Source: Melioribacter roseus P3M-2
Lineage (GTDB): Bacteria > Bacteroidota > Ignavibacteria > Ignavibacteriales > Melioribacteraceae
Direction: 5' to 3'
Assembly: GCF_000279145.1 (NCBI RefSeq)
Contig: NC_018178.1
Location: 2,152,001-2,216,000 of the forward strand
DNA length: 64,000 nt
Positions 1 through 64,000 of the stretch are shown one piece after another. The position numbers were made by a program, and so were the translations under genes. The notes beneath the pieces are model-generated. The model was not told the origin of the DNA. It worked only from the letters and a program-made list of their open reading frames with translations, and did not search any database. Numbering within the stretch: the first letter of the stretch is position 1; every line of letters starts with the position of its first letter.

Positions 1-919
1 ATACGGACAAGCTTTTTTGATTGTTGTGAATCGAATCCGTTATTTCGGAAATTTCTTTTCTTTTTTTCTGAAGTTCGGAATCGACCTCGTTAATTTTATT
101 TCTGTAAGCGATTAATTGATTTTCGATTTCGCGAATTTGTCTGTCGATATCGTCTTTTTGAATCTTAAAGGTTTCTATTTCCGAACGGAGCTTGTTTTTC
201 TTTTCATAGTAAAGAGCAAACTCGCGTTCGGCAAGGTCGAGTTCTTTATCTCTGAGAACAGACTGAATTTGTGTGTACTGATTTGCCCGCTTAGCCTGAC
301 GTTCGAGCGAACGAACCGTTTTTTCGACTTCCGAAACTATATCGTTTACTCTAGTCAGGTCGGCTTTTACATCGTCGAGTTTTTTAAGGGATAATCTTCT
401 GCGAAGTTTATATTTGTTGACTCCGGCGGCTTCCTCGAACAATCGTCTCCTTTCTTCCGCCTTGCTGCTCAAAATCGTTTCGATCATCTTGAGCTCTATT
501 ACAGAATATGCATTCGTGCCGATGCCGGTGTCCATAAAAAGATTGGTAATGTCTTTCAGGCGGCAGATGTTTTTGTTGAGCAGATATTCGCTCTCGCCCG
601 ATCTGAAAATTCGGCGCGTAATAGTAACTTCGGAATATTCGGTCGGAAGAATGCCTTTGTCGTTTACAAGCGTCAGCGACACTTCCGACATTCCCATCGG
701 TTTTTTGGAACGGGTGCCGTTGAAAATAACGTTTTCCATTTTATCGCTGCGGAGCGTCGTTGTTTTTTGTTCGCCGAGAACCCATCGTATTGCGTCGACT
801 ATATTTGTCTTCCCGCAGCCGTTCGGTCCGACTATGCCGGTTATTCCGCGATTAAAATTAATTACGGTTCTGTTTGCAAACGACTTAAAACCGAATATTT
901 CCAGCTTAGATAAAAACAA
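1..919 (-). CDS. smc: Chromosome partition protein Smc, N-terminal part (runs off the window)
   Basis: ABC-type ATPase that organises chromosomes as a dimer with the ScpAB kleisin complex. The visible 306 codons hold the N-terminal ATPase lobe with Walker A GPNGCGKTN at residues 31-39, then the beginning of the charged coiled coil from about residue 165. The start is a TTG at 917-919, preceded by an AGGCGG-like Shine-Dalgarno and 9 bases after the stop of the upstream gene. I chose it because the FLSKLEIFGFKSF opening matches the usual Smc N-terminus and no ATG lies near it. The Walker A with Cys and Thr instead of Ser and Ser is, as I recall, common in Bacteroidota. The C-terminal half and Walker B are outside the window. 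Confidence 0.93.
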   Translation of the reverse strand, partial: MFLSKLEIFGFKSFANRTVINFNRGITGIVGPNGCGKTNIVDAIRWVLGEQKTTTLRSDKMENVIFNGTRSKKPMGMSEVSLTLVNDKGILPTEYSEVTITRRIFRSGESEYLLNKNICRLKDITNLFMDTGIGTNAYSVIELKMIETILSSKAEERRRLFEEAAGVNKYKLRRRLSLKKLDDVKADLTRVNDIVSEVEKTVRSLERQAKRANQYTQIQSVLRDKELDLAEREFALYYEKKNKLRSEIETFKIQKDDIDRQIREIENQLIAYRNKINEVDSELQKKRKEISEITDSIHNNQKSLSV

Positions 920-928
920 TTCCGCCTC

Positions 929-3439
929 TTAGTGTAATAGTGTTTCGTATTCTTTTAAAGTGTTTATAAAGTAATCTATCGTCGAATTTGTTATCTGCAA
1001 ATAGATAATTAAAACGCTCGCCGCAGCTATAACGGATACAAATCCGTAGAAGTAAACTTTTAACGGGTGCACTTCGAGCAATACATAGACCGCTTTCAAA
1101 ATTCTTAATAAAATCCAAACGCAGAGAATTAACAAAACCGCAATTGCTGCCAGATTGATCGTATCCATTGCCAATATTTTATACAGCACAAGTTCGACCG
1201 GCAATACTATCGTAAAGGGAAGAAAAGACCATACAATTCCGTAAAACAAAGTCTGAAAGTCAATCTTGTTTTTTAATGGCAGCGAAAACAACTTCAGAAC
1301 AATCGACAGAAAAACCATTTTCACAAGGAAAAAGAGATACAACCATATTAGCCCCTGCTCGGGATTCCAGGCGAGATAACTGATTAAATCGATTAACCGG
1401 TTTGAGCCGATATCGACGAGCAATTTTTCAAATAATATATTCGTACGCAGGTAGTAGAGAAGTATTGTAAAAAGGAGCGACATTGAGCCGACTTCGATAA
1501 AGAGCAGCAAATAAGTATGAATGCCCGATAAGATTCTGTGGTCTCTCAGATCGGCAAAGAAGTTGTAACTTCTGAAAAGCGCGCGGCTGCAGTCTTCCTT
1601 GAATTTTTTGCGCCAGTTAATTACAAACGCCATCAATATCGAAAGCGCAAGGGAAATCAAAATAAATATCGGTTTGTTCTCGCTTACGCTTGCGCCGATT
1701 GGAATCGTAACATTGGATAAATTTTTTAATCTGGATTCGATAACGCGGTAGCTGAGGCTATTGGTCGCATCTGGCCTGTTGAACAAAGCAATCCTTGTAT
1801 AATAATCGTCCGAATAACCGCCGTAAAAAGACGAGTGAGCGCTCCTAAAATTAAATACGGTATTTACGACGAATCCGATATCTCTTTTGAGAGTAAAGTC
1901 CAGAAATTTGTCGAAATAGTATGCCTGCGCCTGCGTTGAATTGTTTACCAGATATCCGGAAACATTTCCGTAATAATCCGGATATGTTGCCTCGCTTATA
2001 AAGTAAGGATGTTTTAGTTCGTCGAGGGTTGCTTCGATTTTTTCAATGGGATATGAATATAATTCAATTCCGTATAGGTCGAGATTTCCGGAAAATATGT
2101 CCGGTATCCCTGCAAAAGACGCGTATGTAACGTAACCTTTTTGTTTTATGTAGGATGCAACTTCATCGAGGAAGTTTTTAGTTCTTTCCGCATTCGGTAA
2201 AAATGATCCTCCGAAACCAGCGATAAAGATGTTCGAGTAGACAGAATAACTTCGGATCATCTCGCCGAGAACTGATTTGTACCTCATTCGGTATTCGTCG
2301 TCTGTAAATATTTCTTCCGGGACGGAATTTAAAGGCATTTCGATAAGCGGCAGCAGACCGACGGTTCTGCATAATGCAACAGCATAAGGATTTGGATACT
2401 GTCTGGCAAAGCGAACGGAGTTGAAACCCGCGTTTTTAATTCGAATAAGCTGTTCGTTTATTATTTCTTGCGCCGTTGCGTTATCGTATTCGCCTTCGTT
2501 GAAATAATAGGTAGCGCCCCGGATTGTAAATCGATTACCGTTGAGAAAAATTCCGCTTGCATCGGTTTTCAAATCTGCAATTGAAAAATTCGTAAGCGTC
2601 CTGTCGGTCAGGGAATCGTTGATAAATAAACTTGCTGTGATTACATAATAATCGGGATTATCGGGCGACCAGACAGCAGGATTTTTCAATTTGATGTTAA
2701 ATGAATTCTTATTCTCGCCTGATTTTAACGGAGGCAAAGCAAATGAAAATTTTTCGGCTCCGTTAGGATTACGCGCCGGAGTAAAATCTAATTCCAAACG
2801 GTAATTCGAAGATGAAATCCTGCTGATTGAGATTGTCGCGGCAACGTCGACCGATATTTCAGTTTGAGCAAAATTTGTTTTGAATTCAATCTCTTTCAAA
2901 AAATCTTTCGGTTTTGCGGTCAGATATACGTTTCTGACGATGCCGCTGTAACTGCGCGGAGTTAAGAATTGTTGTTTAACGGGGATCGAAGTTTTTGAAT
3001 CGAGTCCGGAGTAGATTTTTAACTTAAGTGTATTTTCCCCTTCGCGAAGGATGTCCGACGGTAGTTCTACTTCGAAAGGAATCCCGCCGGCGGACTTTTT
3101 GTAAATCAAAGAATTATTTACCGTAATATCTGCCGAGTAGCTAATCCCTTCGAAAAAAAGTGAGTAATGCTTGGTATCCTTATCAGAGACGTTAAAACTT
3201 GTTTCGAAATTAAGAGCGGAAACGCCTTCGAATACTGCGGGAATATTGATTTCGGTTTTGGATTCCTCGTCGGTAAATACTTTCCAGTTTTTATTTAAAA
3301 ATCGGACGTCGCGAGTCTCGATAGATTCGATGATTTTGGAGCTCTTTTCCGAATAGAGAGATTTTATTAGGACGCCGGAAAAGGCGTTGGAGCTAGCTAT
3401 AAATAAGAATATTATAAAGATATTCAAAGTTTTAATCAT
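929..3439 (-). CDS. GH2-like glycosidase-fold protein fused to a C-terminal membrane domain
   Basis: 836 residues with an N-terminal signal peptide (about 1-20). Residues 45-180 resemble the jelly-roll sugar-binding domain of glycoside hydrolase family 2, 180-290 an immunoglobulin-like domain, and 295-565 the TIM barrel (GFNSVRFARQYPNP is the usual GH2 strand-helix region). About six hydrophobic segments follow from residue 590 to 830, vaguely Yip1-like. A nucleophile-like glutamate is present at E483 (ISEATYP), but the Asn-Glu pair expected around residues 410-412 reads GGS, so hydrolase activity is doubtful. The substrate cannot be told. It ends just before smc and probably shares its transcript. 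The fold is a family inference; the membrane segments are seen directly. Confidence 0.7.
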   Translation of the reverse strand: MIKTLNIFIIFLFIASSNAFSGVLIKSLYSEKSSKIIESIETRDVRFLNKNWKVFTDEESKTEINIPAVFEGVSALNFETSFNVSDKDTKHYSLFFEGISYSADITVNNSLIYKKSAGGIPFEVELPSDILREGENTLKLKIYSGLDSKTSIPVKQQFLTPRSYSGIVRNVYLTAKPKDFLKEIEFKTNFAQTEISVDVAATISISRISSSNYRLELDFTPARNPNGAEKFSFALPPLKSGENKNSFNIKLKNPAVWSPDNPDYYVITASLFINDSLTDRTLTNFSIADLKTDASGIFLNGNRFTIRGATYYFNEGEYDNATAQEIINEQLIRIKNAGFNSVRFARQYPNPYAVALCRTVGLLPLIEMPLNSVPEEIFTDDEYRMRYKSVLGEMIRSYSVYSNIFIAGFGGSFLPNAERTKNFLDEVASYIKQKGYVTYASFAGIPDIFSGNLDLYGIELYSYPIEKIEATLDELKHPYFISEATYPDYYGNVSGYLVNNSTQAQAYYFDKFLDFTLKRDIGFVVNTVFNFRSAHSSFYGGYSDDYYTRIALFNRPDATNSLSYRVIESRLKNLSNVTIPIGASVSENKPIFILISLALSILMAFVINWRKKFKEDCSRALFRSYNFFADLRDHRILSGIHTYLLLFIEVGSMSLLFTILLYYLRTNILFEKLLVDIGSNRLIDLISYLAWNPEQGLIWLYLFFLVKMVFLSIVLKLFSLPLKNKIDFQTLFYGIVWSFLPFTIVLPVELVLYKILAMDTINLAAIAVLLILCVWILLRILKAVYVLLEVHPLKVYFYGFVSVIAAASVLIIYLQITNSTIDYFINTLKEYETLLH

Positions 3440-3488
3440 TGTACGGAAAGTATAAAAAATAAACCCTCAAATATAAAAAAATAAGGGG

Positions 3489-3510
3489 GGCATATCAATT
3501 TTGATATGCC
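3489..3510 (-). terminator. Rho-independent terminator downstream of tpiA
   Basis: A near-perfect inverted repeat GGCATATCAA / TTGATATGCC begins two bases beyond the tpiA stop codon. On the minus strand it is followed by a CCCC and a T-rich run. It separates the mrp-nifU-tpiA unit from the GH2-like gene. Confidence 0.75.
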
Positions 3511-3512
3511 TC

Positions 3513-4271
3513 TTATTGTGCGGATTCGATAATTTTTACGAACGAGTCTGCTTTAAGGCAGGCTCCTCCCACAAGAGCTCCGTCGATATCGGGCTGGGAC
3601 ATCAATTCTGCGGCGTTTTCGGGTTTTACGCTGCCGCCGTATTGAATAATAAGTTTTTCTGCGAATTCAGTTGAATAGAGCTCGCCGATCAGCTTTCTGA
3701 TAAAAGCGTGAACTTCTTCGGCTTGTTCCGGAGTAGCGGTTTTTCCTGTTCCTATAGCCCATACGGGTTCGTATGCAATTATAAGATTTGCCAATTCTTC
3801 CGCCGTCAAACCTTCGAGTCCTTCTCGCATCTGAGTTTCGATAATTTTAAATGTAACTCCGCTTTCGCGTTCTTCCAATGTTTCGCCGATGCAAAAAATA
3901 GGATTCAATTGGTTTTCGACGGCTGCTTTAATCTTCTTGTTGATTAATTGATTCGACTCGCCAAAGATAGTTCTTCTTTCGGAGTGGCCTAAAATAACAT
4001 ATTGGCATCCGACGCTTTTTAACATAAGCGGCGAAATTTCGCCGGTAAAAGCTCCGCTTTTTTCATAATACATATTTTGAGCGCCCAATTTAATTTGGGT
4101 GTCTTTGATTAAACTGTTCGCGGCGTCGAGAGAAGTGAAAGGAGGGCAAATTATAACCTCGGCATTTAATGATTTCGACGCCAATAAGTTTTTGATTTCC
4201 GATATAAGAGCAACTGAAGAATTTAGGTCGTTATTCATCTTCCAGTTACCAGCAACAATTTTTTTACGCAT
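3513..4271 (-). CDS. tpiA: Triose-phosphate isomerase
   Basis: Interconverts dihydroxyacetone phosphate and glyceraldehyde 3-phosphate in cytosolic glycolysis and gluconeogenesis. At 252 residues it is the normal family length. The active site is complete: N9 and K11 in AGNWKMN, H96 in GHSERR, and the catalytic base E168 in AYEPVWAIGTG. The phosphate-binding YGGSVKPEN and GALVGGA segments lie near the C-terminus. It is the last gene of a likely mrp-nifU-tpiA transcript and is followed directly by a terminator. Nothing is unusual apart from the pairing of a central glycolytic gene with Fe-S assembly genes. Confidence 0.97.
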   Translation of the reverse strand: MRKKIVAGNWKMNNDLNSSVALISEIKNLLASKSLNAEVIICPPFTSLDAANSLIKDTQIKLGAQNMYYEKSGAFTGEISPLMLKSVGCQYVILGHSERRTIFGESNQLINKKIKAAVENQLNPIFCIGETLEERESGVTFKIIETQMREGLEGLTAEELANLIIAYEPVWAIGTGKTATPEQAEEVHAFIRKLIGELYSTEFAEKLIIQYGGSVKPENAAELMSQPDIDGALVGGACLKADSFVKIIESAQ

Positions 4272-4300
4272 AGAACAACCTACAATTTATGAATGGAAAA

Positions 4301-4537
4301 TTAATTGACAGCTTCAACTCTTCTGATGCCGGGCACTTCGCGAATCAAAGCCCGTTCGACTCCGGCTCTTAATGTCATTTGCGACATTGGACATTCGATA
4401 CAGGCTCCGGTCAATTTAACTTCCACAATACCCTCCGGCGTTACCTGAACCAATTCAATATCGCCCCCGTCGGCGCGGAGATAAGGACGTATATTCTCCA
4501 ATGCCTGTTCTACTTTTTCTTTTAATGTATCGCTCAT
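4301..4537 (-). CDS. NifU C-terminal-domain Fe-S scaffold protein
   Basis: 78 residues forming a single NifU C-terminal (Nfu) domain, which carries or transfers a [4Fe-4S] cluster through a CxxC pair. The pair is C46 and C49 in GACIECPMSQMTL, and the N-terminal RPYLRADGGDIELV motif is typical. It lies 12 bases downstream of the Mrp/ApbC gene in the same orientation, so the two probably act together in cluster carriage. The product is a stand-alone Nfu domain without the IscU-like N-terminal part found in full NifU. Confidence 0.92.
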   Translation of the reverse strand: MSDTLKEKVEQALENIRPYLRADGGDIELVQVTPEGIVEVKLTGACIECPMSQMTLRAGVERALIREVPGIRRVEAVN

Positions 4538-4549
4538 AACTAACCTCTT

Positions 4550-5638
4550 TTAATTTCCTAAAACAATTTTAGGAATAGAATTTTGAGAATTGGCTTCCAC
4601 TTGTTTTGACAGATTACGGGCAATTTCCCGGATAATTTTTGCTTCTTCGGCACCGGGATTCGAAATTACAATCGGTTTGCCGTAGTCGCCGCCAACGCGG
4701 ATATCGGGATTAATCGGAATTTTGCCGAGCAACGGCGCCGAAAATTCTTTTGATAATTTTTCGCCTCCGCCGCTGCCGAACAATTCATATTTTTTACCTG
4801 TATCCGGCGCGATAAAATAACTCATATTTTCCACTATTCCAAGCACCGGTACGTTTACTTTCTGGAACATTCGTATCGCTTTTTTTACGTCTACAAGAGA
4901 AATATCCTGAGGCGTCGTCACAATTACCGCTCCGCTCAAAGGAATCGATTGAACCAGCGTTAACTGAATGTCGCCCGTTCCGGGAGGAAGGTCGAAAATC
5001 AAATAATCAAGTTCGCCCCAGTTGACGTCCGTCATAAATTGTTTGATTGCGCCGCTTGCCATCGGACCGCGCCATATTACGGGTGAGTCCTCGTCTATCA
5101 GAAAACCGATCGAAATTGTTTTAATACCATAACTCTCTAGCGGCAGCATTTTACCCGTTTGAGGGTCCTGATAAATTCTGGGATTCTTATCGATTCCCAG
5201 CATAAGCGGAATACTCGGTCCGTAAACGTCAGCGTCAATTAAGCCTACTTTGGCGCCGTCTTTTGCCAAAGCCACGGCGAGATTAACCGATACCGTGCTT
5301 TTTCCTACTCCGCCTTTGCCGCTGGCTACCGCAATAGTATTTTTTACGCCCGGCATTAAAGGATTGGCAGCGGCATTAGCCGTATGCGCCGCCGATTTAT
5401 TTTGAATGTCGACGTTTTCTATATCGGGCGCCGCCTTTTTAATTTCTGCTATACAATCTTCCTTGATTTTATTCTGATAGCTTGATGTGGAAGGGGGAAA
5501 GTCGATTTCAATTGTTACGGTCGAATCTTTAATCTCGATATTTTTTATCATGTTTGCCGATACGATATCTTGTTTTGTGCCGGGATCCAGCACATTACGC
5601 AACGCATCGAGTATGTCTATTTTTTTGAGTTCCGACAT
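4550..5638 (-). CDS. Mrp/ApbC/NBP35-family P-loop ATPase (Fe-S cluster carrier)
   Basis: 362 residues: an N-terminal MIP18/DUF59 domain (1-80) and a C-terminal Mrp ATPase domain. Deviant Walker A GKGGVGKST is at 107-115 and Walker B-type DLPPGTGD near 216-223. I start it at the ATG at 5636-5638, with a GGAG-like ribosome site, instead of an upstream in-frame start that would add 44 hydrophobic residues atypical of the family. The CxxC that binds the shared cluster in ApbC is replaced by A277 and T280 (NMSYFIAPDTG). The neighbouring Nfu protein keeps its CxxC. Divergent from the DtxR regulator gene. Confidence 0.93.
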   Translation of the reverse strand: MSELKKIDILDALRNVLDPGTKQDIVSANMIKNIEIKDSTVTIEIDFPPSTSSYQNKIKEDCIAEIKKAAPDIENVDIQNKSAAHTANAAANPLMPGVKNTIAVASGKGGVGKSTVSVNLAVALAKDGAKVGLIDADVYGPSIPLMLGIDKNPRIYQDPQTGKMLPLESYGIKTISIGFLIDEDSPVIWRGPMASGAIKQFMTDVNWGELDYLIFDLPPGTGDIQLTLVQSIPLSGAVIVTTPQDISLVDVKKAIRMFQKVNVPVLGIVENMSYFIAPDTGKKYELFGSGGGEKLSKEFSAPLLGKIPINPDIRVGGDYGKPIVISNPGAEEAKIIREIARNLSKQVEANSQNSIPKIVLGN

Positions 5639-5763
5639 TAATACTCCGTTTTTAAGATACAAAAATACTAATTTTTGATTAGACAACATAATAAACAAAT
5701 ATTCCCTCCCGAATGTTCTTAAAAAAGTTAAAAGAGCAACCGACACAAAAATATTCAAGGCGC

Positions 5764-5792
5764 TTGACAATATAGTTAAGTAAGCTTAAATT
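5764..5792 (+). promoter_or_regulatory. Candidate sigma-70-type promoter of the Feo operon
   Basis: TTGACA at 5764-5769, a 17-base spacer and TAAATT at 5787-5792, about 20 bases before the regulator start codon. The -35 match is perfect and the -10 match is partial. No strong Shine-Dalgarno follows. Assignment rests on motif and spacing only. Confidence 0.45.
5776..5789. promoter_or_regulatory. DtxR-box-like palindrome (candidate operator)
   Basis: TTAAGTAAGCTTAA is an inverted repeat of TTAAG with a four-base centre. It equals the core DtxR consensus TTAGGTNAGCCTAA with two symmetric transitions. It sits in the spacer and -10 region of the candidate promoter, directly before a DtxR-family gene, so autoregulation and iron or manganese control of the Feo operon is a reasonable inference. 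Confidence 0.45.
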
Positions 5793-5812
5793 GTAGTAAA
5801 ATTTTTAATCTT

Positions 5813-6484
5813 ATGACTACGATCTCGAAAGAAAATTATCTGAAGTTAATATATAATTTCCATGCGCGCGGAATTGCCGCCGCAACGTCGCAGATGGCTA
5901 AGGAATTGAACGTGTCGAATTCTGCAATCAGCGATATGGCAAAAAAGCTTTCGAAAGAAGGCTTGATTGAATACGAGAAATACAAAGGCATGAAGTTGAC
6001 TCGGCGGGGCGAGCTCGAGGCATTGAAAGTGCTCAGAAAGCATCGCCTTTGGGAAATGTTTTTACAAAAAGCGCTCGAAATTCCGTGGAGCAAACTTCAC
6101 GACGAAGCCGAGAGGCTGGAACATCATACTTCGGAATATTTAATCGATAAAATCGATTCATATTTAGGCTTTCCGAGGTTCGATCCGCACGGTCATCCGA
6201 TACCTAAAAAAGACGGCACGATAGAAGGCGCAGATATGTTAATTCCGATGCTCGAATGTATAAACGGCAAAAAATATAAACTCAAACAGGTGGACGACAA
6301 AGACGGCGGTTTAATAAAATATTTATCCGACATCGATTTAATTCTCGATACGGAATTCGAATTCGTAGACCGCATTCAATACGACAATTCTATTAAAATC
6401 AGATACGGGGAAAAAGAAATCATTTTAAGCGAAAAAGTCGCAAGCAATTTGCTTGTGAAAGAATTAACCGAAAAGGGGGTATGA
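5813..6484 (+). CDS. DtxR/MntR-family metal-dependent transcriptional regulator
   Basis: 223 residues. An N-terminal winged helix (about 5-65, with TSQMAKELNVSNSAISDMAKKL as recognition region) is followed by the metal-binding dimerisation domain (70-140), including HRLWE, HDEAERLEHH and the family signature GFPRFDPHGHPIP. The tail from 140 to 223 is a short SH3/FeoA-like extension. Proteins of this family repress metal uptake genes when loaded with Fe2+ or Mn2+. It overlaps the next gene by 4 bases and heads an iron-transport operon, which favours iron as the effector. A matching palindrome lies in its own promoter. Confidence 0.92.
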   Translation: MTTISKENYLKLIYNFHARGIAAATSQMAKELNVSNSAISDMAKKLSKEGLIEYEKYKGMKLTRRGELEALKVLRKHRLWEMFLQKALEIPWSKLHDEAERLEHHTSEYLIDKIDSYLGFPRFDPHGHPIPKKDGTIEGADMLIPMLECINGKKYKLKQVDDKDGGLIKYLSDIDLILDTEFEFVDRIQYDNSIKIRYGEKEIILSEKVASNLLVKELTEKGV

Positions 6485-7485
6485 TGACTCTTTATTTAAT
6501 TTTACTGGCGGTATTAATACTGCTTGGCGTAGTTGTCGTTAAAAAAATGCGGGGCAAGAGGTGGAAATTTTCCGAAAAGGAATTAATTGAAGACACTCTC
6601 AAACATCTTTATAATTCCGAAGAAGCCAAAACGGATACCGATGAGAATACCCTTTCCAAAGTTTTGTCGATATCCGTCAAGCAAGCCGCTAGATTAATCA
6701 AAAAACTGGAAGAAAGCGGACTTACGGAAAATGTGGACGGCAAACAAAAACTTACTAAGAGCGGTCGCGCCTATGCGCTCAAAATTGTAAGAATTCATCG
6801 GTTGCTCGAAAAATATTTTGCCGAAAACACAAGTATAAACGAGACCGAGTGGCATAAAATAGCCGAAGCCAAAGAACATCAAATCGACGACGACAAAGCT
6901 AGAGAGCTTGCCGCCCGATTGGGCAATCCTTTGCGCGATCCCCACGGAGATCCGATCCCTACCGCCGGAGGAGAAGTCTATTCTCATAACGGTATCCCAC
7001 TGTCGAAATTAAAAGTAAATGACTTCGGCAATATCGTCCATATAGAAGACGAACCTAAAAATTTATACAAGGAAATTTCCGATTCGGGAATTTACCCCGG
7101 AATGCAAATTCAAATAAAGGATAAGAAGAAGGACGGCATCGAAATAAAAGGCGACGGCAAACGTCAGTATATTTCTAACGAGGCAGCCGGCAACATTACA
7201 ATAGTGCCTTTGAATAAAGAGGAGGTCGTTAAGCAGGATTACCTGCCGTTGTCGAGCCTTGAAGTTGGCGAAGAAGCCGAAGTAGTCGGCATCTCGAAAG
7301 CATTGAGAGGAATGCAAAGAAGGCGTTTGCTCGACTTTGGAATTGTGCCCGGCACGCGTATTCGGGCGGTATTGAAAAGCGTGGGCGACGATCCGGTGGC
7401 TTATGAATTGAGAAATACTTTAATAGCATTAAGGAAAAATCAGTCGGATTATATTTTTATAAGAAAAATCGGGAATGAGAAATGA
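6481..7485 (+). CDS. Membrane-anchored DtxR-like and FeoA-domain fusion protein
   Basis: 334 residues in an unusual order: an N-terminal transmembrane helix (about 3-20) followed by basic residues, a DtxR-like winged helix (30-100) and dimerisation region ending in the signature [16 protein letters not shown] (145-160), an SH3-like stretch (170-240), and a C-terminal FeoA domain (about 253-330, [12 protein letters not shown]). FeoA is a small cytoplasmic partner of the FeoB transporter. Membrane tethering would place the FeoA domain near FeoB, so this may be the FeoA of the system, with or without DNA binding. The start codon overlaps the upstream gene, and its stop overlaps the FeoB GTPase start. 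Confidence 0.82.
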
Positions 7486-8243
7486 ATCCTGCACATGATA
7501 AAAAAAATCTGGTGAAGCTCGGTATCGACATGAGTGACGTCGATTTTATTATTGCGCTTGCCGGGAATCCTAACACGGGAAAAAGTACGGTCTTTAACAG
7601 TTTAACGGGTTTACGGCAACATACGGGCAATTGGCCGGGAAAAACCGTCGGAAGAACAGAAGGCGCTTTCAGTTATATAGGACATAAATATAAAATTGTC
7701 GATTTGCCCGGAACTTATTCGCTTCTCTCTACAAGCGCCGACGAAGAAATAGCTCGTGATTTTATTTTGTTCGGCAGACCAGATGTTACGGTTATAGTTG
7801 CCGACGCCACTCGGATCGAACGTAATCTGAATTTGACTTTACAAGTGCTCGAAATTACCGACCGCGCCGTATTGTGTCTAAATTTGATCGATGAAGCTAG
7901 AAGGCATAATATAAACGTAGATCATATCAAGCTCTCGGAAATTCTCGGTATTCCCGTTGTTCCGACGGCGGCTCGTCAAAAGGAAGGTATTCCTGAATTG
8001 CTCGAAACTATCCATAAAGTTGCAACGGGCGAAATAAAGTGCAATCCGTACAGGGTTAATACGGATTTCAGAAGCGTAGCGCCCGCAGTGGAAAAACTCG
8101 AAAATAAAATAAAAAGTTTGTTCCCCGATTTGCCGAATACGCGCTGGATTGCCCTGCGTCTGCTCGAAGGCGACCAGAAAATAATCGACGCTGTCAGAAG
8201 CGGCGATATCGGCAAGTTAATTTCAGAAGAGATTGAAGGATAA
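7482..8243 (+). CDS. feoB: FeoB N-terminal GTPase domain (split ferrous iron transporter, part 1)
   Basis: 253 residues containing only the cytoplasmic G-protein part of FeoB. G1 GNPNTGKST is at 28-36, the switch threonine lies in GKTVGRT, G3 DLPG is at 74-77 and G4 NLID is at 134-137. The helical insertion domain (guanine-dissociation inhibitor region) follows to the end. FeoB moves Fe2+ across the inner membrane and is normally one polypeptide of about 700-800 residues. Here translation ends at a TAA, and the permease gene begins in the same frame three bases later. The overlap with the upstream gene implies translational coupling. Confidence 0.93.
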
Positions 8244-8246
8244 AAT

Positions 8247-9671
8247 ATGAAAAACGAACGCGATTTACTTATTGAAGAAGCCGAAAAACTCCGTTGGGAA
8301 ATCGGAGAAAATTTACACGACTCGCTCCTGGAAAGCATCTATAAAAGCGCTGAAGAAATTAGCGGCAAAGTTGTAACCAGAAACGATACGGGCAAATTAT
8401 CCCAAAAGAATATCGACCGGTTAATCGATAAGATTGTTACGAACAAATGGACCGGATTTCCAATCATGTTCATACTGCTGGCTCTCGTTTTTTGGTTGAC
8501 AATTGTCGGCGCAAATTATCCTTCTTCTTTTTTGGCGACTATTCTGGTGGATACTCTGCATCCGGTCATCAGAGATTTTTTCGTTTCGATCTCTTCGCCC
8601 CAATGGCTCACAGGAACTTTGATCGACGGCGGATACCTGGCGGTTGCCTGGGTGGTAAGCGTTATGCTGCCTCCGATGGCAATCTTTTTTCCTTTATTTA
8701 CTTTTCTGGAAGATTTTGGGTATCTGCCGCGCGTGGCGTTTAATATGGACGGAATTTATAAGCGAGTGGGAGCTCACGGAAAACAAGCTTTAACAATGAG
8801 TATGGGATTCGGCTGCAATGCCGCGGGCGTTATTGCCGCGCGTATTATCGACAGTCCTCGCGAAAGATTGATAGCAATTATTACCAACAATTTTTCGCTT
8901 TGCAACGGGCGGTGGCCTACGCAGATTTTGATTGCATCGATTTTTATAGGGAGTCTTGCGCCCCCGTATTTAGCAGGAATAGCTTCTGCCGGCGCCGTCG
9001 TCGGAATTGCAATTCTCGGAGTAGTCTTCAGCTTGATTGTATCCTGGGGTTTGACTCGTACGGTCTTAAAAGGCGAGCCCTCCGCTTTCAGTCTTGAATT
9101 ACCGCCATATCGTCCGCCGAGAATTCTTCAAATACTTTATACCTCCTTGATAGACCGTACTATATTTGTTTTATGGCGAGCTGTTGTATTTGCATTTCCT
9201 GCGGGAATAGTAATCTGGGCGGTGGCTAATATTAATGTGGAAGGCGTCAGCATTGCCGAACATTTTATTCATTGGGTCGACCCATATGCAATGTTTATAG
9301 GGTTGAACGGCGTTATAATACTTGCATATATAATTGCTATCCCCGCTAACGAAATCGTAATACCGACAATATTAATGCTGACCGTTTTGTCGTTGAAAGT
9401 AAGCGGAGTGGGCGCCGGCGCAGGCGTTATGTTCGAAATGGATAATCCTGCTGACGTAGCCGAACTATTGAAACTGGGCGGATGGACTGCTTTGACGGGG
9501 ATTAATTTAATGTTATTCAGTTTATTGCATAATCCATGTTCGACTACAATTTATACGATTTATAAGGAAACCAAGAGCGTTAAATGGACGGCTGTTGCCA
9601 CATTGCTGCCGATAGCTATGGGAATATTGGTTTGCTATGCCACGGCGCAGTTGTGGTATCTCTTTGCCTGA
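8247..9671 (+). CDS. feoB: FeoB permease domain (split ferrous iron transporter, part 2)
   Basis: 474 residues carrying the membrane part of FeoB: a cytoplasmic lead-in (1-65), then about eight membrane helices with two Gate domains. Family motifs include [25 protein letters not shown] and the second-repeat region [17 protein letters not shown] ribosome site in the end of the upstream gene supports independent initiation at this ATG. It probably assembles with the separate GTPase to rebuild FeoB. Its stop codon abuts the stop of the convergent ppk gene with no spacer. Confidence 0.93.
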
Positions 9672-11801
9672 TTACTTGTTCTTTGCCCTTATTGGTTTTT
9701 TATGTTTTTTGGATACGTATTTAATTAAATATTCCTGATGGTTTAATGGTTTTTCCGTATACACCGGATGATAGAACACATATTTGCCCGTTGGCAATAA
9801 TATTCTTGCTTTTTGATTGTCGCGCAGGCATGTTTTGAGAATTTCTTCTTTAATAAATTTCCGCAACTGTGGATTTTCTACAGGGAATGTAACTTCGACG
9901 CGTCTGTCGAGGTTCCTCTGCATTAAGTCGGCGCTGCTCAAATAGATTTCTTCCTGTCCGTTATTGTAGAAGTAATAGATTCTGCTGTGTTCCAAAAAGC
10001 GTCCTACGATGCTGACGACTCTAATATTTTCGCTCAAGCCGGGCGCTTGCGGTACCAGACAACAAATTCCTCTTACGATCAGATCTATTTTAACTCCCTG
10101 ATTGGAAGCTTCGTAGAGAGCGGCAATTATTACCGGATCGACCAATGAATTTAGCTTGAATATCAATCTGCCTTTGCCGCCCGATTTTACGTTCTGAATT
10201 TCACGGTTTATGAGTTCCAGAAATGTTTGCCTTTTGTTTACCGGAGCGACGGACAACTTCCTGTACTTTTTTTGCTCCGAATATCCGGTGAGATAGTTGA
10301 AAATTTCCGAAACGTCTGCGCATATTTCTTCGTCGGCTGTAAAGAGCCCCAAGTCGGTGTACAATTTAGCGGTCGAAGTATTGTAATTTCCCGTGCTCAG
10401 ATGCACATAGCGTTTTACGCCGTCGAGTTCTTTGCGAACCACCAGAGTCATTTTAGCGTGCGTTTTCAGACCGACCAGACCGTAAACAACGTGCACGCCC
10501 GCTTTTTCGAGTTCCCGCGCCCAGTAGATATTATTCTCTTCGTCGAAACGCGCTTTGAGTTCAACCAATACAGCCACCTGCTTTTTACTCTCGGCGGCTT
10601 CAATCAAATATTTTACGATAGGAGAATTTTGCCCAATTCTGTAAAGAGTTTGTTTGATTGCAAGTACGTCGGGGTCCCTCGAAGCTTCTTTAATAAAATC
10701 CACAACGGGCGTAAACGATTCGTACGGGTGATGAAGAAGGATATCTCTTTTTGAAATCATCGAAAAAATATTTTCTTCTTCTTCAATATTTAATGAAGGC
10801 ACGGGATAAAACGGTTTGTCCTTAAGATGCGGAAGGGAAAGGTCGTACAATATCATCACGTCTGCAAGCCCCAGATTCCCGTCGATTATATGAACGTCGT
10901 TGCGTGTGATTTCAAGATTTTCCACAAGCGTATCGAGCATATAATCCGGCATGTTGCTTTCCACTTCCAACCTTACTACCGAACCGAATTTCCTGAGGCG
11001 AATATTTTCTTCGATCAATTGTAACAAATCGTCCGCCTCGTCTTCCTGAATTTCCAGATCTGTATTCCTTGTAATTCTGAACCGATATGCCTCAACGGCG
11101 TCGAGTCCAGGGAAAAGCATGTTCAGGTTGGATTTAATAAGGTCTCCAATCCATACGTATTTAATACTATTGCTTTGCTGTGAAGAAGAATTTTTGTCAA
11201 TTATATGGTCTATTCTCAGGAGTCGCGGCAAAATGCTCGGTATTTTAACTCTGGCAAAATGTTTCTCGCCGTTCGGTTTCTTTACGAGAATGGCAAAGCT
11301 GAGACTTAAATTGGAGATATACGGAAAAGGTCTTCCGGGGTCGAATGCCAGCGGAGTAAGCACTGGATAGATTTCTTTCAGAAAATATTGATTGAGCCCT
11401 TTTTTTTCTTCTTCAGACAATTCGTTTATGTCGCAAATAAAAATGTTGTTTTTTCTCAGTTCGGGAAGTACGATAGTATGCCAATAATCGTATATTTGTT
11501 TGACCATCGGCTGGACAGTCTCTTCGATTTTTGCCAGTTGATCAATCGGCGTAAGACCGTCTATCGAGGTTTCGAAAACTTTTGCCCTGATCTGTTCTTT
11601 CAAACCGGAAACACGAATCATATAAAATTCGTCGAGATTCGAAAAGAAAATGGAGATAAACTTTACTCTTTCGAGCAGAGGCAAATTCGGATTGGTAGCT
11701 TCTTCGAGCACTCGCCTGTTGAATTCCAACCAGCTCAGTTCCCGGTTGAAAAAATTTTCGCTCTTGAAGTATTTCTTTATATATTCTTTTGTAAGCTTCA
11801 T
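9672..11801 (-). CDS. ppk1: Polyphosphate kinase 1
   Basis: Reversibly polymerises the gamma-phosphate of ATP into polyphosphate through a phospho-histidine. 709 residues, the usual length. All PPK1 parts are present: the N-terminal domain (FFNRELSWLEFNRRVLEEA), the head domain and two phospholipase-D-like C-terminal domains. H448 in GLKTHAK corresponds to E. coli H435, and H467 in VHLSTGNYN to H454, with identical spacing. It lies 11 bases downstream of the dCMP deaminase gene and probably shares its transcript. No ppx exopolyphosphatase gene is adjacent. Confidence 0.96.
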   Translation of the reverse strand: MKLTKEYIKKYFKSENFFNRELSWLEFNRRVLEEATNPNLPLLERVKFISIFFSNLDEFYMIRVSGLKEQIRAKVFETSIDGLTPIDQLAKIEETVQPMVKQIYDYWHTIVLPELRKNNIFICDINELSEEEKKGLNQYFLKEIYPVLTPLAFDPGRPFPYISNLSLSFAILVKKPNGEKHFARVKIPSILPRLLRIDHIIDKNSSSQQSNSIKYVWIGDLIKSNLNMLFPGLDAVEAYRFRITRNTDLEIQEDEADDLLQLIEENIRLRKFGSVVRLEVESNMPDYMLDTLVENLEITRNDVHIIDGNLGLADVMILYDLSLPHLKDKPFYPVPSLNIEEEENIFSMISKRDILLHHPYESFTPVVDFIKEASRDPDVLAIKQTLYRIGQNSPIVKYLIEAAESKKQVAVLVELKARFDEENNIYWARELEKAGVHVVYGLVGLKTHAKMTLVVRKELDGVKRYVHLSTGNYNTSTAKLYTDLGLFTADEEICADVSEIFNYLTGYSEQKKYRKLSVAPVNKRQTFLELINREIQNVKSGGKGRLIFKLNSLVDPVIIAALYEASNQGVKIDLIVRGICCLVPQAPGLSENIRVVSIVGRFLEHSRIYYFYNNGQEEIYLSSADLMQRNLDRRVEVTFPVENPQLRKFIKEEILKTCLRDNQKARILLPTGKYVFYHPVYTEKPLNHQEYLIKYVSKKHKKPIRAKNK

Positions 11802-11812
11802 GTCTCAACTTT

Positions 11813-12301
11813 TTATTTTTTAACGGAAGTATAATTTTCGATGTCGTATTTAATAATTTTTTCGGGCATCGGCAATCTTTTCAATTCGACTTTCGCGCGT
11901 CTGAAAAATTCCTCTGCAAGAGTATCGTGATAATCCGAGAAAATTACAACTTCTTTTATTCCCGCCGTAATTAGCGCTTTGGCGCAATTAGTGCACGGCA
12001 TATTCGTTACATAAGCGGTAGCGCCCTGCGTGCTTATACCGTGAGAAGAGCACTGCAAAAGAGCGTTCATTTCGGCGTGAATGGTTCTTACGCAGTGATT
12101 GTCGATAACCATACAACCGACGTCTTCGCAATGGTCGTCGCCGGGGATTGAGCCGTTGTATCCCGTCGATAAAATTTGTTTGTCTTTAACCAACACGCAC
12201 CCGCAATGCATTCTCGGGCAGGTGGCCCTTTCCGAAACAAGCATTGCAACTTTCAAAAAGTATTCGTCCCACGAAGGACGCCTTCCGTGATTGCTGCCCA
12301 T
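11813..12301 (-). CDS. Deoxycytidylate (dCMP) deaminase, ComEB-like
   Basis: Zinc-dependent deaminase that turns dCMP into dUMP, feeding thymidylate synthesis. 162 residues, near the usual length of ComEB proteins. The active site is visible: H75 and E77 in HAEMN and C103/C106 in MPCTNC. Additional Cys and His residues around 28-70 (CPRMHCGC, DDHCEDVGC) match the second zinc site of the dCMP deaminase branch. First gene of a short minus-strand unit with ppk1. Confidence 0.92.
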   Translation of the reverse strand: MGSNHGRRPSWDEYFLKVAMLVSERATCPRMHCGCVLVKDKQILSTGYNGSIPGDDHCEDVGCMVIDNHCVRTIHAEMNALLQCSSHGISTQGATAYVTNMPCTNCAKALITAGIKEVVIFSDYHDTLAEEFFRRAKVELKRLPMPEKIIKYDIENYTSVKK

Positions 12302-12352
12302 ATTTAATTCCGTAAGATGAATAATGAAATGACAAATTTAACCAAATTCTGT

Positions 12353-12394
12353 TTAAAAAAAACACTGCTATGGTGGAGGGCGACACCATAGCAG
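12353..12394 (-). terminator. Strong Rho-independent terminator (minus strand)
   Basis: Perfect 11-base stem CTGCTATGGTG / CACCATAGCAG with an 8-base loop, followed on the minus strand by TG and an eight-T run. It lies about 190 bases after the histidine kinase stop, which is unusually far. It may therefore end either that transcript or a small RNA from 12395-12584. Confidence 0.8.
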
Positions 12395-12454
12395 CGAGGT
12401 TAGTTTTTAGGAGGGTTGTGTAAGTTATGTGTACTTGCTTAATATACATCAATG

Positions 12455-12479
12455 AGCGTGCCAAATGAAAGGTCACGCT
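12455..12479. repeat. Imperfect hairpin AGCGTGCC / GGTCACGCT
   Basis: Stem with one bulged base around an AAATGAAA loop, without an adjacent T tract. It lies between the terminator and the histidine kinase stop and is probably an RNA structure instead of a terminator. Confidence 0.5.
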
Positions 12480-12584
12480 AAAGTGTAAAATCCTATTCTT
12501 AGTCCGAATATTTTTCAAAAGTTATAAAAAGTCGTAATATTTTTTCTTAGGAATGAAAGCGCTATAATATATGATAAAAAAAGA

Positions 12585-13799
12585 TTAAATAGTTCTTTTT
12601 AGAATTATTCTGAAGGTTGTGCCTTTGTTTATAACCGACTCTTTGACGAATATCTTACCGTCGTGATAATTTTCGATAATTCTCTTCGAAAGACTCAATC
12701 CCAAGCCCCATCCTCTTTTTTTGGTAGAATATCCCGGTTTGAAGACTTCTTTTTTGTTGCCGGGTTCAATGCCTTTGCCGCTGTCTTTAATATCGATAAT
12801 CAGGGAACCGTTTTTTTGTTTGATATTGAATTCGATAATTCCGTTTTGGCTTTCAATGGCGTCGAGCGCGTTTTTTATCAAATTTTCGATTACCCATTCG
12901 AATAATTCTTTATTGAGGAGAGCTTTTAAGGACGGGTCGCCCTTTACCGATAAATTTATATTTTTCCCGATTTGAGGAAGGCGTCTTTCGAAATAACGAA
13001 TTACACTTTCAATTATTTCGTAAGGCGATTCAACTTTTAACTCGGGTTTGGAGCCGATTTTCGAAAAACGCATTGTAATTTTGTTAAGGCGTTCGAGGTC
13101 GTTCGAAATTTCGTCGGCTATGTCGAGAACTTTATCGGGATTGTCGTAATTGATTCTGAGAATCTCATTCCAACCCATAAGGCTTGAAATCGGGGTTCCG
13201 AGTTGATGCGCAGTTTCTTTCGACATGCCCACCCAAATGCTGCTCTGTTCGTTCTTGCGTATGAAGTTGAATCCGGTGTAAGCAATCAGTATAAAGACGA
13301 GGGCAAAGAGAATTTGAAGATACGGGTAGAAACGCAATTTACGAACAACGTCCGAATCTCCGTAATAGATCAACTGAATGACGGTGCCGTCGGGGGCTTT
13401 TATTTCGATAGGAGGGTGTTCGCTTTCGAGTTCTTTTAATTTTTCAGAGAGGAGTTCGAGCAATTTTTCTTTCGGAATATCGGGTTCGAAGTAGATGTTT
13501 TTGTATCCGATGCCGGCTTCAGTGGAAACGATCTTCCCATTGGCGTCCGTTAGAATCAGAGGAAAATCGATTCTTTGTATCAAATTCTGGAATATAAACG
13601 TGATGTCGCTTCCGGATTCGTCCGGTCGGGCGATATATTCGAGGCTGTTCGCATATAACTGAATTATCTCTTTCTCGCGTTCCTGTAATTTATTGACCAG
13701 ATGCTGTGTATAATACCATGTGCCGAGCGCAATTAAAGAGCCGATAAAGAGGAGAGCAAACTTTATTTTTACGGTAGTGGAATTTCCAAATTTATTCAT
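12585..13799 (-). CDS. Membrane sensor histidine kinase
   Basis: 404 residues: transmembrane helix at about 12-30, a roughly 120-residue extracytoplasmic sensor, and a second helix near 155-172. The kinase core follows, with an H-box (SKETAHQLGTPISSLMGW), N-box (VIENLIKNALDAI), G1 (DSGKGIEPG) and G2 (GWGLGLSLSKRII). It should autophosphorylate the H-box histidine and pass the phosphate to an unknown regulator; no response regulator gene lies nearby. It follows purA by 27 bases. Its GGAAGA ribosome site forms one arm of a 6-base hairpin (13805-13822), which may dampen translation. Confidence 0.93.
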   Translation of the reverse strand: MNKFGNSTTVKIKFALLFIGSLIALGTWYYTQHLVNKLQEREKEIIQLYANSLEYIARPDESGSDITFIFQNLIQRIDFPLILTDANGKIVSTEAGIGYKNIYFEPDIPKEKLLELLSEKLKELESEHPPIEIKAPDGTVIQLIYYGDSDVVRKLRFYPYLQILFALVFILIAYTGFNFIRKNEQSSIWVGMSKETAHQLGTPISSLMGWNEILRINYDNPDKVLDIADEISNDLERLNKITMRFSKIGSKPELKVESPYEIIESVIRYFERRLPQIGKNINLSVKGDPSLKALLNKELFEWVIENLIKNALDAIESQNGIIEFNIKQKNGSLIIDIKDSGKGIEPGNKKEVFKPGYSTKKRGWGLGLSLSKRIIENYHDGKIFVKESVINKGTTFRIILKRTI

Positions 13800-13804
13800 A
13801 AAGT

Positions 13805-13822
13805 TCTTCCGTAATTGGAAGA
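13805..13822 (-). promoter_or_regulatory. Small hairpin covering the histidine kinase ribosome site
   Basis: TCTTCC pairs with GGAAGA around a six-base loop between purA and the kinase gene. The GGAAGA arm is the only Shine-Dalgarno candidate for the kinase. A stem this short may form by chance. Confidence 0.3.
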
Positions 13823-13826
13823 GAAA

Positions 13827-15110
<1,284 letters not shown>

Positions 15111-15192
15111 TTATAAAAAGGTGGGTAAACCACAAAATATTTTCTTTCCCCTACCCCGGGGAGTAAAAAATAAAGACTGTATAAGAAAATTA

Positions 15193-15534
15193 TTATTCGG
15201 AAAAACTTTTTACGGCTTCTTCTACCGATGGATAATGCTCGAATATTGTAATCAATTTGGTGATTACCAGCAGACTTTCGATTTTATCTGTAGCGTTGGC
15301 AAGTTTAAAATTGCCGCCGCCGTTTTTCATCGTAGTGTATCCGCTGATTAGCATACCGAGTCCGGAACTGTTCATAAATTTACAACCCGAAAGGTCGACA
15401 ACTACATTTTTCTTGCCTTCCTCAAGGAGTTTGTGCAACAAGTCGCTGAATTCCTGGGCTTCAGGACCGCCCATAACGTTGCCTTTTAACTCGATTACTA
15501 CAGCGCCGTATTTTTCATATGTTTTGATTTTCAT
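15193..15534 (-). CDS. STAS-domain anti-sigma factor antagonist
   Basis: 113 residues, a single STAS domain of the SpoIIAA/RsbV type. The phosphorylatable serine lies in CKFMNSSGLGMLISGY. In its unphosphorylated form such a protein binds an RsbW-like kinase and releases that kinase's target. The gene is transcribed away from the ECF sigma/partner-switching operon starting 156 bases away. A second STAS gene lies inside that operon at 19452. A clear AAGGAGA ribosome site precedes the start. Confidence 0.92.
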   Translation of the reverse strand: MKIKTYEKYGAVVIELKGNVMGGPEAQEFSDLLHKLLEEGKKNVVVDLSGCKFMNSSGLGMLISGYTTMKNGGGNFKLANATDKIESLLVITKLITIFEHYPSVEEAVKSFSE

Positions 15535-15657
15535 GGGTTCTCCTTAAATTTTTCGCTGCCTTTGTTCTTCGGCTTGCAGTTTATTCACTATTAATAATTA
15601 TATTAGTAACTAAATTATTGAATACTATTGTAAAAATAAAGAAATATTTCCTCAAGA

Positions 15658-15682
15658 GGAACATTAATTTTTTTTGAACGTC
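15658..15682 (+). promoter_or_regulatory. ECF-type promoter motif before the sigma factor gene
   Basis: GGAAC at 15658-15662, a 16-base T-rich spacer and CGTC at 15679-15682 followed by TAAAA. This matches the general GGAAC-N16/17-CGTC form of ECF-dependent, often autoregulated, promoters. The -10 ends only 7 bases before the annotated ATG, so the transcript would be essentially leaderless, consistent with no Shine-Dalgarno there. Motif evidence only. Confidence 0.4.
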
Positions 15683-15689
15683 TAAAACT

Positions 15690-16277
15690 ATGACTTTGCT
15701 TAATAATAATGAAGAAAAGAATGACAATCTGCGCGATGAAGACTTTGAGCTAATAGAAAAGTTTATTGAAGGCGACGAATCGGTGTTCAGAATTCTTGTT
15801 CTTAAGCATAAAGACAAAGTTAGAAATTTAGTGTTCCTTACTCTGGGCGACAATGACTTTGTTGACGATATTTCCCAGGACGTTTTTATAAGCGTTTATA
15901 ATAAATTAAAAGATTTCCGGTTCGAATCGAAATTTACAACCTGGATATATAGAATAACCGTCAACAAATGTCGCGACTATCTGAGGAAGAAAAAAGTGCG
16001 CAGTATTTTTTCGCCCCTTGGAGATACCGACCGTCAGTACGGCGTTAAATCTTTTTCCGAAAATATCGATTTACAGAAGATCGTCAGAAAAGCGATCGAA
16101 CGCTTGCCCGAAAACTTGAAGGTTCCGCTTATTCTGAGAGATATCGACGGATTCACTTATAAGGAAATTGCCGAACAACTTAATACGGAAGTCGGTACAA
16201 TTAAATCGAGAATATTCAGAGCGCGCGAAGCGCTGAAAGTTATTCTCGAACCATATTATAAAGAAATGAACGGATGA
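15690..16277 (+). CDS. ECF-family RNA polymerase sigma factor
   Basis: 195 residues. Region 2 spans roughly 25-95 (FVDDISQDVFISVYNKLKDF and the promoter-melting FTTWIYRITVNKCRDYLRKK), and region 4 spans 130-190 with the helix-turn-helix FTYKEIAEQLNTEVGTIKSRIFRAR. There is no region 1 or 3, as in other ECF sigmas. It overlaps the next gene by 4 bases and begins an operon of partner-switching proteins. An ECF-like promoter just upstream suggests autoregulation. The ATG has no ribosome site, so a slightly different start is possible. Confidence 0.93.
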   Translation: MTLLNNNEEKNDNLRDEDFELIEKFIEGDESVFRILVLKHKDKVRNLVFLTLGDNDFVDDISQDVFISVYNKLKDFRFESKFTTWIYRITVNKCRDYLRKKKVRSIFSPLGDTDRQYGVKSFSENIDLQKIVRKAIERLPENLKVPLILRDIDGFTYKEIAEQLNTEVGTIKSRIFRAREALKVILEPYYKEMNG

Positions 16278-17407
16278 TGAACGAACGTCTGATAGAAAAT
16301 ATTAAAAAATTCCTGCCCGTTTTGCCTATAATTTTACTTACAATTGTTCTTATGCTGGTCTTCAAATTCAACAAGGAAAATATAGACGTGTTTATCGAAG
16401 AAAGACAAAACGATATAATTTCTTTTTATGCTGGAAGTCTCAAGCCGCTCTTCTACAAAACCCAGATCAGCAACGAGGACATTTTCAACTTCGCTCTCTA
16501 TAAATACCTCCCGATTGATAAAGTTAATAACGAAGTCGTCTTAATATCCGACGATACCGCCAAGCGCGATGTAGTATATGAAATTAAAACTTTACCGGCC
16601 GAAGCTGATCAAAACCATTATAAGCAGTTTGTCGACTATCTGCAGTTAAATGCTGCTCAGCGACGTCAGGTCGATTCGTTGCTCGAATTTTATAAAAAAC
16701 AAATTTACTATTCGATTCTTACGGGCGACAATCAGACCCTGGCATTTAATTCGAGATTGGCTGACTTACAGAAAACGCTGCTGGCTGATCTGATCAATTT
16801 TGCCAGGAGAATCAATAAGAGCAAAATCGATATATTGCTTGCAAAGAACAGGAACATACCGCATGAGTGGGAATTCATCGACTTTGTGAAAACTACGCGA
16901 AAAGTAAGAGACGACAGATTTCTGTTTATAACTCCCGATACGGTCTTTTTCGCTAAAGGAAATATCGATACTCAGGCTTTGGACAATCAGTTTATGCATA
17001 CAGGAACTAAAGGGATACCCGCCGCAGGTAATATCAAATTCGAATTATTGAAAGATCATTCCGTATTCAATATCAAATTCGACTCCAGTAATTTTAAGGT
17101 AAGCATACCGTATTCGGACGATTACTACGAGGGAACAAAAGAATTCAGAGTCAAACTGGATAACCTTAATAAAGAATTGCAACGAATTCAAATTGATCTT
17201 CCAAAATTACTCGAAGCGGAAATTTCAGTAGAGAAAAAATTTAAGTACGACCAACATAATATCGACCCTTCGGAAATTATTAAAGCGACATTAAAAGCCG
17301 TTGGAGAAAAAGGCGAAGTCGACTGGGAAGAATTCGGAAGAAAAATCGACTCGATGGCGCGCAGTTATGCCGATTCGGTTTCCAAACAGAAAAAAGTGAA
17401 TCCATGA
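16274..17407 (+). CDS. Single-pass membrane protein of unknown function (possible anti-sigma factor)
   Basis: 377 residues that I do not recognise. The N-terminus is short and basic, with one transmembrane helix at about 13-31. The remaining 345 residues, presumably extracytoplasmic, are charged and helical; the LNAAQRRQVDSLLEFYKK region near 125-190 recalls the helical fold of Spy/CpxP-like proteins. Being translationally coupled directly downstream of an ECF sigma gene, it is a candidate membrane sensor or anti-sigma factor, although the cytoplasmic part is too short for a classical zinc anti-sigma domain. The gene overlaps the phosphatase gene by 4 bases. Confidence 0.75.
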   Translation: MMNERLIENIKKFLPVLPIILLTIVLMLVFKFNKENIDVFIEERQNDIISFYAGSLKPLFYKTQISNEDIFNFALYKYLPIDKVNNEVVLISDDTAKRDVVYEIKTLPAEADQNHYKQFVDYLQLNAAQRRQVDSLLEFYKKQIYYSILTGDNQTLAFNSRLADLQKTLLADLINFARRINKSKIDILLAKNRNIPHEWEFIDFVKTTRKVRDDRFLFITPDTVFFAKGNIDTQALDNQFMHTGTKGIPAAGNIKFELLKDHSVFNIKFDSSNFKVSIPYSDDYYEGTKEFRVKLDNLNKELQRIQIDLPKLLEAEISVEKKFKYDQHNIDPSEIIKATLKAVGEKGEVDWEEFGRKIDSMARSYADSVSKQKKVNP

Positions 17408-19425
17408 ATCTTAAGAACGTAATTAAATTTACAAGAAGCCGTAGTCTCGAAAATGCCGCAGTTGTGTCGGTTCTTCTTTTAATTTATAATTTTATATTTC
17501 CGATCCATTCCAATCCTATTGTCTCTTTGGTTAACGAAGTCCTGGTATTCCTCACGATTTTCTTTATCTATAATTACATTTCTCCGTATACCGAATTAAG
17601 AAAAGACGCTCCGCTCTCTCTGGTTTTGAACGCGGGAATACTGGGCGCTTTGGTCTTTTTCGTAATTTCATTGGCGAATTCGGCTATCGGCGACGGCAAC
17701 TCGATTAAATCCGATACCGGCGCCGTTAACACTCTTTTTACGACCGTTCTGAATTACATTTTTATAATCGTCCTTGCATATATCTTTTCGACTTTCCGAA
17801 CGCTCTATTACTTGCGACAGAAGAAAGATCAATCTCTCTATTTCAACACGATGTTATTCTTTTTCGTGATGACTTTCTTCTCGGAGTTTGCAAACTTCAG
17901 TTCGTCGTTGGACTTTATACACGACGCATTCTTTATAGTTACAATCGTATTAATTTCTTTGAACTCTCTTAAAGTATCCTGGATTGCCTTCCTTACAAAA
18001 AAACAGAAACTTTATTTGCTCCTGATCTCAATCATACTTTCGATTTTGTTCGGCTTTAATTTCGGGCTTTTGAATGAAAGCAATGTAATAAAAATGATTT
18101 TATTCAAACTGTCGGTAGGGCTTTATACCGTTTTCAGTCTGGTTATGATATACGGCATGATTTATTTCGGAGTTATATTTTTCACTACGTTGTTTCATCT
18201 TCCGACAGCCGAGGCATTCGACCGCCGTTCCGAAGAAATCTCTTCGTTGATGGATCTAACTAAACTGATAACTCAGGTTTTTGATTTCAAGGAACTCGCC
18301 GACTCCATCATTAATTTTACTACGAAGATTTGCAATTCCAACGCCGCCTGGTTGGTTACGATAAGCGAAGACGGAATAGAGGTAACTGCCGTCAATAACA
18401 TCGGTTATGTGGAAGCTAGGCTGGCCGCCGAATTGTTCCTTAAGGATTCGGTTAAAGGAGTTTATTCGATTACCACTGCGGATGAAATAGACGAGCGATT
18501 CAACTTCCGTACGGTGGCGGTTGCGCCGTTAAACGTTCACAATAAATTGAGCGGTTATTTATTTACAGCGAGATTAAGCGAAGTTGACTTTGACAAAGAC
18601 GAAAAAAACACGCTGCAAACATATGCCGATTACGCTTCTGTCGCGCTTGAAAATGCAAAGCTGATAGCCGAATCGATCGAAAAAGAACGTCTTGAGAAAG
18701 AGCTCGATGTTGCAAGAGACGTTCAACGGAAAATTTTGCCGGTGAATTTTCCGGTTTCCGATAATTACGAGCTTTCCGCGCTCTTTATTCCGGCGTTCGA
18801 AGTGGGAGGCGATTATTACGATTTCTTCGAACTTTCAGACAACCGGCTCGGATTTATTGTCGCCGACGTATCAGGTAAAGGAATCTCCGCGGCGTTTATA
18901 ATGGCTGAATTGAAAGGTATTTTCGAATCGCTTGCTAAAATCGTAAATTCGCCTACCGAGCTTCTGATAAAAGCAAATGAAATTCTCAAAGACAGTCTCG
19001 ACAAAAAAAACTTTGTTACCGCCGTTTACGGAATACTCGATTATAAGAACGGAATTATGAAAATAGCAAGGGCAGGGCACACGCCGATTATTTATTGCAG
19101 CGCAGGAAAAATATCCAGACTCCTGCCGAAAGGGATTGGGCTGGGGCTCGACTACTCCGCAAAATTTGAAAATTCTCTCGAAGAGTTGGAAATTAATTTG
19201 AAAGATGGCGACGTTTTTGTAATTTATTCAGATGGAATTCCGGAAGCTAAAAATTCAATGAACGAAGATTTCGGCTACGACCGTTTTGAAAATATTATTT
19301 CTTCGAATTGCAAAAAAAATCTCGACGGAATTGCAAACGAAATTGTTAAGGAAATTACATTGTTTTCGAAAGACCACACACAACACGATGATATAACTCT
19401 TGTAATCATCAGATGGAGTTCATAA
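17404..19425 (+). CDS. Membrane SpoIIE/RsbU-type phosphatase with GAF domain
   Basis: 673 residues: seven or so membrane helices (about 15-275), a GAF-like domain (290-420), a short coiled linker (EKERLEKELDVARDVQRKI) and a PP2C/SpoIIE phosphatase domain (440-673). Metal-binding motifs GGDYYDFFEL, VADVSGKGISAAFIMA and the terminal HDDITLVII are intact. It should dephosphorylate a phospho-STAS protein, most simply the product of the next gene, in response to a membrane or small-ligand signal. Confidence 0.92.
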   Translation: MNLKNVIKFTRSRSLENAAVVSVLLLIYNFIFPIHSNPIVSLVNEVLVFLTIFFIYNYISPYTELRKDAPLSLVLNAGILGALVFFVISLANSAIGDGNSIKSDTGAVNTLFTTVLNYIFIIVLAYIFSTFRTLYYLRQKKDQSLYFNTMLFFFVMTFFSEFANFSSSLDFIHDAFFIVTIVLISLNSLKVSWIAFLTKKQKLYLLLISIILSILFGFNFGLLNESNVIKMILFKLSVGLYTVFSLVMIYGMIYFGVIFFTTLFHLPTAEAFDRRSEEISSLMDLTKLITQVFDFKELADSIINFTTKICNSNAAWLVTISEDGIEVTAVNNIGYVEARLAAELFLKDSVKGVYSITTADEIDERFNFRTVAVAPLNVHNKLSGYLFTARLSEVDFDKDEKNTLQTYADYASVALENAKLIAESIEKERLEKELDVARDVQRKILPVNFPVSDNYELSALFIPAFEVGGDYYDFFELSDNRLGFIVADVSGKGISAAFIMAELKGIFESLAKIVNSPTELLIKANEILKDSLDKKNFVTAVYGILDYKNGIMKIARAGHTPIIYCSAGKISRLLPKGIGLGLDYSAKFENSLEELEINLKDGDVFVIYSDGIPEAKNSMNEDFGYDRFENIISSNCKKNLDGIANEIVKEITLFSKDHTQHDDITLVIIRWSS

Positions 19426-19451
19426 AAAATTATTAAAACGGAGAATGATAA

Positions 19452-19811
19452 ATGGCAGATTTTAATGTCGGCTTGAGGGACGCCGGTTCCGTTAGTATTG
19501 TTGAATTAAAAGGGTATCTGGACGCTCATACCGCCCCGGAACTTGAAAATATATTCAATAAATTGATTCGGGAAAATAAATTCAAAATCGTCGTAAATTT
19601 CAATCAACTCAATTATATCAGCAGCGCGGGACTCGGCGTTTTTATGGCTTATGTCGAAACTATGAGAGAAAACAACGGCGATATTAAATTTGCCAATCTT
19701 AAGGAAAACGTATACAATATTTTCGATCTGCTCGGTTTTCCCCTCCTTTACGAATTCTATAAAGACGAAAACGAAGCTATCCAAAAGTTTAACGAGCCGG
19801 GTAAATCTTGA
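19452..19811 (+). CDS. STAS-domain anti-sigma factor antagonist (operon copy)
   Basis: 119 residues forming one STAS domain; the phosphorylation-site serine is in FNQLNYISSAGLGVFMAY. The expected partner is the RsbW-like kinase encoded immediately downstream with a 4-base overlap. The phosphatases on either side would reactivate it. Similar in kind to the STAS gene at 15193, but clearly diverged in sequence. Confidence 0.93.
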   Translation: MADFNVGLRDAGSVSIVELKGYLDAHTAPELENIFNKLIRENKFKIVVNFNQLNYISSAGLGVFMAYVETMRENNGDIKFANLKENVYNIFDLLGFPLLYEFYKDENEAIQKFNEPGKS

Positions 19812-20242
19812 AAAACAACAGATTGCATAAACAACTTAAAATAAACAGCGGCACGGAAAATCTGGCAAATGTCAGAAAATTTGTGAAAGATACCGCCTTG
19901 GAATGCGGATTTGGCGAAGACGATATCGAACAGATTATCCTCGCAGTCGACGAGGCATGCACCAATATTATAAAACATGCTTACGGATTTTCGCCGGACG
20001 GTATTATCGATATCGATGTGAAATTTAAGGACGATAAATTTACTATCGCTATCACGGACGAAGGCAAGGGTTTCGATCCGAAACAGATTCCGATTCCGGA
20101 CGTTCAGGAATTTTATAAACAGAAAAAAGTAGGCGGGCTCGGGATCTACCTGATGAGAAAATTGATGGACGAAGTAAACTATTCCATTGAAAACAAAAAC
20201 AAGAATCGGGTAACATTAGTCAAATATCTTAAGAACGCCTAA
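19808..20242 (+). CDS. RsbW-like serine kinase / anti-sigma factor (HATPase)
   Basis: 144 residues, a single GHKL ATPase domain. The N-box is LAVDEACTNIIKHAYG and the G1 box DEGKGFDP; the glycine-rich GGLGIYLMRKLMDEV closes the lid. Such kinases phosphorylate STAS antagonists and sequester a sigma factor or another target. Whether this one binds the ECF sigma of the operon is not visible from sequence, since RsbW-type proteins usually hold sigma-B-type factors. The stop codon overlaps the next start by one base. Confidence 0.93.
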   Translation: MKNNRLHKQLKINSGTENLANVRKFVKDTALECGFGEDDIEQIILAVDEACTNIIKHAYGFSPDGIIDIDVKFKDDKFTIAITDEGKGFDPKQIPIPDVQEFYKQKKVGGLGIYLMRKLMDEVNYSIENKNKNRVTLVKYLKNA

Positions 20243-21909
20243 TGGACAAGACCGATAATATCGGGTTGTTGAGAAATCTTTCGGCTTTGGTCGATTTCAG
20301 CAACCTTATTAATTCCAGCCTCGATATCAATTTTATCCTGAATAATATTCTTTTGACATGTATGGGAAAATTCCATACTACCAAAGGCTTGATTGTACTG
20401 TTCGACAGGGCAGGGAAGCCTAATATAAATATTTCAAAGGGTTTTCTAAACGCTCCCGAAATTCCGGAAGATTTATATACAAACGACGAAGCGCTCGATA
20501 ATTTTATTCAAGATTGTCAATTCTCTATCCGAAAAGAAATCAATTCAACGACGGGCGCAATAGGAGTAATTTTTCTGGGTAGAAAATTAACCGGCAAAGA
20601 GTACGATAAAACTGATTTGGAATTTTTAAGCACTATTATAAATATCGGAGCAACCGCAATCGAAAATTCTTTGACTGTAGAAGAATTGAAAAGAGTCAAC
20701 AGAGAACTCGATTCGAAGGTCAATCAATTGAGTTCGCTCTTCGACCTGAGCAAAGAATTCAGCGGACTCCTGAAAATCGAAACTATCGGCAAGCTGCTGG
20801 CATTTTCGTTAATCGGTCAAATGACCGTTTCGGAATTTGCGATAGTAATTTGCAGCGGGGAAAAACACAGGATACTCGAAACAAAATACGATCGAAACAA
20901 AATTGCTTTATTTCTCGACAAATGCGATGCCCGCAAAATAAACACGGTTATTACCAAAAGGCAATTTACGGAAGAGTTGATGCTTCTGACCGAGTTGGGC
21001 GTAGAACTGATAGTGCCAATGCAAATAAAAGGCGAAACCAAAGGTCTGATTATGCTGGGGGAGAGGAAGAATCGAAAAAAATATGAGCAGACGGATATAG
21101 AATTCATTTCTTCGCTGGGAAGCATTGCCATAATATCGATTGAAAACGCTTTGCTGTTCGAAACGGCGCTCGAAAAGCAAAGAATGGAAAAAGACCTGGA
21201 GACCGCAAGAACGATTCAAAAAAATCTGTTGCCCAAATCGATTCCAAAATTCGATACAATTGAAATTGCCGCTTATAACGAATCGGCAAAAATTGTAGGA
21301 GGAGATTATTACGATGTAATTCAACTCGATGAGGATAATGTGTTGATTGCAATTGCCGACGTATCGGGCAAAGGAGTCCCCGCATCGCTGTTGATGGCGA
21401 ATCTTCAAGCGTTCCTCAAAACAATTTGCAAAATGAAATTGCCTCTCGATAAAGCGACTAATTTAATCAACGACCTGATTGCGGAAAATACTACTATGGG
21501 GAATTACGTTACTTTCTTCTGGTCGGTGTTTAATACCGAATCGAAAGAATTAACTTATGTCAATGCCGGGCATAATCCGCCGTTTTTAATTCGCAATGGA
21601 AAGATAACCAAATTAAAAAAAGGGGGCATGATTATCGGATTCCTGCCTACTACAATACCTTACGAATCGGAGACGGTTAAACTTCAAAAGGGAGATTACC
21701 TAATTTTGTACACGGACGGAATAACGGAGGCGATGGATAAGAATAATAAAGAATTTACGGATGAAAAATTCGAAGAGCTCGTTTGCCGTATGAAGGAAGA
21801 ATCGCCTTACGAGGCAATGAAGATTATTAAAAAAAGTATCGACGAGCACGTTAAAGGCGCCGAGCAGAGCGACGACTTAACTTATATTGTTGCCAGAGTG
21901 ACGAAATAA
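20242..21909 (+). CDS. Cytoplasmic GAF-SpoIIE phosphatase
   Basis: 555 residues with no membrane segment. Two GAF-like regions (about 10-150 and 165-300) lead, through the coiled QRMEKDLETARTIQKNLLP segment, to a PP2C/SpoIIE phosphatase domain (330-555) with GGDYYDVIQL, IADVSGKGVPASLLMA and the C-terminal SDDLTYIVARV. It resembles RsbP/RsbU-type activators and would respond to a cytoplasmic signal, complementing the membrane phosphatase at 17404. Last gene of the operon. Confidence 0.92.
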   Translation: MDKTDNIGLLRNLSALVDFSNLINSSLDINFILNNILLTCMGKFHTTKGLIVLFDRAGKPNINISKGFLNAPEIPEDLYTNDEALDNFIQDCQFSIRKEINSTTGAIGVIFLGRKLTGKEYDKTDLEFLSTIINIGATAIENSLTVEELKRVNRELDSKVNQLSSLFDLSKEFSGLLKIETIGKLLAFSLIGQMTVSEFAIVICSGEKHRILETKYDRNKIALFLDKCDARKINTVITKRQFTEELMLLTELGVELIVPMQIKGETKGLIMLGERKNRKKYEQTDIEFISSLGSIAIISIENALLFETALEKQRMEKDLETARTIQKNLLPKSIPKFDTIEIAAYNESAKIVGGDYYDVIQLDEDNVLIAIADVSGKGVPASLLMANLQAFLKTICKMKLPLDKATNLINDLIAENTTMGNYVTFFWSVFNTESKELTYVNAGHNPPFLIRNGKITKLKKGGMIIGFLPTTIPYESETVKLQKGDYLILYTDGITEAMDKNNKEFTDEKFEELVCRMKEESPYEAMKIIKKSIDEHVKGAEQSDDLTYIVARVTK

Positions 21910-21911
21910 AA

Positions 21912-21933
21912 AAGCCGCCCGAATGAGCGGCTT
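21912..21933 (-). terminator. Terminator between the phosphatase operon and secF
   Basis: AAGCCGC / GCGGCTT hairpin located between two convergent genes. On the minus strand it is followed by a T run, so it best serves secF; on the plus strand it could also end the phosphatase operon. Confidence 0.75.
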
Positions 21934-21951
21934 ATTGAATACCTACCATCG

Positions 21952-23091
21952 TTAGAATTCAATTTTTTTATCTGACCGGTTTACAGCTTCAAGCACAAAT
22001 GCGCTTGCTATAAAAATCGACGAGTAAGTACCCGTAATCATACCTATTAACAATGCAAAGGCGAATCCTCTCAACACTTCTCCGCCAAAGATCAAGAGAA
22101 CTAAAGTTGTTAATAAAGTAGTAAACACGGTTATCAACGTACGGCTCAACGTTTTATTTATTGCTCTGTTTATATTATCGATAATAGGGAGCGATTTATG
22201 TATTTTTATTTCCTCCCTGACCCTGTCGAATACGATCACGGTATCGTTTATCGAATAACCGACCAGCGTAAGGAATGCGGCAACAACGCTGATCGTAATT
22301 TCTAGATTTATACCGGGTAAGATCCCATATAGTGCCGCAAACAATCCTAATGTTATCAGAACGTCGTGGAACAATGCAATAACTGCTCCGAGCGCAAATA
22401 CAAATTTAAAACGGAAACCCAGATAAATCAGAATAACAACCAGCGACAGCATCACCGCTATAATAGCGTCGGTTTTTAGTTCCTGACCGATTTTGGGTCC
22501 AACCTTGTCTTCTTTCAATACACTGAACGGGTTGTCGGCAAAATGTTCCGAAAGATTTTCTTTTATCCAATCGGCAATGCCGAGTCGGACAACAACGGCA
22601 GTGTTTTCCGGTTCTACAGAAGCTTTTGCCGTTTGGAAGCCGGCTTCAAAAAGCTTATCATAAATCAGGTTTGCGGATTGAGCATCGGGGAAATCATAAG
22701 TCAATGCCGTGTGAGTGGAATCAATCAATTTAATCTCAACGCCCGGCGCCGCTTTTTGAATTAGAGATTCGATTTTATCTTTAACAGTTGGAATTACTTC
22801 GGGCGGTAATTGTTGCAATTCGGTCCTTAATAATATTCCAAGAGAACCGCCGAATGTTTTTACTTCAACGTTGCCTAAACCGATATTTTCTACTGCATTT
22901 CTAACTTCGGCAATGTCTATCGGATTGCTGAATTCCAGCGCTACTTCTGTACCGCCTTTGAAATCAATGCCAAATTGTAATCCTCTTACAAGAATACTGA
23001 TTAATCCGAACAATAATATTACCGAAGACACGATATAAAACGTTGTCCGTTTTGACATGAAGTTGATATTTAAATTCTCGAATAGTCGCAT
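21952..23091 (-). CDS. secF: Protein translocase subunit SecF
   Basis: 379 residues. Partner of SecD in the proton-driven SecDF complex that helps pull secreted proteins through SecYEG. An N-terminal membrane helix, a periplasmic P4-like domain and five further helices are present. Family motifs include GIDFKGGTEVALEF near residue 35, GPKIGQEL near 195, and SVVAAFLTLVGYSINDTVIVFDRVRE. It begins 19 bases after secD, so the two are surely cotranscribed. The length is slightly over that of the E. coli protein (about 320). Confidence 0.96.
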   Translation of the reverse strand: MRLFENLNINFMSKRTTFYIVSSVILLFGLISILVRGLQFGIDFKGGTEVALEFSNPIDIAEVRNAVENIGLGNVEVKTFGGSLGILLRTELQQLPPEVIPTVKDKIESLIQKAAPGVEIKLIDSTHTALTYDFPDAQSANLIYDKLFEAGFQTAKASVEPENTAVVVRLGIADWIKENLSEHFADNPFSVLKEDKVGPKIGQELKTDAIIAVMLSLVVILIYLGFRFKFVFALGAVIALFHDVLITLGLFAALYGILPGINLEITISVVAAFLTLVGYSINDTVIVFDRVREEIKIHKSLPIIDNINRAINKTLSRTLITVFTTLLTTLVLLIFGGEVLRGFAFALLIGMITGTYSSIFIASAFVLEAVNRSDKKIEF

Positions 23092-23110
23092 CTATTTGAC
23101 CTCTCCTCAA

Positions 23111-24994
23111 TTAACCAATATTGATTTTTTGTCCTTTGTTTAACATGTAATCGAACATCATACGCACAACAATCAACGCTGAGAACAAGCTAGTCAGAAT
23201 ACCTATCATTAACGTAAGCGCAAAACCTTGAATGGGTCCGCTACCGAATTGGTAGAGGATTATGCCGGTAAAGAAGGTAGTGATATTCGAGTCGATAATA
23301 GCCGAGAATGAATTTCTGTAGCCAGCGTCAACCGCGGCTCGAGCGGTTTTGCCCGTGTTCAATTCTTCCCGGATTCTCTCGTAGATAATCACATTTGCGT
23401 CTACCGCCATACCCATCGTTAAAACTATACCTGCAATACCCGGCAAAGTGAGCGTTGCCTGGAAGCCTGCCAAAACGCCGAGTATCAACAGTACGGTTAC
23501 AATCAATCCGATATCAGCCAGCGTACCGGCTCTTCTGTAATAGAATATCATAAAAATTGCAACGAGCGTATAACCTAACCATAATGAATTGAAACCCTGG
23601 CGAATTGAGTCCTGACCCAAAGACGGTCCAACGGTTCTTTGCTCGATTATTTCCACCGGCGCCGGCAATGCGCCTGCTTTCAATACGATTTCGAGCAATT
23701 TAGCTTCGTCCAGATTCGGGATGCCGCTGATTTGAGAATTACCCGAAGGGATTTTGCTCTGGATGACCGGAGCCGAATAGACCACTCCGTCCAATACGAT
23801 CGCGCACCTTTTGCCGATATTCGAACCGGTAATTCTTGCCCACTCGCGGGCTCCTTCGGCGTTCATTTGCATCGAAACAACCGGAGCGGAAGTAGTCGGA
23901 TCGATATTTGCCTGAGCGTCTACTATAACTCCACCCGTCAATTCGGGAGTTTTGTTTACCATATACATGCGATAATATTTTTCCCCGTCGTCGCCTACTA
24001 TCGGTTTGGCGTCGAAGAGGAATTCTACATTGTCGGGCATTACTTTTTTAACTTCTTCGCGTTGCAGATACGCATTTAATTTCGGTTTATCGCTTTCTTT
24101 TACGTATGCGTCGGGTATCCTTCCCTGAGGATCAGCCAATCGGGCGATTGCAAAGAAGGGGTGCTGTTTTGCAAATTCTTCTTCGGTTAACTGTTGGGTC
24201 GTATCTGCAACTTGCGCAGAATCAATACCTATCGATTTTGCGAGCACTTCGTCGATTCTGTTCATTATAGGAATAGCAAAGTCAGCATCTTTTACGAGTT
24301 TGAATTCGAGCAAAGCTCTGCCTTGCAATAGTCTCTTTGCTTCTTCTTCCCTTGCGACTCCCGGCAATTCAATTACTATCCTTCTGGAGCCCTGTTTTTG
24401 AATGTTTGGTTCCGATACACCGTACTGATCGACTCTGTTGCGAATAATTTCAATGGCTCGGGTAACTGCGTCGGATTCCTGTTCCTGGAGTCGGGCAATG
24501 ATTTGTGCATCGTCTTCGCGTATAGAACCGAAATAGCGGCTCAGACGAATATTCTTTTCTTGCATTAACCTTGCCAGAATCGTCACTACATTTTCATCGG
24601 AAAGTTGAGATTCGGCTTCGGCTTGCTTGAGAATTTCAAAGAATTGTTCGTCGGGATCTTTTGCAAGCCTTTCGAGCAATTTGGCGGTGTTCACTTCCAT
24701 AACGAGATACATACCGCCCTGAAGGTCGAGACCCAATTTAATTCTTTTTTCACGAGCGGAACGATATTCGGGAGTATTTGCCAGAATACTGTCTTTTTTA
24801 GCAGTAATTAATTCTCTTATTTCAGTTGGAGTTAAATTCGGGCTGCTCTCTTTAAGGCTATCTTCCAGATGAACCAGTGTTTCGGAAACGTCGACGTTGT
24901 TTTTATAATCCTGGTAAGTAGGGTAGAGGAGATAGAGCGAAAGAGCAAAAGCGCCGATTACTAGGAACAGTCTAAATCTTATTTCTTTCATCAC
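23111..24994 (-). CDS. secD: Protein translocase subunit SecD
   Basis: 627 residues. Six membrane helices and a large periplasmic domain, with the D1 motif LGLDLQGGMYLVMEV near residue 87, VDQYGVSEPNIQKQGSRRIVIELPG, and TMGMAVDANVIIYERIREEL in the C-terminal membrane part. It works with SecF after SecA-driven insertion and may also help deliver precursors to the outer-membrane and type IX export routes encoded further along. The periplasmic region (about 90-430) is of normal size. Confidence 0.97.
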   Translation of the reverse strand: MMKEIRFRLFLVIGAFALSLYLLYPTYQDYKNNVDVSETLVHLEDSLKESSPNLTPTEIRELITAKKDSILANTPEYRSAREKRIKLGLDLQGGMYLVMEVNTAKLLERLAKDPDEQFFEILKQAEAESQLSDENVVTILARLMQEKNIRLSRYFGSIREDDAQIIARLQEQESDAVTRAIEIIRNRVDQYGVSEPNIQKQGSRRIVIELPGVAREEEAKRLLQGRALLEFKLVKDADFAIPIMNRIDEVLAKSIGIDSAQVADTTQQLTEEEFAKQHPFFAIARLADPQGRIPDAYVKESDKPKLNAYLQREEVKKVMPDNVEFLFDAKPIVGDDGEKYYRMYMVNKTPELTGGVIVDAQANIDPTTSAPVVSMQMNAEGAREWARITGSNIGKRCAIVLDGVVYSAPVIQSKIPSGNSQISGIPNLDEAKLLEIVLKAGALPAPVEIIEQRTVGPSLGQDSIRQGFNSLWLGYTLVAIFMIFYYRRAGTLADIGLIVTVLLILGVLAGFQATLTLPGIAGIVLTMGMAVDANVIIYERIREELNTGKTARAAVDAGYRNSFSAIIDSNITTFFTGIILYQFGSGPIQGFALTLMIGILTSLFSALIVVRMMFDYMLNKGQKINIG

Positions 24995-25045
24995 GAGATC
25001 TTAAATTAGTTGATGAATTAATTTTAGTTAACGAACAAAATGTAG

Positions 25046-25070
25046 AAAGCCGGCTAAAAACGCCGGCTTT
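25046..25070 (-). terminator. Terminator downstream of rplI
   Basis: Perfect nine-base stem AAAGCCGGC / GCCGGCTTT a few bases after the rplI stop codon. The T stretch on the minus strand is only moderate. Confidence 0.7.
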
Positions 25071-25076
25071 CAAAAA

Positions 25077-25520
25077 CTATTCTCTTACTACCCAGGTTTT
25101 TACTGTTGCGGTAACGCTGGGATGCAGTTTAATGGAAACGCTGTAAATGCCCAAAGCTTTAATCGGTTCGGTAATTTCGATTTTGCGTTTATCTAGGTCG
25201 AAGCCCTTTTCTTTAAGAGCGTCAGCAATCATTTGCGTTGTTACCGAGCCGAATATTTTTTCTTCTTCTCCGACTTTTACAGGGATTGAAATGGATACTT
25301 TTTCCAATTCGGCAGCCAGCGCCTGGGCGCTTTCCAATTCCTTCGCTTCTTTTTTGAGAATTTGTTTTTTCTCTTCTTCGAGCGCTCGGATATTGCCTTT
25401 GGTTGCTTGATATGCAATCTGACGAGGAATCAGATAGTTGCGGGCGTATCCGTCTTTTACATTAACAACGTCGCCCACGTTACCCAACTGACTGAAATTT
25501 TTTCTAAGTATTACTTTCAT
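25077..25520 (-). CDS. rplI: 50S ribosomal protein L9
   Basis: 147 residues, the standard length. N-terminal RNA-binding domain with MKVILRKNFSQLGNVGDVVNVKDGYARNYLIPR, a long connecting helix and the C-terminal domain. Two ATGs lie in tandem; I chose the second because it gives the canonical MKVILR start and the better distance from the GGAG ribosome site. Last gene of the rpsF-ssb-rpsR-rplI cluster, an order widely conserved in bacteria. Confidence 0.97.
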   Translation of the reverse strand: MKVILRKNFSQLGNVGDVVNVKDGYARNYLIPRQIAYQATKGNIRALEEEKKQILKKEAKELESAQALAAELEKVSISIPVKVGEEEKIFGSVTTQMIADALKEKGFDLDKRKIEITEPIKALGIYSVSIKLHPSVTATVKTWVVRE

Positions 25521-25531
25521 CATTATCTCCT

Positions 25532-25744
25532 TTACTTAACAGCTTCGGATACAAATGGTAAAATAGCCAAGTGTCGCGCTCTTTTGATAGCTCTGACCAA
25601 TTCTCTGTGTTGCTTTGCACTGAGACCTGTAATACGGCGGGGTATAATCTTTCCCTGATCGGTCAGGAACTTCTGGAGCTGTTTGGAATCTTTATAATCG
25701 ATGTATCCTTCAATTACGCGTTTAACTCTTTTTGTAGTTTTCAT
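25532..25744 (-). CDS. rpsR: 30S ribosomal protein S18
   Basis: 70 residues. Binds with S6 to the central domain of 16S rRNA. The conserved [31 protein letters not shown] core is intact. It sits between ssb and rplI, the usual position. No zinc-binding cysteines are present. Confidence 0.97.
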
Positions 25745-25761
25745 TTTCTAATTAATAACTC

Positions 25762-26250
25762 CTAATTTTCTTCTCCGTTGATTAAATCCGATTCTTCATC
25801 GGTTAAGAATTTGTCGAAAGAATTGTCCTCAAAGCTGGAATCGTCGTTGTCGTCAACAATGCTGTCGTTGTCGGACGTATCTTCGCCGTTGTTCTGAGCC
25901 TTGTTAAATTTATTAAGAAATTGAATTCTCTTTGCTTTGATTTCGACGATGGTTCTGTTGCGGCCGTCTTCCGTTTTGAAAGTTCTGCTCTGCAACTCGC
26001 CGTCTATTAAAACGGCGCTTCCTTTTCTCAATCTGTCTCTGCAACTGTCTGCCAGTTTGTTCCAAGCTACTACACCTACATAACAAACATCTTCCTGCCA
26101 TTGATTGCTGCTGTCTTTGTATCTTCTGTTGGCAGCTATGTGAAAATTAACAACAGGTGTATTGTTGGATGTTTGTCTGAAAACAGGATCCTTGGTTAAA
26201 TTTCCTGCAACAATTACACTGTTAATTTCCGGCATCTTTAATTCAGCCAT
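25762..26250 (-). CDS. ssb: Single-stranded DNA-binding protein
   Basis: 162 residues: an OB fold (about 8-115) with NSVIVAGNLTKDPVFR and WNKLADSCRDRLRKGSAVLIDGELQSR, then an acidic disordered tail. I start it at the ATG at 26248-26250 because the GGAGG ribosome site overlaps the first in-frame ATG. The tail ends in DEESDLINGEEN and has no terminal DDIPF-type tip, the motif by which SSB recruits repair and replication enzymes. The position between rpsF and rpsR is that of the main genomic ssb. Confidence 0.94.
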   Translation of the reverse strand: MAELKMPEINSVIVAGNLTKDPVFRQTSNNTPVVNFHIAANRRYKDSSNQWQEDVCYVGVVAWNKLADSCRDRLRKGSAVLIDGELQSRTFKTEDGRNRTIVEIKAKRIQFLNKFNKAQNNGEDTSDNDSIVDDNDDSSFEDNSFDKFLTDEESDLINGEEN

Positions 26251-26276
26251 CGTAACCTCCATACTTAACTTGTTTT

Positions 26277-26657
26277 TTATTCTTTACTTTCATTGTTAGT
26301 TTCGGAGTCTCCGGAGTTTTCGTTCTCAGCAGACTCTTTTTTCTTGGCAATTGCTTCGAGAGCAAACTTATCGAGTAAAATAGTAAGGAAACGAATAATA
26401 TTTTCGTCCAAGCGATAATTACGCTCGAGTTCTTTGATTAATTCAGTAGGAGCTTTAAAGCGGAAAATGGCATAATAACCGCTCTTGGCTTTTTGGATCG
26501 GATATGCGAGGCGTTTTCTGCCCCACTTGTCGATATCGAGTATTTCACCACCGTTGGATGTGATGATTTCTTCGATACGTTTTAAAATAGATTCGATTTG
26601 ATCATCTTCTAGTGCGGCATTAAGAACAACCACACTTTCGTATGTTCGTATACGCAT
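26277..26657 (-). CDS. rpsF: 30S ribosomal protein S6
   Basis: 126 residues. The S6 fold covers residues 1-98 (RTYESVVVLNAALEDDQIESIL, KWGRKRLAYPIQKAKSGYYAIFRF), followed by an acidic Glu/Asn/Ser-rich tail of about 25 residues. First gene of the ribosomal/ssb cluster, with a strong GGGAGGTG ribosome site. A hairpin at 26688-26708 lies in its 5' leader and could take part in S6-S18 feedback, which is known for this operon in other bacteria. Confidence 0.96.
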   Translation of the reverse strand: MRIRTYESVVVLNAALEDDQIESILKRIEEIITSNGGEILDIDKWGRKRLAYPIQKAKSGYYAIFRFKAPTELIKELERNYRLDENIIRFLTILLDKFALEAIAKKKESAENENSGDSETNNESKE

Positions 26658-26687
26658 CTTTTCACCTCCCTTTGGACTTTTATGGCC

Positions 26688-26708
26688 CCTTAATTCTTTT
26701 AATTAAGG
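26688..26708 (-). promoter_or_regulatory. Hairpin in the rpsF leader
   Basis: CCTTAATT / AATTAAGG with a five-base loop, about 30 bases before the rpsF start. Position suits an S6-S18 regulatory leader, but I cannot match the conserved motif with certainty. Confidence 0.35.
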
Positions 26709-26765
26709 AGCAGGGTTAACAATTAAAATCAATTAGGCTTCAAAAATACAATAATTTTTTGAGCC

Positions 26766-26784
26766 GGGCAATATTTTTTTGCCC
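26766..26784 (-). terminator. Possible terminator after pth
   Basis: GGGCAA / TTGCCC with a seven-base loop shortly after the pth stop codon. The minus-strand T tract is poor, so termination efficiency is uncertain. Confidence 0.4.
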
Positions 26785-26788
26785 TGCG

Positions 26789-27367
26789 CTACTTTACATC
26801 TCCCCCGGAAGAGATTTTACTGAAATGGTCGAGCATGGCTTTGTATCCTCCCGCAACAAAATATTCGAGCAGTTGAACGGCTTTTTCGACCGATATATCG
26901 ATAATTTTCAGTTCATTTTCGGAAAACGGGGAAAGGACATATTCTGACAGAGTCGATTCTGCCGGGTCTCCGATTCCGAATCTTAAACGGGGAAAATTAG
27001 TTGTTTCCAGATGTTCGATTATCGATTTCAAGCCGTTGTGCCCGCCGTCGCCGCCGCTACGGCGTATGCGCAGTTTTCCGGATTCGAGATAGATATCGTC
27101 CGTAATAACGAGCATTTCTTCTGTCGGGATTTCGTAGTTGCTCAGGAGATTTTTGGCGGCGAGACCGCTCAGGTTCATAAACGTAGTCGGTTTTACCAAA
27201 ATAAAATCGGAAGACCCGATTGAGCCTTCCGATTTCAAATAGTTGTATTCGGGATTAAAATTGAGCTTTTGCAGTTTGGCAAAACGGTCAAGAACAATAA
27301 AGCCAATATTATGTCGCGTATTTTCGTATGCCTTACCCGGATTGCCGAGACCTATTACTGCGCGCAA
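26789..27367 (-). CDS. pth: Peptidyl-tRNA hydrolase
   Basis: 192 residues. Cleaves peptidyl-tRNA released from stalled ribosomes. The active site is intact: N9 in GLGNPGKAYENTRHN, the catalytic H19 and the KPTTFMNLSG segment; DDIYLESGKLRIRRSGGDGGHNGLKSI also matches. It lies seven bases after rplY and probably shares the prs-rplY-pth transcript, a common bacterial arrangement. Confidence 0.97.
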   Translation of the reverse strand: MRAVIGLGNPGKAYENTRHNIGFIVLDRFAKLQKLNFNPEYNYLKSEGSIGSSDFILVKPTTFMNLSGLAAKNLLSNYEIPTEEMLVITDDIYLESGKLRIRRSGGDGGHNGLKSIIEHLETTNFPRLRFGIGDPAESTLSEYVLSPFSENELKIIDISVEKAVQLLEYFVAGGYKAMLDHFSKISSGGDVK

Positions 27368-27374
27368 TTGAGAT

Positions 27375-28010
27375 CTATTCCTCAGTTTCCTCTGATTTGC
27401 CTTTCGAAATCACTTCGGGTTCCATTGCTTCTTCTGTCTCTTCAGCCGGCGTTTCTTCCTGAACTCTTGCATGGACTATTGAAGCTATCACAACGTCGTC
27501 ATTATGTTCGATTTTGTATTTATCCGTGACGATATCTTTAACATGTACGGATTCCCCGATTTTAAGATTTGTAATATCCACGCTAATATGTTCGGGGATA
27601 TTTCCCGGCAGACATTTAATAGTAAGTTTATGCAATAACTGCTGGAGAATGCCGCCTTCTTTTACGCCGATTGAAGCGCCTTCGAGAACAACGGGTACTT
27701 CGACCTGAATTTCGTGGTCGAGAGAAATTCCCATTATGTCGCAATGAATCATTTTGTCGGTAACGGGGTCAAATTGAACGTCTTTAACAATTGCCTTGCG
27801 GGGCTGGTCTTCATCGATAACCAGATTGATAATGTGAGTTTCTGCAGTGTAGACTAACGGTCTAAGCGCCGACTCGGTTAAATAGACAGGAATCGGTTCC
27901 TGACCGCTGACATAGAATATTCCCGGTACGTTACCTGCTTTGCGTAATTTATTCACCGCGCCTTTGGTGGTAAGTACTCTGCGTTTTGCTTTGATTGTGA
28001 GTTCTGACAT
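27375..28010 (-). CDS. rplY: 50S ribosomal protein L25 (CTC/TL5 type)
   Basis: 211 residues: N-terminal L25 domain binding 5S rRNA (about 5-95) and a C-terminal beta domain of the general-stress CTC family (100-185), followed by an acidic tail. Motifs include the GNVPGIFYVSG loop and LTESALRPLVYTAETHIINLVID. The longer form is common outside gamma-proteobacteria. It follows prs by 24 bases and precedes pth. Confidence 0.95.
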   Translation of the reverse strand: MSELTIKAKRRVLTTKGAVNKLRKAGNVPGIFYVSGQEPIPVYLTESALRPLVYTAETHIINLVIDEDQPRKAIVKDVQFDPVTDKMIHCDIMGISLDHEIQVEVPVVLEGASIGVKEGGILQQLLHKLTIKCLPGNIPEHISVDITNLKIGESVHVKDIVTDKYKIEHNDDVVIASIVHARVQEETPAEETEEAMEPEVISKGKSEETEE

Positions 28011-28034
28011 CGTTTATCACTCCTTTGTACTAAT

Positions 28035-28976
28035 TTATTTATCTTTATCTATTTCGAATAATGAACTGATCGATTCGTTTCTGTTTGACCGGATTATAGC
28101 TTCGGCAAGAAGTTCCGAAGCCGTTCTTACTTCGATTTTGTCGCATTCGCGTTTTAGCGGAATACTGTCGGTTACGTATAATTTATTCAAAGGGGACGAT
28201 TCGATTTTGGCAATGGCTTCGCCTGATAAAAGTGCGTGAGTTACCGCGCCGTAGATATTATTAGCGCCGTTGTCTTTCAGCGCTTTTACAGCCGAAACGA
28301 AAGTTCCTCCCGTATCGATTAAATCGTCAACAATAAGCACATTTTTCCCTTTCACATCTCCAATGAGGTGCATTACTTCAACCACATTGTGTTTTGGTCT
28401 TCTCTTGTCGATAACCACTAGTCCAGCGTTTAACCGGTTGGCATATGACCTTGCCAGTTTAATTCCTCCAACGTCGGGCGAAACCACTACTAAATCATCA
28501 ATTTGATTCTTGAATAAATGAGTGAAAATCGGAGACGCATATAAGTGGTCGAACGGGATATCGAAAAAGCCCTGTATCTGCGCCGCATGGAGGTCCATCG
28601 TAATTACGCGGTCGGCGCCTGCAACGGTAATCAAGTTGGCAACCAATTTTGCCGTAATTGAAACCCGAGGCTGGTCTTTTCTGTCCTGCCGCGCGTAACC
28701 GAAATAGGGCAAAACCGCAGTAACCCGTTTAGCCGACGCTCTTTTAGCGGCATCGATCATGATCAGTAATTCCATTAAATTTTCGGCAGGGGGCTGCGTC
28801 GATTGCACAATATAAACGTCCTGTCCGCGGATATTCTGGAGAAATTTCACCCAGATTTCCCCGTCGCTGAATCGCCGGATATCGATTTTACCTTCCTTTA
28901 AGTGAAGATAATTGCATATTTTTTGCGTAAGCTCCGGATTCGATGTGCCGGAAAATATTAATGGTGCGTTTTCCAA
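28035..28976 (-). CDS. prs: Ribose-phosphate pyrophosphokinase
   Basis: Transfers pyrophosphate from ATP to ribose 5-phosphate, making PRPP for nucleotide, His and Trp synthesis. 313 residues, standard length. The FSDGEIWVKF region, TMDLHAAQIQGFFDIP flexible-loop area and PRPP-binding VLIVDDLIDTGGTFV are intact. The likely first gene of the prs-rplY-pth unit. Confidence 0.97.
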   Translation of the reverse strand: MENAPLIFSGTSNPELTQKICNYLHLKEGKIDIRRFSDGEIWVKFLQNIRGQDVYIVQSTQPPAENLMELLIMIDAAKRASAKRVTAVLPYFGYARQDRKDQPRVSITAKLVANLITVAGADRVITMDLHAAQIQGFFDIPFDHLYASPIFTHLFKNQIDDLVVVSPDVGGIKLARSYANRLNAGLVVIDKRRPKHNVVEVMHLIGDVKGKNVLIVDDLIDTGGTFVSAVKALKDNGANNIYGAVTHALLSGEAIAKIESSPLNKLYVTDSIPLKRECDKIEVRTASELLAEAIIRSNRNESISSLFEIDKDK

Positions 28977-29051
28977 TTTCTCAGATTCGATTTATTCTTC
29001 TAAAACAAGCCACAAATATAATTAATTACTTAAGGTTAGTCAAACCGGGCA

Positions 29052-29711
29052 TTAACGGACTCTTTTTGTAAATAGAAAAACAATCACAGTCAGCAAAACG
29101 AAAAGCGCTGCATAGTAAATCCAGGGCGGAGTTTCTTTTAATTTAAATGGTCTGTAAGTCGCCGTAATATATTTCCCGGTTCCGATTTCGTCGAGAGTAT
29201 ACCTCCAAGTAAGTTTATTTCGAGTAATTTCGGTGGCATTGTGGTTTAAAATTTCTCCCGGCAGGTAATAGATGAACGTCAGGGAAAAATTACCGCTTTC
29301 AAATCCGAAACCGGTAGCCACAGGTTTGATAAACTGAGAAAATACTTTTGTATTGTCGTCTATTTCTTTTATGCTAAGTTTTGAATCTCTGAATACAGGC
29401 GTGGCATTGAGTGAATCGAGATTAGTAAATTCAAATTCAACCTGGGCGTGGATTGTACTGTCGTTGTAATTACGATATGTTACCACGCTGGTCAACTTAT
29501 TGAAGCCCGATGTAAATACCTTGCGCACGGAGTCCGGATTGAAAAGTCCCAACTGCTCTACGATTATCGAGTCCCTTTGAGAAGTCCATTTCATCCAATA
29601 ATGAATGAACATTTTACCCGAGCCGTCCGTTTTAATTGTAGTTACCTGGGTGTAATTGAGACACCCGGTCGTCAAGAGTGATATAAACAGGAGCGCAATG
29701 GTTTTTTTCAT
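29052..29711 (-). CDS. Membrane-anchored lipoprotein of unknown function
   Basis: 219 residues from the ATG at 29709-29711, which gives a proper lipoprotein signal (KKTIALLFISLLTTGC, lipobox LTTG-C at residue 16). The body is a beta-rich extracytoplasmic domain (VTTIKTDGSGKMFIHYWM at its start, with alternating hydrophobics), followed by a C-terminal transmembrane helix near 195-213 and a basic tail. Having both a lipid anchor and a C-terminal helix is unusual. I recognise no family. It is transcribed away from the fmdB-like gene. Confidence 0.75.
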   Translation of the reverse strand: MKKTIALLFISLLTTGCLNYTQVTTIKTDGSGKMFIHYWMKWTSQRDSIIVEQLGLFNPDSVRKVFTSGFNKLTSVVTYRNYNDSTIHAQVEFEFTNLDSLNATPVFRDSKLSIKEIDDNTKVFSQFIKPVATGFGFESGNFSLTFIYYLPGEILNHNATEITRNKLTWRYTLDEIGTGKYITATYRPFKLKETPPWIYYAALFVLLTVIVFLFTKRVR

Positions 29712-29839
29712 AAATCCGGCAATTTTTTTCAGAATCAAATATGCAAAAATTCTATCTAATAAGTATAGTGTTTTTATCGGGCAATGTTTTTATTTTTAAA
29801 AGTTAATTTCACGGATTTTATGACAAATCGGGAGTAAAT

Positions 29840-30061
29840 ATGCCAACTTACGAATATAAGTGTAATGACTGCGGTTATTTGTTTGAAGAATTTCAAAAAA
29901 TTTCAGACGAACCTCTCAGTACATGCCCAAAGTGCGGAGGCGCCGTAAAACGGCTTATCGGAGCCGGCGCTGGTCCAATCTTTAAGGGAAGCGGCTTTTA
30001 TCATACGGATTATAAAGTCAAATCCAATTCTTCGGGAAAAGACAATTCGAAAAAAGACTGA
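29840..30061 (+). CDS. FmdB-family zinc ribbon protein
   Basis: 73 residues. An N-terminal zinc ribbon with CNDC at 9-12 and CPKC at about 32-35 (MPTYEYKCNDCGYLFEEFQ), then a Gly- and Lys-rich tail. The family is named for formamidase regulators, but most members are small proteins of unknown role. A GGGAG ribosome site precedes the start. It is a single gene followed directly by a terminator. Confidence 0.93.
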   Translation: MPTYEYKCNDCGYLFEEFQKISDEPLSTCPKCGGAVKRLIGAGAGPIFKGSGFYHTDYKVKSNSSGKDNSKKD

Positions 30062-30065
30062 CGGC

Positions 30066-30098
30066 AAAGAGCTGCCTGTATAAAAGGCAGCTCTTTTT
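30066..30098 (+). terminator. Bidirectional terminator after the fmdB-like gene
   Basis: Perfect 11-base stem AAAGAGCTGCC / GGCAGCTCTTT followed by further T on the plus strand. It separates convergent genes and can serve the gluzincin-propeller gene on the minus strand as well. Confidence 0.85.
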
Positions 30099-33000
30099 AA
30101 AAGTCTAATCCGATCGATAGGTAATATCTCGGTTTGGAGAAACCTTCCAGGTTCCATTTCCAGGCAATATCAATTTTCCAAAGGAATAGCATATAAACTC
30201 TGAATCCCACGCCGGCGCCGAGCAACAGATCGTCGGTTATCAATGTTCCTTCCTGGTTACGACCGAATAATTTTAAATTGGAATTGTCCGTCCATGCAGC
30301 GCCGGCGTCGAGAAACGCAGTTCCCAAAATATTCTGGAAAAAGAGGGGAAGAGGACCCGTAAGCAGGTATCTGATAATCGGCATTCTCAATTCCAGATTC
30401 AGAAGAGAATATTTTGTGCCAATCTGCTCGGCATAATCGTAACCTCTCATCGGCATGGCGGGCGATAAAAATGCAAAATCGGAAGCCGATTGCACGGGCA
30501 CATCCTGCGTTGCGAAACTTCTGTTAATCCAGTTTTCCGTACCGCCCATAAAAAATCGCTGCGGATTGGCTCCGCCTGAATATCCGCCTGACAAACGTAT
30601 TGCAAAAGAATTGTCGAAAAAGAACCTGAAATATTTTCTGTAATCCCAGTTAATCGAATAAAAACTCTGTTTTGTATTGAAAAATCCCGTATTACCGAAT
30701 AATGTGACCGAATATCTGGCACCTTCGATCGGGGATGTGTAGCCCCATAAAGAATTGTCATGGACAAAGCTGACAGCCGGCACCGTATATGTCGATTTAT
30801 CCACCGGTTCGAAATAGTTATCCAGATTCTCAGCCGAAACGCTCATTATGCTGAGTGAACCGTCCAGTCGATAAAAACGGTTGAACGGATAACTGAACGA
30901 CGTAACCAATCCGAAATTGCGGAATCTGTATAATTCGTATCCGAAAAAGGTTGTTCGGTAAAGAAACCGCGCTGTATGAAAAGCTTCTATTCCGAAATCC
31001 ATACGCTTTTCGAGGTAATAGTATGCAAGACCGTAATCGCTGTTTTTTAAGTCGACTTGCAAACTTGTAATGCCGATCAGACGGTGATTGCCAAGCACAT
31101 CGCTGAATGAAAGAACAGTTGTGCCCAACAATCCGTAAAGCGTACTGTAGCCTGCGTTTGCGTAAATTAAATCGGGTGTGAAATTAACTTTATACCGGTT
31201 GACAAGATAATTGCCTTCGTCGTCGAGTTTTTCCGTAAATAATTTTTGCCTCATAATTACCTGCGTACTGTCGTTATTGTCGATTTGTCCGAAAACGTAT
31301 CTGCTTAAATCATAAGAGGCAGTGTCTTGATCCTCGTTTTCTTTGTACTGTCCCACAAAAAATTTGGGAGAAGTCCGCTCGTCTGCGGAATCCTGCCGGG
31401 CTTCTTCCGCTAAATTGAGAGAATCGACTGCGACGGAATCTGTCAATACAAACACGTCCTTCCTGAACAGCGATTCCATATATTTCGTCGGTTTTAACGA
31501 ATCTGCAGCTGGATTCATGTCAAAGGGATTATTCAACATAAAAAGATTATATCCCTGTTTATAGAGCGCGGTGAACACGAGTTTTTTACCGTCGTAAGAA
31601 ATGGAAGGCTGACTGATTTCGCAAAGCGAATTCGTAATCGGATAGGCTTTTATATCGACAATCGATTCGGTAGAATCCGGCACAATTTTTTTACGGTAAA
31701 TATTGTTGATACCGTTTCTGTCGGAAATGAAAAGAATTTCTTTGCCTTCGGGCGATACTTCGGGATACCTTTCGTTGCTTAAATCCCAGTCCGTAATTCT
31801 CTCAATTTTATATGAATCGACGTCGACCATGTAAATGTCGAGTTGATTGTAGTTATGACCGCTCATCATAAAATCGTCGGGAATCATATCGGGTTCTGTA
31901 AATTCCTGCCGGTCGGAAGAAAAAATTATTTTTGTGCCGTCGGGTGTCCATTTGGGATCCGTATCGCTGAATATGTCGTTGGTGACGTTTATCAGTTGTT
32001 TCTTTTCGAAGTCGTAGACGTAAATGTCGGATTGTTTTTCATTATGCGCCGAGAAGGCAATTCTGGAACCGTCGTGAGACCAGTCGACCGATTCAATGCC
32101 GGGGAGTCGGAAGGGTAGTTCTTCGGTTTCGCCCGTTTCCGTATTGATAACTGAAATTACGTCGTATCCGCTGCTCTTAGTCGAAAGCGCTATACGGATA
32201 TTATCCGGCGCCCATGTCAGTGAAGGGTACAAAATATTCAATTCTTCGAAATCCGCCGCTTTACCGCTTTCGACCACTTTCTTTATAATTTTACCTTCGA
32301 TTGCGTCCATAATATAGACATCGAGGAAAATATCTCTGTCGGAAATAAAAGCGATCTTATCGCCCTGAGGGGAAAGAGCGGGACTGGTGTTATAAAAACC
32401 GTACTGTTTCTTGTTGTCGGTTAATCTTTTGGCGAATTCGTCGGGATCTTTATAATAGGCAATATCGGGCCAATAATCTTTTTTGAGGCTTTTTTTCCAT
32501 CTTTCATTCAATTCTTCCAGGTCGATACCCAGAGAAGCTTTCATTGCCGCTTCGAGCGAGCCGAGTCCCTGAATTTTATTTATTAACTCGCCAAGTTTTT
32601 CTCTGCCGTACGTATCGGCGATATATTTAAAAACCGATTGACCGCCTCTGTAGCCGAGGTATCCGCTTAATCCCTGTATATCCGGTAATACTTCGCTGAT
32701 AATTGCATTTCTGATGAACATGTCGGTATAAGTTTCCCATCCCTGGGAAAAGTATTCGGCGGATCCTTCCATAAACCAATGCGGCAATTGGAGCGTAATT
32801 CCTTTGGAAATTATGTTTTGAATGGAGCCTCCGTAATACATATCCTGCATGACTGCGTGAACCAATTCGTGATGAATTACATGTCTGAATTTTTCGTAAG
32901 AACCTTCAAACGGAATAACGACTCTGTTTTTAAACGGCTCCGTAAAGCCTCCGACGCCCTGGCCGGTGTATTGATCGGTGACGTTGGTTTCCTGAAAATC

Positions 33001-33261
33001 GTTGTGTGAATTATAAAGTATTAATATAATCCGGTTGTTGATCTGATAATTGAAATCGTCTTCGATTCTTTTGAGCGCATCTTCCGCCGCATAAGCGGTA
33101 AATTCCGCAATTGTTTCTCCGCCGACGGCAAAATAGATGTCGAAATGTTTCGTTTGAATGTAGTACCAGTCGTATGTTTTATATTGAACCTTGTTTTGCC
33201 CGAATTGCGGGTAAACCACGGCTTGTACGAACAGCAGGAAAAAAAACATAAATTTTTTCAT
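30097..33261 (-). CDS. Gluzincin peptidase, TolB-like beta-propeller and outer-membrane barrel protein
   Basis: 1054 residues from the ATG at 33259-33261, chosen because it gives a signal peptide (KKFMFFFLLFVQAVVYPQ) and a GGAG ribosome site. A peptidase-MA-like domain (30-270) carries HELVH with zinc ligands H131 and H135, catalytic E132 and third ligand E165 in PHWFMEG. A WD40/PD40 propeller follows (about 285-590, with repeats such as GDKIAFISDRD and GTKIIFSSDRQ). The last 380 residues look like an outer-membrane barrel ending in Phe. It likely acts at the cell surface as a processing protease; its substrate is unknown. A paralogue lies at 60743. Confidence 0.82.
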   Translation of the reverse strand: MKKFMFFFLLFVQAVVYPQFGQNKVQYKTYDWYYIQTKHFDIYFAVGGETIAEFTAYAAEDALKRIEDDFNYQINNRIILILYNSHNDFQETNVTDQYTGQGVGGFTEPFKNRVVIPFEGSYEKFRHVIHHELVHAVMQDMYYGGSIQNIISKGITLQLPHWFMEGSAEYFSQGWETYTDMFIRNAIISEVLPDIQGLSGYLGYRGGQSVFKYIADTYGREKLGELINKIQGLGSLEAAMKASLGIDLEELNERWKKSLKKDYWPDIAYYKDPDEFAKRLTDNKKQYGFYNTSPALSPQGDKIAFISDRDIFLDVYIMDAIEGKIIKKVVESGKAADFEELNILYPSLTWAPDNIRIALSTKSSGYDVISVINTETGETEELPFRLPGIESVDWSHDGSRIAFSAHNEKQSDIYVYDFEKKQLINVTNDIFSDTDPKWTPDGTKIIFSSDRQEFTEPDMIPDDFMMSGHNYNQLDIYMVDVDSYKIERITDWDLSNERYPEVSPEGKEILFISDRNGINNIYRKKIVPDSTESIVDIKAYPITNSLCEISQPSISYDGKKLVFTALYKQGYNLFMLNNPFDMNPAADSLKPTKYMESLFRKDVFVLTDSVAVDSLNLAEEARQDSADERTSPKFFVGQYKENEDQDTASYDLSRYVFGQIDNNDSTQVIMRQKLFTEKLDDEGNYLVNRYKVNFTPDLIYANAGYSTLYGLLGTTVLSFSDVLGNHRLIGITSLQVDLKNSDYGLAYYYLEKRMDFGIEAFHTARFLYRTTFFGYELYRFRNFGLVTSFSYPFNRFYRLDGSLSIMSVSAENLDNYFEPVDKSTYTVPAVSFVHDNSLWGYTSPIEGARYSVTLFGNTGFFNTKQSFYSINWDYRKYFRFFFDNSFAIRLSGGYSGGANPQRFFMGGTENWINRSFATQDVPVQSASDFAFLSPAMPMRGYDYAEQIGTKYSLLNLELRMPIIRYLLTGPLPLFFQNILGTAFLDAGAAWTDNSNLKLFGRNQEGTLITDDLLLGAGVGFRVYMLFLWKIDIAWKWNLEGFSKPRYYLSIGLDF

Positions 33262-33279
33262 TGTCTCAGCTCCGGACAA

Positions 33280-35379
33280 TTAATCGATTAAAATAAAATC
33301 AATTTCGCGTTTTTCTTCATCGAGTCGAATAAGTTGCACTTTTATTTTATCTCCGAGACGAATGCTTCTGCCTGTGCGTTTTCCGATGAGCAGATAATTC
33401 TTCTCGTCGAAGATATAGTAGTCGTCTTCCATATCTCTCAATTTTATCAGGCCTTCGGCCAGGGTGTCTTTTAATTCGACGAAAATGCCGAAGTTGGTTA
33501 TACCGGATACAACTCCTTCGAATTCTTCTCCGAGTTTACCTTTCAGATACTCGATTTGTTTCAATTTAACCGACAATCTTTCGGCGCTTAATGCGTCGCG
33601 CTCTTTGGCGGAAATATGTTCGCAAATTTCCTCCAACTCGTCGATATGAAATTTTGTCTTTTTGTTTTTTAAGAAATCATAAATAAGCTTGTGCACCATC
33701 AGGTCGGCAAAACGTCTGATAGGAGAAGTAAAATGTGTGTAATATTTAAAGCCCAAACCGTAATGCCCTATATTATTGGTAGAATAGACTGCTTTAGCCA
33801 TCGATCTGATTGCGACTTCGTTTATAACCGCTTCTTCTTCGCTTCCTTTGGCTGCATCGAGAAGTTTCTGGAATTCCATCGGTTTATTTGCCGCATTGGG
33901 GTCAAAAGAATATCCGAGTGATTTGACAAATCGAGCGAATTCATTAATCTTGTCAGGGTCGGGTACGTCATGAACCCTATAAATAAACGGATACTCGTCC
34001 GATTTTTTATGACGCGACGGTTTTACGTGACGAGCTACTATCTGATTAGCAAGCAACATGAATTCTTCCACCAGATTATTGCTCTCTTTTATCTCTTTGA
34101 TAAGTATATCTACAGGTTTGCCGTTTTCATCCAGTTTAAAGACAACCTCAGGCTTGAAAAAGTTTATGCTTCCTTTCCTTATTCTTTTTTGCTTCAGTTT
34201 TTTTGCCAGTTTGTTCAGCAAAAGAAGCTCGTCTTTAAAGTCTCCTTTTCCGGTATCCAGAATTTCCTGCGCTTCGTCGTAAGTAAATCGTCGTTTGCTG
34301 TTGATGACAGTTTTAACAATTTCGTAACTCTCAATTTTTGCATTGGGAGTCATTTCAACTATTACGGAATAGGTAAGTCTGTCGGCGCCGGGATTGAGCG
34401 AGCAGATTATATTGGATAGTCTTTCCGGCAGCATCGGAATAACTTTACCTACGATATAGACGCTGTTGCCTCTTTCCAGAGCTTCATCGAACAGGAAGGA
34501 GTCGTCGTGGATGTAATGACTTACATCTGCGATATGAATGCCCACTTCGTAATTGCCGTTGGGCAGTTCTTCTACGGAAAGAGCGTCGTCGAAATCTTTC
34601 GCGTCGTCGGGATCGATCGTAAAAACGTTCTTGTTTCTGAAATCGACCCGTCTGGCAATTTCTTCCTCCGGAATTGTATCGGTTATGGAATTGGCTTCTT
34701 TGATTACTTTTTTCGGGAATTTGTATTTAAGTCCCAGCTCTCTGGCAATCGAGGCAATTTCGGTGTCGTACAGACCCGCTTTGCCCAGAACTTCAATAAC
34801 CTGTCCTTCGGGATTCAGATTGTGGGATTTCCATACGATATTTCCGACAACAACTTTATCGCCGATTTTCGCGCCTTTTAGTTTCGCCTGCGGAATGTAG
34901 ACGTCGCGGTGTATAGTCGGGTCGTCGGGTTCCACAAAAAAGAAGGAGTCGCTTTTTTTCAAAACCCCGACTATCTGATTGCGTTTCCTTTCAATAACCT
35001 TTGTAATTATTCCTTCAATATTTTTACCACGTTGCTTTTCGAGCAATTTAACCTCTACGAGATCGCCGTTCATGGCCGTATTGAGGTTTTTACCGGCGAC
35101 GAAGACGTCGTTTCTTTTAATGTTTTTCAGAATAACGAATCCGTAGGCTCCGCTGTCGACTATTTGAAGTGTGCCAACCAAATTTTGGGGTTCGGAGGAA
35201 TTGAGCAAATAGCGTTTACCCAATTTGGTTAAATATCCTTCCTCCGTAAGTTTGAATAAAATATGCTTTAATTCGGCATATTCGTGTTCAGAGGAAATAT
35301 TTAATTTTTTTGCTAGATCCTTGGCTTTAATTTTAAGCCCGGGATGCTTCTTAAAGAAGGCTTTGATTTTGTTTTTCAT
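33280..35379 (-). CDS. rnr: Ribonuclease R
   Basis: 699 residues. 3'-to-5' exoribonuclease of the RNB family that degrades structured RNA. N-terminal winged-helix domain (1-60), two cold-shock-type domains (65-220), the RNB catalytic domain with its acidic motif DPDDAKDFDD at 256-265, and a C-terminal S1 domain (about 615-695). It overlaps the end of tamB at the TAATG junction. Somewhat shorter than the E. coli enzyme, with no long basic tail. Confidence 0.96.
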   Translation of the reverse strand: MKNKIKAFFKKHPGLKIKAKDLAKKLNISSEHEYAELKHILFKLTEEGYLTKLGKRYLLNSSEPQNLVGTLQIVDSGAYGFVILKNIKRNDVFVAGKNLNTAMNGDLVEVKLLEKQRGKNIEGIITKVIERKRNQIVGVLKKSDSFFFVEPDDPTIHRDVYIPQAKLKGAKIGDKVVVGNIVWKSHNLNPEGQVIEVLGKAGLYDTEIASIARELGLKYKFPKKVIKEANSITDTIPEEEIARRVDFRNKNVFTIDPDDAKDFDDALSVEELPNGNYEVGIHIADVSHYIHDDSFLFDEALERGNSVYIVGKVIPMLPERLSNIICSLNPGADRLTYSVIVEMTPNAKIESYEIVKTVINSKRRFTYDEAQEILDTGKGDFKDELLLLNKLAKKLKQKRIRKGSINFFKPEVVFKLDENGKPVDILIKEIKESNNLVEEFMLLANQIVARHVKPSRHKKSDEYPFIYRVHDVPDPDKINEFARFVKSLGYSFDPNAANKPMEFQKLLDAAKGSEEEAVINEVAIRSMAKAVYSTNNIGHYGLGFKYYTHFTSPIRRFADLMVHKLIYDFLKNKKTKFHIDELEEICEHISAKERDALSAERLSVKLKQIEYLKGKLGEEFEGVVSGITNFGIFVELKDTLAEGLIKLRDMEDDYYIFDEKNYLLIGKRTGRSIRLGDKIKVQLIRLDEEKREIDFILID

Positions 35380-38300
35380 TAGAATTCGAATTTATATTTG
35401 AGTGCCAGTTCATTAACTTTTTCGTCCAGTCCAGGAGTTTGAATGATCGGATCTTTTCGTTCCAATCGAATAAGGAAACTAGGATTGAACGGGTATTCTA
35501 TTTTTATGTTTGCTTTATTAATGTTTTGGAAAATCTCTGTAGTTCCGCCAAAACTATAACGCAAGTTCTGAATTTTTCCGGAAAAACGAAACTTCGTTTG
35601 ATCGCCGGTTCTGCTAATTTGTATATTATTAACCAGATCACCCACCGCCGAGTTCACAAAATTGGTCAGGAGCGAACCGAGGAATGAGGTGGCTGTGCTC
35701 TGGAAATCGCTCAGAATTCCCGCAGTCTCGGCTCTGTCCTGCGCGGTTAAGTCATTCTTGAATTTTCCGAAAAGTATAAAAGAAAAGGCGTCCGAGTAAT
35801 CGTATTTGGTTTCCCTAACATTATTTTGAATGTTCTTTTTGCCCACGTAGATTGCAATGCTTTCCGGATTGTTTACCAGGTTTTTGCCGATTGCGGAGAT
35901 GGGTCCTTTTATGAAAATTTTAATTGCCACTTCTTCCGGAGTTGCATCCGGGTCGGAGGGCGGTATGTAATCGTTAATATATGTCGCGGTAATATCCAGA
36001 TAAGGTTCTGAGATGCTGCTTTCAAACCGGATAATTCCTTCGGCGTCAAAGGTTTTGAAGAATTCCAGTTTGGAGCCGTTTAAGAGTTCAAAGACTCCCT
36101 GGGCGCGCGTGTTGCCGGAAATGCTCTCGTAAGTCATATCCCCCCGCGTTTCAACAATCAGTCTTTGATTTGCAATTTGGGACAGAATAAAGACCATCTG
36201 AGCGCGGTCGGACACTCTGATCCCCAATGAATAGTCGACGTCTATCGAGGATTTCCGACCGCTCATTAAATCTTTGCGAAGTTTTTTCTCCTGTTCCAGA
36301 ACTTCCTGAAATTTCAACAGTTCTTTGTCGATTTTCGATGAGTCGACCAGGAAAACAATTCGATAATCGTTGTTTTGCGTTCTTCCGGTTTCTTCACCGA
36401 GCGTGTAATATAAATTGGCATTATTAACCAGAACGTTTCCCCTTATGAAAATACGGTCGTCGCGCCACGTTAATAGCCATTCCGGATCGGTTTCGATAGT
36501 AAGGTTGCCGTACATTTGAGGGCTAACGGTTTTGGAATTCTCATTCAGTACGGCTAATTTACCCCTGGCATTGACGGATAAGTCTTTCAATGAAAATCCT
36601 TGCATCAACATGGTTCCCTTGCCGTTAATAGTACCACCGTCCTTGACGCCGCCGGCATTCGAGATATAGAGTGTGTCGATTTCGATTTTTTGATCCTCGA
36701 GCCGGAAACGAAGCCCGAAAGAATAGTTGATATTGTTGGCCATAAATTTAAACGAGCCGTCGTTCACGGATAAATTACCGTAGTAGCGTGGATTGTCAAT
36801 ACTGCCTCTGAGTTTAATATCCGATAGAAGCAATCCGTCCTGATTTTCAATGCCCGGAAAAATTTTACCGAGCGTTTTCAGATTAAAATTATCGGAGTAA
36901 ATATTTATTTTCATTTCCTTATCCGCCGGCACTCGCTCGTCTACCTTCGTAAAAGCAAGGTCGTATGGTATCGTTCCATTAATGGTCATTGCGGGCTTAT
37001 TATAATTATAAGTAGAATCCGTAAATATCAAATCGGCGCTAATAATTTTATTTCCGTAATTTAATTTGCCTTCCATCTTACCTAGATTATAGCCGGAATA
37101 ATAGATCGATTTAAGATCAATTTTCGAATCGATTAACGGGGAATTGAGATTGCCCCGGATATCCGCGTAAAGACTGCAATTAATATTAAGAAGCGGGTCC
37201 TCGCCCCCGAGAAAATATGCGCTCATTATTTTCCCGGACAGTTTATTGAGCTCGATAGAGATATTCTGATTGCGTTCGTTGTCGATATATCCTGAAGCGG
37301 CGAGGTATGTGGTGTCGCTCCATAAATTCAGATTTTCAAAACGGAAATTTTTATCGTCATAAACGGCTCGGATTGTGTCTTTGTTTTTCCACTCAATATC
37401 TTTATACCTGATCATAAGGTTGTCTATATTGAAATATTTGGTGGTAGGCGACGTAGTAAGATAGCCTTCGGCATGAGCCGAAGCGTAATCCTCAATGTCT
37501 GCCGATAAATTATAAAACAATTTGCTCTGATTGAATACGAGGTCGGTTGTAATATTTTTGACATTCGTGCCGCTGTAAAATCTTTTCGATGAAAACGACG
37601 CTATTCCGAATAATTTATCGAACGAATTGTAATAATTATTCCTGATGAAATTGACGTCTGCTTCAACATCCGACAGATAGATTGTCGATTCTTTGTCCAG
37701 TAGAATAATATAATCGAGATTCATCGACGTGTTGATTGAAAAATTCGGGGAGTTATTTTTTACAGCGCCGTAGCCCGTTCCTGAAATGTCGAGATTTTCC
37801 TTGCCTATGAGCGCGGCTACAATTTCGAAATTCTTGAATGTGAAATTAAAATCGAACTCTATATTTTTCTTGATTACGTCCGGCAATTCAATTTCCACCG
37901 AATCCGTAACTTCTTCTTCGTAGACTATATTTATCGGATTTACGTTTTCAATTTTTTCTCTGAAGATTCGTATGATTGTATTAGTCTGGTAATTTACGAG
38001 CTCGATGGCGTCGTTCAACGAAAAATTGCCTTCGATATTGAAATCCAACAAATCTGAGTTGATGTTTATCGCGCGGTAATCTTTCCTGTTGACAAGCTTC
38101 AAATCCAAATTGGCATAATCTATGAACTTGTTATTAATCGAAGAAGAATCGATTCCGAACGAGAATGTGCCGGTTATGCTGTCTGGATTAAAATTCATGC
38201 CGTCGGCTCTGAAATAAAAATTGAGATCGCTTTTGTAATTTTCGTCGTTGTTGAATTGGGATAAATCCAGGTTATTCAGCCTTCCGACTAAAAAGTAGCG

Positions 38301-39866
38301 GGGTACGTAATCCTGAAGAAAAGTAAGATTGCCTTTGATATCGAGCCGCGCCGCCGCGCCCGAGGCGGTCGCGTCGAGTTCGATTTCGCCATTGGAAGCC
38401 GTAGAGCTTATTTTGAAATCGGATACGGGAACGTTGTTGATGTACGAGTCGCTCCCTTCCAACTTTAGCATAGTATTGAGCTCCTTAAGGCTAAATGAAC
38501 TGCCTGCGATAGCTCCTTTGCCGTTTATGCGCGTCGGCATATTTATAACAGGCTGCAGGTTGAGATTCTTTACGATAAAATTAATATTGTATTGCACCGG
38601 AGATTTACTCAGGTTCAACGCGCAATCGAGTTCGAGGCCTTGACCCCTTCCCGTTTCGGCGGCAAGTTTTGCCTTGAAATTAGCAGGATAGCCGTGATAA
38701 TCAACATTGAGATTTGTAAGTCTTAGTTTATTAAAACGGGGAAGCTTGAGAGAGGGGAGCAGCCTCAAAACGTTTTCGTAAACTATCGAAGAATTCTTAA
38801 TGTTCGCGTCGATATATAATTCAGAAGGGCGATGCAAATTTCTGAGGTATCCGCTGAGATTTAAATCCGTGTCCGAATAATTGAGTGAAAGTTTATCGAT
38901 CCTGATGTTGCCGAATTCTCCTTTTGCATCGAGCGCGAGCGACGGTCTCCCTTTTAGTATTTCGGTGCTCTTGATGAACGACGAAAGATCGTCGAAGTCA
39001 AACGCTTTGATATCGGCTTTAAGCTCTACGGGGTACGACTTGAAATTCTCCAGATTAATATCGCCGAAAATATTCAGACTGTCGAGTCGCGCGCTGATAG
39101 CGATATCGGAACGTTCAGTGACAAGATTAAAATTCGTTACCGAAGCGTATTTACTCGTCGCTTCGAATATGCCGCTCAGATTTTTAATCGAAAAATTATT
39201 GAAATTACTCGTCAGCGACATCGACTTTACATTCAGCATATAAGCTTTTTCAGAAGGGGAGAGGAACGCCTCGGCTTCCAGATTCATGTTTGCAATTCTT
39301 AAATCGTCGGCGTTAAATTTTTTATAAACCGAAATCGATCCCCGGCGGTCGTATCTCTGCATTCTGAAATTGAAGTTTACCAGACTTATTTTGGGCGCTA
39401 TTATTTTGAACGTAAACTCGGACGAAGTAGCGTCTTCTTTCTCTTTCGGCTTGAAGAGAGCCGAATAATTCCATGCGCCGGTTTCGTTTTGTAATAGATT
39501 GACTGAAGCATTGTTTAATTCCGCTTCCCTAATGTAAATCCGTTTCAATAAAAGTTGTAAGGGACTTGTTTTAATAATTAATTTGTCCGCATACAATAGG
39601 GTATCCTTGTCGACGGTCAAGAGAGGTTTGTTGATAAAGAGCGAGGTTAATATTGTGCCTTCAATGTTTTCAATCGATAATTTTGCATCTGTATTCGAAT
39701 TGACGATATCAATCAGATTATCTTTGAGATAATCCCTGAAAGTGCGGGTTTGCGAAAAACCGATGAAAAGAACAATCAGTCCAACAATAAGCAATGCGGC
39801 GGCAATAAAAAAATTTACAATCCTTCTGAATAAGGATTTTTTCGATTTGTTCTTTTCAGCCGGCAT
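35379..39866 (-). CDS. tamB: TamB-like (AsmA/DUF490) outer-membrane biogenesis protein
   Basis: 1495 residues: an N-terminal membrane anchor (about 17-38), an AsmA-like start (LSIENIEGTILTSLF), a long beta-rich taco-like region, and the C-terminal TamB domain with GNTRAQGVFELLNGSKLEFFKTFDAEGIIRF and the terminal LRYSFGGTTEIFQ...ELALKYKFEF segment. TamB-type proteins span the periplasm and assist lipid transport or barrel assembly together with an Omp85 partner. No TamA gene is adjacent; BamA is about 8 kb upstream in the same block. The gene order with rnr and rfaE suggests coordinated transcription. Confidence 0.92.
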   Translation of the reverse strand: MPAEKNKSKKSLFRRIVNFFIAAALLIVGLIVLFIGFSQTRTFRDYLKDNLIDIVNSNTDAKLSIENIEGTILTSLFINKPLLTVDKDTLLYADKLIIKTSPLQLLLKRIYIREAELNNASVNLLQNETGAWNYSALFKPKEKEDATSSEFTFKIIAPKISLVNFNFRMQRYDRRGSISVYKKFNADDLRIANMNLEAEAFLSPSEKAYMLNVKSMSLTSNFNNFSIKNLSGIFEATSKYASVTNFNLVTERSDIAISARLDSLNIFGDINLENFKSYPVELKADIKAFDFDDLSSFIKSTEILKGRPSLALDAKGEFGNIRIDKLSLNYSDTDLNLSGYLRNLHRPSELYIDANIKNSSIVYENVLRLLPSLKLPRFNKLRLTNLNVDYHGYPANFKAKLAAETGRGQGLELDCALNLSKSPVQYNINFIVKNLNLQPVINMPTRINGKGAIAGSSFSLKELNTMLKLEGSDSYINNVPVSDFKISSTASNGEIELDATASGAAARLDIKGNLTFLQDYVPRYFLVGRLNNLDLSQFNNDENYKSDLNFYFRADGMNFNPDSITGTFSFGIDSSSINNKFIDYANLDLKLVNRKDYRAININSDLLDFNIEGNFSLNDAIELVNYQTNTIIRIFREKIENVNPINIVYEEEVTDSVEIELPDVIKKNIEFDFNFTFKNFEIVAALIGKENLDISGTGYGAVKNNSPNFSINTSMNLDYIILLDKESTIYLSDVEADVNFIRNNYYNSFDKLFGIASFSSKRFYSGTNVKNITTDLVFNQSKLFYNLSADIEDYASAHAEGYLTTSPTTKYFNIDNLMIRYKDIEWKNKDTIRAVYDDKNFRFENLNLWSDTTYLAASGYIDNERNQNISIELNKLSGKIMSAYFLGGEDPLLNINCSLYADIRGNLNSPLIDSKIDLKSIYYSGYNLGKMEGKLNYGNKIISADLIFTDSTYNYNKPAMTINGTIPYDLAFTKVDERVPADKEMKINIYSDNFNLKTLGKIFPGIENQDGLLLSDIKLRGSIDNPRYYGNLSVNDGSFKFMANNINYSFGLRFRLEDQKIEIDTLYISNAGGVKDGGTINGKGTMLMQGFSLKDLSVNARGKLAVLNENSKTVSPQMYGNLTIETDPEWLLTWRDDRIFIRGNVLVNNANLYYTLGEETGRTQNNDYRIVFLVDSSKIDKELLKFQEVLEQEKKLRKDLMSGRKSSIDVDYSLGIRVSDRAQMVFILSQIANQRLIVETRGDMTYESISGNTRAQGVFELLNGSKLEFFKTFDAEGIIRFESSISEPYLDITATYINDYIPPSDPDATPEEVAIKIFIKGPISAIGKNLVNNPESIAIYVGKKNIQNNVRETKYDYSDAFSFILFGKFKNDLTAQDRAETAGILSDFQSTATSFLGSLLTNFVNSAVGDLVNNIQISRTGDQTKFRFSGKIQNLRYSFGGTTEIFQNINKANIKIEYPFNPSFLIRLERKDPIIQTPGLDEKVNELALKYKFEF

Positions 39867-40342
39867 TATTTATACCGATCTAAAATAGTATTTATAATGT
39901 TCGATGTAGATTGAATGTTGACGAATTCGATAGTTTCAACTGCGCCGCCGTTGTTTTCCACAATATCCGCGCCTACGATTTTATCCTTTGACCAATCCGC
40001 TCCTTTAACCAGAATATCCGGCACAAGTTTTTTTATTATCTCGTAAGGAGTGTCTTCTTCGAACACAGTCACATAATCGACCGGTTTGAGATTCGAAATA
40101 ATAAAAGTTCGTTCTTCCTGTTTTAGTATCGGTCGTTTTTCGCCTTTAATTCTTCTTACAGATTCGTCCGAGTTGACGGCTACAATCAAAATATCGCCCA
40201 ATTGTTTTGCTTTAATTAAATAATCGATGTGACCGGCGTGAATTATATCGAAACATCCGTTTGTGAATACAACTTTTTTGTTCTGAGCTGCCAATTGCTC
40301 TCTGATTTTTATAAGTTCTTCCTGCGATAAAATTGCGTTCAT
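39866..40342 (-). CDS. rfaE2: D-glycero-beta-D-manno-heptose 1-phosphate adenylyltransferase (RfaE domain II)
   Basis: 158 residues of the nucleotidyltransferase fold, with VFTNGCFDIIHAGHIDYLIKA containing the HxGH motif and the ISNLKPVDYV segment. Activates heptose 1-phosphate to ADP-heptose for lipopolysaccharide inner core. In E. coli this is the C-terminal half of HldE; here it is a separate gene overlapping its kinase partner by 4 bases. It supports an LPS with heptose in the core. Confidence 0.92.
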   Translation of the reverse strand: MNAILSQEELIKIREQLAAQNKKVVFTNGCFDIIHAGHIDYLIKAKQLGDILIVAVNSDESVRRIKGEKRPILKQEERTFIISNLKPVDYVTVFEEDTPYEIIKKLVPDILVKGADWSKDKIVGADIVENNGGAVETIEFVNIQSTSNIINTILDRYK

Positions 40343-41337
40343 TTTTTTAATTCTTCCTTAACTGCGTTAATCAAGTCGTCGATATTTATCGGAACTATGC
40401 CTACTTCCTGGCATACAATTCCGCCGGCGTAATTTGCCAGGTAAGCCGCGTTGTAGATATCAATCCCAGCGGCGAGCGCTATTGTTATTGTTGAGATTAC
40501 GGTATCGCCCGCGCCGGAAACATCCGCAACTTTCCGGGCTTTGGTAGGCACGCGTTTCTCGGGTTTTCCTTTTTCAAACAACGCTATGCCGGCTTCGCCT
40601 AAAGTTAATAAAATATAACGAGCATTTAAATTGTGGAGAAGTTTTTCGCCTGCTATTGATATGTCGTCGTCGCTCCGGAGCTTCATACTCAATGCGTCTT
40701 CGGTCTCTTTTCTGTTGGGTTTGAATACCGTTACGTTTTTGTATTCGAAAAAGTTATTGAACTTGGGATCTACGGTTATAATTTTGTTCTCTTCGTTAGC
40801 TTTCTTAATAACTTCTCTTATAAGATTCTGAGTAAGTACGCCTTTGTTGTAATCCTGCAGAATTATAGCGTCGATGTTGGAAAAGTCGTTTTTGATATAA
40901 TCGATAATTTTCTTTTCTATCGATTTGGAAAGGGGAGCGGTCGATTCTTTATCGATACGCACAACCTGCTGACTGTGAGCGATCACTCTTGTTTTGGACG
41001 TGGTCGGTCTCGATTTGTCGGTGAAAATTGCTTCGTCGGAAATTCCGGTGTCGCGCATCAATTTTTTGAGGAGTTTGCCTTCGGAGTCGTCGCCGATTAT
41101 TCCTATTGGCAGAGGCGTTCCGCCGAGCGTTAAAATATTGTACGCTACGTTTAAGGCGCCGCCGAATCTAGAAAATTCGTTGTCGACTTCGACTACCGGC
41201 ACCGGAGCTTCGGGAGATATTCTGCTGACTTTCCCTTTGTAATAACTGTCGAGCATCATGTCACCGATAACCGCAATTCTTTTGTTTTTGAATTTTTCTT
41301 TCAAGGACAGCAGTTCCTTGTGGGAAATATTTAACAT
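40339..41337 (-). CDS. rfaE1: D-glycero-beta-D-manno-heptose 7-phosphate kinase (RfaE domain I)
   Basis: 332 residues, a PfkB-type sugar kinase with GDMMLDSYYKGKVSRISPEAP near the start and DVSGAGDTV holding the catalytic Asp near the C-terminus. Phosphorylates heptose 7-phosphate at C1. I start it at the ATG at 41335-41337, since a TTG two codons upstream would be too close to the GGAG ribosome site. Its partner rfaE2 follows immediately. Confidence 0.93.
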   Translation of the reverse strand: MLNISHKELLSLKEKFKNKRIAVIGDMMLDSYYKGKVSRISPEAPVPVVEVDNEFSRFGGALNVAYNILTLGGTPLPIGIIGDDSEGKLLKKLMRDTGISDEAIFTDKSRPTTSKTRVIAHSQQVVRIDKESTAPLSKSIEKKIIDYIKNDFSNIDAIILQDYNKGVLTQNLIREVIKKANEENKIITVDPKFNNFFEYKNVTVFKPNRKETEDALSMKLRSDDDISIAGEKLLHNLNARYILLTLGEAGIALFEKGKPEKRVPTKARKVADVSGAGDTVISTITIALAAGIDIYNAAYLANYAGGIVCQEVGIVPINIDDLINAVKEELKK

Positions 41338-41347
41338 TGTCAATCTC

Positions 41348-42406
41348 CTATTTCCATAGCGCTAATTCGTTAATGAAATTTATTCTAATCAAACCGTCGT
41401 CGGTTCCGAGCCATAAATATCCGCCGTCGAAGAACAATTTGTTGACGGTAGACGGAATCCTGTCGTCGCGAACGGGAAGTATCTGATTATTTAATCTGTT
41501 AATCAATACAAGTCCCCTGCCGTAAGGCTCTTTTGTTTGAATGCCGAACTGATAAAGCGAAGCGCAGATGTAATTTCCTATCAGTGCAAGGTCGTAGACC
41601 CCGTTTCCCGTCAGTCCGTTTGTAACGTCGAAGCGAAGCCAGTTGTTGATCCTGTCGTATCTGAACAGTCCGCCTGTATTGAATTCCGGGCGTTCTTCGG
41701 TTATGAATTCATCGAGTCCAATCCATAAATAATCGCGTTCGGATAGAATCGATGATATCGAAATTTGTTCCCCTTCGCCGTTGAAATAGTTATATCTGTT
41801 GTCGAAAAAAACGATTGCCGAAGGATCGTTCAGGTCTTTCGATTTATAGTATCTGTGCAATCCCGCTTCGGTTCCGAACCAGACGAGGGAATCGCCTTCA
41901 AGTTTTATTGTCTTAATCATATTCGACTGATTGTTGCCCCCGACGGTCAAATCGTAGTCGGTATATCGACGCGTTTTCAAATCGTATTTTGTCAGATATT
42001 TGAACCTGCCGATCCAAACTGAGTTTTCGTAAGGATCGTATTCAATGGAGCGAATCCAGTTGGCTAATTGCCCGCCGAGTCCGAATTTTCTTTTCGACCA
42101 GTTTTTCCTCCTTTTGTCGTAAGTGAACAATCCGTCTATCGAACCCGCCCATACGTAGTCTTTATTCGATGTAACGCAAAAAAAGTAGTCGTGTTGAATG
42201 TTGCCTTTTGATGTCGAAAAATGCTGCCATTGACCGTTTTGGAACAGAAAAATGCCGCTTCCGTTTGTAGTTACCCATAAATTCTGTCCGTCTTTATGGA
42301 TATCGGTAATGTTAGCGCCTTTCAAAAAAAAATCGAACTTGTCGCCGTCCTGTTGCGCGACAATAAGCGATGCATAAAATAGAAAATATAGAATAATTTT
42401 TTTCAT
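41348..42406 (-). CDS. Exported two-component-regulator-type propeller protein without a kinase
   Basis: 352 residues with a signal peptide (1-18, KKIILYFLFYASLIVAQ). The mature part is a run of repeats built around [LV]W[VAIL]G..[DGA]GL, for example VWAGSIDGLFTYD, VWFGTEAGLHRYY and LWLGTDDGLIRI, as in the sensor propellers of hybrid two-component systems. No kinase, output domain or membrane anchor follows. It may be a periplasmic ligand-binding protein. Role unknown; its place between rfaE1 and the lipoate ligase gives no obvious clue. Confidence 0.8.
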   Translation of the reverse strand: MKKIILYFLFYASLIVAQQDGDKFDFFLKGANITDIHKDGQNLWVTTNGSGIFLFQNGQWQHFSTSKGNIQHDYFFCVTSNKDYVWAGSIDGLFTYDKRRKNWSKRKFGLGGQLANWIRSIEYDPYENSVWIGRFKYLTKYDLKTRRYTDYDLTVGGNNQSNMIKTIKLEGDSLVWFGTEAGLHRYYKSKDLNDPSAIVFFDNRYNYFNGEGEQISISSILSERDYLWIGLDEFITEERPEFNTGGLFRYDRINNWLRFDVTNGLTGNGVYDLALIGNYICASLYQFGIQTKEPYGRGLVLINRLNNQILPVRDDRIPSTVNKLFFDGGYLWLGTDDGLIRINFINELALWK

Positions 42407-42448
42407 AGTCGCATGGAATTTACGAAAATTACGAATGGAAAAATAATA

Positions 42449-43216
42449 TTATGATTGTTGGAATAAAAACGCGCTTTTAGAATTTTTTACCGATTCGAAA
42501 TTAATTCCCCAGAATTTTGAAAAGCCTTCTTTAAGACATTCGCTTAGTCTGCCGTAATCCGTTTTAGTGTTAGTGATCGATTCTATTTCGATGGTCTTAT
42601 CGTCCATTTCTTTAGATAGCGATCTACGCGTCGGATCGTCGACGGATACAAATTCCGGAAGCCGCCGGTGAAACCGCCCGCATAAAATTGAGCCGTGCTG
42701 CAATATCACTTTATCCATTTTGCGTTGAGCGCTTCCTACAATTTTTTTTCCGCGGAATTTTATTTCGTTCTTTGCCGCGCTGCCGAAGCAGAGGACGCCT
42801 TCCGGTTGTCGAAGCAAGGAAGGGAAGTGAGGATTTTCGTCTTCCAGCTTAAGCTCCTCGAAAACCGGATCGTATAGTTTCAGCCCTTCAATCAGAGCGA
42901 GCGAAACCGCTTTGTATATTTTTTTCGGAGTTAAATCGTGCGAGTAAGGTATAATTACCGAATATGTAATTTCTTCGGCATGTAAAATAGCCCTGCCGCC
43001 CGTAGGTCTTCGTACGATATCGATCGATTCTTTAGAAGTTCTTTCCGTATCGATATCTTCGAATTTCTGATTGGCGCCCAGAGAGATGCAGTAAGGATTC
43101 CATCCGTAGAGTCTGAAAAATGCTTCGTCCTGGCCGCAGGAGCGGGCAAGAGAAATATCGATGTCCATGTTTTCTCTTCCGGTCTGAACGCCGTATTCAA
43201 TCAAATGCCACTTCAT
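42449..43216 (-). CDS. Lipoate-protein ligase A family protein
   Basis: 255 residues of the biotin/lipoate ligase fold. Hallmarks are SLGANQKFEDID, the RRPTGGRAILHAEEITYSVI loop and the catalytic-lysine segment GKKIVGSAQRKMDKVILQHGSIL. It may attach lipoate or act as a lipoyl or octanoyl transferase; the sequence alone does not decide. The ATG overlaps the stop of lpxA, so the gene is translationally coupled to the lipid A operon although the function is unrelated. Confidence 0.88.
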   Translation of the reverse strand: MKWHLIEYGVQTGRENMDIDISLARSCGQDEAFFRLYGWNPYCISLGANQKFEDIDTERTSKESIDIVRRPTGGRAILHAEEITYSVIIPYSHDLTPKKIYKAVSLALIEGLKLYDPVFEELKLEDENPHFPSLLRQPEGVLCFGSAAKNEIKFRGKKIVGSAQRKMDKVILQHGSILCGRFHRRLPEFVSVDDPTRRSLSKEMDDKTIEIESITNTKTDYGRLSECLKEGFSKFWGINFESVKNSKSAFLFQQS

Positions 43217-43992
43217 CTTCGCAATATTCCACGCTTGGAAGTTTCGATGAATTTGACAATCGACCCGACGTATTCATTGGATTGAAATTCGGATTTCAAT
43301 TTATCGAGAGCGTTACGAAAAGTAAGCCCCGACAAATAGAGAATTCTGTACGCTTCTTTGATGGCGTTTATCGAATCGTTCGAAAAATTCCTTCGGCGCA
43401 AACCGACAATATTGAGACCCATATAGCGAGCCGGATAGCCGCTGGTCATTACAAAGGGCGGCACATCCATATTGACCATCGAGCCGCCGCCGACCATTGC
43501 ATGTTGACCGATTTTACCGAATTGATGAACGGCGCTCAATCCGCCTATTATAACATTGTCTTCTATCGTAACGTGGCCTGCTATCTGAACTCCGTTTGAA
43601 CAAATTACTTTATTGCCGATAATGCAGTCGTGAGCTACGTGTGTGTATGCCATCAATAAACAATTCTGACCTATTACAGTTTTCCCCCTAGCCGTGGTGC
43701 CTTTGTGGAGCGTGGCAAATTCGCGCACTATCGTGTCGTCTCCGATAAAGAGAAAAGTTTCTTCTCCGTTGTATTTCAAATCCTGCGGTAAATTGGATAC
43801 GGAAGCGCCCTGAAATATCTTAACTCGATTGCCTATTCTTGCTCCGTTATAGATGCATGCGTTTTGCCCGATTATTGAATCGTCGCCGATAATAACGTCG
43901 TCTTCGATTACGGCAAAAGGGCCAATGCTTACATTGCTGCCGATCTTAGCGTTCGGACTTACAATGGCAGTAGGATGAATGGTTGCTGGCAT
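43213..43992 (-). CDS. lpxA: UDP-N-acetylglucosamine acyltransferase
   Basis: 259 residues. First lipid A step: transfers a hydroxyacyl chain from acyl carrier protein to UDP-GlcNAc. Left-handed beta-helix with many hexapeptide repeats and the catalytic-histidine region LLMAYTHVAHDCIIGNKVI near 110-130; the helical C-terminal part carries NIVGLRRRNFSNDSINAIKEAYRILY. Five bases separate it from lpxC-fabZ upstream. Confidence 0.96.
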   Translation of the reverse strand: MPATIHPTAIVSPNAKIGSNVSIGPFAVIEDDVIIGDDSIIGQNACIYNGARIGNRVKIFQGASVSNLPQDLKYNGEETFLFIGDDTIVREFATLHKGTTARGKTVIGQNCLLMAYTHVAHDCIIGNKVICSNGVQIAGHVTIEDNVIIGGLSAVHQFGKIGQHAMVGGGSMVNMDVPPFVMTSGYPARYMGLNIVGLRRRNFSNDSINAIKEAYRILYLSGLTFRNALDKLKSEFQSNEYVGSIVKFIETSKRGILRR

Positions 43993-43997
43993 AAAAT

Positions 43998-45413
43998 TTA
44001 TGAATCTTGTTTTTTGTTTTCTTTGTCGATAATAGCTCCCATAAATTCGGCTTCGGCAACGAGCGTGCCGTCGACGTAGGCAGCCGCTTTAATCGAAAAG
44101 TATTTCGATTTTTTAGATATCAGTTCGGCTTCCATTACCAGTTGGTCGCCCGGGACTACGGGTTTTCTGAACTTTGCATTGTTAATGCTCATAAAATAGA
44201 CCAGATGATTGTCGGGATCGATGAAAGAATTGAGCACCATTATTCCGCTTACCTGAGCCATTGCCTCTACAATCAAGACTCCGGGCATAATCGGTTGTCC
44301 CGGGAAATGTCCCTGGAAGAACGGCTCGTTAATCGTAACCGATTTTACGCCGACAACTCTTTTATCGAGCTCGAGATCGATGATTTTATCTACCAGAAGG
44401 AACGGATATCGGTGAGGCAGTATACGTTGGATTGCATTGGCGTCGAAAACTACGCCTTCTTTTTTTACGAACTGATATTTTTTTACGAGTTTTTTCTGTT
44501 GATAGAGCGCTCGTATCTTCTTTGCAAATTCGACATTGGCTCTGTGACCGGGACGCGCTGCAAGTATTTGAGCTTTTATCGGAGCTCCTATTAGTGCCAG
44601 GTCGCCCAGCATATCGAGCAGTTTATGACGAACGGGCTCGTTCTTGAAACGTAATTTATTATGGGAAAGAAATCCTTCGTGCGTAACCGATACGTCTTCC
44701 GGAAGTTTGAGTTTTCCTTTAAGCCGCTTGAGTCCTTCTTTGTCGAGATCGTGATCCACAATTACAACGGCGTTGTCGATATTTCCGCCTTTGATAAGCC
44801 CCTGATCGGCCAACATTTCGACTTCGCTTAAAAAGCAGAATGTACGAGCCGGAGCAAATTCTTTCACAAATTCTTTTTCGAGATTGAACATGCCTGTATG
44901 TTGACTGCCGAGCGCCGGATTTTGATAATCGACCATAATGGTGATACGGTAATCGTTTAACGGCAGGGCGACTATATCAATTCCGTTTTCTTCGTCATGA
45001 TACATAACTTCCTGGTCGATAACAAGGTAATCTTTGGGAGTGTCCTGAGTGACAAATCCCGCTTCCAATAATTTTTCAACGAAAGGCATTGCGCTGCCGT
45101 CTCCGACAGGCGGTTCAATGCCGTCGATTTCAATGATAATATTGTCGATTTGAAGACCGACTATAGCGGCCAGTACGTGTTCGACGGTGTGCACTTTGGC
45201 TTCGCCTACGGCTAAAGTGGTTCCTCTGGAAAGATCTACCACATAGTCGACAGTCGCCGGAATTTCCGGATTTCCTCCGAGATCTACTCTTACAAATTTG
45301 ATTCCGTGATTGTCAGGAGCCGGTTTGAAAGTAATGGTGCATGAAGTTCCCGTATGAAGTCCCGTACCGGAAAGAGAAACGGGCTTTGCGATGGTGCGCT
45401 GGAGTTCGAGCAT
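43998..45413 (-). CDS. lpxC-fabZ: Bifunctional UDP-3-O-acyl-GlcNAc deacetylase / beta-hydroxyacyl-ACP dehydratase
   Basis: 471 residues. LpxC (1-305) deacetylates the lipid A precursor through zinc; ligands lie in KVHTVEHVLAAI and HKLLDMLGDLAL, and KGGNIDNAVVI is conserved. FabZ (about 325-465) dehydrates hydroxyacyl-ACP, with LPHRYPFLLVD and the catalytic GHFPGQPIMPGVLIVEAMAQ. The fusion is typical of Bacteroidota and Chlorobi and is one reason for the proposed affiliation. It overlaps lpxD by one base. Confidence 0.97.
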   Translation of the reverse strand: MLELQRTIAKPVSLSGTGLHTGTSCTITFKPAPDNHGIKFVRVDLGGNPEIPATVDYVVDLSRGTTLAVGEAKVHTVEHVLAAIVGLQIDNIIIEIDGIEPPVGDGSAMPFVEKLLEAGFVTQDTPKDYLVIDQEVMYHDEENGIDIVALPLNDYRITIMVDYQNPALGSQHTGMFNLEKEFVKEFAPARTFCFLSEVEMLADQGLIKGGNIDNAVVIVDHDLDKEGLKRLKGKLKLPEDVSVTHEGFLSHNKLRFKNEPVRHKLLDMLGDLALIGAPIKAQILAARPGHRANVEFAKKIRALYQQKKLVKKYQFVKKEGVVFDANAIQRILPHRYPFLLVDKIIDLELDKRVVGVKSVTINEPFFQGHFPGQPIMPGVLIVEAMAQVSGIMVLNSFIDPDNHLVYFMSINNAKFRKPVVPGDQLVMEAELISKKSKYFSIKAAAYVDGTLVAEAEFMGAIIDKENKKQDS

Positions 45414-46468
45414 TAATTACCTTTCATTAATTCTGAAATTTGACTCTCCAAAAATGCAATTTTTTCTTCTAATTTCTTAATTTTTTCTGCATACTTCGGC
45501 AGGTTTCTCATGTGGGCTTCCATATGAAGCTGATGGGACATTTCCTGGGCGGGAGTTCCTCTGTATTTACCGGGTGTTTTTATCGATTTGGATACTCCGG
45601 ATTGCGCTCCTATAATCACTCCGTCGGTTATTTCAATATGTCCCACAAAGCCTGATTGGCCGGCTATCATGCAATGCTTACCGATTTTAGCGCTGCCCGA
45701 AATACCGGCTTGCGCGGCTATGGCGGTATGCTCGCCGATCTGAACATTGTGAGCGATTTGTACAAGATTATCTATCTTTACTCCTCTTCTTATTAAAGTG
45801 GAGCCGATAGCGGCTCTGTCGATCGAAACGTTCGAGCCGATTTCCACGTCGTCTTCGATAACCACGTTTCCAATTTGCGGAACCTTTTCGTATTCGTGCT
45901 TTTGATTCATTACGTATCCGAATCCGTCGGAACCGATGCATGAGTTCGAGTGAATTATTACGTTATTGCCTACGGAAGTATTTTCACGAATAGTTACGTT
46001 CGGGTAAATCAGGCAATTATTGCCGACCGTGGAATTTTCCATAACCACAGTGTTGTGCAGAATGACGGAATTATCTCCGATTTTACATCCGGAAGAAATC
46101 ACTACATTTTTCCCGAGCGTAACATTTTTCCCGAGAATGGCGGTATTGTCGACCGATGCAGAAGGATCGACGCCCTGAACGTGTATTTCGGGTTTTAGGA
46201 AAGTCGAAATGATTTTTTGTATAGCGACATTCGGATTGTCAATTTCGATGTAACTCAGGTCGGAGCGAGATTTTTTGAATTTCGGACTGATGATTACAGC
46301 CGAAGCTTTCGTCGTTTCGAGATATTTTTCGTAAGCCGGCAGGTAGAGAAAAGTGAGGTCGCCTTCGCCGGCTTCTTCTATCTTTGCGATGTTAGATATT
46401 TCCAGGTCGGGATTGCCAATAACAATGCCGCCGACAAAGTCGGCGGCGTCTTTCAATTTTATTTTCAT
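45413..46468 (-). CDS. lpxD: UDP-3-O-acylglucosamine N-acyltransferase
   Basis: 351 residues. Third lipid A step. N-terminal uridine-binding domain (1-95), left-handed beta-helix of hexapeptide repeats (100-310) with the catalytic segment [29 protein letters not shown], and a C-terminal helix ([15 protein letters not shown]). It follows the Skp-like genes in the order familiar from the E. coli bamA-skp-lpxD-fabZ-lpxA region. Confidence 0.96.
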
Positions 46469-46474
46469 AATGAC

Positions 46475-46975
46475 TTATTTTAATTTTTCTAAAACTAGAT
46501 TAGTCACGTCGTATTCTTCTTTTGCGTAAAGGAACATAATGTCGCCGCTTTTATCGAAAATAAAGTCGAAATCATTTTCTTTTGCCACTTCTTCGATCGC
46601 ATTGAAAATTCTGTTTAAAATCGGTTTGTCGAGCTCCTCTTTCTTCTGGAAGAGTTCGCCTCGTACGCCGAATTTTTCTTGTCTGAATTTGGAAATCTGT
46701 TCTTCCAATTGAACCAACTCTTTTTCGATTTCGACCCGCTTCTGTTCGCTCAAAATTAATTTGCGCTTTTCGTAATCTTCGTATTTGGTTTTCCAGTCTT
46801 TTTCCATTTTGTTCAGCTCTTCCTGCCATTCTTTAATGATGGCGTCGAGTTTTTTCTGAGCGTCCTGAGCTTCCGGTAACTGGCTCATAATTGCTTCACT
46901 GTCGACATAACCGATTTTCAGTTGCGCAAAAGAGACCGTAGAGAAAGCAAGTATTAATAATAATATTTTCTTCAT
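46475..46975 (-). CDS. Skp/OmpH-family periplasmic chaperone (copy 1)
   Basis: 166 residues with a signal peptide (1-17, ending SFAQ). The mature protein starts with LKIGYVDSEAIMSQLPEAQDAQKKLDAI and continues as a long charged coiled coil, then DFIFDKSGDIMFLYAKEEYDVTNLVLEKL. Skp-type chaperones hold unfolded outer-membrane proteins on the way to BamA. It lies 11 bases after a related gene, and the two are likely a tandem duplication. Confidence 0.92.
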   Translation of the reverse strand: MKKILLLILAFSTVSFAQLKIGYVDSEAIMSQLPEAQDAQKKLDAIIKEWQEELNKMEKDWKTKYEDYEKRKLILSEQKRVEIEKELVQLEEQISKFRQEKFGVRGELFQKKEELDKPILNRIFNAIEEVAKENDFDFIFDKSGDIMFLYAKEEYDVTNLVLEKLK

Positions 46976-46986
46976 AACCTTAACTT

Positions 46987-47517
46987 TTATTTTTTGCCTC
47001 TTTTAAGAAGATCGAGCACTTTGAACGTAATATCGAACTGCGGATCGGCATAGAGAACCACTACGTCGCCCGCTTTGTCGAGTACGTAATGCATTCCTTC
47101 TTCTTTGGCAATCTGTTCGATAGCCTCGAATACTTTTTCTTTAACTGGAGCCATAAGCTGTTCCTGACGCAGGAAGTATTCTCCGTTCGGTTGAGAGAAT
47201 TTTTGTTCTCTGAATTGCTGTATTTTTTGATCTTTTTCGACGAGTTTTTGCTGAGCTTCTTTTTGTTTGTCGGGAGTCATGGTTTGCGCTTGTTTCTGAA
47301 ATTCGGTGTAAGCTTGTTGAAGGTCTGCGGTCATACTGTCCACTTGTTGTCTCCACTTTGAAACCAATGCTTCCAAGTCGCTTTTGGCTTTGATTGCCGC
47401 AGGATACTGAGCGAGTATAGTTTCGGAATCGACATATCCAACCTTTAATTGAAATGGCTGCGTTTGTCCAACTGCCACAGCCGCCGAAATGAGAAGGAGT
47501 AATAATACTTTTTTCAC
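46987..47517 (-). CDS. Skp/OmpH-family periplasmic chaperone (copy 2)
   Basis: 176 residues: signal peptide (1-18, ending AVAVGQ), LKVGYVDSETILAQYPAAIKAKSDLEAL, a Gln-rich coiled coil, and the conserved end HYVLDKAGDVVVLYADPQFDITFKVLDLLKRGKK. It is clearly paralogous to the next gene and lies 30 bases downstream of bamA. The two chaperones may have separate clients or form a mixed trimer. Confidence 0.92.
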   Translation of the reverse strand: MKKVLLLLLISAAVAVGQTQPFQLKVGYVDSETILAQYPAAIKAKSDLEALVSKWRQQVDSMTADLQQAYTEFQKQAQTMTPDKQKEAQQKLVEKDQKIQQFREQKFSQPNGEYFLRQEQLMAPVKEKVFEAIEQIAKEEGMHYVLDKAGDVVVLYADPQFDITFKVLDLLKRGKK

Positions 47518-47547
47518 GATAACCTCATTGTTTTATTTATTGATAGA

Positions 47548-50037
47548 TTATAAACCTTGTCCGAACTGAAAATGGAAAATCCACTGCGGGTCTTTCCCGT
47601 CGACGCTTCTGCGGTCGAAGCCGTATCCGTAATCGAAGCCGATCAGTCCGATCGGATTAATTAAAATTCGGGCGCCGATGCCGACAGAGCGTTTCAAATC
47701 GAATAAATTCGTTTGTTTAATGTCGAAATATACATTACCCGCTTCGGCAAATGCCAAAAGATAAATAGGAATCGGCTCCAGCGCAAGAGCGGCTCTCAAT
47801 TCCAATGTATTTTTAAACATAACTCTGCTGCCGATAATATTGCCTCCGCTGCTGACGACTCCAAGGCTTCTGTCTTCGTATCCGCGCAGCGGCACCGTGG
47901 CGATAATCATTCCGCTGCCGCCCATATAATAGAAATCGAACGGATTAATGTTTCTGTAATCGCCCAAATTATGAATGTATCCGAGCCGCAATCCGTTATA
48001 AAGAACTATTCTGTTCGTGTTAAAGAGCGATTTATACCAATCCGTGTTCAATTCCACTTTATAATAATCGACGTTTCCGGGTAAAATGGGACCGCCCGAG
48101 AGTTCCAAATTCAATGCAAATTTTGACCCGCGGGAAGGGAATATTGGATTGTCGATATCCGTACGGGATAAAACGGTACTCAGAGTGTATTGCCTGGTCA
48201 AACCTTCGGGATAGATTCCGGCTCCGTCAATAATGTTGTTGTACTGAAATTTAAAACCGCCTTGTATATAGAAATAATCATCGGGCCAAGTAAGGCGTCT
48301 TCCGACCCGGAATGAAATACCGGACTGCCGCATGTCGTAAACATAACGTTGGCGTGTGTCGTAAAGGTCGAAACCGACGGAAGTGGGCGTATCCATCAGC
48401 CACGGCTCGGTAAAACCGAGTGTAAATGTTCGGTAGAAATTTCCGACGCCAAACTGCCAGTTGAAATTCAGAATTTGACCGCCGCCCATCTGAAACGGCT
48501 CGGTAATCGAAAAGTTCGTTAGAGTAAATCCGATTGCGCCGCTGAATCCGAAAGCGCCGCTGTAGCCGACCGACGCATTTAAGTAATCGCTCGATTTTTC
48601 CTGTACCTTATAAATCAAATTTACAGTGCTGTCGTTTGCCGGTCGATAATCGAAACCCGATTTATATAGTTCTTCGGCGTTAAAGTATTGAAGGTTGGCT
48701 AATTGCTGCAGACTTCTCAATATTAGCGCGCGGCTGAAATAATTCCCCGGAATTGTATATAACTCGCGCCTGATTACTTTGTCCTTGGTTTTGTCGTTTC
48801 CCTGAATATCCACCTTGCCTATCTTAAATCGATTGCCTTCGTTGACCGTAATAATTATATCGACCGAATCTTCGGCAACTTTAACTTCTTTTGCCTGAAG
48901 ATTGAATCCGAGATAACCGTTGTCCTGGTAGAGCGACGAAACGTCGGTTTGTTTTTCGTTATAATGCAGATTTGTGTTGAATTTTTCGTAATCGAAAATA
49001 TCGCCTTTGCGAAAGTCCAGACGCGTCGAAAGAACGTTATCGCCGTAAACGGTATTGCCTTCCCAAACCAAATTTCGGACTTTATACTGAGGACCTTCGT
49101 AAACGTCGATGACAATGTGAAGGTCTTTCTTGTCGTTCGAGTAATATATCGAATCTTTTAGGATGACGAAATCGCGGTAACCGTTTTTCTGGTAGAATTT
49201 GGTAAGCAGCGTTTTGTCTTTTTCGTAGTCTTCCTTTTTGAAATTTCCCGAAGACCAGAATTTCCACCATTTTTTGATTTTGGTTTCTTCAAATTCGCTT
49301 ATTAAATCGTCGTCGTCGAAAGCTTCGTTGCCGTTAAATACGATGCTTCGCACTTTGACTTCTTCGCCTTCGTCTATGTCGAGGACTACTAAAGTTCTGC
49401 GTTTGATTCTCTCTACGGAGTTAATCGAAACCGCTTTTTCCAGGTCGTACGCGGTTTCGTAAAAATCGTCGGGGTCGTCTCTGTTTTGCCAGGTAATAGT
49501 AATCTCGTCGTCGGAAGTATCGGCGTCGAAAAAGTTAAAATAGAGCGGTTTGATGCTGGCGTTTAAATGTCCTTCGTCGACGTAGAGATCGTAAATTTTT
49601 GTTATTATTTTTTGTACTTCCTGAGGTTTGAGAGTTTGTCCCCGGACTATAGTAATTACTTTGTTGATATCCGATTCGCTCAGTTCGTCGTTGCCTCGGA
49701 TTTCAAACTTTTCGAGCCGGGGATATTCTTTAACAATAATTTTCAGAAAAATCCCATTGTCAATTTTCTTTTCGGTAATGATCTGCACGTCTTCAAAAAT
49801 GCCGAATTTCCATAAATTCTGGATGGCATTGTTCGTTTGATCGCCCGGAATTGTAATATCGTCGCCCACTTTAAGACCGCTGCTTGCGATTATAGTATTC
49901 GGGTCGGCGGTATTGTTTCCTTCTACGGTTATACCCAAAATTTTATAGGTGTTTCTTTGATACTGAGGATAAATTAAGGACGACGTAATCGCCAGAATAA
50001 AGAGACTAAGCTTCAATAATTTTTTTGTTATCGCCAT
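47548..50037 (-). CDS. bamA: Outer membrane protein assembly factor BamA
   Basis: 829 residues: signal peptide (about 1-25), POTRA domains (25-445; GNTADPNTIIASSGLKVGDDI, GNDELSESDINKVI, IVFNGNEAFDDDDL, VWEGNTVYGDNVL and VDIQGNDKTKDKVIRREL mark the five repeats), and an Omp85 barrel ending in HFQFGQGL with the PRGY-type loop VPLRGYEDRSLG. It catalyses barrel insertion into the outer membrane. The start overlaps the end of uppS by 32 bases in another frame. The natural neighbours Skp and lpxD follow. Confidence 0.96.
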   Translation of the reverse strand: MAITKKLLKLSLFILAITSSLIYPQYQRNTYKILGITVEGNNTADPNTIIASSGLKVGDDITIPGDQTNNAIQNLWKFGIFEDVQIITEKKIDNGIFLKIIVKEYPRLEKFEIRGNDELSESDINKVITIVRGQTLKPQEVQKIITKIYDLYVDEGHLNASIKPLYFNFFDADTSDDEITITWQNRDDPDDFYETAYDLEKAVSINSVERIKRRTLVVLDIDEGEEVKVRSIVFNGNEAFDDDDLISEFEETKIKKWWKFWSSGNFKKEDYEKDKTLLTKFYQKNGYRDFVILKDSIYYSNDKKDLHIVIDVYEGPQYKVRNLVWEGNTVYGDNVLSTRLDFRKGDIFDYEKFNTNLHYNEKQTDVSSLYQDNGYLGFNLQAKEVKVAEDSVDIIITVNEGNRFKIGKVDIQGNDKTKDKVIRRELYTIPGNYFSRALILRSLQQLANLQYFNAEELYKSGFDYRPANDSTVNLIYKVQEKSSDYLNASVGYSGAFGFSGAIGFTLTNFSITEPFQMGGGQILNFNWQFGVGNFYRTFTLGFTEPWLMDTPTSVGFDLYDTRQRYVYDMRQSGISFRVGRRLTWPDDYFYIQGGFKFQYNNIIDGAGIYPEGLTRQYTLSTVLSRTDIDNPIFPSRGSKFALNLELSGGPILPGNVDYYKVELNTDWYKSLFNTNRIVLYNGLRLGYIHNLGDYRNINPFDFYYMGGSGMIIATVPLRGYEDRSLGVVSSGGNIIGSRVMFKNTLELRAALALEPIPIYLLAFAEAGNVYFDIKQTNLFDLKRSVGIGARILINPIGLIGFDYGYGFDRRSVDGKDPQWIFHFQFGQGL

Positions 50038-50839
50038 TATTATTTCTGTTAATATTAAATAAACCGTTATTTTTGATTTGCTCGCTTACCATACCGAATC
50101 TTCTTTCTCTCGATTGATAATCGGTAATGGCTTCGAGCAGATGCCTGCATCTGAAGTCGGGCCATAGAACTTTGGAAATGAAAATTTCCGAGTAAGCAAT
50201 CTGCCATAACAAAAAGTTGCTGATGCGGAATTCGCCGCCGCTGCGAATCAACAAATCCGGGTCAGGCAAACCTGCGGTATTTAAATAATCGGATACCAGT
50301 TTTTCATCTAGTTCGTTTTTATCGACTTTTCCGTTTTCAACCTGCTCGATTATAGTCTTTATAGCTTGAACAAGTTCCCATCTGCCGCTGTAACTGAGAG
50401 CAAGATTGAGAGTCATTTTGGTGTTGCCGGCGGTTTTGGCAATTGCGTTGTCGAGTTCGTTTCTTACAATGTCCGGCAGAATGTCTTTATTTCCGATGGT
50501 AGTAAGACGAATATTGTTTTGATTGAGTTCGTCGGTTTCGGTCTGAAGACTTTTAACTATGAGCCTCATCAAAGTGGAGACTTCGTCTTTCGGGCGGCGC
50601 CAGTTTTCGGTCGAAAAAGTATAAAGCGTAAGGACGTCCACGCCGAGCGCTACGCAAGCTTCTACTACTAAACGAACTATCTCGACGCCCTTTCGATGAC
50701 CTGCTACTCTAGGTAAATTTCTCTTCTTCGCCCATCTACCGTTGCCGTCCATAATAATGGCTATGTGCCGGGGAATGTTTCCTTTACTCTTGACCTCTTC
50801 GATAGCCTGAAGTTCTTTATTTGTCAGTTTTTTTCTCAA
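50006..50839 (-). CDS. uppS: Undecaprenyl diphosphate synthase (isoprenyl transferase)
   Basis: 277 residues. Extends farnesyl diphosphate in cis to make the lipid carrier for cell-wall and LPS synthesis. HIAIIMDGNGRWAKKRNLPRVAGHRKG holds the catalytic Asp; FSTENWRRP, and SGGEFRISNFLLWQIAYSEIF near the end, are also typical. A tail rich in Asn (about 260-277) is extra. First gene of the envelope block, about 210 bases from the oppositely oriented tRNA gene. Confidence 0.96.
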   Translation of the reverse strand: MRKKLTNKELQAIEEVKSKGNIPRHIAIIMDGNGRWAKKRNLPRVAGHRKGVEIVRLVVEACVALGVDVLTLYTFSTENWRRPKDEVSTLMRLIVKSLQTETDELNQNNIRLTTIGNKDILPDIVRNELDNAIAKTAGNTKMTLNLALSYSGRWELVQAIKTIIEQVENGKVDKNELDEKLVSDYLNTAGLPDPDLLIRSGGEFRISNFLLWQIAYSEIFISKVLWPDFRCRHLLEAITDYQSRERRFGMVSEQIKNNGLFNINRNNNGDNKKIIEA

Positions 50840-51048
50840 AACGGATTTTCAACCCCCAGTTTGAAATAAAAAATAATCGCAGTTTATACAATTATCAAGG
50901 TAAATAGTTATCATTTCATTTCTGTAATTTTGTAAAAAAGAGCAAAAGCAAAGATATTAATTTTTTAACGATATATCGACGCTAAATAAAATTTAATTTA
51001 AGAAGGGCAAAAGATATAAAAAAATTTTATTTTTGGTGCCTGAATAAC
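50840..51048. other. AT-rich divergent intergenic region
   Basis: About 209 bases between the uppS start and tRNA-Glu, very rich in A and T. It should hold promoters for the envelope operon on one side and the tRNA on the other, but I see no convincing -35/-10 pair and no open frame. Confidence 0.5.
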
Positions 51049-51122
51049 GGCGCGTTCGTCTAGCGGTCCAGGACGCCGCCCTCTCAAGGCGGAGATCACG
51101 GGTTCGAATCCCGTACGCGCTA
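51049..51122 (+). tRNA. tRNA-Glu (anticodon CTC)
   Basis: A full cloverleaf can be drawn: acceptor GGCGCGT / ACGCGCT with a G-U first pair, D arm with AGCGG, anticodon stem CCGCC / GGCGG around CTCTCAA (anticodon CTC, reading GAG), a five-base variable loop, and T arm ACGGG-TTCGAAT-CCCGT. The discriminator is A, and the 3' CCA is not encoded. It resembles B. subtilis tRNA-Glu as I remember it. Confidence 0.93.
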
Positions 51123-51179
51123 CAAATGTTTTTCGAACAAATTATACCTTTATTCCTCTATCTTGTCAATCGAGGCGGA

Positions 51180-51827
51180 ATGAAATCCGAGAAAAAAAGA
51201 GCCGAAAAAATTTTCCAGATTTTGAAAGAAGAATATCCGGAGGCAAAACCGGCTCTTAATTACAAAACTCCGTTTGAACTGCTGATTGCAACTATATTAT
51301 CCGCGCAATGCACCGACGAACGAGTGAATATAGTTACCGATAAACTATTTAAAAAGTATAAAAAACCGGACGATTACATTAAAGTAAAGAGCGAAGAGCT
51401 CGAAAAGGATATTTATTCGACCGGCTTCTATAAACAGAAAGCAAAAAGCATAAAAAATTGCTGCAGGGAATTGATAGAGAAATACGGCGGCAAAGTGCCT
51501 GCCGATTTTGAAGCGCTGACCAAATTGCCCGGAGTCGGCAGAAAAACAGCCTCGGTGGTAGCCGGAAACGCTTTCGGTATTCCTTCGATTGCAGTCGACA
51601 CCCATGTTATCAGATTGACAAATCTTCTCGGTTTTGTGGAGACGAGCGATCCAAAAAAAATTGAATTCAAGCTGAAAGAATTGTTGCCCGAAGATTTATG
51701 GATTGTTTCGTCGCACCTTTTAATGAGTCACGGTCGTAAAATCTGCATTGCGCGTCGTCCCAAGTGCGATGAATGTTCTATATCGAATTATTGCCCTTCG
51801 AAAAATAAAAATACGGTGACAAAATGA
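51180..51827 (+). CDS. nth: Endonuclease III
   Basis: 215 residues. DNA glycosylase/AP lyase for oxidised pyrimidines. The helix-hairpin-helix LPGVGRKTASVV carries the catalytic Lys, VDTHVIRL the catalytic Asp, and the C-terminal CIARRPKCDECSISNYC the four cysteines of the [4Fe-4S] cluster (spacing 6-2-5). I start at the ATG at 51180, with a GAGGCGGA ribosome site, and not at 51126, which would add a hydrophobic extension directly beside the tRNA. It overlaps the following interrupted HD gene by 4 bases. Confidence 0.95.
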   Translation: MKSEKKRAEKIFQILKEEYPEAKPALNYKTPFELLIATILSAQCTDERVNIVTDKLFKKYKKPDDYIKVKSEELEKDIYSTGFYKQKAKSIKNCCRELIEKYGGKVPADFEALTKLPGVGRKTASVVAGNAFGIPSIAVDTHVIRLTNLLGFVETSDPKKIEFKLKELLPEDLWIVSSHLLMSHGRKICIARRPKCDECSISNYCPSKNKNTVTK

Positions 51828-52390
51828 ACGATAAAATGAGAGACAGAAATTATTGCCTCGATTTGTTGAAACAGTATACTAAAAGCGAAAGCCTGATAAA
51901 ACACGCTTTGGCTGTGGAATCGTGCGTAAGGGCATATGCGGAAAAATTCGGCGAAGAGGCGGAGTACTAGGGCAACGTAGCCCTGCTGCACGATTTCGAC
52001 TATGAAATGTATCCGACCGCCGAAGAACATCCTTACAAAGGAGCGGAAATTTTAAAGGACCTCGGTTTCGATGAGGAATTTGTAAATGCCATCCTTTCGC
52101 ATGCCGATTATACGGGTGTCGAAAGGAATAGTCTATTGAAAAAAACATTGTATGCTTGCGACGAGCTTGCCGGATTTATCACGGCGGTTACGTATGTGCG
52201 CCCTTCTAAATCGATCGACGAGGTGGAAGTAAAATCGGTCTTGAAAAAAATGAAAGACAAAGCGTTTGCCCGAGCCGTCAACAGGGAAGATATTAAGAAA
52301 GGCGCCGAAGAATTGGGCGTTCCGCTTAACGAGCACATTCAGTTTTGTATCGAAGCGATGAAAAAAAACAAAGAAATTCTCGGTTTGTGA
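51824..52390 (+). pseudogene. HD-domain phosphohydrolase-like gene interrupted by an in-frame TAG
   Basis: A 188-codon reading frame starting in the ATGA overlap with nth. Its first part ends at codon 48 (AEKFGEEAEY), followed by TAG at 51968-51970; the same frame then continues to 52390 as GNVALLHDFDYEMYPTAEEHPYKGAEIL and onward. Related HD-domain proteins, as I recall, have Trp after the Tyr (YWG), so TGG to TAG is the simplest change. The first metal-site His (IKHALAVE) lies before the stop and the HD pair after it; a restart at 52007 would lose both. It may be a recent point-mutated pseudogene, a sequencing error or a suppressed stop. Confidence 0.85.
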
Positions 52391-52435
52391 AATATTGTCC
52401 TCGATTTTTACACACTGAAAATATTTCATTTAAAC

Positions 52436-52465
52436 TTGACAAGTTGATAATATCTTCCATAAATT
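52436..52465 (+). promoter_or_regulatory. Candidate promoter of the porU operon
   Basis: TTGACA at 52436-52441 and TAAATT at 52460-52465 with an 18-base spacer, about 95 bases before porU. It uses the same hexamers as the Feo operon candidate. The rest of the 170-base gap is AT-rich, with nothing else supported. Confidence 0.3.
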
Positions 52466-52560
52466 TGACTTCAAAAATATCAGGGAGAAATATTATAGAG
52501 AATTTTCGCTACTTTAATTTTGTTGGCTTTTAATGTTTATCTAAAAAAATAAGTAATCTG

Positions 52561-55500
52561 ATGAAAACAAAATTCTCTGTAATATTTCTCTTAATACTAA
52601 CGTCGGTTATAACAGCTCAGGATATTCGTATTCTGAGTTCAACCCAATCAGAGTTTGTCTTCGATTACGTCCCCAATATAAAAGACACCAACTTTTTTGT
52701 TTATAACGGAAAAAATTACGTCTATCTGGACATCGAGGGAGCTTATATCGAAAACGAGAATTTTCCTGATTCAATACAGCTGCCCGTAAGAGAGTTCAAA
52801 CTCGGAGTGGACGGCGAAACAGGGAATACGATTCAGGTTTTGTTTATCGAGGAAAGCCAGATAGAAGGAATTTATTCGTTTGATAAAACTCCGTCAGCTT
52901 TGCCGCGGCAAAACAAGAAGGAATATGTTACATTCGGCGAATACGGATTAATCAGAAATTTACCATTTCAGTCGTTTTTAATTTATCCCTTACGCGTCGA
53001 CGGCGAAAACGGTATAACGCACGTGATAAAAAGAATGAGAGTGCGCATTAGCTTATCCTCTTCGAACCGTGAAAAAATTCCCGTCGAAGAATCCGTCTTG
53101 CAATATTCGGTACTAAACTGGAATGTGGCAAAAAATTGGGGAATCAATCGGAATCGTCTTTCCAAAGTAAACGTCCCTATTTTTTCGACCGGTAAATGGT
53201 ACCGTTTCGAAGCAAACGAGGAAGGAATTTATAAAATTGATAAGTCGTTTCTCGAATCGATGGGAATTAATTTGTCCGAAGTAAATCCCAAAACGATTAA
53301 AATTTATTCTGTTAACGGGTATGCGCTGCCGGAAAATATCGACGACGAATCGATCGGCTTCAATGAAAATGCAATTTATGTAAAAGGCGAGGAAGACGAA
53401 GTATTTAACGAAGGCGATTATATTTTATTCTATTCTAGGGGAATTCAAGCATGGGAATACGACGAAAGCCGCCGCTCTATTCAGAGAATCAAAAATCCAT
53501 TCACGAAAAAAAATTATTTCTGGCTTACTTTCGGCGGAAATCAAGGGAAAAGAATGCCGGCAAAATCTTCGCTCAACTCTTCCAATGTTTACATGCAAAA
53601 CACTACTCCATCGTATGTTTTTAACGACAAAGACAGCGTCAAAATAGGGGCTTCGGGCAGAGAATATTTCGGAGATGTGTTTTCAGGCGCTCGCAGGGAA
53701 AGAGTTTATCTGAATACATTATACGGACTGGCGCCCGGTACGAAAATAAATTACAAATTCAGACTTATCAGTACGTCTTCGGAAGTTATCAGTTATTCCG
53801 TTAGGGAGAGCAACCAGCTGATCTATTCGGGTTCGATACCGCTGAATTCCAAGCTCTCATACACATACGGCACACAGAGCGCCGGGATGGCGTCTTATTC
53901 GAGCCAATTGACCGACAACAGGAGCAATCTGAAATTCACAATCAACACGAATATTTCTTCGGCAAGCGTTTATCTCGATTATTTCGAAATTGAATATCAA
54001 AGGTATCTGAAAGCTACGATGGATTACCTGATCTTCTTTTCGAAAGATACCAACGCGACTATTGAATACAGAATTACCGACTTTTCCAACAGCAATATAT
54101 TTGCGTTCGATTTAACAGAACCATACTACGTTAAGATGATTACAGGAGCCTTTATTAGCGGCGGAGAATTCAGATTCCAGTCCCAAGAAAACGAAAACAG
54201 AATATCGAAATATATGGCAATAAATTCGTCCGCATTTAAGAGTCCGTCCGGAGGAGCTCAAATGACACCTGTTGATATTCTTAGCAATACTTCCGGCAGC
54301 CGGATGATTGTTATAACAAATAAATATTTCAAAGAACAAGCGGAAAAATACGCCGCTTACAGAAGCTCGGAATCGCCCGATCCTCTTTCTACTTCGATAT
54401 ATTACGTCGACGATATTATGAATCAGTTCAGCGGCGGCATGCTCGACCCGACTTCGATACGCGATTTTCTCAAATATGCGTACGACAATTGGCAAACCAA
54501 ACCCGAATATGCGCTTTTCTTTGGCGACGGAGACTACGATTACTTGAATGTAGTGACCGAAGACTTAGACAAAAACTTTGTGCCGACTTATCAAACTGCT
54601 GAGTCTCTCAGCGAAATTAATTCATATTCAACCGACGATTATTACGCCAGGGTCTCCGGTCCCGACAGGGCGGTTGATCTGGCGACGGGCAGATTGGCTG
54701 TTCAATCCCAAACCGACGCCGAAGCGGTAATCGATAAAATTAGAAAATACGAGAACGAATCTTCTACCGGACCGTGGCGTTATCGAATAACAATGATTGC
54801 CGACGACGGACTTACCACCGACGGCGACGATACTTCATTGCATACGCGCCAGTCGGAAGAGCTGATACTGAGAAGAATATCAAAAGCCTACGATTTGAAT
54901 AAGATTTATCTGGTGGCTTATCCTACCGTTCTTACTGGACTCGGCAGAAGAAAACCGGAAGTAAACAAAGCAATAATTAACGCATTCAATAACGGCACTT
55001 TGATTGCCAATTATATAGGCCATGGTAATCCCAACACATGGGCTCATGAATACGTATTCGAAAAAGCAACGACAATTCCACAGTTGAAAAATTCGGAGTT
55101 TTTCTTTTTGACGGCTGCTACGTGCGATTTCGGAAAATTCGACGATATGAGCGAACAGAGTTCTACCGAATTGATGGTCAATATGCCGGATGCGGGCGCA
55201 ATCGGAATTTTTACAGCGGCGCGCGTTGTCTATGCGACTTCGAATGCGGCAATAAACGACACTTTTTACACGTATCTTTTCAAACGCACGCCGGACGGCA
55301 AACCTCTGAGAATAGGCGACGTTTTTATGCTAACGAAACAAAATCGTACTGCGATTAACGACCAGAAATTTCATCTGTTTTGCGATCCGGCATTGAGGCT
55401 CAAAATTCCCGCAGAAAGCGCTCGGGTCGATTCGGTTAACGGAGCTCCGGTGAATAAAACCGTCCAAATCAACGCGCTCGGAAATGTGAATATCAAAGGT

Positions 55501-56466
55501 TCCGTAAACGAAAATTCCGGTTCCGATTTCAACGGCGAAGCTATTATAAGCGTGTATGACTCGGAGCGAAAAGTATATTACCAGGAAATAAATTATACGG
55601 TGACAATGCCCGGAGGATTGATCTACAGAGGAAGGGCGTCTGTTGAAAACGGTAAGTACAACACCGAATTTATTGTGCCTAAAGACATTTCCTACGAAAA
55701 TAAAAACGGTAAAATCACGGCTTACGTATTCAACGAAAAATACGACGCCGTCGGTTATACAAATAATGTTGTTGTAGGCGGAACAAATCCGAACGCGGTA
55801 AACGACGGCAAAGGTCCCGAAATTGAAGTCTACTTCGATAATGAAGAATTTGACAACGCTTATCTTGTTAATCCCGATTTTACTCTAATCGTCAAATTAT
55901 TTGACGAAACTGGGCTGAATACTACCGGAACGGGCATCGGGCATAAACTCGAAGGCGTTCTCGATGGCGACGAAAACAACGCAATCGACTTTACGAATTA
56001 TTTCGTGGGCGATTTGAACTCGGGCGGCAAATCGGGCGCGGTTAAATATAAATTTACTTCGCTTTCCGAAGGCGAACATAATATCAGAATAAAAGCGTGG
56101 GATGTTTTTAATAACTTTTCCGAAACCGAAGTCTATTTTACGGTTGTAAACGAGAGCGACGAATTGTATCTGAGAAATATTTATAATTATCCGAATCCGT
56201 TTTCCTCCTCGACAACTTTTACTTTCCAGCACAATGCAAACAACGCCATCGATGTTAAAATTAAAATATATACTGTGGCGGGAAGACTGATAAAAGAAAT
56301 TGACGAATATTCGGTTATGGATCGATTTGTGAGAATCGATTGGGACGGCAGGGACGAGGACGGGAATTCATTGGCAAACGGAACTTACTTATATAAAATT
56401 GTAGCGCAAACTACCGACGGTTCTTTTAAGAAGAGCGCGCTCGGTAAGTTGTCGATAATAAGATAA
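52561..56466 (+). CDS. porU: Type IX secretion system sortase PorU (C25 peptidase)
   Basis: 1301 residues. A gingipain-like cysteine protease that cleaves C-terminal sorting domains of exported proteins and attaches the cargo to the cell surface. Signal peptide (1-19), N-terminal beta domains, then the C25 catalytic core with H821 in NYIGHGNPNTWAHE and C855 in TAATCDFG. From about 1210 it has its own type A sorting domain (NYPNPFSSSTTF to GKLSIIR). The length agrees with PorU. The adjacent porV encodes its known partner in the attachment complex. Confidence 0.93.
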   Translation: MKTKFSVIFLLILTSVITAQDIRILSSTQSEFVFDYVPNIKDTNFFVYNGKNYVYLDIEGAYIENENFPDSIQLPVREFKLGVDGETGNTIQVLFIEESQIEGIYSFDKTPSALPRQNKKEYVTFGEYGLIRNLPFQSFLIYPLRVDGENGITHVIKRMRVRISLSSSNREKIPVEESVLQYSVLNWNVAKNWGINRNRLSKVNVPIFSTGKWYRFEANEEGIYKIDKSFLESMGINLSEVNPKTIKIYSVNGYALPENIDDESIGFNENAIYVKGEEDEVFNEGDYILFYSRGIQAWEYDESRRSIQRIKNPFTKKNYFWLTFGGNQGKRMPAKSSLNSSNVYMQNTTPSYVFNDKDSVKIGASGREYFGDVFSGARRERVYLNTLYGLAPGTKINYKFRLISTSSEVISYSVRESNQLIYSGSIPLNSKLSYTYGTQSAGMASYSSQLTDNRSNLKFTINTNISSASVYLDYFEIEYQRYLKATMDYLIFFSKDTNATIEYRITDFSNSNIFAFDLTEPYYVKMITGAFISGGEFRFQSQENENRISKYMAINSSAFKSPSGGAQMTPVDILSNTSGSRMIVITNKYFKEQAEKYAAYRSSESPDPLSTSIYYVDDIMNQFSGGMLDPTSIRDFLKYAYDNWQTKPEYALFFGDGDYDYLNVVTEDLDKNFVPTYQTAESLSEINSYSTDDYYARVSGPDRAVDLATGRLAVQSQTDAEAVIDKIRKYENESSTGPWRYRITMIADDGLTTDGDDTSLHTRQSEELILRRISKAYDLNKIYLVAYPTVLTGLGRRKPEVNKAIINAFNNGTLIANYIGHGNPNTWAHEYVFEKATTIPQLKNSEFFFLTAATCDFGKFDDMSEQSSTELMVNMPDAGAIGIFTAARVVYATSNAAINDTFYTYLFKRTPDGKPLRIGDVFMLTKQNRTAINDQKFHLFCDPALRLKIPAESARVDSVNGAPVNKTVQINALGNVNIKGSVNENSGSDFNGEAIISVYDSERKVYYQEINYTVTMPGGLIYRGRASVENGKYNTEFIVPKDISYENKNGKITAYVFNEKYDAVGYTNNVVVGGTNPNAVNDGKGPEIEVYFDNEEFDNAYLVNPDFTLIVKLFDETGLNTTGTGIGHKLEGVLDGDENNAIDFTNYFVGDLNSGGKSGAVKYKFTSLSEGEHNIRIKAWDVFNNFSETEVYFTVVNESDELYLRNIYNYPNPFSSSTTFTFQHNANNAIDVKIKIYTVAGRLIKEIDEYSVMDRFVRIDWDGRDEDGNSLANGTYLYKIVAQTTDGSFKKSALGKLSIIR

Positions 56467-56499
56467 AATTAATATAAATACTCAAGGAGGTATACTAAA

Positions 56500-57690
56500 A
56501 TGAAAAGAATAATTTTGATTCCGATGATTATGTTGATGTTAGCGGGAATCGGTTCTGAAATAAAAGCGCAAGGCGAAGCTGCATTACCCTTCCTTTTGAT
56601 TGCTCCCGATTCGAGAGCCGGCGGTATCGGCGAATCCGGTACCGGATTGGCTGATAATTCCGCTGCAATATTCTGGAATCCCGCCGGAATTGCTTTTTTA
56701 ACCGGCTCGGAAGTCAGTTTTACTCACAGTAACTGGCTGCCGCAGTTCCATCTCGACTTGTTCTACGACTATGCTACTTATCGACAATATATAGAAGATT
56801 TGAACGGCAGTATTACGGCAAGCGTTACTTACATGAATTACGGAGAAATTGTTCGCACAGGCTCCGATTCGCCCGAACCGATCGGAACATTCAGATCGTT
56901 CGACGCGGCGCTTACAGTCGGTTATGCCACCAAGTTGAGCAACGACTGGGGACTCGGATTGAACTTCCGTTTAATTCACAGCCGATTGGCGGACAAACCG
57001 ACCGAAGCCGAACAGGGTAAAGGCGTCGCAACCACAGTCAGCTTCGACGTCGGAGCTATGTGGCGTCCCGAGCATTTGAATCTGCCTCTGATCGGAGATA
57101 TGAGCAACCGCCTGAGTATCGGTATGAATCTCAGCAATATCGGTCCGAAAATCTATTATATCGATCAGGCGCAGGCGGATCCGATACCTACAAATTTCAG
57201 ACTCGGTTTTGCAACGCGGCTTTATCAGGACGATTTCAACTCAATAACAATGACGCTCGATTTCAGCAAATTATTGGTCGATAAGGGCGAAGCCTTTCGC
57301 GGCGAAGTCGACAGTAACGCTACTCCGAAACAACGGAAAGATTTTTACGAAGCGATTTTCACCGCATGGGCTGATCAGCCGTTGAGCGAGGAAATAAGAG
57401 ATATTACAACCGCCATGGGTCTGGAATACTGGTACGGTCAACCGGGAGATTTTATGTTTGCCTTGAGAGCGGGATATTTTTATGAAGACCCGTCTTTCGG
57501 AAACAGAAAATTCGTTACTATCGGAGCGGGTATCAGATACGACATGTACGGATTCGATTTCAGTTATTTAACAACTGACGTATTCAAAGAAGGCGAAAAT
57601 CATCCGCTCAATAATACATTACGCTTCACCATCTTTATCGGCTGGGGAGGCGTCCCTCAAACTCAATTAGGATTTCCCAGAGGTATTTAA
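56500..57690 (+). CDS. porV: Type IX secretion system outer-membrane protein PorV
   Basis: 396 residues with a signal peptide (about 1-23). A FadL-like beta-barrel beginning LPFLLIAPDSRAGGIGESGTGLADNSAAIFWNPAGIA, a hallmark of the PorV/UPF0164 family. PorV binds sorting-domain cargo and passes it to PorU. It has the strongest ribosome site in the window (AAGGAGGT) and begins 33 bases after porU. The other core components (PorK, L, M, N, T, Sov) are not in the window. Confidence 0.92.
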   Translation: MKRIILIPMIMLMLAGIGSEIKAQGEAALPFLLIAPDSRAGGIGESGTGLADNSAAIFWNPAGIAFLTGSEVSFTHSNWLPQFHLDLFYDYATYRQYIEDLNGSITASVTYMNYGEIVRTGSDSPEPIGTFRSFDAALTVGYATKLSNDWGLGLNFRLIHSRLADKPTEAEQGKGVATTVSFDVGAMWRPEHLNLPLIGDMSNRLSIGMNLSNIGPKIYYIDQAQADPIPTNFRLGFATRLYQDDFNSITMTLDFSKLLVDKGEAFRGEVDSNATPKQRKDFYEAIFTAWADQPLSEEIRDITTAMGLEYWYGQPGDFMFALRAGYFYEDPSFGNRKFVTIGAGIRYDMYGFDFSYLTTDVFKEGENHPLNNTLRFTIFIGWGGVPQTQLGFPRGI

Positions 57691-57696
57691 TCAATT

Positions 57697-60600
57697 ATGA
57701 ATAAATCAAATCTCAAGATATTTTTATGGCTGGGAATATTAATTCCCGGCCTTTTGTTTGCAGGCTCGCAGAGCGAAAAGAAATTTTCAATTACCCGGTC
57801 GCTCCCGAATAATTCGACTCAAAATGCGGCAATCGGCAAACTGAAGATTTTGGCCGTTATGGTGGAATTTCAGGAGGACAACGATGAATATACGTACGGA
57901 AACGGAAAGTTCGGTTCGGTCTATACGGAAGATTACGGCGATACGATAATCGATCCTCTGCCGCACGACCGCACTTATTTTGAGAATCACCTCGAGTTTG
58001 CAAAAAATTATTTTTATAAAGTTTCAGACGGTAAATTGAATATCGAATATACCGTTTTGCCGGAAATAATTACTGTATCCAAAACAATGCGCAACTATGC
58101 GCCGCCTTTGACCAATCCCGACGATCTGGGCGGGCTGGCTAATTTTGCGGGGGAAGTTTGGGATTTAGCCGATTCGGTTTATGCGGATCTCGACTTTTCT
58201 CAATACGATTTGTTCACGATTTTTCATGCCGGAGCGGGAGCGGCTTTTTATCCGACAGGGAAAATCGGTTACGAAAGAGATTTGCCTTCCGTATTCCTGG
58301 GGTTCAATACTCTTCAAAAATATCTGGGCAATGATTTCGCCGGGTTTACGGTCAAAAACGATTTTAATATACGGAACACTGTCATACTTCCTTCAACCGA
58401 ATCGAAAGAAGTTCAATCTTTCGGTGAAAAATATCTTTATCAGATGTCCATTAACGGTTTGATAGTGTCGAATATCGGAAGCTATTTGGGATTGCCCGAT
58501 TTATTCAATACCGAAACGGGAGTTACTGCTATCGACAGATTCGGTTTGATGGACGGGAACGCAATATTTGCTTACAGCGGTTTGTTCCCGCCGGAACCGT
58601 CTCCCTGGGAAAAAATATTCTTGGGTTGGGTAGAACCTGTAGTGTTGAACGCCAATGTCAATAATGTTCACATTGCGGCAAAACTTGCCGCTGCGGCGGG
58701 CGACACGGTTATCGTCAAAATTCCGATAAACGACCACGAATATTTTCTGGTAGAGAATAGACAACGCGACGTTAATAAAGACGGGATAACTCTTACTTAT
58801 AAAATAGGCGACAACGTTTATACGTTTAATACGCAAAAAGACACCGGCAGATTCAGATTCGACAATGCCGATACGATGCGGGGCGTTGTTGTGGACGTTG
58901 ACGAATTCGATTGGGCTGTGCCCGCCAATGGAATTGTTATTTGGCATATCGACGAAAAAATTATTAACGAAAAATATGCCGAAAACAGAGTTAATGCGGA
59001 TTTGTACAACAAAGGCGTCGACATAGAAGAAGCCGACGGAATTCAGGATATCGGAGAATTGTTTAATACTGTTTTCGGCGAAGTATATGGTATTGCGGGC
59101 GAGGAAGATTTATGGTATAAAGGAAATAAAGCGCGCTTTTATAAAAACCGTTTCGGCAGCGATACAAAGCCGAACAGCAATTCCAATTCGGGCGCAAAGT
59201 CGTTCATTACTATCGACAATTTCTCGGAACCCGGAAATGTAATGACGTTCGACTTATTTATCGGCAACGATCGATTCCTTAAACTTGCAAATATACTTCT
59301 CGACGGAAACTATAAGTTTGTCGGAGGTTTGGACAATCTTCCGTACATTTTTCTTATTAACAATCACGACTTGATTATACGACATCTCGAATCGGAATAT
59401 TCATTGGTGTTTCCGGAATTTTCGGAAGTGAGTCCTTCGATATTCTCAGCGTCCTCGAACTTTGTTGTAGTGGGAGCAAATAATAATCAGTTTAATAAGC
59501 TTACTTTGAGTTCCGCGCTTGACAGGGTTATTTCTCAAAACTCTTATAACTTTTCCGAGAACGAAGGTTCAAAGGTTATTACCCCGGTGACCTACAGAGG
59601 ACTAAATTTCTATACTCTGATGGGGACGGATATTTCAAGATTTTTGAGATTGGATCATTTTACAGGCATATACCGCACATTTGATTTCAGTGAATACGGT
59701 AAAATTGTTCAGATTTCGGCATACCGCGATCAGAATGATTTTGCATTGATTACCGACGGAGGATATTTTATAACGGGTAAATTTCCCAACGACGTGAAAA
59801 ATAGAGCGCTTAATTTAAGCGGAGTTCCCGTTAAATTAATCACGCTCTTGAAGCCGGACGGTAAAAACGAATTTATAGTTCTCAACGAAAATAACGGTTT
59901 CGACATAATTGCAGAGGGCGGAATTCGCAACAGCTTTGTGATTAATACTGCGGATACGATAAAAGATTTTGCAATTTACGTAAATCAAACGAACGGAACT
60001 TATTCGATTTTGGTTGTGGATAAGAACAAGGTCTTGTCTTTCAACAGCTTCGGCATTTTAAACGATAATTTTCCGATAACAGCGTCGTCGGAATTAAACG
60101 ATTACATTTTAACAACAGATTTAAATAACGACGGGGTCTGGGATATTTTAGTTTCCTCTGTTGACGGAAATCTTTTTGCATGGGACGGAGCGAGCGGAGA
60201 TTTATTACAGGGTTTTCCGATTTCTACCGGAGCTTCGCTCAAAGTTCCGCCGGTGTTATTTACAATCGACAATAGTCAGAGCTTAACTAACTTCAAATCC
60301 GGAATAATTTATGCGTCCGTCGATGCGGAAAATTATTTGAACTGCTGGTTTATTGCGACAGACAATCCTTCTTCCTACGGCTGGCATTCGGTGGCGGGCG
60401 ATTTGTATAATTCTTATACGATTACATTGCCCGCGGAAAATATTATAGATGAATATTTCCCTGAAAGCAAAGCTTACAATTGGCCTAATCCGGTATACGG
60501 CAACGAAACTTATATAAGATATTTCGTAGCCGAAGATTCGGATGTCGAAGTGACAATATTGGACGCCGCCGGCGATTATGTGACTACGCTCAAAGGAACC

Positions 60601-60735
60601 GGACGCGGCGGATTCGACAATGAAATTCGGTGGGATGTTTCGGACGTTCCAAGCGGAGTTTATTTCGCGCGTATCAATGTTTCCTCGGCTGACAAAGCGG
60701 CCGCTAAATTAATCAAAATTGCAATCATCAAGTAG
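57697..60735 (+). CDS. M6-protease-like protein with a lost zinc motif and a type IX sorting domain
   Basis: 1012 residues: signal peptide (about 1-22), an immune-inhibitor-A/M6-like region (45-530), a propeller-like middle (535-910), and a C-terminal type A sorting domain (NWPNPVYGNETYIRYFV to KLIKIAIIK). The M6 motif HExxHxLGLPDLY is expected at 258, but the sequence is SNIGSYLGLPDLF (S258, N259, S262), so both zinc histidines and the catalytic glutamate are gone while the flanking LGLPDL and GLMD are kept. It is probably secreted and surface-attached by the system encoded next to it, perhaps as a binding protein. Seven bases separate it from porV. Confidence 0.85.
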   Translation: MNKSNLKIFLWLGILIPGLLFAGSQSEKKFSITRSLPNNSTQNAAIGKLKILAVMVEFQEDNDEYTYGNGKFGSVYTEDYGDTIIDPLPHDRTYFENHLEFAKNYFYKVSDGKLNIEYTVLPEIITVSKTMRNYAPPLTNPDDLGGLANFAGEVWDLADSVYADLDFSQYDLFTIFHAGAGAAFYPTGKIGYERDLPSVFLGFNTLQKYLGNDFAGFTVKNDFNIRNTVILPSTESKEVQSFGEKYLYQMSINGLIVSNIGSYLGLPDLFNTETGVTAIDRFGLMDGNAIFAYSGLFPPEPSPWEKIFLGWVEPVVLNANVNNVHIAAKLAAAAGDTVIVKIPINDHEYFLVENRQRDVNKDGITLTYKIGDNVYTFNTQKDTGRFRFDNADTMRGVVVDVDEFDWAVPANGIVIWHIDEKIINEKYAENRVNADLYNKGVDIEEADGIQDIGELFNTVFGEVYGIAGEEDLWYKGNKARFYKNRFGSDTKPNSNSNSGAKSFITIDNFSEPGNVMTFDLFIGNDRFLKLANILLDGNYKFVGGLDNLPYIFLINNHDLIIRHLESEYSLVFPEFSEVSPSIFSASSNFVVVGANNNQFNKLTLSSALDRVISQNSYNFSENEGSKVITPVTYRGLNFYTLMGTDISRFLRLDHFTGIYRTFDFSEYGKIVQISAYRDQNDFALITDGGYFITGKFPNDVKNRALNLSGVPVKLITLLKPDGKNEFIVLNENNGFDIIAEGGIRNSFVINTADTIKDFAIYVNQTNGTYSILVVDKNKVLSFNSFGILNDNFPITASSELNDYILTTDLNNDGVWDILVSSVDGNLFAWDGASGDLLQGFPISTGASLKVPPVLFTIDNSQSLTNFKSGIIYASVDAENYLNCWFIATDNPSSYGWHSVAGDLYNSYTITLPAENIIDEYFPESKAYNWPNPVYGNETYIRYFVAEDSDVEVTILDAAGDYVTTLKGTGRGGFDNEIRWDVSDVPSGVYFARINVSSADKAAAKLIKIAIIK

Positions 60736-60742
60736 AAACCTT

Positions 60743-63700
60743 ATGCGAAAATTATTCTTATTCTTTTTGTTGATACCGTATTTATTGACCGCTCAATTCA
60801 ATGAATATAATCCCGAATACGATTGGTATACATTAAAAGGCGAACATGTATTTGTACATTACCACCCCGAAGCGGAAAGGACTGCCAGGACGGTTCTGAA
60901 AATAGCCGAAGAAGTTTGGGGCCCGATTACGTCATTATACGATTACGAACCCGAAACGGTTCATTTTGTAATTAAAGATATCGACGATTATTCCAACGGC
61001 GCGACGTATTTTTTCGACAATAAAATCGAAATATGGGCGTCCGCTCTCGATTTCGATTTGCGCGGCTCGCACAATTGGCTAAGAAACGTAATATCTCACG
61101 AATTTACTCATATGGTTCAAATTCAGGCTGCAATGAAAATCGGCAGAAGAGTGCCGGCAGTTTATCTTCAATTTATGAATTATGAAGATAAACGCCGTCC
61201 CGATATCTTATACGGTTTCCCGAATTTTATTGCCTCGTATCCGATTGCGACGGTAAACGTGCCGGCATGGTTTGCCGAAGGCACGGCTCAATATATGCGT
61301 AAAGAATTTAACTACGATAATTGGGATACGCACAGAGACATGATTTTGAGATGCTACGCTCTCGACGGGAAAATGCTTACGTGGAATCAAATGGGCGTAT
61401 TCGGAAAAACTAGTCTTGGCAACGAATCCGTTTATAACGCCGGATTTGCTCTTACACGCTATATAGCGCAAAAGTACGGCGAGGATAAATTGGTGGAAAT
61501 AAACGACCGATTGAAAGCGCTTACGAATTTTACTATCGACGCAGCCATTGAACAAACGCTCGGTATTTCAGGCAAACAACTCTATTCGGAATGGAGCGAA
61601 TTCCTTAAGAAAGATTATAAAGAAAGAATTAATAATGTGCTCGAAAACCGTGTAGAAGGCGAATTAATTACTCCGGTAGGTTTCGGTAATTTTTATCCTT
61701 CATTCTCGGACGACGGTTCTAAAATGGTTTATGTGTCGAATAAGTACAGCGATTATTTCGGCGTTTCTTCAATTTATTTGTATGATTTCAAAACAAAGAA
61801 AGAAAAATTACTAGTGCCAATGGTTCGTTCCACGGCAGTTTTCATACCGGGCTCAAATAAAATAATTTATGCAAAATTGAGCGACGATAATCCCCGCTGG
61901 AATAATATTCACGACTTGTATCTATATGATCTCGACGAAGAAGAATCGACCCGGCTTACGCACGGCCTAAGAGCGAACAATCCGAACGTTTCTCACGACG
62001 GTTCTAAAATCGTATTCCTCTTCCAAAAGGACGGCACAACCAATATCGGCACTGTCGACATCAACGGAAAGAATTTTAAACAATTGACGTTTTTCAATAA
62101 CGGCGAACAGGTTTACAATCCCAAATTCTCGCCTGACGATTCATACATAGTCTTCGGTTACTCTCTTAAAAATACGAGGGAAATTGCACGGGTGGATACA
62201 AACGGAACCGGATACGATATTATAATTCAAAATGGTTACGACAACCGCGACCCCGTTTTTGACAGTAACGGCAATCTGATTTTCGCCTCGGATATGACAG
62301 GCATTTTCAACCTTTATCGATACGATTTTGAAACCCAAAAAACAACCAGAATATCGAATGTGGTAGGCGGAGCTTTTCAGCCGGATATCGACGGAGAAGG
62401 AAATGTTATTTATGCCGGGTATACTTCCGACGGATTTAAGATATTCCTTCTGGATAAAGAAAGTCAGTCAAAAGTAGACGACGACAAAAAATACGTATGG
62501 ATTGGAAATCCCCCTTTGGGGAACGACAAACCGAAAGGCGATTTGGCTCGATTCAATATAGAAAGGTTGAAGAATTACAACGATTACGAACTGCCGGACG
62601 TAAAACCGTCCAGATACTCGGGCTATTTTTCGCGTTTCAGCATTATACCGTTTATACGTTACGATAATTATATTACTTCGAACAGTTTTGCAGACAGAAT
62701 AAAACCGGGTATTTACGCTGCTTCGAGCGACTATTTGAACAGATTCAGTATATTCGGCGGAGGCGCAATCAACAAAAAATTCGAACGAGATTTGTTCCTC
62801 TCGTTTGAGTACAGAGATAAGCTACCGTTGTTGTTTAATCTGGGACTTAAACCAGAAGTCGGCATAGAGCTTTACAGCGTAAGCCGAAAAACAAATACGG
62901 ATATAATCTTCGACTCGCTCGATACCTCGTTGAGAACGAGTACTGATGTAACCTATAATTTATTCGAAGCCGATTTCTTCGCGCGTCAGAAAATTATTAC
63001 AGCGGGAAATATGTTGGAGTTCAGATACGTCTACAGCAGTTACACAGCCACTCTGGAAGCGTTTATATTTCCGAATACGAGTCTGCTCTATCCTTCGACA
63101 AACGATACCTATTATATAGGCAACGATTTCCAATTGAAATTCAGCCACGACGGAATAATTCCGACAAAAGATGCGGATATAAATCCGGTCGGAAGAAAAA
63201 TAGAGCTTAAATACGATTATGAATTTAACCGCTATAACCCGGACGGAACGTATGAAGTGGCGGACGGCATATTGAAACCGGTCTACAAAAACTACAATTT
63301 CCAAAGAATCGAATTAAACTGGAAAGAATATATGCGCGTCTACATGGAACATACTCTCACGGCTCAAATACGAGCGGGGAGTATTCTGGGACCCGATGTG
63401 CCGGAGTTCTTCGATTTTTATCTGGGCGGTTTGATCGGCATGAAAAGTTATCCGTTCTATGCTGTCAGCGGCAATGAAGTCGCATGGATAAATCTTACAT
63501 ACCGCTTCCCGCTCTTTAAGGATATCGATACGCGGCTGGGTCATCTATATGTCGACAAGATTTACATGTCGGTTTATGCCGATTTCGGCAATGCGTGGAA
63601 CGGCAATAGCGTTAAACTGAACGACTTTAAAAAGGGAGCGGGACTCGAACTTAGAATAAAAATGAACTCGTTCTACCTTTTCCCGACGAGTCTCTTTTTA

Positions 63701-63811
63701 AATGCCGCATATTCGTTCGACAGATTCACCAGAACGATTCTTAATGAAAATGTTACTTACGGGAAGGAATGGAATTTTTACGGCGGTATATTGTTCGATT
63801 TTAATTTCTAA
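60743..63811 (+). CDS. Gluzincin peptidase, TolB-like propeller and outer-membrane barrel protein (paralogue)
   Basis: 1022 residues from the ATG at 60743, which gives a clean signal peptide (RKLFLFFLLIPYLLTAQ). A peptidase-MA-like domain has HEFTH with H119, E120 and H123, and the third ligand E179 in PAWFAEG. PD40-like propeller repeats follow (about 310-580: GSKMVYVSNK, GSKIVFLFQKD, DSYIVFGYS), then a barrel-like C-terminal 400 residues ending in FDFNF. Same architecture as the protein at 30097. Being in the porUV cluster, it may process cargo at the surface. Catalytic residues are complete, unlike its M6-like neighbour. Confidence 0.82.
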   Translation: MRKLFLFFLLIPYLLTAQFNEYNPEYDWYTLKGEHVFVHYHPEAERTARTVLKIAEEVWGPITSLYDYEPETVHFVIKDIDDYSNGATYFFDNKIEIWASALDFDLRGSHNWLRNVISHEFTHMVQIQAAMKIGRRVPAVYLQFMNYEDKRRPDILYGFPNFIASYPIATVNVPAWFAEGTAQYMRKEFNYDNWDTHRDMILRCYALDGKMLTWNQMGVFGKTSLGNESVYNAGFALTRYIAQKYGEDKLVEINDRLKALTNFTIDAAIEQTLGISGKQLYSEWSEFLKKDYKERINNVLENRVEGELITPVGFGNFYPSFSDDGSKMVYVSNKYSDYFGVSSIYLYDFKTKKEKLLVPMVRSTAVFIPGSNKIIYAKLSDDNPRWNNIHDLYLYDLDEEESTRLTHGLRANNPNVSHDGSKIVFLFQKDGTTNIGTVDINGKNFKQLTFFNNGEQVYNPKFSPDDSYIVFGYSLKNTREIARVDTNGTGYDIIIQNGYDNRDPVFDSNGNLIFASDMTGIFNLYRYDFETQKTTRISNVVGGAFQPDIDGEGNVIYAGYTSDGFKIFLLDKESQSKVDDDKKYVWIGNPPLGNDKPKGDLARFNIERLKNYNDYELPDVKPSRYSGYFSRFSIIPFIRYDNYITSNSFADRIKPGIYAASSDYLNRFSIFGGGAINKKFERDLFLSFEYRDKLPLLFNLGLKPEVGIELYSVSRKTNTDIIFDSLDTSLRTSTDVTYNLFEADFFARQKIITAGNMLEFRYVYSSYTATLEAFIFPNTSLLYPSTNDTYYIGNDFQLKFSHDGIIPTKDADINPVGRKIELKYDYEFNRYNPDGTYEVADGILKPVYKNYNFQRIELNWKEYMRVYMEHTLTAQIRAGSILGPDVPEFFDFYLGGLIGMKSYPFYAVSGNEVAWINLTYRFPLFKDIDTRLGHLYVDKIYMSVYADFGNAWNGNSVKLNDFKKGAGLELRIKMNSFYLFPTSLFLNAAYSFDRFTRTILNENVTYGKEWNFYGGILFDFNF

Positions 63812-63817
63812 ACGGGT

Positions 63818-64000
63818 ATGAAAATGAAGAAAATAATATTGATATTGTTTATTGCCGGCGCCGTTGGAGCTCAGTCAAAATTGACCGGCAAATTATATCT
63901 CGATTCCGGGATTTCTTTCAAAGAGACTTCGGTTGAATTTGACGACTATGTAGTATCCGCGCAAAAGAAGAAAGCTCCTTTTACCGCTGCGCTCCTTTCG
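63818..64000 (+). CDS. Exported protein of unknown function, N-terminal fragment (runs off the window)
   Basis: 61 codons visible. An N-terminal signal peptide (MKMKKIILILFIAGAVGAQ) leads into a beta-rich start (KLTGKLYLDSGISFKETSVEFDDYVVSAQ). A second ATG two codons later would serve equally well. It begins 6 bases after the upstream stop and is probably the next gene of the secretion operon. Too little is visible to name a family. Confidence 0.7.
   Translation, partial: MKMKKIILILFIAGAVGAQSKLTGKLYLDSGISFKETSVEFDDYVVSAQKKKAPFTAALLS

Follow-up and report, generated by a model that had tools for sequence, protein, structure and literature searches.

The gene for M6i, a T9SS-dependent M6-like inactivated metalloprotease, is the third in a same-strand run that reads PorU, PorV, M6i and a HExxH/propeller/barrel gene, with gaps of 33, 6 and 7 nt, in the 64,000-nucleotide window of the Melioribacter roseus P3M-2 genome analysed here; the genome itself is a single contig of 3,300,414 bases. 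The M6i ORF, which a preliminary description of the locus had called intact over 1012 codons, is indeed uninterrupted and opens with ATG. M6i matches the curated NCBIfam model NF052323 (T9SSA_dep_M6i) from profile position 2 to 1043 of 1043, a full-length equivalog match, and, given that name, the central point, an inactivated M6-like protein, has already been captured by a curated family model, which is known here by its name and score alone. M6i gave no match to Pfam PF05547 (peptidase M6), and its 60.9 bits against the general M6 model TIGR03296 lie under the cut-off of 110.8. The genes and the features of M6i are collected in Table 1.

Table 1. Genes of the M6i cluster and features within M6i, in positions of the window
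Feature	Position	Strand	Basis
PorU, T9SS sortase	52561..56466	+	NF033707 976.2 bits (cut-off 420); Peptidase_C25 296.7 bits
PorV, T9SS shuttle, ending 6 nt before M6i	56500..57690	+	NF033710 277.1 bits (cut-off 250)
M6i, 1012 aa	57697..60735	+	NF052323 1150.6 bits (cut-off 600); open ORF
N-terminal 45 residues with hydrophobic stretch, probably a Sec signal peptide plus linker	57697..57831	+	read from the sequence; pLDDT below 50 for residues 1-45
M6/InhA-like pseudoprotease domain, residues 46-526	57832..59274	+	AlphaFold2 pLDDT 92.8; VIA Z 23.6 to 4yu5; dN/dS 0.055
S-N-I-G-S, residues 258-262, at the place of HExxH	58468..58482	+	alignments
L-G-L-P-D-L, residues 264-269, retained	58486..58503	+	Asp268 in 84/84 distinct inactive rows and 17/17 active rows
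L-M-D, residues 284-286, Met-turn position, retained	58546..58554	+	Met285 in 80/84 and Asp286 in 84/84 distinct inactive rows; Met in 17/17 active rows
Beta-propeller, residues 527-890, probably eight-bladed	59275..60366	+	AlphaFold2; VIA Z 29.5 (IFT-A chain) and 25.7 (Tako8); 66% identity to L001
T9SS type A sorting domain (CTD), residues 925-1012	60469..60732	+	TIGR04183 24.8 bits (cut-off 23); PF18962 30.5 bits (cut-off 27)
HExxH/propeller/barrel neighbour	60743..63811	+	gluzincin-like HEFTH...WFAEGTAQY, TolB-like propeller, Omp85-like barrel; no M6 protein

The gene downstream of M6i retains HEFTH, as the preliminary description had stated, but the further proposal that an inactive and an active M6 protein are encoded side by side is rejected, because the neighbour shows no detectable homology to M6i (best BLASTP E 2.7). 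Its weak matches, all under cut-offs, describe instead a gluzincin-like HExxH domain joined to a TolB-type propeller and an Omp85-like barrel. The program-made list of ORFs places a TTG start of this gene farther upstream, at 60719. Another M6-like protein, L128, lies approximately 420 kb away and carries HEFSH and a type A CTD (TIGR03296 28.1 bits, cut-off 110.8), and two still weaker TIGR03296 matches are found in the genome near C1:2892686 and C1:1266004.

The structure of M6i was predicted with AlphaFold2, and the full-length model has a mean pLDDT of 86.9, with residues 253-263, which include SNIGS, modelled as a single helix. The full-length fold search listed propeller matches (residues 523-889), among them the eight-bladed design Tako8, and the domain comprising residues 46-526 was therefore folded and searched alone. 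In that search, the VIA match to immune inhibitor A (InhA; 4yu5) covers 369 residues at an rmsd of 3.1 and stands far above the other listed matches, the next of which are OgpA, ADAM, and venom metalloproteinases with Z of 8-10, and Foldseek matches the domain to 4yu6 with an E of 1.9e-13. The domain, as modelled, has the M6/InhA fold. In a profile search with 53 aligned sequences, the CTD of M6i matches the PorU CTD (6za2) with an E of 1.7e-4 and, more weakly, 5m11 with an E of 0.0093, presumably the PorZ structure; the PorZ models NF052228 and PF21544 gave no row for M6i at E <= 1.

To compare the active-site region across the family, 79 listed loci were gathered from GTDB genomes by a pattern-based search; 30 were added from a sample of 198 genomes in this phylum, plus 15 stretches surrounding additional matches. 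The main alignment of 111 rows holds 17 homologues that keep HExxH (active rows), six Marinimicrobia, two Krumholzibacteriota and 86 others including L042; the duplicate pairs L104/L123 and L106/L125 stand inside the 86-row counts and the tree, and 84 is the number of distinct rows. Fragments (L013, L045, L046 and L047), duplicates (L080, L085, L087, L097, L105 and L122) and four Actinoplanes-type rows (L073, L075, L076 and L078) were omitted, and of the matches in the 198 phylum genomes the alignment took in the fetched part.

In the MAFFT alignment, residues 258-262 of M6i, SNIGS, align onto the HExxH of the 17 active rows, and the profile of 53 sequences places the same stretch on the active-site region of InhA (4yu5, E 2.9e-14), confirming that both zinc histidines and the catalytic glutamate have been replaced, as first described. 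M6i is no exception among its orthologues: outside Marinimicrobia the main inactive clade comprises 84 distinct rows, none of which has H at 258, E at 259 or H at 262, the residues at these positions being A56 S19 N4 G4 T1, S50 N24 T5 Q3 A1 M1, and S71 N12 G1, respectively. SNIGS is followed by Y, LGLPDL and, later, FGLMD, so that LGLPDL and GLMD are retained as in the preliminary description, and across the 84 distinct rows Pro267 and Leu269 are as invariant as Asp268 and Asp286. The metzincin-like layout, an Asp after HExxHxxGxx and a Met-turn, is thus kept, and both elements are present in all 17 active rows, which come from Cloacimonadota, WOR-3, and a few others and keep H, E, H, and Asp throughout; the Asp is presumably a zinc ligand in M6 peptidases. 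Both histidines are lost in 6/6 Marinimicrobia rows, five of which also have the Asp268 position replaced while it is unread in the sixth, and the motif is lost in both Krumholzibacteriota rows, with a replacement that differs from that of the main inactive clade.

No second HExxH is present in the full-length inactive rows of the MAFFT alignment. In a larger set covering the first 760 residues, HExxH occurs elsewhere in L113 only, at the equivalent of M6i residue 129, and is not common to the other rows shown, so that no conserved second HExxH is found across the inactive rows. A replacement metal site was also looked for by column comparison: no His or Cys is among the columns whose conservation reaches >=95% in the inactive clade but only <=20% in the active homologues, and nothing in these columns therefore points to a new metal site. 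On a FastTree phylogeny of the 111 M6 domains, Marinimicrobia group with L042 and the inactive rows of Bacteroidota type in a single clade (support 0.962), the active groups branch with weak support (0.75-0.89), and Krumholzibacteriota sit elsewhere, likewise with weak support (0.795). The simplest reading is one main loss of catalysis, perhaps with a second, and Krumholzibacteriota may represent this separate second loss.

Selection was estimated against the nearest listed relative, L001, which is labelled Melioribacter roseus and is 78% identical to M6i. Because they come from this single pair of genomes and synonymous divergence is high (dS 1.13 for M6i), the dN/dS values are relative: 0.118 for whole M6i, 0.131 for the propeller, 0.179 for the CTD and 0.011 for residues 250-290, compared with 0.059, 0.017 and 0.046 for PorU, PorV and the barrel protein. 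The M6 domain, which has the value given in Table 1, is 89% identical to L001. Ranked by conservation, the 41-residue window 250-290 is 22nd of 441, and the top windows start at 262-267, so the dead site belongs to the most conserved portions of the M6 domain. Chance or sequencing error as the source of SNIGS is excluded, because the loss is common to 84/84 distinct rows and the dN/dS of residues 250-290 is 0.011. The conserved pseudoprotease of the preliminary description is accordingly borne out: the protein is under strong purifying selection, and the loss is fixed in the orthologues compared here.

Gene linkage was counted over the 56 inactive-clade loci among the 79 listed GTDB loci, wherever the flank was long enough. 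PorV lies immediately 5' of M6i, at a median gap of 9 nt, in 53 of the 54 listed loci with >=700 nt upstream, and the sole exception is the 211-codon fragment L046. Where >=2500 nt of upstream sequence is available, PorU stands before PorV in 41/48 listed loci, with Marinimicrobia accounting for four of the seven exceptions, and the HExxH-propeller-barrel gene follows M6i in 43/48 with >=1500 nt downstream. The conserved gene order may reflect co-expression and not a complex. Outside the inactive clade, a PorV-family gene directly precedes the catalytically intact homologue (HEFGH) of Cloacimonadota in 8/8 testable loci; at L059, this gene scores 228.4 bits against NF033709, over the cut-off, and 165.4 bits against the PorV equivalog, under the cut-off of 250. 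PorV is nearby in neither of the two WOR-3 loci and is not directly upstream in either Krumholzibacteriota locus, one of which (L057) has a weak PorV-like ORF downstream.

Co-occurrence with T9SS genes was surveyed in the 198 phylum genomes at thresholds of E <= 1e-30 for M6i, 1e-100 for PorU and 1e-5 for PorZ. M6i is present in 78 genomes (74 over the model cut-off), PorU in 136, PorZ in 128, and M6i and PorU together in 73. The remaining 63 of the 136 PorU-bearing genomes have no M6i match, so M6i is not a universal T9SS part. PorZ accompanies M6i in 71 of 78 genomes, and the genome studied here encodes a separate PorZ match (G000:C1:2242379-2242846); M6i is therefore not a PorZ substitute, and its candidacy as a PorZ replacement was rejected. 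Five genomes (G061, G081, G108, G119 and G171) have M6i with neither PorU nor PorZ at these thresholds, although weaker C25 proteins are possible; their locus reads PorV-M6i-barrel, with PorU gone from its usual place, and SprA is full length. CTD matches number 8, 7, 32, 26 and 18 in these genomes, respectively, compared with 14-66 in four PorU-bearing relatives and 90 (TIGR04183) in the M. roseus genome.

The Balneolaceae-like family around G108 comprises 92 genomes, 66 of them of good quality, and includes Balneola sp. EhC07 and Balneolaceae bacterium ih13, as judged by identical match coordinates. The good genomes, which are related species and do not represent independent events, divide into 28 with PorU and M6i, 27 with M6i without PorU, 11 with neither, and none with PorU without M6i; over all 92, PorU without M6i occurs in two genomes, both 82% complete or less. 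Those with M6i without PorU span five genera (g66, g73, g82, g104 and g107). SprA is encoded in 65 of the 66, including all 11 that lack both M6i and PorU, and hence the translocon does not strictly depend on M6i. In the good genome G268, M6i is present and SprA gave no match, perhaps owing to an assembly gap. The occurrence is nested, as if PorU was lost first and M6i later or never.

M6i is strongly conserved beside T9SS genes despite its lost cutting residues and is therefore probably a functional, non-cutting part of the T9SS. In published work, type A cargo binds PorV loops within SprA and exits with PorV (PMC10994853), PorU and PorZ carry CTDs of their own (PMC11285876), the PorU:PorV and PorQ:PorZ sub-complexes suggest that PorV anchors PorU and PorQ anchors PorZ (PMC5562754), and PorZ gets to the surface via the T9SS with its CTD intact (PMC5121618). 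M6i shares this design, since it has a CTD and surface domains and its gene adjoins porV, and a resident, PorV-linked component is proposed on this basis: M6i would be a non-catalytic, T9SS-secreted surface component that works with the shuttle PorV, a reading to which we assign a probability of about one half. M6i would cross the outer membrane through SprA by means of its own CTD, as reported for PorZ via the T9SS, and remain bound to PorV rather than being trimmed and released. The emptied, highly constrained M6 cleft or an adjoining surface may bind a partner, which could be a client protein, PorV, or the HExxH-propeller-barrel neighbour, and the faster-evolving propeller could offer a second, lineage-variable surface. 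M6i would then act on the translocon and PorV side, before or beside the PorU sortase step.

The chief alternative is that M6i is ordinary T9SS cargo, such as a glycan- or peptide-binding surface protein, and lies beside porV only through co-expression. Its type A CTD, shared with many proteins of this genome, is consistent with this, as are the absence of M6i from 11 of the 38 good PorU-less genomes and the ligand-binding role often played by propellers (PMC5121618). One fixed gene position across phyla is not expected of such cargo, however, the pseudo-site region is held more tightly than whole PorU, and M6i stays in 27 of the same 38 genomes, making the cargo reading possible but doubtful. 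M6i could otherwise be devoted to the PorU sortase, whether as its partner, its activator, or a brake on it, and both the PorU-PorV-M6i order of 41/48 loci and the occurrence of M6i in 28/28 good PorU-bearing Balneolaceae-like genomes would suit that role. A PorU-dependent partnership is nevertheless weakened by the 27 of 66 good genomes in one family that hold M6i without PorU, and it also sits poorly with the five inspected loci from which PorU is missing while the remainder of the cluster is in place and with the many PorU-bearing phylum genomes that have no M6i match; we regard it as unlikely.

Two further readings concern the lost catalysis itself. M6i may have evolved from an active, PorV-partnered M6 protease like those still present in Cloacimonadota, where the HEFGH homologue directly follows a PorV-family gene. 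That this ancestor processed clients of the T9SS until PorU took its place, with a non-catalytic scaffold left behind, is quite improbable: the best PorU-profile matches of those Cloacimonadota do fall under the cut-off, but these organisms hold PorU-like C25-type proteins (PorU profile up to 407 bits), so that there is no clean either/or of active M6 and PorU, and the branching of the active groups is weakly supported. Least probable is that the domain is still a hydrolase through another metal site or other residues. Asp268, His177, Glu353 and Trp416 are invariant across the 84 distinct inactive rows, as such an enzyme might require, but His177, Glu353 and Trp416 are kept in 16 or 17 of the 17 active homologues and hence look like fold residues, Asp268 is replaced in five of the six Marinimicrobia rows, and the inactive clade has no conserved His or Cys that is rare in active homologues.

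Among known systems, InhA (M6 peptidase; 4yu5 and 4yu6) is alike in the fold of the domain, whereas M6i lacks HExxH and adds a propeller and a T9SS CTD. PorU is likewise a peptidase-fold T9SS component with a CTD beside porV, but it is a C25 peptidase, whereas M6i, a dead metallopeptidase, frequently persists in genomes without PorU. PorZ, a surface T9SS component of the attachment complex, also combines a propeller with a T9SS C-terminal domain, but its propellers are two in number and seven-fold, and a protease domain is absent (PMC5121618). Pseudo-ADAMs such as ADAM22 similarly use a metzincin domain without catalytic residues for protein binding (PMC11266112); they are animal membrane receptors, however, and the likeness to M6i extends to fold (Z about 8) and logic and no further.

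Beyond the name of NF052323, the present analysis adds gene linkage, above all to PorV, the nested occurrence with M6i present without PorU and PorZ, the predicted structure, the strong constraint on the dead site and the more distant Marinimicrobia forms, of which the two tested score 333.5 and 347.5 bits against the model, under its cut-off of 600. Among the literature matches listed, no title or abstract opening names the protein, 'inactivated metalloprotease' appears in unrelated papers only while other phrases of the family name are absent, and none puts the PorV linkage, the presence of M6i without PorU or PorZ or the dead-site constraint in print.

Knowledge of the T9SS comes mainly from Porphyromonas and Flavobacterium, and no locus labelled as either is among the 79 matches listed from the pattern-based GTDB search. 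M6i is a clear case of a metzincin-like site that is strongly constrained after the loss of catalysis. The Balneolaceae-like genomes that have M6i, PorV, and SprA without PorU or PorZ make the place of M6i in the pathway directly testable, and a pseudoenzyme conserved beside PorV in Ignavibacteria, Balneolales, Kryptonia, and Marinimicrobia would be a component that T9SS models built on Porphyromonas and Flavobacterium may lack.

The gene that follows the inactivated M6-like protein (M6i) encodes a single polypeptide whose features are listed in the table, and this order of the two genes was found at 43 of the 48 loci with enough downstream sequence. The HExxH motif of the downstream protein is present in 76 of 77 aligned rows, and its gene is retained at all five inspected loci that lack PorU. 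No NCBIfam model above cut-off gives the protein a name, and it is possibly an unrecognised outer-membrane partner.

Coordinates of the downstream gene and of a second M6-like protein of the M. roseus genome
Coordinates	Genome position	Features
60743-63811 (window)		Gluzincin-like HEFTH/WFAEGTAQY site, TolB-like propeller, Omp85-like barrel
L128:751-2925	near C1:1787000	M6-like; HEFSH, type A CTD

The second M6-like protein is likely an ordinary cargo protease and is predicted to be active. Among the homologues, two Krumholzibacteriota loci carry a different dead motif, YQIGI (L055) and YQIGK (L057), and fall outside the main inactive clade on the tree, in a weakly supported position; this may reflect a second loss of the active site. 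An M6i fragment with 55% identity to that of M. roseus lies on a contig labelled Methanosarcina (L046), a label that is probably a binning error.

In Cloacimonadota (loci L059-L061, L063-L068; genomes G214-G216, G218, G222, G223), a catalytically intact M6 homologue is paired with a PorV-family gene at 8/8 testable loci. The top matches to the PorU profile in these genomes fell under the cut-off, most beginning at approximately profile position 355.

PorV and M6i occur without PorU at the locus in the Balneolaceae-like genomes G061, G081, G108, G119 and G171, and at locus L040, likewise Balneolaceae-like. Genome-wide profile searches of the five genomes returned no PorU or PorZ match at the set thresholds, and full-length SprA and proteins with type A CTDs are retained. 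These genomes encode a predicted T9SS minus its known sortase.
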